Source of the DNA: Gemmatimonadota bacterium
Lineage (GTDB): Bacteria; Gemmatimonadota; Gemmatimonadetes; Palauibacterales; Palauibacteraceae
Assembly: GCA_020351855.1 (NCBI GenBank)
Contig: CP070670.1
Coordinates: forward strand, 2,604,880 to 2,639,373
Length of the DNA: 34,494 nucleotides
Reading direction: 5' to 3'
Both the position numbers and the translations under genes were made by a program. The notes under the pieces were generated by a model. The model made no database searches and was not told the DNA's origin. It saw nothing but the letters and a program-made list of their open reading frames with translations. Shown piece by piece: positions 1 through 34,494 of this stretch (position 1 is the stretch's first letter; the number at the start of each line of letters is the position of its first letter).

Positions 1-2
1 TC

Positions 3-2186
3 TCGCCCGAAGGGCGGGCCGAACCCCGGCCCGAGCGGCTGCTCGGAAAGGCTGCCGTGGCGAACGCCAAGCTCGCGTACCGGAGGTTTCGGGAGCTCAC
101 CGCCACGGACCGGTGGCTGGCGCTGGCAGCTGATGGCGCCCGCGTCCAGCGGATGCTGTGGGCATCGACGAGCACGAAGAACCCGCTCTACGGGGACGTG
201 CGTTACGTGGAGCCGCTCATCGGTCCCGAGACCGTGAACACCCTGCCGGACGAGACGATCGCCGCATTCGCCGATCACGGACGGGTCTCGGTGTCCGTGT
301 CGGATGGTCTCGAGGACGCGGAGCTCACGGTCGACGATCTCGGGAAGGCAGGTATCGACTTCGGCCGCGTGACCTGGCAGCTCGAGAACGAGGGCGTCCA
401 GAAGTTCATCGAGCCGTTCGACAAGCTGATGGCCACGATCGCGGACCGGACGCGGAGGGCACACCGCGGCGCGCTCGCCAGCGGCCGCGCGGCCCTTGCC
501 GGAGCGGAGGCCACCGTCAACCAGAACCTTGCCGCTCTGCAGGGCGTCCAGTTTGGCCGCCGGATCTGGGCCCGGGACGCGTCCCTCTGGCCGGTTCGTG
601 AGGAGTCCGATGCGGAGGCGATCCACGGACGTCTGGGTTGGCTCGACAGCACGGGTCATTTCTGCGGCCGTCTGCCCGAGCTCCTCGAATTCGCGGCTGC
701 GGCGCGCGCGGAGCAGATCCGTTCCGTCGTTCTCCTCGGGATGGGAGGTAGCAGCCTGGCCGCAGAGGTGGCGCAGCGGACTTTCGGGTCACAGCCCGGG
801 TGGCCCCGTCTCCGCGTCCTCGACAATACCGACCCGGATTCCGTTCGCGGGATCGAGCAATCGCTCGACCTCGATGCGACGCTCTTTCTCGTCGCCAGCA
901 AGTCGGGTACGACCCTGGAGACGATGAGCTTCTACCGCTACTTCCATGAGCGGATCGCAGAGCGGACCGACACCCCGGGCCGTCGTTTCATCGCCATCAC
1001 GGACCCCTCCACTCCGCTCGCCGAGGAGGCTGCGGCAGGAGGCTTTCGGGCATGCTTCGAGAACCCCCCCGACATCGGCGGCCGCTACTCCGCGCTGTCC
1101 TACTTCGGCTTGGTGCCCATGGCGCTGGCCGGCTTTCCGGTCGAAGAGATGCTCCGGAGGGCAAGCATGATGCAGTCTCTCTGCGGTCCGTTCGTGCCCG
1201 CCAGCCACAACCCGGGAGTCCAGCTCGGGACGGTCCTCGCGGTCCTGGCGAAGCGGGGACACGACAAGGTGACCTTCGTGGCCTCCGGCGCCTTTCGTTC
1301 CTTCGGGCTGTGGGCCGAGCAGTTGCTGGCCGAGAGCACCGGCAAGGAGGGCCGCGGAATCGTGCCGATCGCGGACGAGCCGCCCGGCAGCCCGTCGGAG
1401 TACGGGAGCGATCGGGTATTCGTGTGGCTGGGCCTGGAGGAGGAAGCGGCAGCGGCCTCGGCCGCACTCGAGCCACTCGAAGCGAGTCACCCGGTCCTGC
1501 AGTTCACCGCTCCCGACAGGACGGCACTCGGAGGCGAGTTCTATCGCTGGGAGATGGCGGTGGCCACGGCAGGAGCGCTCCTGCGGATCAACCCCTTCGA
1601 TCAGCCAGACGTCGAGGCGAGCAAGCAGCAGACCCGCGAGGTGCTCGCCGCCTGGGCGGGCGAGGCTCGCGGATCGGACAGCAACGGCGCGGCCGGCCGC
1701 GGGATCGGACCTGGTGAGGAGCCGTTCTCGGTGCTCTGGGGGGGGGACGGCACCGGGGAATCCTTGAAGCGATCGGCGGATGAGGTGCTCGATGCGATCG
1801 CCGACCTCGTGGGCCCCGGCGACTATATCGCCATCCTACCGTACTTCGCGGAGACCCCCCGCCGTGACAACGCCCTGAGCGCCCTGCGGAATCGGCTGCG
1901 GGCGCGGCTCGGCGTTGCGACCACGGTCGGATACGGTCCCCGATACCTGCACTCGACAGGTCAGCTTCACAAGGGCGGGCCCGAAAGCGGCATCTTCCTC
2001 CTGCTGACCGCCAGCCCCGTACCGGAGCTGGAGATCCCGGGGCAGGAAGTCGGATTCGGCCGGCTGATCCTCGCGCAGGCGCTGGGCGACCTCCGCACCC
2101 TGAGCGCGCGCGGGCGCCGGGTGGCACGCATCCACCTGGGCAGCGACGTGGACGGGGGGCTGGAAAGACTGACAGCCGGACCCTAG
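3..2186 (+). CDS. Bifunctional transaldolase / glucose-6-phosphate isomerase, 5'-truncated by the window
   Basis: This is the 3' part of a fused enzyme of the pentose phosphate pathway and glycolysis. The frame is open to the left edge, and the residues before the GTG at 57 read GKAAVANAKLAYRRF, which is transaldolase sequence, so GTG57 is not the true start. The transaldolase C-terminal part runs to about 450 and includes VQRMLWASTSTKNPLYGD. The isomerase part follows from about 540: a SIS-type sugar-phosphate site (LLGMGGSSLAAEV near 735), GGRYSALS near 1078, ESTGKEGRG near 1333, and the C-terminal HSTGQLHKGGP near 1951. Full-length fusions of this kind are about 950 residues, so roughly a quarter lies outside the window. 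A run of nine G at 1738-1746 is read through in frame. It converges on dnaJ. Confidence 0.93.
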   Translation, partial: SPEGRAEPRPERLLGKAAVANAKLAYRRFRELTATDRWLALAADGARVQRMLWASTSTKNPLYGDVRYVEPLIGPETVNTLPDETIAAFADHGRVSVSVSDGLEDAELTVDDLGKAGIDFGRVTWQLENEGVQKFIEPFDKLMATIADRTRRAHRGALASGRAALAGAEATVNQNLAALQGVQFGRRIWARDASLWPVREESDAEAIHGRLGWLDSTGHFCGRLPELLEFAAAARAEQIRSVVLLGMGGSSLAAEVAQRTFGSQPGWPRLRVLDNTDPDSVRGIEQSLDLDATLFLVASKSGTTLETMSFYRYFHERIAERTDTPGRRFIAITDPSTPLAEEAAAGGFRACFENPPDIGGRYSALSYFGLVPMALAGFPVEEMLRRASMMQSLCGPFVPASHNPGVQLGTVLAVLAKRGHDKVTFVASGAFRSFGLWAEQLLAESTGKEGRGIVPIADEPPGSPSEYGSDRVFVWLGLEEEAAAASAALEPLEASHPVLQFTAPDRTALGGEFYRWEMAVATAGALLRINPFDQPDVEASKQQTREVLAAWAGEARGSDSNGAAGRGIGPGEEPFSVLWGGDGTGESLKRSADEVLDAIADLVGPGDYIAILPYFAETPRRDNALSALRNRLRARLGVATTVGYGPRYLHSTGQLHKGGPESGIFLLLTASPVPELEIPGQEVGFGRLILAQALGDLRTLSARGRRVARIHLGSDVDGGLERLTAGP

Positions 2187-2202
2187 CTCCTCGGCTCCCA
2201 GG

Positions 2203-2247
2203 CTCGGCGGCCACCCTCGCCGAGAAGGCCGGAAGCGGCGATCCGGC
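2203..2247. terminator. Two small hairpins in the gap between convergent genes
   Basis: The 75-base gap between the tal-pgi stop and the dnaJ stop holds two perfect inverted repeats. CTCGGCG at 2203-2209 pairs with CGCCGAG at 2218-2224 (8-base loop). GCCGGA at 2228-2233 pairs with TCCGGC at 2242-2247 (8-base loop). Neither has a T-tract, so this is at best a weak or factor-assisted bidirectional end region. The position between converging genes is the main support. Confidence 0.35.
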
Positions 2248-2261
2248 GCCCAGCAGTCAGC

Positions 2262-3401
2262 TCAGGCGCTGAAGGCCTGCTTCACCCTTTGCCAGAAGCC
2301 CGGCTCCTTCGTGTCGGGCGCCGGCGGAGCCTCCTCGATCCCAGCAAGCCGCTCCAGCGCCTCGCGCTGATCCGAGCTGAGCCGGGTTGGCGTCCACACG
2401 AGCACCCGGACGATCTGGTCGCCGTGGCCGTGGCTCCGCAAGCGGGGCATGCCCCGCCCCCGCAGTCGGAGAGCCTGCCCGCTCTGAATGCCCGCCGGAA
2501 TCTCGAGCTCCGCGGAGCCGTCGATCGTCGGGACCTCGATCCTCGCCCCGAGCGCGGCCTGGCTGAACGTGATGGCCAGGTTGTGGACCAGGTCATCCCC
2601 GTGACGCTCGAACCGGGGATCCTCCACGACCTCGATGGCAGCCAGGAGATCGCCCGCCGGCCCGCCGTTCGGTCCCGCATTGCCCCGTCCGGAAAGGCGC
2701 AGGAAATCCTCCGACGACACGCCAGCTGGAACCTCGATCGTGATCCGGCGCTCGCGCTGGACCCGGCCCTGTCCGCCGCACTCCGAGCACGGACTCTCGA
2801 TCAGGCGGCCCTCTCCTCCGCACTCGGGACAGGGGCGCACACTCACGAACTGCCCCAGCAGAGATCGCTGCACCGCCCTGACCTCGCCCGAGCCGCCACA
2901 GCCACCGCAGGTGACGGGAGACGTGCCCGGCTGCGCACCCGTGCCGGTGCAGCGCTCGCAGCGGTCGAGAAGGCGCACGCGGAGCGTCTTCTTCACGCCG
3001 CTCGCTGCCTCGGCCAGAGTGATCCGGATGCGCACCCTGGCGTCGCTTCCCCGCCGGGGACCCGTGCGCCGGCGCTCCTGGAACAGGTCGCCGAACGCCC
3101 CGCCGCTCCCGAACTCCCGCATGAAGACCTCGAAGGCATCGGCAAAACCGAAGCCGCCCATGCCGAAGCCCGTGCCGGCACCCCTCCGGATCCCGGCCTC
3201 CCCGTACCGGTCGTAGAGGTCACGCTGCTGGGGATCACGCAGCACCTCGTAGGCCTGCGTCACCTCCTTGAACTTGGCCTCCGCATCGGGGGAGTCGTTC
3301 CTGTCCGGATGGTACTGCATGGCCAGCTTCCGGTAGGCCTTCTTGATCTCCTCCGGTCCGGCCTGCCGGGCCACGCCCAGCACGTCGTAGTAATCGGCCA
3401 T
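2262..3401 (-). CDS. dnaJ: Chaperone protein DnaJ (Hsp40)
   Basis: Cytosolic co-chaperone that delivers substrates to DnaK and stimulates its ATPase. The 379-residue protein has the complete type I layout: J domain (1-70) with HPD at 31-33, a Gly/Phe-rich stretch (about 74-107), a zinc domain starting at Cys148 with four repeats ([32 protein letters not shown]), then the C-terminal substrate-binding domains. It is the last gene of a minus-strand run, 28 bases after hrcA. I see no Shine-Dalgarno sequence before its ATG, so it may depend on coupling to hrcA. dnaK and grpE are not in the window. Confidence 0.97.
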
Positions 3402-3429
3402 GGCTAGCGCTGCCGGTTCGCTGGCGGGC

Positions 3430-4467
3430 TCAATGCTGCATCAGACGGGAGACGAGCGACGACGTACAGTCGACCACCGCCACGACCTTATCGTAGGGCA
3501 TGCGCGTCGGTCCGATGACTCCCACGACTCCGTGCAGGTGACCGACCGCGTAGTTGGCCGTCACGACCGTCAGGTCGAGAAGCTCCGGCGTCTCGTGCTC
3601 CGTGCCGATGGTGATCTGCGGCCCGGCCGCCTGGGCGCGACGACCCAGCAGCGAAGCGAGAAGCTCCCGCTGCTCCGTGAGCTCGATGAGCTGCCTCAAT
3701 CCTTCCTTCGTCGTGAACTCGGGCTGATCCGCCAGCGTCGACGCCGAGCCGAGGTGCACCCGGCGATTCGTGGCGACCCAGTCGAAGATGTCCGGACCCG
3801 ACTCGACGAAGATGTTGATCAGGTCTCCGGCCGCTCCCGCGTCGATGTCGCGAAGGCGATCTCCGAGCGTCGACTGGATGGCGGTGAGCGTGCTGCCGGC
3901 CAAGCGCTCGTTCAGAAGGCTGGCCAGCGATGAGAGCGTCTGTCGCGGCAGGCCGCTCTTCAGGTCCACGTAGACCGTTCTCACGACGCCGGACTCCAGC
4001 GTGAAGACGAGCAGGATCTTCTCCGAGTCCACCGGCACGAGGTCCAGTCTCTGCAACACGGCCTCGGACAGGGCGGGTCCGATCGCCAGGCCCAGTTCGC
4101 CCGTCAGCAGGCTGAGCACCGACGCGGCCCGCGCGATCAGCTCCTCGATCGCGCTTGCCTGGCCCGCTGTCAGCTCGCGCTCGATCCTCACCTGCTGAAC
4201 CGCCGATAGAGGCCGATGGCCCATGAGCTCGTCGACGTAGTACCGATAGGCCATGTCGGTGGGCACCCGCCCGGCCGAGGTGTGGGGATGGGTCAGAAAC
4301 CCCTTGGATTCCAGATCCGCCATCGTGTTGCGCACGGTGGCGGCCGACACTCCGAGCCGGTAATGCTTGGCGATGGTGCGCGAGCCCGTGGGCTCCGCGG
4401 ACTCGATGTAGCTCTCGAGCACCGCGAGCAGGACAGCCTTCTCGCGTTCCGTCAGCATTTCGGACAT
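3430..4467 (-). CDS. hrcA: Heat-inducible transcription repressor HrcA
   Basis: DNA-binding repressor of class I heat-shock genes; it normally binds the CIRCE inverted repeat and is stabilised by GroEL. The 345-residue length is normal. The N-terminal winged helix is clear ([20 protein letters not shown], then [18 protein letters not shown] and [11 protein letters not shown]), followed by the dimerisation domain. The start is the ATG at 4467; an in-frame ATG nine bases downstream (4458) is the alternative. No good Shine-Dalgarno sequence is visible. It is flanked by dprA (78-base gap) and dnaJ. No CIRCE repeat was found before hrcA, dnaJ or elsewhere in the window, so autoregulation is not supported here. 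Confidence 0.95.
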
Positions 4468-4545
4468 CGGTTCAACGTTTCGCTCGAACGGGGTGCGCCG
4501 CCATGCGCAGCGGCTTGAAGCTCCAGGTCGTCCTTCGATACGCGT

Positions 4546-5757
4546 TCAGCCTCGCCTGCGTTCCCGCCTCGCCGAGGCCGGACCCTTCCGCTCACCGGCG
4601 CAAAGGACATACCTCCCATCCACCTCCCGTTGCAAGAACCCCTCCAGCTCGAGGACACCCAGGAGAGCGAGCACCTCCGCAATCGGCCGCGCGAGAGCGC
4701 GCACCAGATCATCCGCGCTCGCAGGGCCGGCCGCCAGCATGTCCAGCGCCTCTGTCGCTCCGGGCACCGCCACGTCACCGGGCCGGTCAGACGGCGCTGC
4801 GGCAGGCGCTGTGCCCGCTCCGGTTCGCCGGCGGCGATCTCCCGGCTCGCTCCGGTCAAGCTCGAGAAGGCCGAGCACGTCGGCAGCGGACGTGGCCAAC
4901 GCCGCGCCCTCGCTCAACAGCCGGTGCACGCCGGTGCTCGCTTCGAGGCCGACCGGTCCGGGCACTGCAAGAACCTCCCGGCCCAAATCCAGGGCGTGAT
5001 CCGCCGTGATCAGCGCACCACTCCGCTCCGGCGCCTGAACCACGACTACGCCCCTCGACAGGGCGGCGATGATCCGGTTGCGACGCGGGAACAGCCCCGG
5101 AGCCGGCGGCGTGGGCGGAGGAAACTCGCTCACCAGCACGCCGTGGCGGCGAAGCCGGCGGTACAGCGGCCGGTGAACCGACGGGTAGGAGAAGTCGAGA
5201 CCGGAGCCGAGAACGCCGACCGTCTTTCCTCCGGCGTCCAGGGCGGCCGCGTGGGCCGCGCCGTCGATGCCGAGCGCCATGCCGCTCACCACGGCCCAGC
5301 CGGCCTCCGCCAGCCCCGTCGCGATCTGGCGCGCCATGCGGCGTCCGTATGGCGTGGCACGACGCGTTCCCACGATGCCCACCATCCGGTCGTCAGCCAG
5401 CGTCAGCGGCCCGCGCAGGTACAGCAGGACGGGTGGATCGCACAGGTTCCGCAGGCGCTCCGGGTATTGGTGGTCTCCGTAGGCGGCCAGGCGGATCCCG
5501 CGGTCTTCGAGCTCGCGGACGCGCCGCGCCGGCGCGGGCCGGACGCCGGCCAGGAGCCGCCGGAGGTCGGCAGGCAGCGCCCCCGGGTCGCGTCCGCGCC
5601 GCAGCGCGGCTCGGGCCGACCCCGTCTCCTCGAGCAGCCTCCCGAGGCGCCGCGAGCCCAGCCCCCGGACTTCGACCAGAGCGATCGCCGCCGCCCGCTC
5701 TTCCAGCGCGCTGGCATCGGCTCTCCAGGCTGTCCGAGCTCCGCTCAGCTCACCCAT
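4546..5757 (-). CDS. dprA: DNA-processing protein DprA
   Basis: Single-stranded-DNA-binding protein that protects incoming DNA during transformation and loads RecA. An N-terminal helix-hairpin-helix region is at 20-50. The Rossmann-like DprA core has GIVGTRRATPYG (127-138), SGMALGIDGAAHAAAL (158-173), LFPRRNRII (222-230) and RSGALITADHAL (245-256). A C-terminal winged-helix-like segment lies at about 330-390. I chose the ATG at 5757 (403 residues) because it overlaps the obgE stop by 13 bases and gives a normal N-terminus; the frame stays open upstream but that extension is Arg/Gly-rich antisense noise. It suggests the host can take up DNA, but no other competence gene is in view. Confidence 0.92.
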   Translation of the reverse strand: MGELSGARTAWRADASALEERAAAIALVEVRGLGSRRLGRLLEETGSARAALRRGRDPGALPADLRRLLAGVRPAPARRVRELEDRGIRLAAYGDHQYPERLRNLCDPPVLLYLRGPLTLADDRMVGIVGTRRATPYGRRMARQIATGLAEAGWAVVSGMALGIDGAAHAAALDAGGKTVGVLGSGLDFSYPSVHRPLYRRLRRHGVLVSEFPPPTPPAPGLFPRRNRIIAALSRGVVVVQAPERSGALITADHALDLGREVLAVPGPVGLEASTGVHRLLSEGAALATSAADVLGLLELDRSEPGDRRRRTGAGTAPAAAPSDRPGDVAVPGATEALDMLAAGPASADDLVRALARPIAEVLALLGVLELEGFLQREVDGRYVLCAGERKGPASARRERRRG

Positions 5758-6797
5758 TCGCCGAGCTCGGGGAACCGCCGATCCGCATCCCCACCCGTCG
5801 CGCCGCCGGCCTCGGCCCTCTTCTCCTCGGCCACGCGCCGCCACAACGCCTCCAGCACGGCGTGAAGTCCCTCCCGGGTGACCGCTGAGACCTCGAAGAT
5901 CCCCCACGCCCCGGGAGCCTCCAGCTTCGTCTCCCGTGGGGTCGGCGCGAGGTCCGCCTTGGTGATCAGGACGCAGAACGGAATGCTTCCGAGCGCGGCG
6001 TCGTGCCCTCGAAGCTCCGCCCGCAGCAGATCATAGGCCCGCTGGAGGTCGGGCGCGTCGAGGGGGATGAGCAGGGCGAGCGTGCGGGTCCGCTCGATGT
6101 GCCGGAGGAACTGGGTGCCGAGCCCCCTTCCCTCGTGCGCTCCCTCGATGAGGCCGGGAATGTCGGCGACGACGAAGCGCCGCTCATCGGACAGCTGGAC
6201 GACGCCCAGATTCGGCTCCAGCGTGGTGAAGGGATAGTCCGCGACCTTCGGTCGAGCCGCGCTGACCGCGGCCAGGAAGGTGGACTTGCCGGCGTTCGGC
6301 TCACCGACCAGCCCCACGTCCGCGATGAGCTTGAGCTCGAGGAGAAGCCGCCGCTCCTCGCCCCACGCTCCGGGCTCCCAGCGGCGAGGCGTCTGCCGGG
6401 TGGAGGTGGCGAAGGCCGCGTTGCCCCTGCCTCCTCTCCCTCCGCGGGCCACCACCAGACGGTCGCCCGCCTCCAGTAGCTCACCCAGCCGCTCACCCGT
6501 CCCGGCGTCCACCACCACGGTGCCCAGTGGCACGGGCAGGAGCAGGTCCTCCCCGTCCGCGCCCCGCCGGTTGCTTCCCTCGCCGTGACCGGCTCGCCCG
6601 GCCTCGTAGTGCTGGCGGTAGCTGTAGTCGAGCAGCGTGTGGAGCTGCGAATCGGCAACGAGGACCACGTCGCCCCCGTTCCCGCCATCCCCGCCGCTCG
6701 GCCCGCCGAACGGAACGCCACGCTCCCTCCGAAACGCCATGGCGCCCGCGCCGCCTGCGCCGCCCTTCACGTCGATGGTCGCCTGATCAACGAACAT
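5745..6797 (-). CDS. obgE: Obg-family GTPase ObgE/CgtA
   Basis: Ribosome-associated GTPase acting in late 50S assembly and stress control. The start MFVDQATIDVKGG (ATG 6797) is the classic beginning of the Gly-rich Obg fold. The Obg domain spans about 1-155 with SGGDGGNGGDVVLVAD, and the GTPase domain has the P-loop GEPNAGKS (165-172), ADIPGLIEGA and the G4 motif TKAD. The 350 residues end soon after the G domain, so there is no OCT domain, a common variant. The ATG overlaps the stop of the upstream carboxymuconolactone-decarboxylase-like gene by 11 bases, and the 3' end overlaps dprA, which supports translational coupling. Confidence 0.96.
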   Translation of the reverse strand: MFVDQATIDVKGGAGGAGAMAFRRERGVPFGGPSGGDGGNGGDVVLVADSQLHTLLDYSYRQHYEAGRAGHGEGSNRRGADGEDLLLPVPLGTVVVDAGTGERLGELLEAGDRLVVARGGRGGRGNAAFATSTRQTPRRWEPGAWGEERRLLLELKLIADVGLVGEPNAGKSTFLAAVSAARPKVADYPFTTLEPNLGVVQLSDERRFVVADIPGLIEGAHEGRGLGTQFLRHIERTRTLALLIPLDAPDLQRAYDLLRAELRGHDAALGSIPFCVLITKADLAPTPRETKLEAPGAWGIFEVSAVTREGLHAVLEALWRRVAEEKRAEAGGATGGDADRRFPELGEWVS

Positions 6798-7434
6798 GGC
6801 GCTCCGCCACCTGTCGCCACAGCGCTCGGGCCCGCTCGGGCCACGCGGGCCGCGGGACAAACCCGAGCCCCTCCTCGAGGGCCGCATCCACCTCATCCGG
6901 CCGGGCACCCACGTTCAGTGCTCCCCGCAGGTGGGAGTGGAGCTGCGGCTCCCAGGCCGTCACGGCAAGCGAGGCGACGACGCATAGCTCACGCGTGACG
7001 AGGTCCACGCGGGACCGACCGAGCACCTTGCCGTATCCCTCCCGGATCATCCAGCGGTCCAGCTCCGGGTGCAGCGCCCGCACGTGGTCTCTCAGCTTCT
7101 GGTAGTTGGCGGAGTACACCCGTGCGCACACCTCTTCGCCCGCGAGCGTCTGCTCGTTTGGATCCGCAGCGTCCCCGTCCGGCCGCTGTTCCGTGTCCGC
7201 CCGAGCGTCCTCATCCATCGACCGCCAGATGCCGAAGGCCCAGATCGTCGCCGGGAAGCCCAGGAACAGGTAAGCCTGGAGCAGGACCTCCTCCACCGCT
7301 TCCGGGCCCGCGGCCGCGGCTGCCACCGGGAGCGCGTCCCGCAACGCCGCCTCCCGGCGGGCCGCGTGGGCCGCCGACACGCGGACGAGCGCCGCACGAG
7401 CGGCAGACGGGCCCCTCCGGACCGGGTCGCTCAC
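6787..7434 (-). CDS. Carboxymuconolactone decarboxylase-like (AhpD-fold) protein
   Basis: A 215-residue protein whose C-terminal half has the CMD/AhpD fold: SRVDLVTRELCVVASLAV followed by PQLHSHLRGALNVGARPDEV. Family members are decarboxylases or, when they carry a CxxC, peroxiredoxin-linked disulfide reductases. This one has no CxxC, so an AhpD-like redox role is unlikely. A first half rich in Ala/Arg also contains a hydrophobic stretch (LLQAYLFLGFPATIWAFG). The start is GTG 7434. It lies between asparaginase and obgE and overlaps obgE by 11 bases. The specific function is unknown. Confidence 0.8.
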   Translation of the reverse strand: MSDPVRRGPSAARAALVRVSAAHAARREAALRDALPVAAAAAGPEAVEEVLLQAYLFLGFPATIWAFGIWRSMDEDARADTEQRPDGDAADPNEQTLAGEEVCARVYSANYQKLRDHVRALHPELDRWMIREGYGKVLGRSRVDLVTRELCVVASLAVTAWEPQLHSHLRGALNVGARPDEVDAALEEGLGFVPRPAWPERARALWRQVAERHVR

Positions 7435-7457
7435 TTCGTGGCCCGCCCCTCAGCCCC

Positions 7458-8480
7458 TCAGAGCGGGGTGGCGACCGGCACGAACCGGGCGGACATGTCG
7501 GCGCGAATCACTCCCACCTTGCGACCCTGGCGGTTCATGACCACCGTTTCCCTCAGGTCAGCCAGCCGCCCCAGTTCCTCCGGACGCAGCAGGTCCAGCG
7601 CTTCCAGCATCCCGATGACCGCCGGACCGGCCGCCCTGGAGTTGCCGTCCCCGATCTTCAAGGCCAGCCCCCAGCCCTTCAGGGGCTCCGCGGCGCAGAA
7701 GACCCCTTCCGCACCCTCCTTGCCCACGATGCGGCCGCTCGTGTCCTGCATGAGACGGGTGGAGAAGTTCCCCGGACCCGACACAAGCTCGGGCCGTGCC
7801 GTCATCGCGCTCACAACCTCTGTCGCTCCCCGCTCCCCGGCCGCTGCCGCCCGCCCCAGCCGCGCATACGCCCGCGCCATCTGACGGAGCGAAAGGTAGG
7901 GCGTGGGCACACCGCATCCATCTGCGGCCCAGCGGACTATCTCCGGATCCACGTCGAGCCATTTCCCAAGCTCTCGCCGCATTCGCTCCTGTACCGGATG
8001 GTCGTCTCTCGAGTAGCCACGAAGCGGCCACCCGCGGTGCAGCGCCAACGCCGCCATGCCCGCGTGCTTGCCCGAGCAGTTGTTGTGCAGCGGCGTGAAG
8101 TGGCCGCCGGCTCGCACCACGGCCTCGGCAGCGGCTCGGTCGTTCGGCGGATGCACGCCGCACTCCAGCTGGCCGGAAAACAGCCCCAGGCGTCCCAGCA
8201 TGGCGCTCACGATCTCGACGTGCATCGGCATGCCGTCGTGCGACGCGCAGCACAGGGCGAGCTGCACGGCGTCGAATCCGTACGTCTCGAGCACGCCGTC
8301 CCTGACCAGCGGCAGAGCCTGGAAAGGCTTCATGGCGGAACGCCAGAAGGCGAGAAGCTCCGAATCGCCGAACTGTGCTTCCTGACCGCCCTCCAGCCCG
8401 CACACGATTCCGTGGGCCAGGTGGACGGACTCCATCTCTGATCCCCGGGTCACCCGGACCACGTTCTTTGTGGTACGCAC
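7458..8480 (-). CDS. Rhizobium etli-type (class 3) L-asparaginase
   Basis: Predicted to hydrolyse L-asparagine to aspartate and ammonia in the cytosol. The 340-residue sequence belongs to the PF06089 family rather than the E. coli AnsA/AnsB fold family. Residues known to matter in the R. etli enzyme occur at the same numbering: Ser48 and Lys51 (RSAMKPFQA), Ser80 (CASHDG), Cys135 and Lys138 (HNNCSGKHAGM), Cys189 (DGCGVP). The two cysteines and Lys138 belong to the metal site. The start is GTG 8480, three bases after the EamA stop, so it is translated within the minus-strand run. Confidence 0.9.
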   Translation of the reverse strand: MRTTKNVVRVTRGSEMESVHLAHGIVCGLEGGQEAQFGDSELLAFWRSAMKPFQALPLVRDGVLETYGFDAVQLALCCASHDGMPMHVEIVSAMLGRLGLFSGQLECGVHPPNDRAAAEAVVRAGGHFTPLHNNCSGKHAGMAALALHRGWPLRGYSRDDHPVQERMRRELGKWLDVDPEIVRWAADGCGVPTPYLSLRQMARAYARLGRAAAAGERGATEVVSAMTARPELVSGPGNFSTRLMQDTSGRIVGKEGAEGVFCAAEPLKGWGLALKIGDGNSRAAGPAVIGMLEALDLLRPEELGRLADLRETVVMNRQGRKVGVIRADMSARFVPVATPL

Positions 8481-8483
8481 GCC

Positions 8484-9398
8484 CTATCCGCTCTGCTCCG
8501 TCGGGTTTGCCCGCGCCGACCGAAGGGCTTGCTCGCGCACGAGAAGCGCCATGCCGACCAGGATGGCCAGGCCGCCGGTTACCGTGTTCACCGACGGTCT
8601 CTCGGCGCCGCCGAGCACGAGCACGGCCAGCATGGTCGCGCCGACAGGCTCGAGGAGGGCGACGAGGCTCACAACATATGCGCGCACGTGACGGAGCGCC
8701 CAGTTGAACGAGGTGTGGCCGAGCAGCATCGGTCCGATGGCCATCCCGGCAAACAGCAGCCACGTGGCCGGCGGGTACCCGCCGGCCGGCACGCCGCGCA
8801 CTCCCATCGATGCGCCGGTGAGGATCGCGGCGAGCAGGTACACCGGAGCGACGTAGCTCCAGAGCCCGAGGCGCAGACGAAGGCGCCGGCCGGCAATGAA
8901 ATACAGGGCGGCAAAGAGCGCCGCCAACGTTGCGAGGAGGTCCCCCAAGAGCGCCTCGTCGCTCAGCCGGAAATCGCCCCAACCGATCCATACGGCACCC
9001 GTCGTGGCCACCAGGATCGCCCACCACTCGACCCTCGAGGGTGGCTCGCGAAGCCAGAAGGTGGAGAGAAGGCCCACGTAGAGGGGATGGGCGGTCACGA
9101 GCACGGTGGAGCTCGCGACGCTTGTGTACTCGAGGGAGAGAAACCAGGTCACGAAGTGAAGGGCCAGTGCGGCTCCGGACAGCCCGACCCATCGCCACTC
9201 CGCGGGCCCGAGCGAAGCGACCTCCCGCCACTGGCCGGATAAGCCGAGAAGCGGAAGGACGAGAAGCAGCGACAGGGTGAGGCGCCAGAAAGCGATCGCG
9301 CTTACCGGCGCGTCGGTCAGCCGCACCAGAACGGCCGACACGGAGACGCCGGCGAGACCGAGCGCGAGGATCGGCGCCGCTCGGAGCGCGGGTCTCAT
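8484..9398 (-). CDS. EamA/DMT-family transporter
   Basis: Inner-membrane permease of the drug/metabolite transporter superfamily. The 304 residues contain about ten hydrophobic helices in two EamA repeats, roughly 5-140 and 150-290; the second has GHTSFNWALRHVRAYVVS and ALLEPVGATMLAVLVLGG, typical of EamA. Substrate is not predictable. The ATG at 9398 has a GAGGG four bases upstream, and the gene starts 8 bases after the glycosyltransferase stop. Lying next to asparaginase it could move an amino acid or related metabolite, but that is a guess from position. Confidence 0.88.
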   Translation of the reverse strand: MRPALRAAPILALGLAGVSVSAVLVRLTDAPVSAIAFWRLTLSLLLVLPLLGLSGQWREVASLGPAEWRWVGLSGAALALHFVTWFLSLEYTSVASSTVLVTAHPLYVGLLSTFWLREPPSRVEWWAILVATTGAVWIGWGDFRLSDEALLGDLLATLAALFAALYFIAGRRLRLRLGLWSYVAPVYLLAAILTGASMGVRGVPAGGYPPATWLLFAGMAIGPMLLGHTSFNWALRHVRAYVVSLVALLEPVGATMLAVLVLGGAERPSVNTVTGGLAILVGMALLVREQALRSARANPTEQSG

Positions 9399-9406
9399 CG
9401 TACCCT

Positions 9407-10162
9407 CTACTCGCCCGGGCCTGATTCGGCTGCGGCTGCACCGCTCAACAGCACAAGCGCTCGTGCGGTCGCGCTGTCCGCGGGCGCGTCGCGGCGCAGC
9501 CGCGCAAGGTCGATCGGCCCGTCGACGTCATACCATTCCGGAAGCTCCGCCCATGGCATTGCGAGGCCGCTCGCCCGCTCGCGCGTCACGCTCAGCACGG
9601 CGTCCGTGGACCAGGGTATCCCAGAGAGCAGCTCGGCTGCCGTCGGCCATGCCCCTCGTCGGAGGCCGAGAAGATAGTAGCCTCCGTCCTGGCACGGTCC
9701 GATGACCAGGGGAACCTCTCCCAGAGCCGCGAAGGCCTGATCCAGATATGCCGCCGGAAGGGTGGGATGATCGCTTCCCATGATCACCACCTGGTCGGCA
9801 CCGTCGGCGAACGAAGCGCTGAACGCCGAGCGCAGCCGGGCTCCCAGATCCGCACCGGCCTGTCGGCGGACGGCGAGGTCCGGATGCCGCCGCCGGAACC
9901 AGCCGACGCTCGTCGCCCACAGCTCGAGTCGCGCCCCGCACGTCGTCGCCCGACAGAGGACAACCGTGTCGTCGAGGAGCGCCTCGTACAGGAAAGCGGC
10001 ACCCTGCTCGCCGAGCTGCGGCGTCAGCCGGGTCTTCACCCGGCCAGGGCGAGGAGCCTTCACGAAGAGAAGGATGCGACGCTCCGGCAGGGTGCCCCCC
10101 GGGGCGGAGGCCGCCCGAGTTCCGCTCGACGGAGCCGACGCGGAGCGGCCCCGCCGGGTCAT
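9407..10162 (-). CDS. TIGR04282-family (DUF2064) glycosyltransferase-like protein
   Basis: A GT-A-fold nucleotide-sugar transferase-like protein named after arsenosugar biosynthesis clusters, though most members are of unknown role. Family signatures are present: FVKAPRPGRVKTRLTP near the N-terminus, MGSDHPTLP in the middle, GPCQDGGYYLLGL after it, and YDVDGPIDLARL near the end. The 251 residues include a poorly conserved 25-residue N-terminal leader, so translation might begin later. It starts three bases after the S41 protease stop. No arsenic gene is nearby, so the arsenosugar name should not be taken literally here. Confidence 0.85.
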   Translation of the reverse strand: MTRRGRSASAPSSGTRAASAPGGTLPERRILLFVKAPRPGRVKTRLTPQLGEQGAAFLYEALLDDTVVLCRATTCGARLELWATSVGWFRRRHPDLAVRRQAGADLGARLRSAFSASFADGADQVVIMGSDHPTLPAAYLDQAFAALGEVPLVIGPCQDGGYYLLGLRRGAWPTAAELLSGIPWSTDAVLSVTRERASGLAMPWAELPEWYDVDGPIDLARLRRDAPADSATARALVLLSGAAAAESGPGE

Positions 10163-10165
10163 CCG

Positions 10166-11803
10166 CTAGTTCGGCTTCGCCCCCGCAGCCGCAGACTCGC
10201 TCGCAGCGAGGGCGAGGAGGCCCTGGGGCGTATCCGTTTGGCGCAGCAGGGCCACCGCCTTGCTGACCTGCGGCTGGCGACGCAGCGTCCGCTTCAGCGA
10301 TGCCTCCTCGCCGAACGCAGCCTGGGCCAAACGAATGCCGAGCTCCCAGTCGACCCAACCTGCCGCGTCGTCGTAGAGGTCTCGGGCGACGCCCGCCTCC
10401 TCGTCGACGGTCAGGAACTGATAGAACGCCTGCCGGATCGCTGGCGTCACCTCGAAGTCTTCCCCGAGATCGGGGTGGTCACGCACCCAGTGGACGGAGA
10501 ACCGGAAGGTGGCATCGCGCAGCGCCAGATCGCTCTCCGCCAGCACTTCGCGGAAGCGTTGCTCGGCGGTCGTCAGGGTGTCGGGCATCACCACGATGTC
10601 CGGCGTGATGCCGCCCCCGCCGTACACCACGCGTCCCGCGTCCGTGTAGAAGGTCTCGCGATTCTCCAGTGCGTCAGCGACATGGACCGGGTCTCCCTCC
10701 ATCGAGATGGCCCCGCCGGCCAGCAGCTCGAGCGCCCCGTCGCGGAATGGCTTCTGTATCGTGCGCCCGCTCGGCGTATACCAGCGGGCCGTCGTCATCT
10801 TCAGGTAATTGCCGCCCGAGAGCGGATAGAGCGTCTGAACGAGACCCTTGCCGAACGTGGTCGTGCCGATGATGAGCGCGCGATCGTGATCCTGAAGAGC
10901 GCCGGCCACGATCTCGGACGCGCTCGCCGAGTACGGGCCGACCAGGACGACGATCGGCAGCCCCGGATACGCCTCGCCGGAGGGCGCCGTGAACCCCTGG
11001 TTCTCACTCGTGTTCCTGGAGCGGGTCTCGACGACTTCCACGCCCCGCGGAAGGAAGAGGTCCGCGACGGCGATGCCCTCCTCGAGCAGGCCTCCCGGAT
11101 TGCCGCGCAGATCGAGAATGATCGATGATGCACCGGCGCCCTGGAGCGCGTCGATCGCCGCCTGGAGCTCGCCCCTGGCTTCGCGGCTGAACTGCTCAAG
11201 CCGCACGAACCCGACACCGTCATCGAGCATGAACGACTTGACGGAGATGACGTGGATCTCGTCCCGCTCGATCGCCAGCTCGATGAGCCGCTCGACGCCC
11301 GGCCGCACGACCACCAGCTCCACCACGCTTCCCTTAGGTCCGCGGAGGATCTGGACGGCGTCCGTCGTGCTCCACCCCTCGGCGGACTCGCCGCCCACCT
11401 CGACGATGCGGTCTCCCGTCATCAAGCCCCGACGCTCCGCTGGCGTGTTCGGGAGCACGGAGACCACGGTGATCCAGCCGTCCTGCTCATCGATGCGGAT
11501 ACCGAGCCCGCCGTAGTTGCCGGTCGTGCTGAGCTGGAGGTCCTGCCACTCCTCCCGGTCGAGGAAGTCGGTGTACGGATCGCCGAGCTCGGCGAGCAGG
11601 CCCTCGATCGCCATCCGGTACAGCTCGGCCGGATCCGTCTCTTCGACGTAGCGTTCGGATATCAGGCGGAGCACTTCGTCGAGGAGCCTGGACTGTGCGT
11701 ACGCGTCCTCTCGCGCGGTGCCCTGCTGGAGCAGCCAACCGCCGCTGACCAACGCGATCAGAGCGACCGCCAGTGGAGTGACCCACCTTCGCCTGAGCCT
11801 CAT
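10166..11803 (-). CDS. S41-family carboxyl-terminal processing peptidase
   Basis: Exported or membrane-anchored protease of the CtpA/Prc type that degrades proteins from their C-termini. Order of parts in 545 residues: N-terminal signal/anchor helix (8-25), a helical segment, PDZ domain (about 97-170), then the S41 core with GYSASASEI-like motif and the Ser294/Lys319 dyad (YSASASEIVAGAL and TTFGKGLVQ). I took the ATG at 11803 because GGAGG lies four bases upstream; an upstream in-frame extension to 11860 has no support. About 200 residues follow the core, longer than the usual CtpA tail, with a helical acidic region near 420-545. It is the first gene after tmk, separated by 76 bases. Confidence 0.93.
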   Translation of the reverse strand: MRLRRRWVTPLAVALIALVSGGWLLQQGTAREDAYAQSRLLDEVLRLISERYVEETDPAELYRMAIEGLLAELGDPYTDFLDREEWQDLQLSTTGNYGGLGIRIDEQDGWITVVSVLPNTPAERRGLMTGDRIVEVGGESAEGWSTTDAVQILRGPKGSVVELVVVRPGVERLIELAIERDEIHVISVKSFMLDDGVGFVRLEQFSREARGELQAAIDALQGAGASSIILDLRGNPGGLLEEGIAVADLFLPRGVEVVETRSRNTSENQGFTAPSGEAYPGLPIVVLVGPYSASASEIVAGALQDHDRALIIGTTTFGKGLVQTLYPLSGGNYLKMTTARWYTPSGRTIQKPFRDGALELLAGGAISMEGDPVHVADALENRETFYTDAGRVVYGGGGITPDIVVMPDTLTTAEQRFREVLAESDLALRDATFRFSVHWVRDHPDLGEDFEVTPAIRQAFYQFLTVDEEAGVARDLYDDAAGWVDWELGIRLAQAAFGEEASLKRTLRRQPQVSKAVALLRQTDTPQGLLALAASESAAAGAKPN

Positions 11804-11879
11804 CGACCCTCCGCATTCAAGCGCGGCAACCAGATTCCCCGCCCTCCACGGAACCCGCATGGCCGCTGGTTGTCGGTTG

Positions 11880-12545
11880 CTAACGCCCTAATACCCCAAA
11901 AGTTCCTGGCCAGCGCGCCGCCAGCTCGGAGACCACGAGCCCCTCCACCTCGTCGGGTGAGGCGTCGCCGTTCACCACGACGATCCCCTCCTCCACGGCA
12001 GCCAGCCGATCGTAGGCCTCGCCTACCCGGTTGAAAAAATCACGCGACTCCCGTTCCAGCCGGTCTGGTTCCTCCGTCTTCCGTCCGCGTCCGGAGGCCG
12101 GATCGATGCGAAGCAGGATCACGGCGTCGGGCCGAAGCCCACCGGTGGCCCAGTCGTTCAGTTGCCGGGTAGGCTCCAGGCCAAGTCCGCGCGCGATCCC
12201 CTGGTAGGCCAGGGTGGAGAGCTCGTATCGATCCGCCACGACGACGCGCCCTTCTTCCAGGGCCGGGCGGACCACGCGTCGCACGAACTCCGCCCGCGAG
12301 GCGAGATAGAGCAGCAGCTCCGCCTCGGCTCCCAGCTGGAGGTCGGGATCGAGGACGACGTCGCGGATCCTCTCGCCGCCCGGGGTCCCTCCCGGCTCGC
12401 GGGCCAGCAGGCAGGAGAGGCCGGCCGATTCCAGTCGCCTCGCCAGGCGCGCTGCCTGCGTCGTCTTTCCCGCCCCCTCGACTCCCTCGAAAACGAGGAA
12501 GAAAGCGCTACCGGCGGGGCCCGCCTCGGCCGGCTTACTGGTAAT
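11880..12545 (-). CDS. tmk: Thymidylate kinase with no canonical start codon
   Basis: Phosphorylates dTMP to dTDP. The frame reads FFLVFEGVEGAGKTTQ (P-loop), REPGGTPGGERIRD, ADRYELSTLAYQG (DR[YH] motif), and a LID segment GRKTEEPDRLE, a complete Tmk. However, between the preceding region and the P-loop the frame has no ATG, GTG, TTG or CTG. The only near-start is ATT at 12543-12545, inside the last codons of ino1, giving 221 residues and an 11-base overlap with ino1. The first conventional start, GTG 12284, lies after the P-loop and cannot make an active kinase. Either a rare ATT start, re-initiation at the ino1 stop, or a sequence error explains this. The 5' limit is therefore uncertain. Confidence 0.85.
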   Translation of the reverse strand: MTSKPAEAGPAGSAFFLVFEGVEGAGKTTQAARLARRLESAGLSCLLAREPGGTPGGERIRDVVLDPDLQLGAEAELLLYLASRAEFVRRVVRPALEEGRVVVADRYELSTLAYQGIARGLGLEPTRQLNDWATGGLRPDAVILLRIDPASGRGRKTEEPDRLERESRDFFNRVGEAYDRLAAVEEGIVVVNGDASPDEVEGLVVSELAARWPGTFGVLGR

Positions 12546-13872
12546 CGGCGTAGTACTCCGTTCCCAGATGCGTGATCTGCTCCTCGCCCATAAGCCAGCG
12601 CAGCGTGTTCTTCAGCTTCCAGTGCTGGATGAACAGATCATGCTCCGGGTACAGGCCCGACGCGACCTGAGGGCTCTTGAAGTAGAAGGAGAGCCACTCC
12701 TGGATGCCGCGCAGCCCCGCCCGCTTGGCCAGGTCCATGAACAGGGCCAGGTCCAGGACGATCGGCGCAGCGAGGATCGAGTCCCGGCACAAGAAGTCGA
12801 TCTTGATCTGCATCGGGTATCCCATCCACCCGAACAGATCGATGTTGTCCCACCCCTCCTTGTTGTCGCCGCGGGGCGGGTAGTAGTTGATCCTCACCTT
12901 GTGGTAGATCTTGTCGTACAGCTGGGGATACACCGACGGTTGCAGGATATACTCGAGCACCCCCAGCTTCGACTCCTCCTTGGTCTTGAAGCTCTCCGGG
13001 TCATCCAGCACCTCGCCATCCCGGTTGCCCAGGATGTTCGTGGAGAACCAGCCGTTGAGACCCAGCATCCTTGCCTTCAGGCCGGGCGCCAGGATCGTCT
13101 TCATCAGGGTCTGGCCCGTCTTGAAGTCCTTGCCGCCGATCGGCGTGCCCGTCTGCTCCGCGAGCTCCAGCATGGCAGGGATGTCCACGGTCAGATTGGG
13201 AGCGCCGTTGGCGAACGGCACGCCCTCCTTCAGGGCAGCATAGGCGTAGATCATCGAGGGGGCGATCGCGTCGTGGTTCTCTGCCATCGCCTTCTCGAAC
13301 GAGGCCACCGTGGCGTGGACGTCGTGCCGCTGCATGAACACCTCCGTGGAGGCCGCCCAGACGACGACCAACCGGCTGCAGCCCTTCTCCTCCTTGAAGC
13401 GGCGGATATCCTCCCGGAGCTGCTCGGCAAGCTCGAGCTTGTTCGCTCCGCTCTTGACGTTGGCGCCCTCCAGCTTCTTCACGTATCGCCGGTCGAAGAC
13501 CGCCGGCAGCGGCTGGATTCCCCGGAGAAAGTCTGCCTGCGGATCGAGATCCTCCGGTCGCAGGACGCCGCACACCTTCGCCGACTGGTATGCATCATCT
13601 GGGATCGGATCCCAGGCAGCGAACTCGAGGTCGTCGAGAGCTGCCAGGGGCACGAAGTCCTTGACGAGCGGGATGCGTCCTTCGGTGCGCTTGCCGAGCC
13701 GGATCGTGCTCATCTGCGTCACCGACCCGATCGGCTGGCTGCGGCCGTTCCGGATGCTCTCGACTCCCGCGATGAAGGTGGTCGAGACCGCGCCCAGCCC
13801 GACCAGCATGACGCCCAGCTTGCCCTCGGCGGGGAGTATCTCCGAGCCGCGGCCGTTGCCCTGTCCTTGCAT
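12535..13872 (-). CDS. ino1: Inositol-3-phosphate synthase
   Basis: NAD-dependent enzyme converting glucose-6-phosphate to 1L-myo-inositol 1-phosphate. The 445 residues match the bacterial form: Rossmann motif LVGLGAVSTTFIAGV (23-37), GGKDFKTGQT, LNGWFSTNILGNRDG, and CRDSILAAPI. It begins at ATG 13872 with AGGGAG about 12 bases upstream and ends by overlapping the tmk frame. The gene upstream encodes a CDP-alcohol phosphatidyltransferase 40 bases away, so the product is most likely used to make an inositol phospholipid. Its substrate, glucose-6-phosphate, connects it to the isomerase at the left edge. Confidence 0.95.
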   Translation of the reverse strand: MQGQGNGRGSEILPAEGKLGVMLVGLGAVSTTFIAGVESIRNGRSQPIGSVTQMSTIRLGKRTEGRIPLVKDFVPLAALDDLEFAAWDPIPDDAYQSAKVCGVLRPEDLDPQADFLRGIQPLPAVFDRRYVKKLEGANVKSGANKLELAEQLREDIRRFKEEKGCSRLVVVWAASTEVFMQRHDVHATVASFEKAMAENHDAIAPSMIYAYAALKEGVPFANGAPNLTVDIPAMLELAEQTGTPIGGKDFKTGQTLMKTILAPGLKARMLGLNGWFSTNILGNRDGEVLDDPESFKTKEESKLGVLEYILQPSVYPQLYDKIYHKVRINYYPPRGDNKEGWDNIDLFGWMGYPMQIKIDFLCRDSILAAPIVLDLALFMDLAKRAGLRGIQEWLSFYFKSPQVASGLYPEHDLFIQHWKLKNTLRWLMGEEQITHLGTEYYADYQ

Positions 13873-13912
13873 ATCTGTCGTAGCTCCCTGCTGTCTTTGG
13901 TTTCTCTCGGAC

Positions 13913-14632
13913 TTACGGGTTCCGGCCGCCGGGTCCCGGAGGCTCGGCGAAATAGGATTCGTCGGCCGGCGGACGCACGGCCGCGTCGGGCTCCGGTCGA
14001 CCGTGCGGCCGCGAGTGGCGGTACACCCAAAGCATCCGCTGCAGCACCGTGGCGTTGGTCAGGATGGCGAGCCCGATGATCACGACCCGCAGGGCGAGAC
14101 CCTGCACGTTCCAGATCGTGGCCTCCCCGAAGACGAGCGCCGCGAAGCCGATGAGGATCACCCTTTCGGCCCGCTGCATCATGCCGATGTCGCAGCGCAC
14201 GCCCAGCCCTTCGGCCCGGGCACGCGTGTAGCTGATCATCAGGGATCCGGCCATCGCCAGCATGACCCAGTAGATCATCCCGACATCGCCCAGCTCGAGT
14301 CGATAGTCGTTGTAAAGCGACAGGAGACCGAGGTAGACGATGATCTCCGAGAGGCGGTCGAGCGTCGAGTCGTAGAAGGCTCCGAACGGCGACGCCAGGC
14401 CGGTCCGCCGGGCCACCGTCCCATCGAAGATGTCGAAGACGCCGCCCAGGAGGATCAGGAAGCCTGCCGTGCGTACGTGGTGCTGGTGGAAGAAGAACCC
14501 GGAGCTGCACGTGACCAGGAAGCCGATCGTGGAGAGCACGTTCGGATGCACGCGGCGGCGCGTGAACCAGGCGACCACCGGTTCGACGGCGGCGCGCAGG
14601 CCTCGTTCCAGGACCGCGCGGATCTGTTTCAT
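13913..14632 (-). CDS. CDP-alcohol phosphatidyltransferase, probable phosphatidylinositol-phosphate synthase
   Basis: Integral membrane enzyme that joins CDP-diacylglycerol to an alcohol phosphate. The diagnostic signature D67-xx-D70-G71-xx-A74-R75-x8-G84-xxx-D88-xxx-D92 is intact, and about six hydrophobic helices follow. The partner alcohol cannot be read from the motif. The neighbouring inositol-phosphate synthase makes inositol 1-phosphate the best candidate, as in mycobacterial PgsA1. The proline-rich C-terminal tail (about 200-239) is probably cytosolic. Its ATG overlaps the ylbF stop as ATGA. The alternative is phosphatidylglycerophosphate synthase, made less likely by context. Confidence 0.87.
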   Translation of the reverse strand: MKQIRAVLERGLRAAVEPVVAWFTRRRVHPNVLSTIGFLVTCSSGFFFHQHHVRTAGFLILLGGVFDIFDGTVARRTGLASPFGAFYDSTLDRLSEIIVYLGLLSLYNDYRLELGDVGMIYWVMLAMAGSLMISYTRARAEGLGVRCDIGMMQRAERVILIGFAALVFGEATIWNVQGLALRVVIIGLAILTNATVLQRMLWVYRHSRPHGRPEPDAAVRPPADESYFAEPPGPGGRNP

Positions 14633-15006
14633 GACGGGATGATGATCCTGCTCTCCTGCCCCTTCTTGATGCCCTGACCAATGGCCTGGTGCACCTTGTC
14701 CATCAGCTTGTCAAAGTTGATCTGGGAGGCGATGAGCGACTGATACCGGGCGCTCGTCTGCACCTTCTCCTGGAGGTCCGTGTACTCCTGCTGGAGATCG
14801 GCGGGCGGTTCCTCGCCGCGCGAGACATGGGCGAGCAGCCGCTCGTGCACTTCGCGGACGCGGTTCAACGTCTCGGTAGCCTCCCGGTCATCCGCCAGGT
14901 CCCGGTTGGCAGCGCTGAAATACGCGTATTCCGCGGTTTGCGAGATCAGGCGGCCCAGCTCCTCCGCCTTTTCGAATATCCTGTCACGGGGATCGTCGAT
15001 CGCCAT
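14629..15006 (-). CDS. YlbF/YmcA-family protein
   Basis: A 125-residue all-helical protein of the PF06133 family (LGRLISQTAEYAYFSAANRD at the front, SLIASQINFDKLMDKVHQAI at the end). In Bacillus, YlbF and YmcA form a complex with YaaT that affects RNA processing and development; the role in other phyla is unknown. I prefer ATG 15006 (MAIDDPRDR) because family homology begins there; ATG 15054 would add 16 residues. Neither has a clear Shine-Dalgarno sequence. It is the first gene of the inositol-lipid run and overlaps the next gene by four bases. Confidence 0.8.
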   Translation of the reverse strand: MAIDDPRDRIFEKAEELGRLISQTAEYAYFSAANRDLADDREATETLNRVREVHERLLAHVSRGEEPPADLQQEYTDLQEKVQTSARYQSLIASQINFDKLMDKVHQAIGQGIKKGQESRIIIPS

Positions 15007-15081
15007 CGATTTCGCTTGGTTCAGGGGTGCGAGTCCTCGAGAGCCGCGAGCCATCCGCGGGCCGGCTCGATTCGAGGCGAC

Positions 15082-15087
15082 AGTATA
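15082..15087 (-). promoter_or_regulatory. Candidate -10 element for the ylbF-ino1-tmk run
   Basis: On the minus strand the sequence reads TATACT, five of six matches to the sigma-70 -10 box, in the 143-base gap after prmC. It would place a transcription start about 70 bases before the ylbF ATG. The hexamer 17 bases upstream (TCGCGT) is a poor -35, so this needs an activator or is chance. Confidence 0.35.
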
Positions 15088-15149
15088 ACCCGGGCCTCAT
15101 TCGGACGCGACTACGCCCGGACTCCCCTGCCGGAGCGCCCCGATACCGG

Positions 15150-16124
15150 TCAGGCGCTCGCGCGGCCGCGCAGCGCGAAGGCAAAGCGGACCCTGCCAGC
15201 AAGATCCTGCTCCACCTCTACCGCGCTCCAGGCGCCCGCTGCCGCCAGGAGCGAGCGAACGCTCTCGCCCTGACCTTCCCCGATCTCGAGGAAGATCGCA
15301 CCTCCGGGGTGAAGATGTGCCCAGGCGCCGCCCACGACCTCCCGCACCACGTCGAGGCCTTCGACTCCAGCCTCCAGGGCCTCGACGGGATCATGACGAA
15401 CCTCTCGGGGCAGCCCGGCCAGTTCGTTGTCCGCGACGTAGGGAGGGTTCGACACGATGAGGTCGAAGCGCTCCTCGGGTTCGACCGCAGCCCATAGCGA
15501 GCCCGTCACCCGGCGGAGCTCGACCCGAGACGCTGTGACGCCGACCTTCGCTCTGTTCTCGGCGGCTTGCTCCAACGCGGCCGCAGACCGATCCAGTGCA
15601 ATCACTCGCGCCGCGATCCCCTCGTAGGCCAGCGAAAGGGCGATCGCCCCCGACCCGGTTCCGATGTCCAGTGCGGCCTGCAGCAGAGCTTGCTGACCCG
15701 GGCGACGCACCACCTTCACGCCCCCGCTCCCGTCCCCCCGTTCCCTCGCCCACCGAAGGACGCGTTCGACCAGCTGCTCGGTCTCCGGACGGGGGATGAA
15801 CGCCCGCGGATCCGAGTGCAGCTCCAGCTCGCGGAACTCCACCGTCCCCTCGATGTGCTGGAGCGGCTCGCCGGCCAGCCTTCGCTGGACGACCACGGCG
15901 AGCGCACGGGCCTCATCGGCACGAAGTGCAGAGCCGAGGGCCTGAAGCAGTTCACCGCGGGGGGTGCCGGTGGCGAACGCCAGCAGGCGCTCCGCCTCGA
16001 GCCGTGCGGCCTCGATTCCGGCGGCGCGCAGCTCGCCCGCCACGCCGTCGAGGGCCGCTCTGCGGCTGGGCCGCGCTGCCCTTCCGGCCTCCCGGGCCGG
16101 TCGCCCCACGACCGGCTTTGTCAT
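15150..16124 (-). CDS. prmC: Peptide chain release factor N5-glutamine methyltransferase PrmC
   Basis: Methylates the Gln of the GGQ motif in release factors, using S-adenosylmethionine. The 324 residues show an N-terminal helical domain, PRPETE (111-116), the SAM-binding DIGTGSGAIALSL (153-165) and catalytic NPPY (226-229). The start is ATG 16124, sharing one base with the prfA stop (TGATG), with GGAGG four bases upstream inside prfA. Its substrate RF1 is therefore encoded by the directly preceding gene. The frame extends further upstream but only as an overlap with prfA. Confidence 0.96.
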   Translation of the reverse strand: MTKPVVGRPAREAGRAARPSRRAALDGVAGELRAAGIEAARLEAERLLAFATGTPRGELLQALGSALRADEARALAVVVQRRLAGEPLQHIEGTVEFRELELHSDPRAFIPRPETEQLVERVLRWARERGDGSGGVKVVRRPGQQALLQAALDIGTGSGAIALSLAYEGIAARVIALDRSAAALEQAAENRAKVGVTASRVELRRVTGSLWAAVEPEERFDLIVSNPPYVADNELAGLPREVRHDPVEALEAGVEGLDVVREVVGGAWAHLHPGGAIFLEIGEGQGESVRSLLAAAGAWSAVEVEQDLAGRVRFAFALRGRASA

Positions 16125-17218
16125 CAGGCCTCCACGGCGGAATCGAGACGCTCCTCGGTACCAGCGATCCGCAGAGCTTCGATCAGCTCGTCCAGATCGC
16201 CGCCGAGAATGGTCTCGAGCCGGTGCAGCGTCAGGTTGATCCGATGGTCTGTCACCCTGTTCTGAGGGAAGTTGTAGGTGCGGATCTTGGCTGAACGGTC
16301 TCCCGTCCCCACTTGCGTCCGGCGCTCGCGAGCACGCTCCGCCTCCTGCTCGGCAAGCGTCATATCGAGCAACCGGCTGCGAAGGACCTTCAGAGCCTTC
16401 GCCTTGTTCTTGTGCTGCGATTTCTCGTCCTGGCACGTGACCACCAGACCGGTCGGCAGGTGGGTGATCCGGACCGCGGAGTCCGTCGTATTGACCGACT
16501 GCCCACCGGGACCCGAGGAGCGGAACACATCAACCTTCAGGTCGGCTGGATCGACCTCGATGTCCACCTCCTCGGCCTCGGGAAGCACGGCCACGGTCGC
16601 AGCGGAGGTGTGAATACGACCCGAGCTCTCGGTCTCCGGAACCCGCTGTACCCGGTGGACGCCCGACTCGTAGCGCAGATGCCCGAAAGCGTCTCTTCCG
16701 CGAACGATGAGGATCGCCTCCTTCACCCCCTCGAGAACCCCCTCGGTGCGCGAGAACATCTCGACTTCCCAGCCGCGCTGCGCCGCGTAGCGTGTGTACA
16801 TGCGCAGGAGGTCGGCGGCGAACAGCCCGGCTTCATCACCACCGGTGCCGGCCCGAATCTCCATCACCGCGGGACGGTCATCGAGCGGGTCCACGGGAAC
16901 CAGAAGCCGCTCGAGCCTCTCCTCCACCTCCTCCTTCAGCGAGGCGAGCTCCGCAGATTCCGCCTCTGCCAGCTCGACGAGCTCCGGTTCGCTCGAGCTG
17001 GCCGCCAGCTCCTCGGCCTGCTGGAGCTGATCCAGGATCGCCAGGTACTCCTGGCCGGTCTCCACGACGGGCGTGAGCGCGGCATGCTCCCGGGCCAACT
17101 CCCGCAGGCGCTCCCGGTCGGCGATGACCTTTGGATCGGCCATCAGCTCCGCGAGCTCGCGATATCGGACGCTGCGCTGCCGGACCTTCCGGGCTAGCAG
17201 CTCTGACGTGTCGGTCAT
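16124..17218 (-). CDS. prfA: Peptide chain release factor 1
   Basis: Recognises UAA and UAG stop codons and triggers peptide release. The 364 residues include the GGQ motif at 238-240 ([12 protein letters not shown]) and PET at 194-196, which fits the PxT anticodon tripeptide of RF1 rather than the SPF of RF2. [14 protein letters not shown] and the C-terminal [16 protein letters not shown] are also family hallmarks. It follows rpmE after 76 bases and is coupled to prmC. Confidence 0.97.
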
Positions 17219-17294
17219 GGGGGTGCTGTTCCGCGAATGCGGTGGTTGCAGGACCGCTCGGCTGCGCCCGCCGGGGAAGCGGGTGACCCTGCCC

Positions 17295-17597
17295 TCAGGC
17301 CTTGGCGGACTCCGTCACCTCGCCGGCCTCCGCAGCCTCCGGCTCGGCGACCGGCTCCTCGTCGACGGCCTCCAGTTCGGCAGCCGCCGTCGGGGACCGC
17401 CCCTCTCCGTACTTGGCGACGAAGCGTTCGACACGCCCCGCCGTGTCGACGAGCTTCTGTCGACCCGTGAAGAACGGGTGGCAGTGCGAGCAGATCTCGA
17501 CATGGAGCTCATCCACCGTAGACTGCGTCTCCGAGACTCTGCCGCAGGCGCAGGTGATGAGGGTCACCTTGTACTCCGGATGTATACCTGATCGCAT
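17295..17597 (-). CDS. rpmE: 50S ribosomal protein L31, zinc-binding form, with acidic tail
   Basis: Component of the large ribosomal subunit. Cys16/Cys18 and Cys36/Cys39 form the zinc site of the C+ type (CAC and CSHC), and [20 protein letters not shown] is the canonical L31 core. The core ends near residue 70; a further 30 residues rich in Ala and Glu make an acidic tail beyond the usual length. ATG 17597 is preceded by AGGAG at a rather long 12 bases. The order rpmE-prfA-prmC is widely conserved in bacteria. Confidence 0.95.
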
Positions 17598-17619
17598 GGT
17601 GCCGTTCGTCTCCTGAGTG

Positions 17620-18630
17620 CTATGAGGACAGCTTTATAGAATAAGCCGTGAGAGGCGGGTTCACAACGTCGGCGAAGATCTTCTCCCCGTCGAAGCGGCC
17701 GTTCTCGATGAACACCTCGGAGATCCTGCGTCCATGCGTGATGCTCCCGGCCATGAACACGCCCGGGACGTTGGTTTCCAGCGACGCGGCATCGATGGCG
17801 GGCGCTCGGCTCTCCGGATCGAGAGTGATGCCGATCTCCTCGAACAGCTCGAAATCCGGCCGGAACCCCGTCAACGCATACACTCGGTCGCAGGGAATCT
17901 CCTCCGACTCGCCGTCCGCACCCCGGACCGTGACTCCGGTGCGTCCGATCCGCACGACCTCGACGCCGAAGCGGGCGTCGATCTCGCCCGCCGCGATCCG
18001 GTTTCGGATATCGGGCACGAGCCAGTACTTGACCGTAGGCCGAAAAGCGGTGTGCCGGCTGATGAGCGTCACGTGCGCTCCGGCGCGATACAGCTCCAGC
18101 GCCGCCTCCACGGCGGAGTTCTTGGCCCCGATCACCACGACCCGCTGGCCACAGCTCCGGTGGGCCTCATCGAAGTAATGACTCACGTGAGGCTGGTCCT
18201 CCCCCTCCACTCCGATCGGGTTCGGGTTGTCATAGTAGCCGGTGGCCAGAATGAGCCTGCGGCACCAAATCTTCTCTGACCCGAGCCGGGTTTCGATCCC
18301 GCACGCGATGTGCTCCTCCATGCGCGACGCCGTAACGAGCCGGGTGTACGTGCGGACCCGGAGGCCCTCCGCCCGCACCACCCCCCTGTAATACATCAAC
18401 GCCTCTTCCCGCGTCGGCTTCTGCCCCGAGCAAGCGAAGGGATGTCCGCCGATCTCCAGCCTCTCCGGCGTGGTGAAGAACGTCATGCCGATGGGATACC
18501 GGACGATCGAATGGCAAATGCTCCCCTGATCGATCACCAGAGGATCGAGGGCTCGTCGCCTCGCCGAGATCGCACACGCCAGGCCGATCGGCCCCGCCCC
18601 GACGATCACCACATCTTCCAGCCTCTCCAC
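17620..18630 (-). CDS. YpdA-family FAD/NADPH disulfide reductase
   Basis: Flavoprotein related to the bacillithiol disulfide reductase Bdr/YpdA. FAD-binding [11 protein letters not shown] (11-21) and the NADPH motif [17 protein letters not shown] are present; [17 protein letters not shown] and [10 protein letters not shown] match the family. The 336-residue length is normal. The start is GTG 18630 with AAAGGAAG just upstream. The position equivalent to the reactive Cys14 of S. aureus YpdA (GGGPCG) is Ile15 here; the nearest cysteine is Cys19. So the reaction may differ, or the family name is only structural. It is divergent from a radical SAM gene, and no bacillithiol synthesis gene is in view. 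Confidence 0.87.
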
Positions 18631-18674
18631 TCCGCTTCCTTTCCCGCAGACGTTCGCTCGCGCCGCTCCACGCT

Positions 18675-18688
18675 TGCCGGATCCGGCA
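18675..18688. promoter_or_regulatory. Perfect 14-base palindrome in the divergent ypdA / radical SAM intergenic region
   Basis: TGCCGGATCCGGCA is a perfect palindrome (seven bases per arm), flanked by CTT and CAAG that nearly extend it. It lies 45 bases upstream of the ypdA GTG and 134 bases upstream of the radical SAM ATG, in a 192-base divergent gap. It could be an operator shared by the two genes. In DNA this GC-rich a chance palindrome is possible. Confidence 0.3.
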
Positions 18689-18822
18689 CAAGCTCTCAAA
18701 TACGGCCGTCCCCCTCCTGCTGTTCCTTCCCGGCGGCAGCCCGCTCCCCGGGTCCTTCGGGTCCGCTCTGCGGGACCGAACAAATACCGAAACCTGTCGG
18801 ACGGCCAGGTGTAAAGGTCCGA

Positions 18823-19881
18823 ATGAAGCCGCAGCCGATCCGGGGTCGCGGAACCGCCGAGAACCCGCCCAGCCGCTTCGTGCCCATCGCGGTGGAGCCC
18901 GAAGCCGACGACGACGGCGAGCTTCCGCCCCGGACCCGTTTCCTCCGTGACGACTCCCGGTCGATCCTCGCATACAACGAGAGCCCGGACGTGGGCTTCG
19001 ACGCGAGCATCAACCCCTACCGGGGATGCGAGCACGGTTGCAGCTGGTGCTATGCGCGGCCGACGCACGAGTATCTCGGACTGTCGGCCGGGCTCGATTT
19101 CGAGACCAAGATCCTGGTCAAGGAGAATGCACCGGCGCTGCTGCGGCGGGAGCTATCGTCGAGTCGGTGGAAACCCCGGGTCGTGGCTTTGAGCGGGGTG
19201 ACCGACCCGTACCAGCCGATCGAGCGCCGGCTCCGGCTTACCCGCCGCTGCCTCGAGGTCCTGGCGGAGGCGAGAAACCCGACGGTCATCATTACCAAGA
19301 ACCACCTCGTGACGAGGGACATCGACCTGCTCACCGAGCTGGGAGGATACGGAGCGGCCGCCGTAAGCCTCTCCGTGACGACCCTGAGCGCTGACCTTCA
19401 ACGGGTGATGGAGCCGCGCACGGCCACGCCCGCCCGCCGGCTCGAGGCCATCGGTCGCCTGGCGGCGGCCGGTGTACCGGCAGGCGTCATGGTGGCGCCG
19501 GTGATTCCGGGCCTTACGGACCACGAGCTCCCGCAGATCCTCGCCGCGGCCGCTGATGCAGGAGCGACTCGGGCCGGATTCATCATGCTCCGTCTTCCCT
19601 GGACGGTGGCCCCGCTCTTCCAGGCATGGCTCGAACGGCATTTTCCGGAACGCTCGAACAAAGTGCTGAGCCGTCTGCGCAGCCTGAACGGCGGGAAGCT
19701 CTACCACGCGGCGTTCGGCCGCCGCCAGCGGGGCGAGGGACCTTTCGCCGAGCAGGTGCGACAGCTCTTCGAAATCACCTGCAGCCGGCTCGGCCTTTCC
19801 GGGAGGCCGGCGGCCCTATCCTCGGCGCACTTCCGGCGCCCGGCCCTGTGTGGCCAGCTGGAGCTGTTCGAGATAGGCTGA
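18823..19881 (+). CDS. PA0069-family radical SAM protein
   Basis: A 352-residue radical SAM enzyme of the SplB-like Rv2578c/PA0069 group; substrate unknown. The iron-sulfur cluster motif is C69-xxx-C73-xx-C76 within YRGCEHGCSWCYARPTHEY, and DFETKILVKENAP follows, as usual in this family. NPTVIITKNHLVTRD and GVMVAPVIPGLTDHEL are other conserved strands. The ATG at 18823 has AAAGG five bases upstream; the frame continues upstream as antisense to ypdA, which I exclude. It is transcribed away from ypdA and is followed by a DUF1330 gene after 43 bases. Confidence 0.9.
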   Translation: MKPQPIRGRGTAENPPSRFVPIAVEPEADDDGELPPRTRFLRDDSRSILAYNESPDVGFDASINPYRGCEHGCSWCYARPTHEYLGLSAGLDFETKILVKENAPALLRRELSSSRWKPRVVALSGVTDPYQPIERRLRLTRRCLEVLAEARNPTVIITKNHLVTRDIDLLTELGGYGAAAVSLSVTTLSADLQRVMEPRTATPARRLEAIGRLAAAGVPAGVMVAPVIPGLTDHELPQILAAAADAGATRAGFIMLRLPWTVAPLFQAWLERHFPERSNKVLSRLRSLNGGKLYHAAFGRRQRGEGPFAEQVRQLFEITCSRLGLSGRPAALSSAHFRRPALCGQLELFEIG

Positions 19882-19924
19882 GGAACCATCCTGCAAGTAC
19901 ATGCGGAAGAGGAGCGTCCGGCTG

Positions 19925-20221
19925 ATGCGTGCCTACGTGCTCGTCGACATCGATGTGAAGGATCCGGAGGGGTTCGGGCGCTACGTGCGGGACGTCAGTC
20001 CGGTTCTCGAGCGGTGGGGTGCCCGCTACCTGGTGCGGGGCGGAGACGTCGAGGTCCTCGAGGGCAGCTGGGATCACCACCGGGTCGTGCTGCTCGAGTT
20101 CCCCTCCCGGGCCGTCGCCCAGGCTTTCTACGCCTCCGAGGAGTATATGCCCCTGCTCAAACTGCGGCTTGAGTCAACGGAATCCACCCTGGCGATCATG
20201 GAGGGCTGGGAGCCCGGCTGA
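19925..20221 (+). CDS. DUF1330 domain protein
   Basis: A 98-residue protein with a ferredoxin-like alpha-beta fold of the dimeric alpha/beta-barrel type. It matches DUF1330: AYVLVDIDVKDPEGFGRYV at the start, RYLVRGGDVEVLEG in the middle, and VLLEFPSRAVAQAFYASEEY. Family function is unknown. I chose ATG 19925 because the domain begins there; ATG 19901 would add eight residues and cannot be excluded, since GAGGAG lies 11 bases before the second ATG. Probably co-transcribed with the radical SAM gene. Confidence 0.85.
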   Translation: MRAYVLVDIDVKDPEGFGRYVRDVSPVLERWGARYLVRGGDVEVLEGSWDHHRVVLLEFPSRAVAQAFYASEEYMPLLKLRLESTESTLAIMEGWEPG

Positions 20222-20280
20222 CCGATCGGCGCCTCGGCGGGCATGCCTGGAGCGGCAGCCTCCTCTCCCTTCGGCCGCCG

Positions 20281-20670
20281 TCAGCAGGTCGAGTGGATGA
20301 GGGCTCCGACGAGCTCCGTGGCCGTGAGCTCGTTGTAGCGTTCGACGGCACGACGGGTCGGAAGGACCTCGCACACCACCCCGCGATCCTCGAGCAGCTT
20401 CTTCGTCTGCCGCCGGACGCGCAGCCGCTCCTCCATTCCGGTCGCCAACACGATGCTCCTGCAGCCGCGTTCCAGCAGCTCCTCCACATCCTGGGGCTGG
20501 ATGCCGGGCACGTGCCTCGTGCCCGTCTCCCGCCAGTCCCATTCCCTTGCTCCGCCGGGGTACAGCTTGGCATCCCGGAAGATGCCGAGCCCCCCTGCAA
20601 GCTCGATGCGGCCCCAGGCTAGGACAGCGATTCGGGGCGACACGCCGTGCTTCGACAGCGTCTCAGACAT
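20281..20670 (-). CDS. Mth938-like domain protein (NDUFAF3/MTH938 family)
   Basis: A 129-residue cytosolic protein of the Mth938 fold. The hallmark is FRDAKLYPGGAREWDWRETG, followed by TRHVPGIQPQDVEELLERG and a Rossmann-like VLATGMEERL. The human relative NDUFAF3 is a complex I assembly factor, but bacterial members have no settled role. Six bases separate it from the upstream methyltransferase, so the two are probably co-expressed. It converges on the DUF1330 gene with a 59-base gap. Confidence 0.85.
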   Translation of the reverse strand: MSETLSKHGVSPRIAVLAWGRIELAGGLGIFRDAKLYPGGAREWDWRETGTRHVPGIQPQDVEELLERGCRSIVLATGMEERLRVRRQTKKLLEDRGVVCEVLPTRRAVERYNELTATELVGALIHSTC

Positions 20671-20676
20671 AACCGC

Positions 20677-21447
20677 CTAACCTGCTACGAAAATGAAGCT
20701 TGCACTGTCCGGCGCTGCCGGCTCCCAGGTGTAAGCCTCGAGTGCGTCCGCCCGTTCGAACCCGGCTGCGGCCAGCAGACAAGCGAACTCGGCCTGTTCG
20801 TACCAGCGGAGCCGCTGGACGTCCTCCTGGCTCTCGACGACCTCTCCGCCGCGCGAGACCTCGAAGCGAAGCCGCACCTGCTGGATCTGCCGATCGAAAT
20901 CGAGGGTCGTGCGCTCGTAGCAGCGGACGATCGCCTCGTCCTCCGGACGCGTGGCCACCCGCCGGAGCCGCCACTCACCCGACGGCGCGGGGGCGACGCC
21001 GATGTCGTGGCGCCACGGATGGTGAAGCGGGATGAGCACCCGCCCCCCGTCCGCCAGGTGGGCACGAAAGCAGCGCAGAGCTGCCGTGGCCTCGGTCGCG
21101 TCCGCGAGCAGCATGAAAGATCCGAACGGCACGTAGATCGTGCGAAACTTCCGGTCGAGGGCGAAACTCTCCATCCGCGCCTGGTGCAGGGTGACCCGGA
21201 GGCCGGCTGATTCGGCCTTTCGGCGACAGATCTCGAGCATCTCCCGGGAGCGGTCGAGTCCCTCCACGTCGAGGCCGTCCCGGACATAGGGGATCAGGAG
21301 GCGTCCCGTTCCGCAGGCCGCCTCCAGCGCCGGCTCTCCTCCGCTGCCGATCGCCTCGCGGTAGAACTCCACATCCTCGAAACCCTCGCCGCCGAACCAC
21401 AGATCGTAGGAGGCAGCCGAGAGGCCCGTGTAGCCGGTCCTTGCCAT
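20677..21447 (-). CDS. Class I SAM-dependent methyltransferase
   Basis: A 256-residue Rossmann-fold methyltransferase. Motif I is ALEAACGTGRLLIPY (40-54), with VEGLDRSREMLEICRRKA as the acidic motif II strand and SFMLLADATEATAALRCF later. The N-terminal SAASYDLWFGGEGFEDVEFY resembles small-molecule methyltransferases. The start is ATG 21447 (MARTGYTGLS), without a visible Shine-Dalgarno sequence; upstream Met 21531 would add an atypical leader overlapping the next gene. Substrate unknown. It forms a pair with the Mth938-like gene. Confidence 0.85.
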   Translation of the reverse strand: MARTGYTGLSAASYDLWFGGEGFEDVEFYREAIGSGGEPALEAACGTGRLLIPYVRDGLDVEGLDRSREMLEICRRKAESAGLRVTLHQARMESFALDRKFRTIYVPFGSFMLLADATEATAALRCFRAHLADGGRVLIPLHHPWRHDIGVAPAPSGEWRLRRVATRPEDEAIVRCYERTTLDFDRQIQQVRLRFEVSRGGEVVESQEDVQRLRWYEQAEFACLLAAAGFERADALEAYTWEPAAPDSASFIFVAG

Positions 21448-21532
21448 GGGCGGGAGTAACGGTGGTTTCGCGCGGGCCGCTGTTCTCGAGCCCCGGTGCC
21501 CTCTCGGCGAGGCCACGCGGGGCGCGGTCACC

Positions 21533-21781
21533 TCAGCGCCTGAACCTCCGATACAGCCAGAGCAGAAGCAATGCGCCGGCTACCGCGATGATGAGGCTCC
21601 CGAGGTTGAACCCGGAAACGCCTCCGATCCCGAGGAACGACGCCAGGAAGCCACCTACCATAGCGCCCGCGATGCCGAGGAGCATCGTGACGAAGAATCC
21701 GCCGGGATCCCGGCCCGGCATGATCCACTTGGCGAGAGCGCCGACGATGAGGCCGAAGACCAGCCAGGAGATGATGCCCAT
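21533..21781 (-). CDS. GlsB/YeaQ/YmgE-family stress-response membrane protein
   Basis: An 82-residue inner-membrane protein with three hydrophobic segments: SWLVFGLIVGALAKWIMPG, FFVTMLLGIAGAMVGGFLAS and a C-terminal SLIIAVAGALLLLWLYRRF. This is the transglycosylase-associated (PF04226) family, linked to general stress by expression but without known biochemistry. ATG 21781 has GGAGG five bases upstream, which decides the start; longer upstream frames lack support. It is divergent from mtnA. Confidence 0.9.
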   Translation of the reverse strand: MGIISWLVFGLIVGALAKWIMPGRDPGGFFVTMLLGIAGAMVGGFLASFLGIGGVSGFNLGSLIIAVAGALLLLWLYRRFRR

Positions 21782-21799
21782 CGGTCCTCCGAAGACAGA

Positions 21800-21819
21800 G
21801 CCCGGCCGCACAGCCGGGC
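21800..21819 (-). promoter_or_regulatory. Leader hairpin before the GlsB-like gene
   Basis: GCCCGGC at 21800-21806 pairs perfectly with GCCGGGC at 21813-21819, with a six-base loop, starting 19 bases upstream of the ATG and just before its GGAGG. A stem so near the ribosome binding site could affect translation, but there is no independent evidence. Confidence 0.25.
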
Positions 21820-21884
21820 GGTGCATTGCCGTTCTTCCGCTCACCATACGGGTACGGGAGACGCTTTGGTTTCACAAGACTTTA

Positions 21885-21918
21885 CCGGCGGGCCCATTCG
21901 GGCAATGTTGACCGCCGG
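21885..21918 (+). promoter_or_regulatory. Compact nested stem structure in the mtnA leader
   Basis: An outer stem CCGGCGG (21885-21891) pairs with CCGCCGG (21912-21918). Directly inside it GCCC (21892-21895) pairs with GGGC (21900-21903) across the tetraloop ATTC, leaving AATGTTGA unpaired. The structure ends ten bases before the GAGGAG of mtnA. A competing helix is possible because GGGCCC occurs at both 21890-21895 and 21917-21922. It does not match any SAM riboswitch class I know. Confidence 0.35.
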
Positions 21919-21938
21919 GCCCCGACCGAGGAGCACCG

Positions 21939-23114
21939 ATGTCCGGGCGAGCAAATGAATCGGAGATGATGAGCGACCAGAGACGATACAGACCCCCCGA
22001 GCAGATCCGTTGGGCGGAAGCCGGTGACGCGATCATCGTTCTGGATCAGACCGAGCTACCCGCCCGTCGGGTGGAGAAGGAGCTCCGAACCGTCGAGGCG
22101 GTGGAGGAGGCGATCCAGAGCCTCAGGGTGCGCGGGGCGCCCCTGATCGGCATCACGGCGGCCATGGGCATCGCCGCGCTTGCCCGACGGGCGGTGCTGG
22201 AGGCCGAGGCTGCCGGAGGCACCCTTTCGATCGACGACCTTGCGGAGCGTCTGAGGGCTTGGTGCGATCGCCTCGAACAGGCCCGGCCGACGGCCGTGAA
22301 CCTGGTTTGGGCCATCGACCGCATGCGTCGAGCGGCCGCACTGACCGCCGCCGGCTCCACCGGCGGCACGATCGCGTCGGCGGCTGCGCTGGCCGAGGGG
22401 CTGCGTGCTGAAGCCGGGGACATCCTCGAGGAGGACCGGATGATGTGCCGGCGGATCGGCGAGCACGCGGCCGCCCTTCTCCGGGACGGCAGCAGCGTGA
22501 TCACGCACTGCAACGCCGGCGCGCTGGCGACGGGCGGTATCGGCACCGCGCTCGCCCCCGTCTACGTGGCCACCGAGCAGGGAAAGAAGATCAGCGTGTA
22601 CGCCGATGAGACGCGCCCCCTGTTGCAGGGCAGCCGCATCACGGCCTGGGAGCTTGCCGAAGCCGGCGTGGAGGTCACCGTCATCGCGGACAACATGGCG
22701 GGGGCCCTGTTCGCCACCGATCCGCCGGACATCGCGTTTGTCGGCTCGGACCGCATCGCGGCGAACGGCGATGTCGCGAACAAGATCGGTACCTATGGAC
22801 TGGCCGTCCTCGCCCACCACCACGGCGTGCCGTTTTACGTGCTGGCGCCGACCTCCACCGTGGACCTGCATACCGCGTCGGGCGACCAGATCCCGATCGA
22901 GCAGCGGAGCGCCGACGAGATCCGCCAGGGCTTCGGCAGGCTGACCGCCCCCGCCCAGGCTCCCGTCTGGAGTCCGGCCTTCGATGTGACCCCGAACGAG
23001 CTCGTGACCGGGATTGTCACGGAGCAGGGCGTTCATCGCGCCCCGTACGTGGAGTCGCTGCGGGAGGCGGTGGCCGCGGCCGAGCGCGACCGAGCGGAGA
23101 GGGGCCGATCATGA
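21939..23114 (+). CDS. mtnA: S-methyl-5-thioribose-1-phosphate isomerase
   Basis: Methionine salvage enzyme that isomerises methylthioribose-1-phosphate to methylthioribulose-1-phosphate; related to eIF2B subunits. The 391 residues show RGAP (65-68), PTAVNLVWAIDRM, catalytic Cys191 in THCNAGALATGG, YADETRPLLQGSRITAWEL, and catalytic Asp271 in VGSDRIAANGDVANKIGTY. The ATG at 21939 has GAGGAG five bases upstream; later in-frame ATGs at 21966 and 21969 are less likely. The stop overlaps the apaG start as ATGA. No other methionine salvage gene is in the window. Confidence 0.96.
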   Translation: MSGRANESEMMSDQRRYRPPEQIRWAEAGDAIIVLDQTELPARRVEKELRTVEAVEEAIQSLRVRGAPLIGITAAMGIAALARRAVLEAEAAGGTLSIDDLAERLRAWCDRLEQARPTAVNLVWAIDRMRRAAALTAAGSTGGTIASAAALAEGLRAEAGDILEEDRMMCRRIGEHAAALLRDGSSVITHCNAGALATGGIGTALAPVYVATEQGKKISVYADETRPLLQGSRITAWELAEAGVEVTVIADNMAGALFATDPPDIAFVGSDRIAANGDVANKIGTYGLAVLAHHHGVPFYVLAPTSTVDLHTASGDQIPIEQRSADEIRQGFGRLTAPAQAPVWSPAFDVTPNELVTGIVTEQGVHRAPYVESLREAVAAAERDRAERGRS

Positions 23115-23605
23115 GCTCTGGCGATCGGCCCGGCGGAGGATCCGGCAACGGATATCACGACCCCGATGATCCCATGAGCCTCGGGGATTCCCAGCACACC
23201 ATCGAGGACGGTCCGATCATCGAGACGAGCCAGATGCGGATCTCGGTTAGAACCGAGTACGCCGAGCATCATTCGAACCCCCAGGGCTGGCGCTATGTGT
23301 TCGTCTACCACATCCGGATCGAGAACCTGGGCGACGAGCGTGCACAGCTGTTCTGGCGCCACTGGCGAATTCACGACCCCGTGGCCGGAGAGCACGAGGT
23401 TCAGGGCGAGGGCGTCGTCGGCGAGAGCCCCTGGCTGGATCCGGGCGACATCCACCAGTACAACAGCTTCTGCGTGCTGCACGGACCGATGGGTCACATG
23501 GAAGGCTTCTATCACTTCCGCCGGGAGGACGGGAGCGTGTTTCGTGCCCCGATCCCGCGGTTCTACCTCCAGGCGCCGCCCGGGACGGGGTCTTACCTGG
23601 CCTGA
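23111..23605 (+). CDS. apaG: ApaG-domain protein
   Basis: Small immunoglobulin-like fold protein, historically linked to Co2+/Mg2+ resistance; biochemical role unsettled. The ApaG core starts near residue 38 (SQMRISVRTEYAEHH) and has RYVFVYHIRIENLGDERAQL, RHWRI, GEGVVGESPWLDPGD and MEGFYHFRREDGS. At 164 residues it exceeds the usual 125 through a Gly/Asp-rich N-terminal extension. The start is supported by the ATGA overlap with mtnA and by AGGGG six bases upstream. Later Met residues (22, 42) are alternatives. Confidence 0.92.
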   Translation: MSSGDRPGGGSGNGYHDPDDPMSLGDSQHTIEDGPIIETSQMRISVRTEYAEHHSNPQGWRYVFVYHIRIENLGDERAQLFWRHWRIHDPVAGEHEVQGEGVVGESPWLDPGDIHQYNSFCVLHGPMGHMEGFYHFRREDGSVFRAPIPRFYLQAPPGTGSYLA

Positions 23606-23614
23606 CCGCGCGCC

Positions 23615-24235
23615 TCAGTCGCCCTCGCCCGCCTCCTGCCGACCGGCCTGCTCCAGCAGCGCGAGGAGACCGAGAACCGGTTGCCTGACCTGTGCGTGAC
23701 GCACGATCTCCCAATGCTCACGGATGTAGTTGTGGAGGTAGGAGATGACGTGGGCCAGCGATATCGCTCCAATGCCGCGCACGCGCTTCGGATCAACGAT
23801 GGACCCGAACGCCAGGATGCGTATCCTGGGCCCCGAGGGGACCCTTGCTTCCCCCTCCCTGGCCAGCCGCCGGGCCACCTTCGCGGCACGGTCGGCGGGG
23901 CAGAAGCCCCAGCGGGTCAGAACAGCCTCGAGCACCCCCGCCTGCCGGAGTCCGGGATTCATCTCGGCCCGGCCTTCCTTGACTTCGACGATCAGCAGAT
24001 CCGGACGGGCGTCCTGCGTTGCCAGAACCGGATCGGGCCGGAAACCGGGATCGGCGGGCTCCGTCCCAATCGGCGTCGCACCTCCGGCGTGCGGTAGGCG
24101 GAGCGCCAGCAGATCGATGTCCGTGGCCGTCTTGTACCCGCCGCCTTCGAGCGCCTGCAGCACGGGTGCCTCCGCAACGGTCAAGTATCCGTTGACGTGC
24201 AGGTAGGCCTGCACGAGGGCCACCGCATGATCCAT
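23615..24235 (-). CDS. Uncharacterised protein with PD-(D/E)XK nuclease-like motif
   Basis: I do not recognise a named family. The 206-residue protein begins with MDHAVALVQAYLHVNGYLTV and contains TDIDLLAL (Asp39, Asp41), then PDLLIVEVKEG with Asp79, Glu84 and Lys86. A D...ExK pattern on two predicted strands after an N-terminal helix is typical of PD-(D/E)XK nuclease-like proteins. The C-terminal half is helical. A well-formed promoter precedes it. It converges on apaG with nine bases between the stops. DNA cleavage, DNA repair or a non-catalytic descendant are all possible. Confidence 0.7.
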   Translation of the reverse strand: MDHAVALVQAYLHVNGYLTVAEAPVLQALEGGGYKTATDIDLLALRLPHAGGATPIGTEPADPGFRPDPVLATQDARPDLLIVEVKEGRAEMNPGLRQAGVLEAVLTRWGFCPADRAAKVARRLAREGEARVPSGPRIRILAFGSIVDPKRVRGIGAISLAHVISYLHNYIREHWEIVRHAQVRQPVLGLLALLEQAGRQEAGEGD

Positions 24236-24291
24236 CCCCCGGCACCGTTTCGCTTGAGATCGCACAGCGTCCAGAGCTGGCCGTCTGGCGA

Positions 24292-24320
24292 ATTATCCCG
24301 CGGCGGCGGAGCCGCGTCAA
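24292..24320 (-). promoter_or_regulatory. Sigma-70-like promoter with an inverted repeat in its spacer
   Basis: On the minus strand TTGACG (24320-24315) and GATAAT (24297-24292) each match five of six consensus bases and are 17 bases apart. It would drive the PD-(D/E)XK-like gene with about 50 bases of leader. The spacer holds a perfect inverted repeat, CGCGGC at 24299-24304 and GCCGCG at 24311-24316, with a six-base loop, a placement seen for spacer-binding regulators of the MerR type. Confidence 0.55.
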
Positions 24321-24418
24321 AGCCTGGCCCGGTCGCCCATCGTGCGAAGGCCAGTCAACCCGAACCCTCCTTCTGTGACCGGGTGCGCACTCGGCCCGTC
24401 ATCTCTCTGGCTGGCGGT

Positions 24419-24442
24419 GGCCGAGACGTGCCACTCTCGGCC
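24419..24442 (+). promoter_or_regulatory. Eight-base inverted repeat upstream of the Cys-motif protein gene
   Basis: GGCCGAGA (24419-24426) pairs perfectly with TCTCGGCC (24435-24442) across eight bases, and GGT/ACC flanks extend it with one bulge. It ends 52 bases before the ATG at 24495. A second small stem, CTCCC-GTT-GGGAG at 24455-24467, follows. Together they suggest a structured leader or an operator. The rest of the 259-base divergent gap shows no further gene, and I see no clear plus-strand promoter. Confidence 0.35.
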
Positions 24443-24494
24443 GACCGGGTCGTCCTCCCGTTGGGAGCACAATCCTTCGCGTCAGGAGCCGACG

Positions 24495-25568
24495 ATGATC
24501 GAACGGCCGATCGTCCGGACGTCCGGAGCCCGCCTCGCCTGCGCGGGGGTTCTCTCGGCGGTCGCGGTGCTGTCTGCATTCCAGACGTGGCAGTACGTGG
24601 CGGCAAAGGCGACGGCCAGGGGCGAGGTCGCCCGCCGGATCGATGCCGCCGTCCCGACTCGCCCGGCGCTGGCCCTGACCGAGGCCACCAGCGAGTCGCC
24701 ACTCGAGTTCGCCGACCGTCCTCTCCGCGAGGCGGACAGCGACGGGGACGCAGGGCCGCCACCGTCCCGACCGATCGCACGAGGCGGGATCCATCCCGAC
24801 CTCGAACCGCAGGCGCTGAAGCAACCGGCGCTCGCGCCCCGGGACCGAGAGCTGGCCCTCGATCCGGTGGCCGAACGGGGGGTCGCCATCGGATCGACCG
24901 TCCAGAGACCCGGCCATGCGGCGGGACGTCCTTCGGTACGACTCGGGGGCAACGACTCCGGTATCGGGACCCGAGGGACCATCGGGCGGGGACGGGGCCT
25001 GCCCAACCCGTTCATCATTCTCACCGGCGGGAGCGGATGTCAGGGCACTTCGGGCATCTCGCTGCCCGGTACGTTCCCGGGCATGCCCCCCGGGGGAGGA
25101 GCGGCAACCGGGCCGGAGCCGGACCCGACCTCCACCCCGCCGACACCGCTCCTGCCGCCCGGCACCATCGTCGGACGGCCGCCCGAGCCGACCGACATTC
25201 TCGCTCCTTCCGGGGATGGACGCCGCGTCCGACCGGTCGTGCCCGACGGGGGACGGAGGGGCGGGGATGGGCCGTTTCCCCGAACGCAAACGCCTCCGAC
25301 GAGCGGCCGGAACACTCCGGTCGCTGGCGCGGCCGCGGGACGCCTGATCCAGGAGTCCGCGCGGTCCTTCGGCTCACGGCGGCCGCCGTCGACACCGGAG
25401 CGCGCCCGCCCGCAGCCGTCGGTCCGGCAGACCCGGACGACGCAGACCACCGCTCGCCAGCCTCAAGCGACCCCGCGGACCGTAACCCGCCCGATGGGAC
25501 GGCAGAGCCCGGCCCGGAGCGCCCCCGGCGCTGGTCGCTCGCTGGCAAGGGGACGCTCGCCAGACTAA
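24495..25568 (+). CDS. Hypothetical single-pass membrane protein with GGSGCQG motif and basic tail
   Basis: No family recognised. The 357 residues have an N-terminal hydrophobic helix (about 12-33, ending FQTWQYVAA) and then a long low-complexity region rich in Pro, Gly and Arg, presumably outside the cytoplasm. In the middle, RLGGND is followed by FIILTGGSGCQG with Cys182, then GISLPGTFPG. This block recurs in the next gene. The last 90 residues are strongly basic with many Ser/Thr/Pro/Gln. Cys16 precedes the hydrophobic stretch and is not in a lipobox. AGGAG six bases before ATG 24495 fixes the start. Base composition does not differ from neighbours. Confidence 0.72.
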   Translation: MIERPIVRTSGARLACAGVLSAVAVLSAFQTWQYVAAKATARGEVARRIDAAVPTRPALALTEATSESPLEFADRPLREADSDGDAGPPPSRPIARGGIHPDLEPQALKQPALAPRDRELALDPVAERGVAIGSTVQRPGHAAGRPSVRLGGNDSGIGTRGTIGRGRGLPNPFIILTGGSGCQGTSGISLPGTFPGMPPGGGAATGPEPDPTSTPPTPLLPPGTIVGRPPEPTDILAPSGDGRRVRPVVPDGGRRGGDGPFPRTQTPPTSGRNTPVAGAAAGRLIQESARSFGSRRPPSTPERARPQPSVRQTRTTQTTARQPQATPRTVTRPMGRQSPARSAPGAGRSLARGRSPD

Positions 25569-25651
25569 TGTGACGTGGCGGGCTGTTCCTTCGTCAGAGT
25601 GATGACGCCGACGCCGAGCGGGGAAACAGCCTTGGATCGAGGAGGAGGCCG

Positions 25652-26287
25652 ATGACAGAGAGGGTCGGTTACGACGGGACCTATCGGCGCGTGCTGGGGA
25701 TCGGTCTGCTCGTCTCGCTTGCGGTGCACGGGGCGATCCTCGCATGGGGACGCCTCGAAGTCGCCGCGGTCACCGAGCGGAATCCGACCGAGCCCGGCAC
25801 GGAGCTCGCCCTGGCGTTCGCGGACGAACAGCCCGTAGAGCTCCTCGACATGCGCGTGCTCGAGGCGGAGGTCAGCGTCGAGACGGCTCCGGCACCCGAC
25901 GCCGAGACGTCGTCGGTCGAAGCCTCGCTCGATCTGGAGCCGCCGCCGCTCGCCTCCGCCCAGGAGGGAGCGCTGCTCGCCGTCAACCCGGTCGAGATCG
26001 GCGAGACCGACGTCGGGGCGGCGATCGAGTTCGACCGGCTGGGCGCTGCCGTCGCTGCGGCCAGCCGCGGTGGCAACGATCATGACTTCGAGCGCCTGGG
26101 AGGCTTTCGAATCCCGGAGGGCTCGGGGAGGCGCGGACCGCTGATCATCGGCGGCGGTGGAAGCGGCTGCCAGGGCCCGGACGTGATCCGCCTGCCGGGA
26201 AGAAGGACCGGCAGCATTGCCCTGCCGGGAGCCGGAACCGGCGGATTCTCCGGCTACGGCATCGGCTCGCGCTTCTCTCCTCCCTAG
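25652..26287 (+). CDS. Hypothetical TonB-like N-terminal protein with GGSGCQG motif
   Basis: No full-length family recognised. The 211 residues begin with a transmembrane helix containing S22-LAV-H26-GAILAW, the SxxxH signature and surrounding pattern of the TonB/TolA-type helix that engages an ExbBD-like motor. An acidic periplasmic region (about 40-135) follows. The C-terminal part has RGGND, then PLIIGGGGSGCQG with Cys173, the only cysteine, and VIRLPG, matching the upstream gene. No TonB C-terminal beta domain is seen; the end is Gly-rich. GGAGGAGG just before ATG 25652 is a strong ribosome binding site. It lies 83 bases after the previous stop. Confidence 0.75.
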   Translation: MTERVGYDGTYRRVLGIGLLVSLAVHGAILAWGRLEVAAVTERNPTEPGTELALAFADEQPVELLDMRVLEAEVSVETAPAPDAETSSVEASLDLEPPPLASAQEGALLAVNPVEIGETDVGAAIEFDRLGAAVAAASRGGNDHDFERLGGFRIPEGSGRRGPLIIGGGGSGCQGPDVIRLPGRRTGSIALPGAGTGGFSGYGIGSRFSPP

Positions 26288-26435
26288 TTCATTCAGGTTC
26301 CGAAGCGCGCCCGGCGCAGGCGGGGGCCGCCAGATGGACTGGTCCCGCTTCTGCCTGGGACTGCATATTCAGCCAGCCCGCGGTTGACTGTCGTGTCGGT
26401 CACCCGGCCGGTCCGGGTCCCTCCGGGGGGAGAGT

Positions 26436-27512
26436 CTGGTCGCTCACATCCGCCACCTGATCCAGGTCGTCGGCGTCGTTCTCCTCGTCCTGCTGGCGCT
26501 GCGGTTCCTCCTGCCTGCATCGCCGATATCCCCCGCAGCCTGGACGCCCCCGAGCGCCCCGGCTTACGAGGGCCCCTATGCGCCCAACGACCGCCTCGCG
26601 TCGATCCAACGGCTCGGCCAGGGGGCTGGCGTCGGACCCGAGGATGTGGCGGTGGACGTCGAGGGCCGAGTCTACGCCGGGATGGTGGATGGCCGGATCG
26701 TTCGCATGAACCGCGACGGGTCCGGCGCCCACGACTTCGCTCACACGGCCGGAAGGCCGTTGGGCCTCGACTTCGACCCGGCGGGCAATCTGATCGTCGC
26801 GGACGCCGACCAGGGCCTACTCTCCATTGGTCCCGATGGCGCGGTCCGGCACCTGGCCCGAGAGGAGGGTGGGAGGCCCTTCCGCTTGACGGATGATGTG
26901 GACGTCGCGCCGGACGGGACCATCTACTTCAGCGACGCCTCGGACCGTTTCGGCCTTGCGGACTACGTCCTGGATCTCCTCGAGCACCGAGCGAACGGCC
27001 GCCTCCTCTCCTACCACCCCCCGAGCGGCACCGTCAGGGCGCTCATGCATCCGCTCCACTTCGCCAACGGCGTGGCGGTAAGTCCGGACGGCGTCTTCGT
27101 CCTCGTCGTGGAGACCGCCAGATACAGGGTGATGCGCCTCTGGCTGGAGGGACCCCGGCGCGGGGAGAGCGACATCTTCATCGAGAACCTGCCGGGCTTT
27201 CCGGATGGGATCTCCTCGGACGGGGAGGAGATCTTCTGGCTGGCCCTCGTGTCTCCGAGGGACAGGCTGGTCGACCGACTCCTCCCGAGACCGTACCTGC
27301 GCAGGCTCCTGGCCAGGCTGCCGCGCGCCCTCCAGCCGGCACCCAGTCGGTACTCCATGGTGCTCGGCCTCGACCGGAACGGCCGGGTCGTCCACAACCT
27401 GCAGGATCCAGAGGGTGGATTCGCGCAGATCTCCAGCGTCGAGCGTCACGCCGACCAGCTGTATTTCGGCAGCCTGGTCGAGGATGCCGTGGGCCGGCTT
27501 CCCGCCCCGTAA
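26436..27512 (+). CDS. Membrane-anchored strictosidine-synthase/SMP-30-like beta-propeller, CTG start likely
   Basis: Six-bladed propeller of the strictosidine synthase/APMAP group, often hydrolases of unknown substrate. The conserved part runs from RLASIQRLGQG through VAVDVEGRVYAGMVDGRIVRM, FDPAGNLIVADADQGL, HFANGVAVSPDG and FPDGISSDGEEIFW. GTG 26646 is the first conventional start, but homology continues upstream in frame to a hydrophobic anchor (HLIQVVGVVLLVLLALRFLL) and the frame is closed by TGA at 26385. Within that extension the only start-like codons are CTG. CTG 26436 follows GGGGGGAG and gives 358 residues, normal for the family. A frameshift in the G-run at 26425-26430 is the alternative. 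Confidence 0.78.
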   Translation: MVAHIRHLIQVVGVVLLVLLALRFLLPASPISPAAWTPPSAPAYEGPYAPNDRLASIQRLGQGAGVGPEDVAVDVEGRVYAGMVDGRIVRMNRDGSGAHDFAHTAGRPLGLDFDPAGNLIVADADQGLLSIGPDGAVRHLAREEGGRPFRLTDDVDVAPDGTIYFSDASDRFGLADYVLDLLEHRANGRLLSYHPPSGTVRALMHPLHFANGVAVSPDGVFVLVVETARYRVMRLWLEGPRRGESDIFIENLPGFPDGISSDGEEIFWLALVSPRDRLVDRLLPRPYLRRLLARLPRALQPAPSRYSMVLGLDRNGRVVHNLQDPEGGFAQISSVERHADQLYFGSLVEDAVGRLPAP

Positions 27513-27546
27513 CGCCGTTCGGGCTCCGCCCGCGGGAGGGCTCTCC

Positions 27547-27559
27547 GGGGCCTCGCCCC
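27547..27559 (+). terminator. Short hairpin after the propeller gene
   Basis: GGGGC-CTC-GCCCC is a five-base stem with a three-base loop, 34 bases after the stop of the propeller gene and immediately before the candidate promoter of the MFS gene. It is followed by only two T, so termination is weakly supported. Confidence 0.25.
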
Positions 27560-27588
27560 TTGAGCCGCGAGCCAAACCCTGCCATAAC
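27560..27588 (+). promoter_or_regulatory. Candidate promoter for the MFS transporter gene
   Basis: TTGAGC at 27560-27565 and CATAAC at 27583-27588 are separated by exactly 17 bases, each with four of six consensus matches. The implied start is about 55 bases before the GTG at 27651. The spacing is ideal but the hexamers are weak. Confidence 0.35.
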
Positions 27589-27650
27589 TGTGGGCCACCG
27601 CACCAGACGGCAGAGTCTTACACGGCGAGGCGCGATTGCGAGAGGAGCGG

Positions 27651-28925
27651 GTGATTCGGCTGCGGGAGTACGGCCTGACGGTCGGGACGATGGGCTCGAA
27701 CGCCGCCCAGACGCTCATCATCGCGCTGCTCCCCGTTCTCCTCGGCCGCTACACCGATTCGGCCGCCCTGATCGGCGCCGTGATCGGCGCCGAGGGCATC
27801 CTTGCCATCTTCGTCCCGTACTGGATCGGCTACCTGAGCGACCACCTTCCGAACCGGCTGGCCCGCCGCTTCGGGAGGCGTGCCTTCTTCCTCTGGACGG
27901 CGGCGCCGCTGATGACCGCCTCCCTCGTGGTCGTCCCTTTTCTCCGCGGGTTCTGGCCGCTCGCCACGGCCGGAATCCTCTTCTTCACGGCCCTGCAGGG
28001 TTTCGTCACGCCGCTGTGGGCCCTGATGATCGACGCGGTACCCGACGAGCGGCGGGCCCGGGTCCAGGGCGTGCGGGGCGCGTTCCAGGCCATCGGCCTC
28101 GCCTTCGGTCTTATCGGAGGAGGACTGCTGTTCGAGGTGTGGGAGCCGCTGCCGTTCGTCACGGCGGGCTTCGTTCTCATCCTGTCGACCTGGTTCACGG
28201 CCCTCTCCGCGCCGAGCGATCGCGGACATGACCAGATCGCGCCGGCCCGCAGAAGGCGGGGGCCGGTGTGGCGGCGGCTCCTCAAGCGCTCGGAGATCCG
28301 GTGGTTCCTGGTCGCCAACGGGCTCTGGAACGGGGCCATCGACGGGATCCGGCCCTACATATTCCTCTACGCCGGCGCCGTGTTCGGCATCTCCGTGGGC
28401 GGAACATCAGGACTCCTCGTGTTCTTGCTTCTCGGCGTCGGCCTGGGGGCCGTGGCGGTGGGTCGGCTGAGCGACGTCATAGGCCGGGCGCGACTGCTGA
28501 TGTTTTCCGCCGGTCTCTGCGGTCTCGCGATGCTCGTCGCCTACTTTCCCCGGACCTCAACGGGAATCATCTGGCTGCTGGCCGCAGCCGGCCTGGCGGC
28601 AGCCTCCTTCATCGCGCTGCCGTTCCCCGTATTCGCCCGCCTGACCGGCGACGAGGCCCCCGGACGGCAGACGGCGCTGTTCATCGTCTCGATCGGCGTC
28701 TCCCGGGTCCTCGCGCCGGTGCTGGTCGGCGCCGTTATCGACTTCAGCGCGCGCTTCGATCCGGAGTTGCGGGGCTACCCCTTCATGTGGGTCGCGGCCG
28801 GCGGGATGGCCCTCCTGAGCGTTCCCGCGCTGCTCCGTGCGGTTTCCGCCGCGCGCCGCCGCGAGCGAGCTAACGCCCCGCTCCCAGTTCCGGAAGACCG
28901 ATGGGACGCCGCGCCTGGATCCTAG
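27651..28925 (+). CDS. MFS transporter
   Basis: Inner-membrane secondary transporter of 424 residues with about 12 hydrophobic helices in two halves joined by a basic loop (ARRRRGPVWRRLLKR). The loop between helices 2 and 3 carries the MFS motif A-like GYLSDHLPNRLARRFGRR, and the equivalent in the second half is VGRLSDVIGRARLL. The layout resembles SLC45/GPH-type sugar carriers, but substrate is not determinable. I favour GTG 27651 (MIRLREYGL) over TTG 27636 because AGAGGAG sits just before the GTG, although the spacing is short. Its 3' end overlaps the convergent amidase gene by 56 bases. Confidence 0.88.
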   Translation: MIRLREYGLTVGTMGSNAAQTLIIALLPVLLGRYTDSAALIGAVIGAEGILAIFVPYWIGYLSDHLPNRLARRFGRRAFFLWTAAPLMTASLVVVPFLRGFWPLATAGILFFTALQGFVTPLWALMIDAVPDERRARVQGVRGAFQAIGLAFGLIGGGLLFEVWEPLPFVTAGFVLILSTWFTALSAPSDRGHDQIAPARRRRGPVWRRLLKRSEIRWFLVANGLWNGAIDGIRPYIFLYAGAVFGISVGGTSGLLVFLLLGVGLGAVAVGRLSDVIGRARLLMFSAGLCGLAMLVAYFPRTSTGIIWLLAAAGLAAASFIALPFPVFARLTGDEAPGRQTALFIVSIGVSRVLAPVLVGAVIDFSARFDPELRGYPFMWVAAGGMALLSVPALLRAVSAARRRERANAPLPVPEDRWDAAPGS

Positions 28926-30294
28926 CGGCGAGCCCGAGGACATCGGCCTCGCCGAAGGCGCGACCGGCGATCTGGAGGCCCACGGGGAGCCCGGCGGCGG
29001 AGAGCCCGGCGGGAACGGACGCCGAGGGCAATCCCGAGAGGCTCAGCAGGAAGGTCGGCGCGATCCAGTCGATGTAGGTCTCCATCGGCCTGCCTGCGAT
29101 GGTCCGAGGATAGCGTTCCTCGACCGGAAACGGAGGGACGGCGGCGCAGGGCGTGAGCAGGGCGTCGAAGCGCTCGAAGAACGCGCCCAGCCGCTCCCAC
29201 AGCCTGGAGCGATCCCGCTCCGCCAGGCCGAGCCTCACCGGCGACTGGCGAAGTCCAGCCCTGATGTTGTCGGCCAGATCCTCGCCCAGCTCGTCCAGTC
29301 GATCGAGCAGCGCCTGGTGATGCGCCACCATCCAGTAGCCGCGCAGCACGTGGAACGCTTCCCTGGCGAACGAGAGGTCCAGGTCGACCTCATCCACGGT
29401 CACGCCCTCCCCTGCGAGCTCGCCCGCCGCGGCCCGGCAGATCCGCTCGACCTCTCCATCCACGCCGATGGCGGCGATGTCGGGACAGTAAGCGAGCCGC
29501 CTCGGACCGGCCCCCAGGGCTATCCGCCGGACGGCGTCCGGGAGGCCGGGCCCGTATTCCGGCTGCTGGATCGGCGTCCTCGCGCTCGGCCCCGCCACCG
29601 CCGTCATCATCAGGGCCACGTCCTCTGCGGTTCGCGCCATCCCTCCGGTGACCTGCAGCGAGTCCCAGAGGTAGCGACTCGGATACGTAGGCACGAAGCC
29701 GGCCGACGGCCGAAAGCCGACCACACCGCAAAACGCCGCGGGCACGCGCAGCGAGCCGCCGAGATCGGTCCCCTCGGCCAGCGCAACCATGCCGGCGGCG
29801 AGAGCGGCCGCCCCCCCGCCCGAGGACCCGCCGGCCGTAAGGGCAGGGTTCCATGGATTGCGCGTGGCCCCGAAAACCGCGTTGTACGTGCTGGCGCCGG
29901 CGGCGAACTCCGGCGTGTTCGTCTTGCCGAGCACAATCGCCCCCGCCCGCTTCAGCCGGCGAACCACGAGCGCGTCGTCACCTGGAACGTGGGTCGCGAA
30001 GAGGGGCGATCCGTAGGTCGTGCGGAGTCCTGCGACCGGAGTGACATCCTTGATCCCGACGGGAAGGCCGCACAGCAGGCTCGCAGGCAGACCTCGGGTC
30101 AGCGCGGCCTCCGCCTCCCGGGCCTCGTCCTCCGCGCGCTCGTTCAGCGTGACGACGGCGTTCACCGTCCCGCCGAACGCCTCGATCCGCTCCAGGCACG
30201 CCCTCACCAGATCGACCGGCGAGAGCTCCCGCCGGCCGATCTGTCGTCTGAGCTCGCAGGCCGAGCGGTCAGCGAGCTGCGAGTCCGTCTCCAA
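28870..30294 (-). CDS. Amidase-signature hydrolase
   Basis: Cytosolic enzyme that hydrolyses a carboxamide or ureido group. The Ser-cisSer-Lys triad is intact: Lys82 (GLPVGIKDV), cis-Ser158 in GGSSGG (155-160) and nucleophile Ser181 in TDLGGSLRVPAAFCG. The 474-residue length is normal. The start is TTG 30294 (METDSQLADRS), where family homology begins; no ATG or GTG fits, and upstream frame overlaps the cyclase gene. It is last in the minus-strand catabolic run. In this context a ureido acid such as ureidomalonate is a reasonable substrate candidate, which is inference only. Confidence 0.88.
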   Translation of the reverse strand: METDSQLADRSACELRRQIGRRELSPVDLVRACLERIEAFGGTVNAVVTLNERAEDEAREAEAALTRGLPASLLCGLPVGIKDVTPVAGLRTTYGSPLFATHVPGDDALVVRRLKRAGAIVLGKTNTPEFAAGASTYNAVFGATRNPWNPALTAGGSSGGGAAALAAGMVALAEGTDLGGSLRVPAAFCGVVGFRPSAGFVPTYPSRYLWDSLQVTGGMARTAEDVALMMTAVAGPSARTPIQQPEYGPGLPDAVRRIALGAGPRRLAYCPDIAAIGVDGEVERICRAAAGELAGEGVTVDEVDLDLSFAREAFHVLRGYWMVAHHQALLDRLDELGEDLADNIRAGLRQSPVRLGLAERDRSRLWERLGAFFERFDALLTPCAAVPPFPVEERYPRTIAGRPMETYIDWIAPTFLLSLSGLPSASVPAGLSAAGLPVGLQIAGRAFGEADVLGLAARIQARRPIGLPELGAGR

Positions 30295-30314
30295 GGCGCC
30301 GCGACCCGGACTCG

Positions 30315-31103
30315 TCAGTCCTCGGTGAACGCCAGGACCCGGCAGAACGCGGCCTCGCCGCCCCGGAACTTCCACGGGAACACGCCGATCGTCGTCCGGC
30401 GGTTCTGCAGCTCGGGAGCCGCGATGTCGCCCCCCAGGTTCTCGGCGTGCATGCAGTGGTGGGGGAAGAGCGCGTTGTGCGTCAGCTGGTAGTGCTCTTC
30501 GGGAAACAGGGTCTCCAGCCTCTCCTTCCCTCCGAACTTCCGCTCGCACAGTGCCCGCACCCGGTCGCAGTGCCCGAACGTCCCCTGACCGAGGAAGCGT
30601 CCGATCGGAAGGTTCATCGGATGGTCCGTCGACACGGCGTCCACGGCCCAGATCCTGACTGCCTTGTCGATCAGCCACGGTACCATGTCGGGGTGGGCCC
30701 CGGGGTGGAGGTGGATGTAGCGCTCCTCGTTGGGGCTCTCCCCGAACTGGGCGAACCGGTGCCACCCGGTGTGGAGCACGATGATGTCGCCTTTCCTGAC
30801 CTCCACCCGATCCTCGATCATGGCCGGCGTGTAGGCCCCGCAGTCGTCCATCTCATCGCTCAGATCGACGATGACGCCGGGCCCGTAAAGCCACTCGAGC
30901 GGGATCTCGTCGATCGTCATCCCGCCGGTCACGAAGTGGCGGGGCGCATCGAGGTGCGTGCCGATGTGGTTGGAGGTCATGATGTACTGCGCGTTCACGC
31001 CGTGCTCGGCCTTCCGCTTGATGTACTTCACCTCGAACGGAGGATAGTAGGGCCAGAAGGAGACGTCCGCGTTGAGCGGCTGGGAGAGATCGTAGAGCTT
31101 CAT
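30315..31103 (-). CDS. Cyclase-family (PF04199) metal-dependent hydrolase
   Basis: The family includes kynurenine formamidase and isatin hydrolase, which cleave amide bonds with a divalent metal. The metal motif HxGTHxDxPxH is complete: His46, His50, Asp52 and His56 in HIGTHLDAPRHF. Other conserved parts are VRKGDIIVLHTGW and IWAVDAVSTDHPMN. At 262 residues it has normal length. ATG 31103 has a perfect AGGAGG at five bases. Since isatin hydrolase opens a cyclic amide, this enzyme could open an oxidised N-heterocycle produced by the upstream dehydrogenase. Confidence 0.87.
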   Translation of the reverse strand: MKLYDLSQPLNADVSFWPYYPPFEVKYIKRKAEHGVNAQYIMTSNHIGTHLDAPRHFVTGGMTIDEIPLEWLYGPGVIVDLSDEMDDCGAYTPAMIEDRVEVRKGDIIVLHTGWHRFAQFGESPNEERYIHLHPGAHPDMVPWLIDKAVRIWAVDAVSTDHPMNLPIGRFLGQGTFGHCDRVRALCERKFGGKERLETLFPEEHYQLTHNALFPHHCMHAENLGGDIAAPELQNRRTTIGVFPWKFRGGEAAFCRVLAFTED

Positions 31104-31122
31104 CGTTCCTCCTATCGGACCT

Positions 31123-31169
31123 CGGTGCGTTGCGGGGCTCCGGTGCGTTGCGGGGCTCCGGTGCGTTGC
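31123..31169. repeat. Tandem 18-base repeat, 2.6 copies, between two operon genes
   Basis: The unit CGGTGCGTTGCGGGGCTC occurs at 31123-31140 and again identically at 31141-31158, followed by an 11-base partial copy to 31169. It fills the 73-base gap between the malonyl-CoA synthetase stop and the cyclase ribosome binding site. It could be a regulator-binding array or a recent slippage product. Confidence 0.85.
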
Positions 31170-31176
31170 ATCGGGA

Positions 31177-32733
31177 TCAGGACGGGCTCGCGTCCGGTGG
31201 CGACGGGCTCGTGAACAGTCCGCGAAGCTCGGACTTTGCCACTTTGCCCACGGTGTTCAGGGGCAGGGCGGGCACGATCCGCAGGTCACGCGGCATCTTG
31301 TAGGCGGCCAGCCGCTGTCCGGCCCACTCCCGGAGCTCCTCGAGGCCAGACAGGCTCGGTCCGCCCGGCCGGGTGACGACGGCCGCGCATACCCGCTCCC
31401 CCCAGACGGGGTCGGGGACGCCCACGACGGCGCAGTCCTCGACCGCCGGATGCTCGCGAAGCGCGTCCTCGATCTCGAGTGCGGAGATCTTGTAGCCGCC
31501 GCTCTTCATGATGTCCACGGACGTCCGCCCAAGGATGCGATAGTATCCATCCTCCAGCACGGCCTCGTCGCCGGTGTCGAACCAGGCATCCTGGTAAGCG
31601 GCGCGGGTCTCCTCCAGCCGCTTCCAGTACTCGAGGAACAGGCCGGGGCCTCGCACCTGGATGCGGCCCGATCGACCCGCCTCCGGGATCGGACATCCCT
31701 CTTCATCGACCAGCCGCACGCGGACGCCGGGGAGCGGCTGCCCGACCGTCCCCGCCCTCCGCTCCCCGTGCAGCGGATTCGAGAGCGCCATCCCGATCTC
31801 GGTCATGCCGTACCGCTCCAGAAGCTCGTGCCCCGTGATCTCCTGCCAGCGCTGGAAGACGGCGACGGGCAGGGCGGCCGAGCCGGATACCATGAGCCGC
31901 GCCCTCCCAGCTCCACGCGACAGCGCCGTGCGCTCGCGAGAGGAGGACCGATCCCAGTGGCTGATCAGCTTCACGTACATCGTGGGAACGCCCATGAAGA
32001 CGCTCACCTCGCCGGTGGCCAGCCGGCTCCACACGAGCTCCGCATCGAAGCGCGGCAGCATCTCGCAGGTCGCGCCCGACCATAGAGCGCACAGCAGCGC
32101 GTTGACGATTCCATGCGTGTGGTGCAGGGGGAGGGCGTGCAGCATGCGATCTTCCGGTCGCCAACCCCAGGCACCGACCAGAGACTGGATCTGCGCCTCG
32201 AGCCCGGCGTGCGAGCTCACCACGCCCTTCGGGCGACCCGTGGTTCCGCTCGTGTACAGGATGAGGGCGCGGCGGAACGGCTCGACATCGGGCAGGCGCG
32301 GACGACTCGACCGGCCTCCCCGTTTCGCCTCTTCGATCCGCAGCAGCAGCCGCCCCAACCGGTCCGCGATCGGTCTCAGCTTCCGCTCGCCGGCCCCGTC
32401 GCACACGATCGTCCCTGCCCCGCTGTCCTGGAGCACGTGCTCCAATTCCGGCATGGGATGATCCGCGCACAGCGGCACTGCCATGCCGCCGGCCCGCCAC
32501 ACGCCCCACAGAACCGCGACGTAATCGGCTCCCGGTGAAGCCATGAAGGCGATCGGCTCCTCCAGGAGGTCCGACCGATCCTCGAGCAGCGCGGCGGCCA
32601 CCCTGGCCGACGCCCCAAGCAGATTGCCGTACGGGTGTGTCCCGCGGGAATCGACCGCGGCGATCCGGCCTTCGAAGGCGGCCGCCCGCTGCACGACGGC
32701 GAGGCTGGCCTCCGCGTAGGCCCGGTCCCTCAA
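31177..32733 (-). CDS. ACSF3/MatB-like malonyl-CoA synthetase
   Basis: Acyl-adenylate-forming enzyme predicted to make malonyl-CoA from malonate, ATP and CoA. The P-loop is TSGTTGRPKG (161-170); the adenylate motif is RYGMTEIGMALSNPL (307-321), which as I recall is the same as in human ACSF3; TGD is at 387-389, GRTSVDIMKSGGYKISALE at 402-420, and the catalytic lysine is Lys497 (NTVGKVAK). MatB enzymes share RYGMTE and SNP in this region. The start is TTG 32733, which overlaps the permease stop as TTGA and gives 518 residues; GTG 32694 is an alternative. Substrate specificity is from similarity, not proven. Confidence 0.85.
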   Translation of the reverse strand: MRDRAYAEASLAVVQRAAAFEGRIAAVDSRGTHPYGNLLGASARVAAALLEDRSDLLEEPIAFMASPGADYVAVLWGVWRAGGMAVPLCADHPMPELEHVLQDSGAGTIVCDGAGERKLRPIADRLGRLLLRIEEAKRGGRSSRPRLPDVEPFRRALILYTSGTTGRPKGVVSSHAGLEAQIQSLVGAWGWRPEDRMLHALPLHHTHGIVNALLCALWSGATCEMLPRFDAELVWSRLATGEVSVFMGVPTMYVKLISHWDRSSSRERTALSRGAGRARLMVSGSAALPVAVFQRWQEITGHELLERYGMTEIGMALSNPLHGERRAGTVGQPLPGVRVRLVDEEGCPIPEAGRSGRIQVRGPGLFLEYWKRLEETRAAYQDAWFDTGDEAVLEDGYYRILGRTSVDIMKSGGYKISALEIEDALREHPAVEDCAVVGVPDPVWGERVCAAVVTRPGGPSLSGLEELREWAGQRLAAYKMPRDLRIVPALPLNTVGKVAKSELRGLFTSPSPPDASPS

Positions 32734-34271
32734 AGCCCCGGCCCCTCGGCCCCCGGTCCCGCCGCCGGCCTGGCCGGCGAGGCGGCCTCGCGACCGGCCC
32801 ACGAGCCGCGGGTCAACGCCAGGTACGCCAGAAAGGCCACGCCCGTCGCTGAGAACCAGGCTCCATCGAACAGGAAGGCGAGCCGGTCGTCCAGCGTGCC
32901 GATCAGGGCGACGCCCACGCCCGCAGCGAGCGCGAGGAGCGCCGGCCGGTGGACGCCATTCGTATACCAGTACGGTCCGCCCTCACGGTACAGGCCGGCC
33001 GTATCGAGCCGCGCCCGGCGAACCACCAGGTAGTCGCAGACGATCACTCCGCCCACCGCCCCGAGCAGTCCCGAGTAGCTGATGAGCCAGGTCTGGTACA
33101 TCTCCAGAAGCTTCCATGGGACGATGGCGACCCCCACGAGCCCCGCGATCAGCCCCCCGAGCCGGAAGCTTATCCGGCGTGGCGCCAGGTTCGCAAAGCT
33201 GTTCGCCGGCGCCACCACGTTCGCCGCGATGTTCGTGCTCAGCGTGGCCACGACCAGGAAGATCATCGCGCCGAGGCCGAGCAGCGGGCTACCCGCTTCG
33301 GCCGTCACCCTCGCGAGAAGCTCGATCGGGTTCCAGATCGCCTCTCCGTATATCAGGAGCGTGGCGCTCGTGACGACGATGCCGACGAAGGCGAACAGCG
33401 GCATGGTGGTCAGGAGGCCGAGCGCCTGTCCCGCGACCTGGTCCCGCTGGCTCCTCGCGTAGCGCGTGAAGTCGGGGATGTTCAGCGACAGCGTGGCCCA
33501 GTAGCCTACCATGGCGGTCAGCCAGGGCAGGAAGAGACCGAGCACGAAGTGCCGGGGCGGAAGCGGCTCCTCCGCCCGAATGAGCGCGTTCGACTCGCGC
33601 AGGATCGCGCCGAGGCCGCCCCCGCGGTCGATGGCCCACAGAAAGAGGGCTCCGCCCATCACCAGCAGGGCCGGCGCCGCGAGGGTCTCCAGCCACTTGA
33701 TCGACTCCGTCCCCGCCCAGACGAAGTACATGTTGATCAGCCAGAAGATGAGGAAGCTCAGGTAGTGAGGCAGGCCGTACCCCATGAGCTCGGCGCCTCC
33801 GCCGAGTTCCCCCCAGGCGGGCCACATGATGGAGAGCAGGACGTAGATGGCGAGCCCCCCGATCCAGGTTTGGATCCCGAACCAGCCGCAGGCCACGATC
33901 GAGCGAAGCAGGGACGGCACATGCGCGCCGAGCAACCCGAAGGAGGCCCTCGCGTAAACCGGGAACGGGATCCCGTACCGGGTGCCCGCGTGACCGTTCA
34001 CCGCGAGGGGCAGCAGCACGATCAGGTTGCCGAGCAGGATCGTCACGAGGCTCTGCCACCAGTTCATCCCGCTGTCGATCATGCTGGCCGCGAGCATGTA
34101 GGTGGGAATGCACACGCTCATCGCGACCCAGAGCGAGGCCAGGTTCCACAGGTTCCAGGAGCGCTGCGCGATCGGGGTCGGAGCGAGGTCCGCGTTGCTG
34201 AAGGGGCCATCGGCCACCGCGTCCGTGTGCTCGACCGGCCCCATCCGCTGGATCTCCGCGGAGTCGCTCAC
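32730..34271 (-). CDS. NCS1-family nucleobase/hydantoin permease
   Basis: Sodium- or proton-coupled importer of nucleobases, allantoin or hydantoins (Mhp1/PucI type). The 513 residues have about 12 hydrophobic helices; SWNLWNLASLWVAMSVCIPT and GMNWWQSLVTILLGN are the first helices, GIPFPVYARASFGLLGAHVP and CGWFGIQTWIGG fit the substrate-binding helix 3 region, and LNIPDFTRYARSQRDQ is a strong family signature. The start is GTG 34271, overlapping the upstream stop as GTGA, and the stop overlaps the next gene. A heterocyclic substrate is implied for the whole operon. Confidence 0.92.
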   Translation of the reverse strand: MSDSAEIQRMGPVEHTDAVADGPFSNADLAPTPIAQRSWNLWNLASLWVAMSVCIPTYMLAASMIDSGMNWWQSLVTILLGNLIVLLPLAVNGHAGTRYGIPFPVYARASFGLLGAHVPSLLRSIVACGWFGIQTWIGGLAIYVLLSIMWPAWGELGGGAELMGYGLPHYLSFLIFWLINMYFVWAGTESIKWLETLAAPALLVMGGALFLWAIDRGGGLGAILRESNALIRAEEPLPPRHFVLGLFLPWLTAMVGYWATLSLNIPDFTRYARSQRDQVAGQALGLLTTMPLFAFVGIVVTSATLLIYGEAIWNPIELLARVTAEAGSPLLGLGAMIFLVVATLSTNIAANVVAPANSFANLAPRRISFRLGGLIAGLVGVAIVPWKLLEMYQTWLISYSGLLGAVGGVIVCDYLVVRRARLDTAGLYREGGPYWYTNGVHRPALLALAAGVGVALIGTLDDRLAFLFDGAWFSATGVAFLAYLALTRGSWAGREAASPARPAAGPGAEGPGL

Positions 34272-34492
34272 CTCGATGGATCGGCCCGGCGGGCGGCCTC
34301 CGTCAGCGCCTCGCGCGTCACGACCTCCACGAGACGGCTTCGGTAGGCGGCCGAGGCATGCATGTCATCCAGCGGCTCGATGTCCTCGGCGGCCGCCACC
34401 CGGGCGGCCTCCGCAATGGCGGCCTCCGTGGGCACCGCTCCCTCCAGCGCCGCAGCGGCGGCCCTCGCCAGCAGGGGCGAGCCACCCACGCC
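34268..34492 (-). CDS. Xanthine dehydrogenase/CoxM-type FAD-binding subunit, C-terminal fragment
   Basis: Only the last 75 codons are inside the window; the gene continues past the right edge. The sequence GGSPLLARAAAAALEG followed by AEDIEPLDDMHASAAYRSRL and VVTREAL is characteristic of the C-terminal domain (CO_deh_flav_C) of the FAD subunit of molybdenum hydroxylases. Such enzymes hydroxylate N-heterocycles or oxidise aldehydes, together with an Fe-S and a Mo subunit expected further right. The GTG at 34489 is an internal codon, not the start. It is coupled to the permease by a GTGA overlap. Confidence 0.82.
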   Translation of the reverse strand, partial: GVGGSPLLARAAAAALEGAVPTEAAIAEAARVAAAEDIEPLDDMHASAAYRSRLVEVVTREALTEAARRADPSR

Positions 34493-34494
34493 CA

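What the first reader, a model, noticed from the sequence alone, without database searches (positions are those of the whole stretch)
24495..26287. Two adjacent membrane proteins sharing a unique Cys-centred motif
Both proteins have one N-terminal helix, a long disordered region, then GGND and after about 20-25 residues [FL]IIxxGGSGCQGxxx[IV]xLPG. Outside this block they are dissimilar. A single conserved Cys in a Gly-rich loop suggests covalent pairing, metal or heme binding, or a processing site. The pair sits with an anchored beta-propeller gene and may define an envelope system.
Basis: partly seen in the sequence, partly recalled or inferred. Interest (0 to 1): 0.65.

Follow-up and report, generated by a model that had tools for sequence, protein, structure and literature searches.

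The report
Membrane-tethered disordered proteins with invariant cysteine
Two neighbouring genes in a Gemmatimonadota genome are duplicated copies of a widespread, undescribed family of inner-membrane-anchored floppy proteins that keep almost nothing constant except one cysteine near the tail, which suggests a reactive thiol held out into the oxidising periplasm, probably as part of a stress response.

Summary
The two ORFs and the shared block are real, but the description needs correcting. ORF1 (24495-25568) and ORF2 (25652-26287) are tandem paralogues, alignable from the anchor onward. "GGND" is not part of the motif: it is lost in orthologues. The cysteine is. Profile searches of about 400 Gemmatimonadota genomes gave 61 relatives (55 genomes, 17 genera, 4 families). 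All 61 carry one aligned Cys in a Gly-rich segment usually followed by Pro, and it is the only Cys in 55 of them. The architecture is a TonB-type N-terminal anchor (hhalign to TonB, 95%), a long region predicted disordered, and the Gly/Pro-flanked Cys. There is no TonB_C domain and no Pfam, NCBIfam or PDB match. In the window's genus the block evolves at dN/dS of about 0.01-0.1 against about 0.2-0.4 for the spacer. Pairing and the beta-propeller neighbour are genus-local, and no TonB or ExbD gene lies near. Unexpectedly, 10 of 17 genera have an ECF-type promoter-like sequence (GGAAC-N15-18-GTT) upstream (controls 11/344), and one genus has the gene directly upstream of a SigH-like sigma and an RsrA-like anti-sigma gene. 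Best reading: an ECF-induced membrane-tethered periplasmic thiol arm working through intermolecular disulfides. The disulfide step is inferred, not shown.

The parts
24495..25568 (+). ORF1, 357 aa: N-terminal anchor without SxxxH, disordered region, Cys block, then a basic Ser/Thr/Pro/Arg-rich tail of about 170 residues
   Evidence: orthologue in G004 (34% identity over 319 aligned positions); paralogue of ORF2. The codon-usage gene caller did not pick it, so its reality rests on the G004 orthologue.
25026..25046 (+). GGSGCQG of ORF1 (Cys182 = 25038-25040)
25652..26287 (+). ORF2, 211 aa: TonB-type anchor (S22xxxH26), disordered acidic/Pro/Ala spacer, Cys block, short Gly-rich tail
   Evidence: orthologues in G004, G002, G005
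25670..25756 (+). Predicted membrane helix of ORF2 (residues 7-35), the only confidently predicted structure
   Evidence: AlphaFold2; homologous to the TonB N-terminus, hhalign 95%
26090..26179 (+). Conserved block of ORF2 (residues 147-176, ERLGGFRIPEGSGRRGPLIIGGGGSGCQGP; Cys173 = 26168-26170)
   Evidence: 27 of 30 positions invariant in four species against 39% of the spacer; dN/dS about 0.01-0.1
25569..25600 (+). Conserved non-coding block between ORF1 stop and ORF2 start (TGTGAC...TGTTCCTTCGTCAGAG), probably ORF2's own promoter; resembles an ECF promoter with a CGTC -10
   Evidence: conserved in four species, also where ORF1 is absent; the promoter reading is inference

Best explanation
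ORF1 and ORF2 are tandem duplicates belonging to an undescribed Gemmatimonadota family. Each is held in the inner membrane by a TonB-derived N-terminal helix, and its long unstructured arm lies in the periplasm (topology inferred from the anchor). In place of the TonB receptor-binding domain the arm carries one cysteine in a flexible Gly-rich, usually Pro-followed segment. The thiol works by intermolecular chemistry: the arm has no second conserved Cys, the compartment is expected to be oxidising because VKOR-type oxidases are encoded, and the segment is predicted disordered. The likeliest acts are disulfide-linked dimerisation or oligomerisation (ORF1 and ORF2 may pair) or capture of oxidised or mixed-disulfide client proteins. 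In many lineages transcription probably comes from an ECF sigma factor recognising GGAAC-N17/18-GTT or GTA, so the protein would be made during envelope or thiol stress. Shown: family, anatomy, conservation, promoter-like sequence and gene order. Inferred: topology, redox chemistry, stress role.
For: Motif Cys in 61/61 members and the only Cys in 55/61, across 17 genera and 4 families, while the rest is barely alignable. Four members (L039, L044, L045, L046) were pulled in by matches ending at profile position 87-108, before the tail, and still carry the Cys. Purifying selection is concentrated on the block. TonB proteins and a second TonB-anchor family of the same genomes lack any conserved Cys. 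AlphaFold2 for two lineages shows one anchor helix with the Cys segment at low confidence. VKOR x2 in the genome. GGAAC-N15-18-GTT upstream in 10/17 genera against 11/344 controls; permutation p = 5e-5, the floor of the test; spacing peaks at 17-18. Three of the control hits are msrP genes. In genus g4 the gene lies directly upstream of a sigma best matching SigH_actino / M. tuberculosis SigH and a ZAS protein best matching RsrA. Published SigH consensus GGAAYR-(N17-18)-GTT (PMC4803200). E. coli keeps lone periplasmic cysteines reduced by DsbG (Depuydt 2009, cited in PMC4460558).
Against: No experiment and no partner protein identified. The window's own genes lack the GGAAC element; only G004 in the genus has it at the tested spacing, and genera g43 and g6 lack it. 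RsrA-like anti-sigma factors are nearly everywhere in the phylum (352/395 genomes) and weak or absent in many genomes of g17, which has the family, so the SigR/RsrA tie is not general. Sigma and anti-sigma scores are below the curated cut-offs of SigH and RsrA. Neighbours differ between genera. His near the Cys in 27/61 and a conserved HAGHDH-like stretch in 18 leave metal binding open.
Confidence: 0.42

Rival explanations
1. Periplasmic metal- or heme-binding arm: the Cys, often with a nearby His or a HAGHDH-like acidic/His stretch, ligates a metal such as Cu or Zn.
For: His within 10 residues of the Cys in 27/61 proteins, 2.2-fold above the rest of the chain; HAGHDH-like stretch in 18 proteins; invariant DH pair in the g17 set.
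Against: No ligand besides Cys is conserved across the family; the window's genus has no His near the Cys; no CxxCH; predicted disordered.
Confidence: 0.2
2. The Cys is a covalent attachment or processing site (lipid, glycan or proteolytic tag) that fixes the far end of the arm to another envelope layer, with the anchor holding the other end.
For: One invariant Cys in a Gly/Pro context, generally 7-50 residues from the C-terminus; envelope sorting signals with a conserved Cys such as MYXO-CTERM are known (own knowledge).
Against: No hydrophobic segment or basic cluster consistently follows the Cys; ORF1 continues 175 residues past it (255 in G004); no lipobox context; no C-terminal sorting family matched.
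Confidence: 0.13
3. Degenerate or specialised TonB: the anchor still couples to ExbB/ExbD and the arm is moved by proton-motive force to deliver or pull through the Cys tip.
For: SxxxH signature in 52/61; S22 and H26 invariant in the g17 set; hhalign to TonB 95%; ExbD present in the genome.
Against: Signature lost in G002/G005, genus g5 and both ORF1 copies; no TonB_C match; no TonB or ExbD gene nearby.
Confidence: 0.15
4. Low-complexity coincidence or non-coding artefact: Gly/Pro-rich reading frames with a chance Cys.
For: High GC and low complexity; ORF1 scores poorly by codon usage.
Against: z = 17 between the two genes, dN/dS far below 1 in the ORF2 block, Cys in 61/61 members.
Confidence: 0.02

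Closest known systems
TonB (PF03544 TonB_C proteins; E. coli TonB-ExbB-ExbD)
   Same: About 32 N-terminal residues are profile-homologous (hhalign 95%, E = 4e-8); SxxxH in 52/61; extended Pro/Ala/Glu-rich region after the anchor.
   Different: No TonB_C domain, no conserved link with exbB/exbD, replaced by a flexible tail with one invariant Cys; SxxxH lost in several lineages.
Second TonB-anchor family of Gemmatimonadota (alignment A6, unnamed)
   Same: Homologous anchor (hhalign 96.7%, E = 3e-10).
   Different: Conserved C-terminal region (RLW...DSL...W..WGI...GIHLG.ITIP) without a conserved Cys.
Lone-cysteine periplasmic proteins guarded by DsbG in E. coli (Depuydt 2009)
   Same: One functional thiol in an oxidising compartment.
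   Different: The E. coli examples known to me are folded enzymes (L,D-transpeptidases); these are membrane-tethered and predicted unstructured. Resemblance in setting only.
SigR/RsrA and SigH/RshA thiol-stress regulons
   Same: Genus g4 gene order gene-sigma-ZAS anti-sigma with best matches to SigH and RsrA; promoter-like GGAAC-N17/18-GTT.
   Different: Scores below curated cut-offs; spacing mostly one base shorter than M. tuberculosis SigH; RsrA-like partner weak or absent in many g17 genomes.
MYXO-CTERM and similar Cys-containing C-terminal sorting signals
   Same: Conserved Cys near the C-terminus of an exported protein.
   Different: No following transmembrane helix or Arg cluster; no HMM match.

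Membership tests
TonB | N-terminal signal anchor with SxxxH | tested here: inconclusive
   52/61 have it and ORF2 has it; lost in ORF1, in G002/G005 ORF2 and in genus g5; hhalign 95%
TonB | TonB_C C-terminal domain | tested here: not met
   No Pfam match in the window proteins or in 22 members; the same model finds true TonBs of this genome
TonB | Coupling to ExbB/ExbD | not testable with these tools
   ExbD is encoded elsewhere in the genome, none near the pair; physical coupling unknown
Bacterial lipoprotein | Lipobox Cys at the end of an N-terminal signal peptide | tested here: not met
   Motif Cys at residue 157-220 across the family, not at the anchor
Cytochrome c type heme protein | CxxCH | tested here: not met
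   Single Cys in 55/61
MYXO-CTERM-like sorting signal | Cys followed by a transmembrane helix and basic residues at the C-terminus | tested here: not met
   Tail sequences; no such NCBIfam match for the family members scanned
SigR/SigH regulon member | GGAAY-N18-19-GTT promoter | tested here: inconclusive
   GGAAC-N15-18-GTT enriched in 10/17 genera with spacing peak 17-18; not in the window itself
SigR/SigH regulon member | Transcription dependent on that sigma factor | not testable with these tools
   Needs expression data

The most novel reading that the evidence does not exclude
A new kind of envelope device: a TonB-derived, membrane-tethered disordered arm whose only conserved working part is one thiol, induced by ECF sigma factors and used as a redox-switchable tether (dimerising or capturing clients) in the periplasm of Gemmatimonadota.
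Probability: 0.3. Interest if true: 0.75.

Novelty: new variant of a known kind. Interest (0 to 1): 0.52.

Why it matters
A family without a Pfam or NCBIfam model, with one invariant residue in an otherwise fast-evolving, predicted disordered chain, is a clean case of function carried by a single side chain. It shows the TonB anchor reused for something other than the known transport role, and it gives an entry point to periplasmic stress responses in Gemmatimonadota, which are poorly studied. It is directly testable with one Cys-to-Ser mutant.

Tried and rejected
GGND as part of the motif: rejected. Dissimilarity outside the block: rejected. Obligatory pairing and linkage to ExbBD or the propeller: rejected beyond the genus. 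Pfam, NCBIfam, PDB: nothing relevant. BLASTP of the G004 pair showed nothing although a plain alignment with shuffles gave z = 19; I take this as an effect of composition adjustment and low-complexity handling. Co-occurrence with RsrA-like factors: uninformative because they are nearly universal. Strict promoter pattern GGAACN{14,18}GTTTGTA in five genomes: three sites, two of them exactly upstream of this family; GTATA version in G067: six sites against three control matches, one upstream of this family (51 bases) and one between an ECF-like sigma gene and a HxxxCxxC protein. An unbiased dyad search upstream gave nothing above shuffles. A search outside the phylum could not be run. Literature: no paper found describing the family.

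Full report
What is there. The window comes from a Gemmatimonadota genome (G000, 2.96 Mb; the nearest named record is a Gemmatimonadales MAG). ORF1 (24495-25568, 357 aa) and ORF2 (25652-26287, 211 aa) lie on the + strand. The shared heptapeptide GGSGCQG is real. The whole proteins align with z = 17 over shuffles, and with z = 7.8 after the block and everything beyond it are removed. Adding the G004 copies makes the colinearity plain: anchor, LALxxAD...E..D.RVxEA, EAS.D.EP..L..AQ, V.PVE.GE.D.G, then the Cys block. They are tandem paralogues, not unrelated proteins sharing a motif. ORF1 scores much closer to ORF2 of its own genus than to other members, so the duplication looks genus-level. GGND is missing in ORF1 of G004 and in two ORF2 orthologues, so it is incidental.

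The family. A protein search of 100 related genomes and profile searches of 345 and 395 genomes found relatives in other genera. From the matches I kept 61 proteins from 55 genomes, 17 genera and 4 families. All have an aligned Cys: three different alignment settings put it in one column in 32 of 32 sequences, and it is the only invariant column of the 22-sequence alignment. In 55 of 61 it is the only Cys. In 56 of 61 at least two of the five residues before it are Gly, and in 56 of 61 a Pro follows within three residues. Membership was judged partly by the tail, which carries some circularity. Against that, four members were found by matches ending at profile position 87-108, before the tail, and still have the Cys. 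Proteins found by the anchor alone that proved to be TonBs or a second anchor family have no conserved Cys.

Selection. Among four species of the genus, 90% of the block (residues 147-176) is invariant against 39% of the spacer. Pairwise dN/dS between the diverged species is about 0.01-0.1 in the block and about 0.2-0.4 in the spacer.

Anatomy. The first 32 or so residues are homologous to the TonB N-terminus (hhalign 95%) and to a second unnamed Gemmatimonadota family (96.7%). The TonB signature SxxxH is present in 52 of 61 but lost in both ORF1 copies, in G002/G005 ORF2 and in genus g5. No TonB_C or other relevant domain is found, and nothing in the PDB. AlphaFold2 on two distant members predicts the anchor helix with confidence and leaves most of the rest, the Cys segment included, at low confidence.

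Neighbourhood. Gene order is conserved only within genera. In the window's genus the neighbours are a strictosidine-synthase-like propeller, apaG and an isomerase-like gene; in G002/G005 an NDH-2-type gene replaces ORF1. In family f2 the gene lies near an isocitrate/isopropylmalate dehydrogenase-like gene and msrPQ; in most g17 loci examined beside exonuclease III- and Fpg/Nei-like genes; in several g43 loci near a dipeptidase-like gene (identified by eye). In genus g4 it is directly upstream of, and codirectional with, an ECF sigma gene and a ZAS anti-sigma gene. The sigma's best matches are SigH_actino and M. tuberculosis SigH, and the anti-sigma's best match is RsrA; the NCBIfam scores are below curated cut-offs. 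TonB_C and ExbD genes lie far from the window.

Promoter evidence. After seeing GGGAAC...GTT in two upstream regions I tested GGAAC-N15-18-GTT against upstream regions of other genes in the same loci: 16/61 family genes, 10/17 genera, against 11/344 controls, permutation p = 5e-5, the smallest value that test can give; two of the 11 controls are family genes miscalled by my gene finder. Reversed and wrong-spacing patterns were not enriched, though GGAAC with TTG as the second element was. Counting each spacing gives a peak at 17-18. The published SigH consensus is GGAAYR-(N17-18)-GTT (PMC4803200). Because the pattern was suggested by part of the data, the p value is optimistic. The window's two genes do not have this element; ORF2 instead has a conserved non-coding block directly after the ORF1 stop, kept also where ORF1 is absent.

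Mechanism. A lone thiol on a tethered, apparently unstructured arm, in a compartment expected to be oxidising since two VKOR genes are encoded, most simply acts between molecules: disulfide dimers or mixed disulfides. In E. coli DsbG protects such lone periplasmic cysteines (Depuydt 2009, cited in PMC4460558). Metal binding is the main rival: His is enriched near the Cys and 18 members have a HAGHDH-like stretch, but no ligand besides Cys is universal. I put the disulfide reading at about 0.4, and the family, anatomy and conservation at about 0.95.

Limits. No search outside the phylum was possible. Genus and family labels are the tool's anonymous ones. Many genomes are incomplete drafts, so absence is weakly supported. 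RsrA-like factors occur in 352 of 395 genomes and are weak or absent in many g17 genomes, so the family is not tied to them in general.

Noticed in passing
L148:495-1457, L150:916-1791, L152, L156, L157, L160, L129, L130: A second uncharacterised Gemmatimonadota family with a TonB-type anchor and a conserved region RLW...DSL...W..WGI...GIHLG.ITIP; no Pfam match in four members scanned.
   Followed up: partly
window 26400-27512: The propeller gene reads through its N-terminal anchor without an ATG, GTG or TTG between 26400 and 26645; the real start may be a rare codon such as CTG.
   Followed up: partly
L049:8690, L050:13168, L051:8101: msrP genes (L049 copy confirmed by NCBIfam) carry the same GGAAC-N15-18-GTT element upstream as the Cys family.
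   Followed up: partly
L190, site at 1501-1528 (reverse strand): GGAAC-N18-GTATA between an ECF-like sigma gene and a protein with a HxxxCxxC motif, as in auto-regulated sigma/anti-sigma pairs.
   Followed up: no
g17 members, e.g. L066:8339-8983: Conserved D[PA]HAGHDH followed by acidic residues upstream of the Cys, a possible metal site of that lineage.
   Followed up: partly
window 25569-25600: Non-coding block TGTGAC...TGTTCCTTCGTCAGAG conserved in four species between ORF1 stop and ORF2 start.
   Followed up: partly
L015:8460-9796 (-), L050:7206-8590 (+): Tandem pairs of the family in two other genera, possibly old duplicates.
   Followed up: partly
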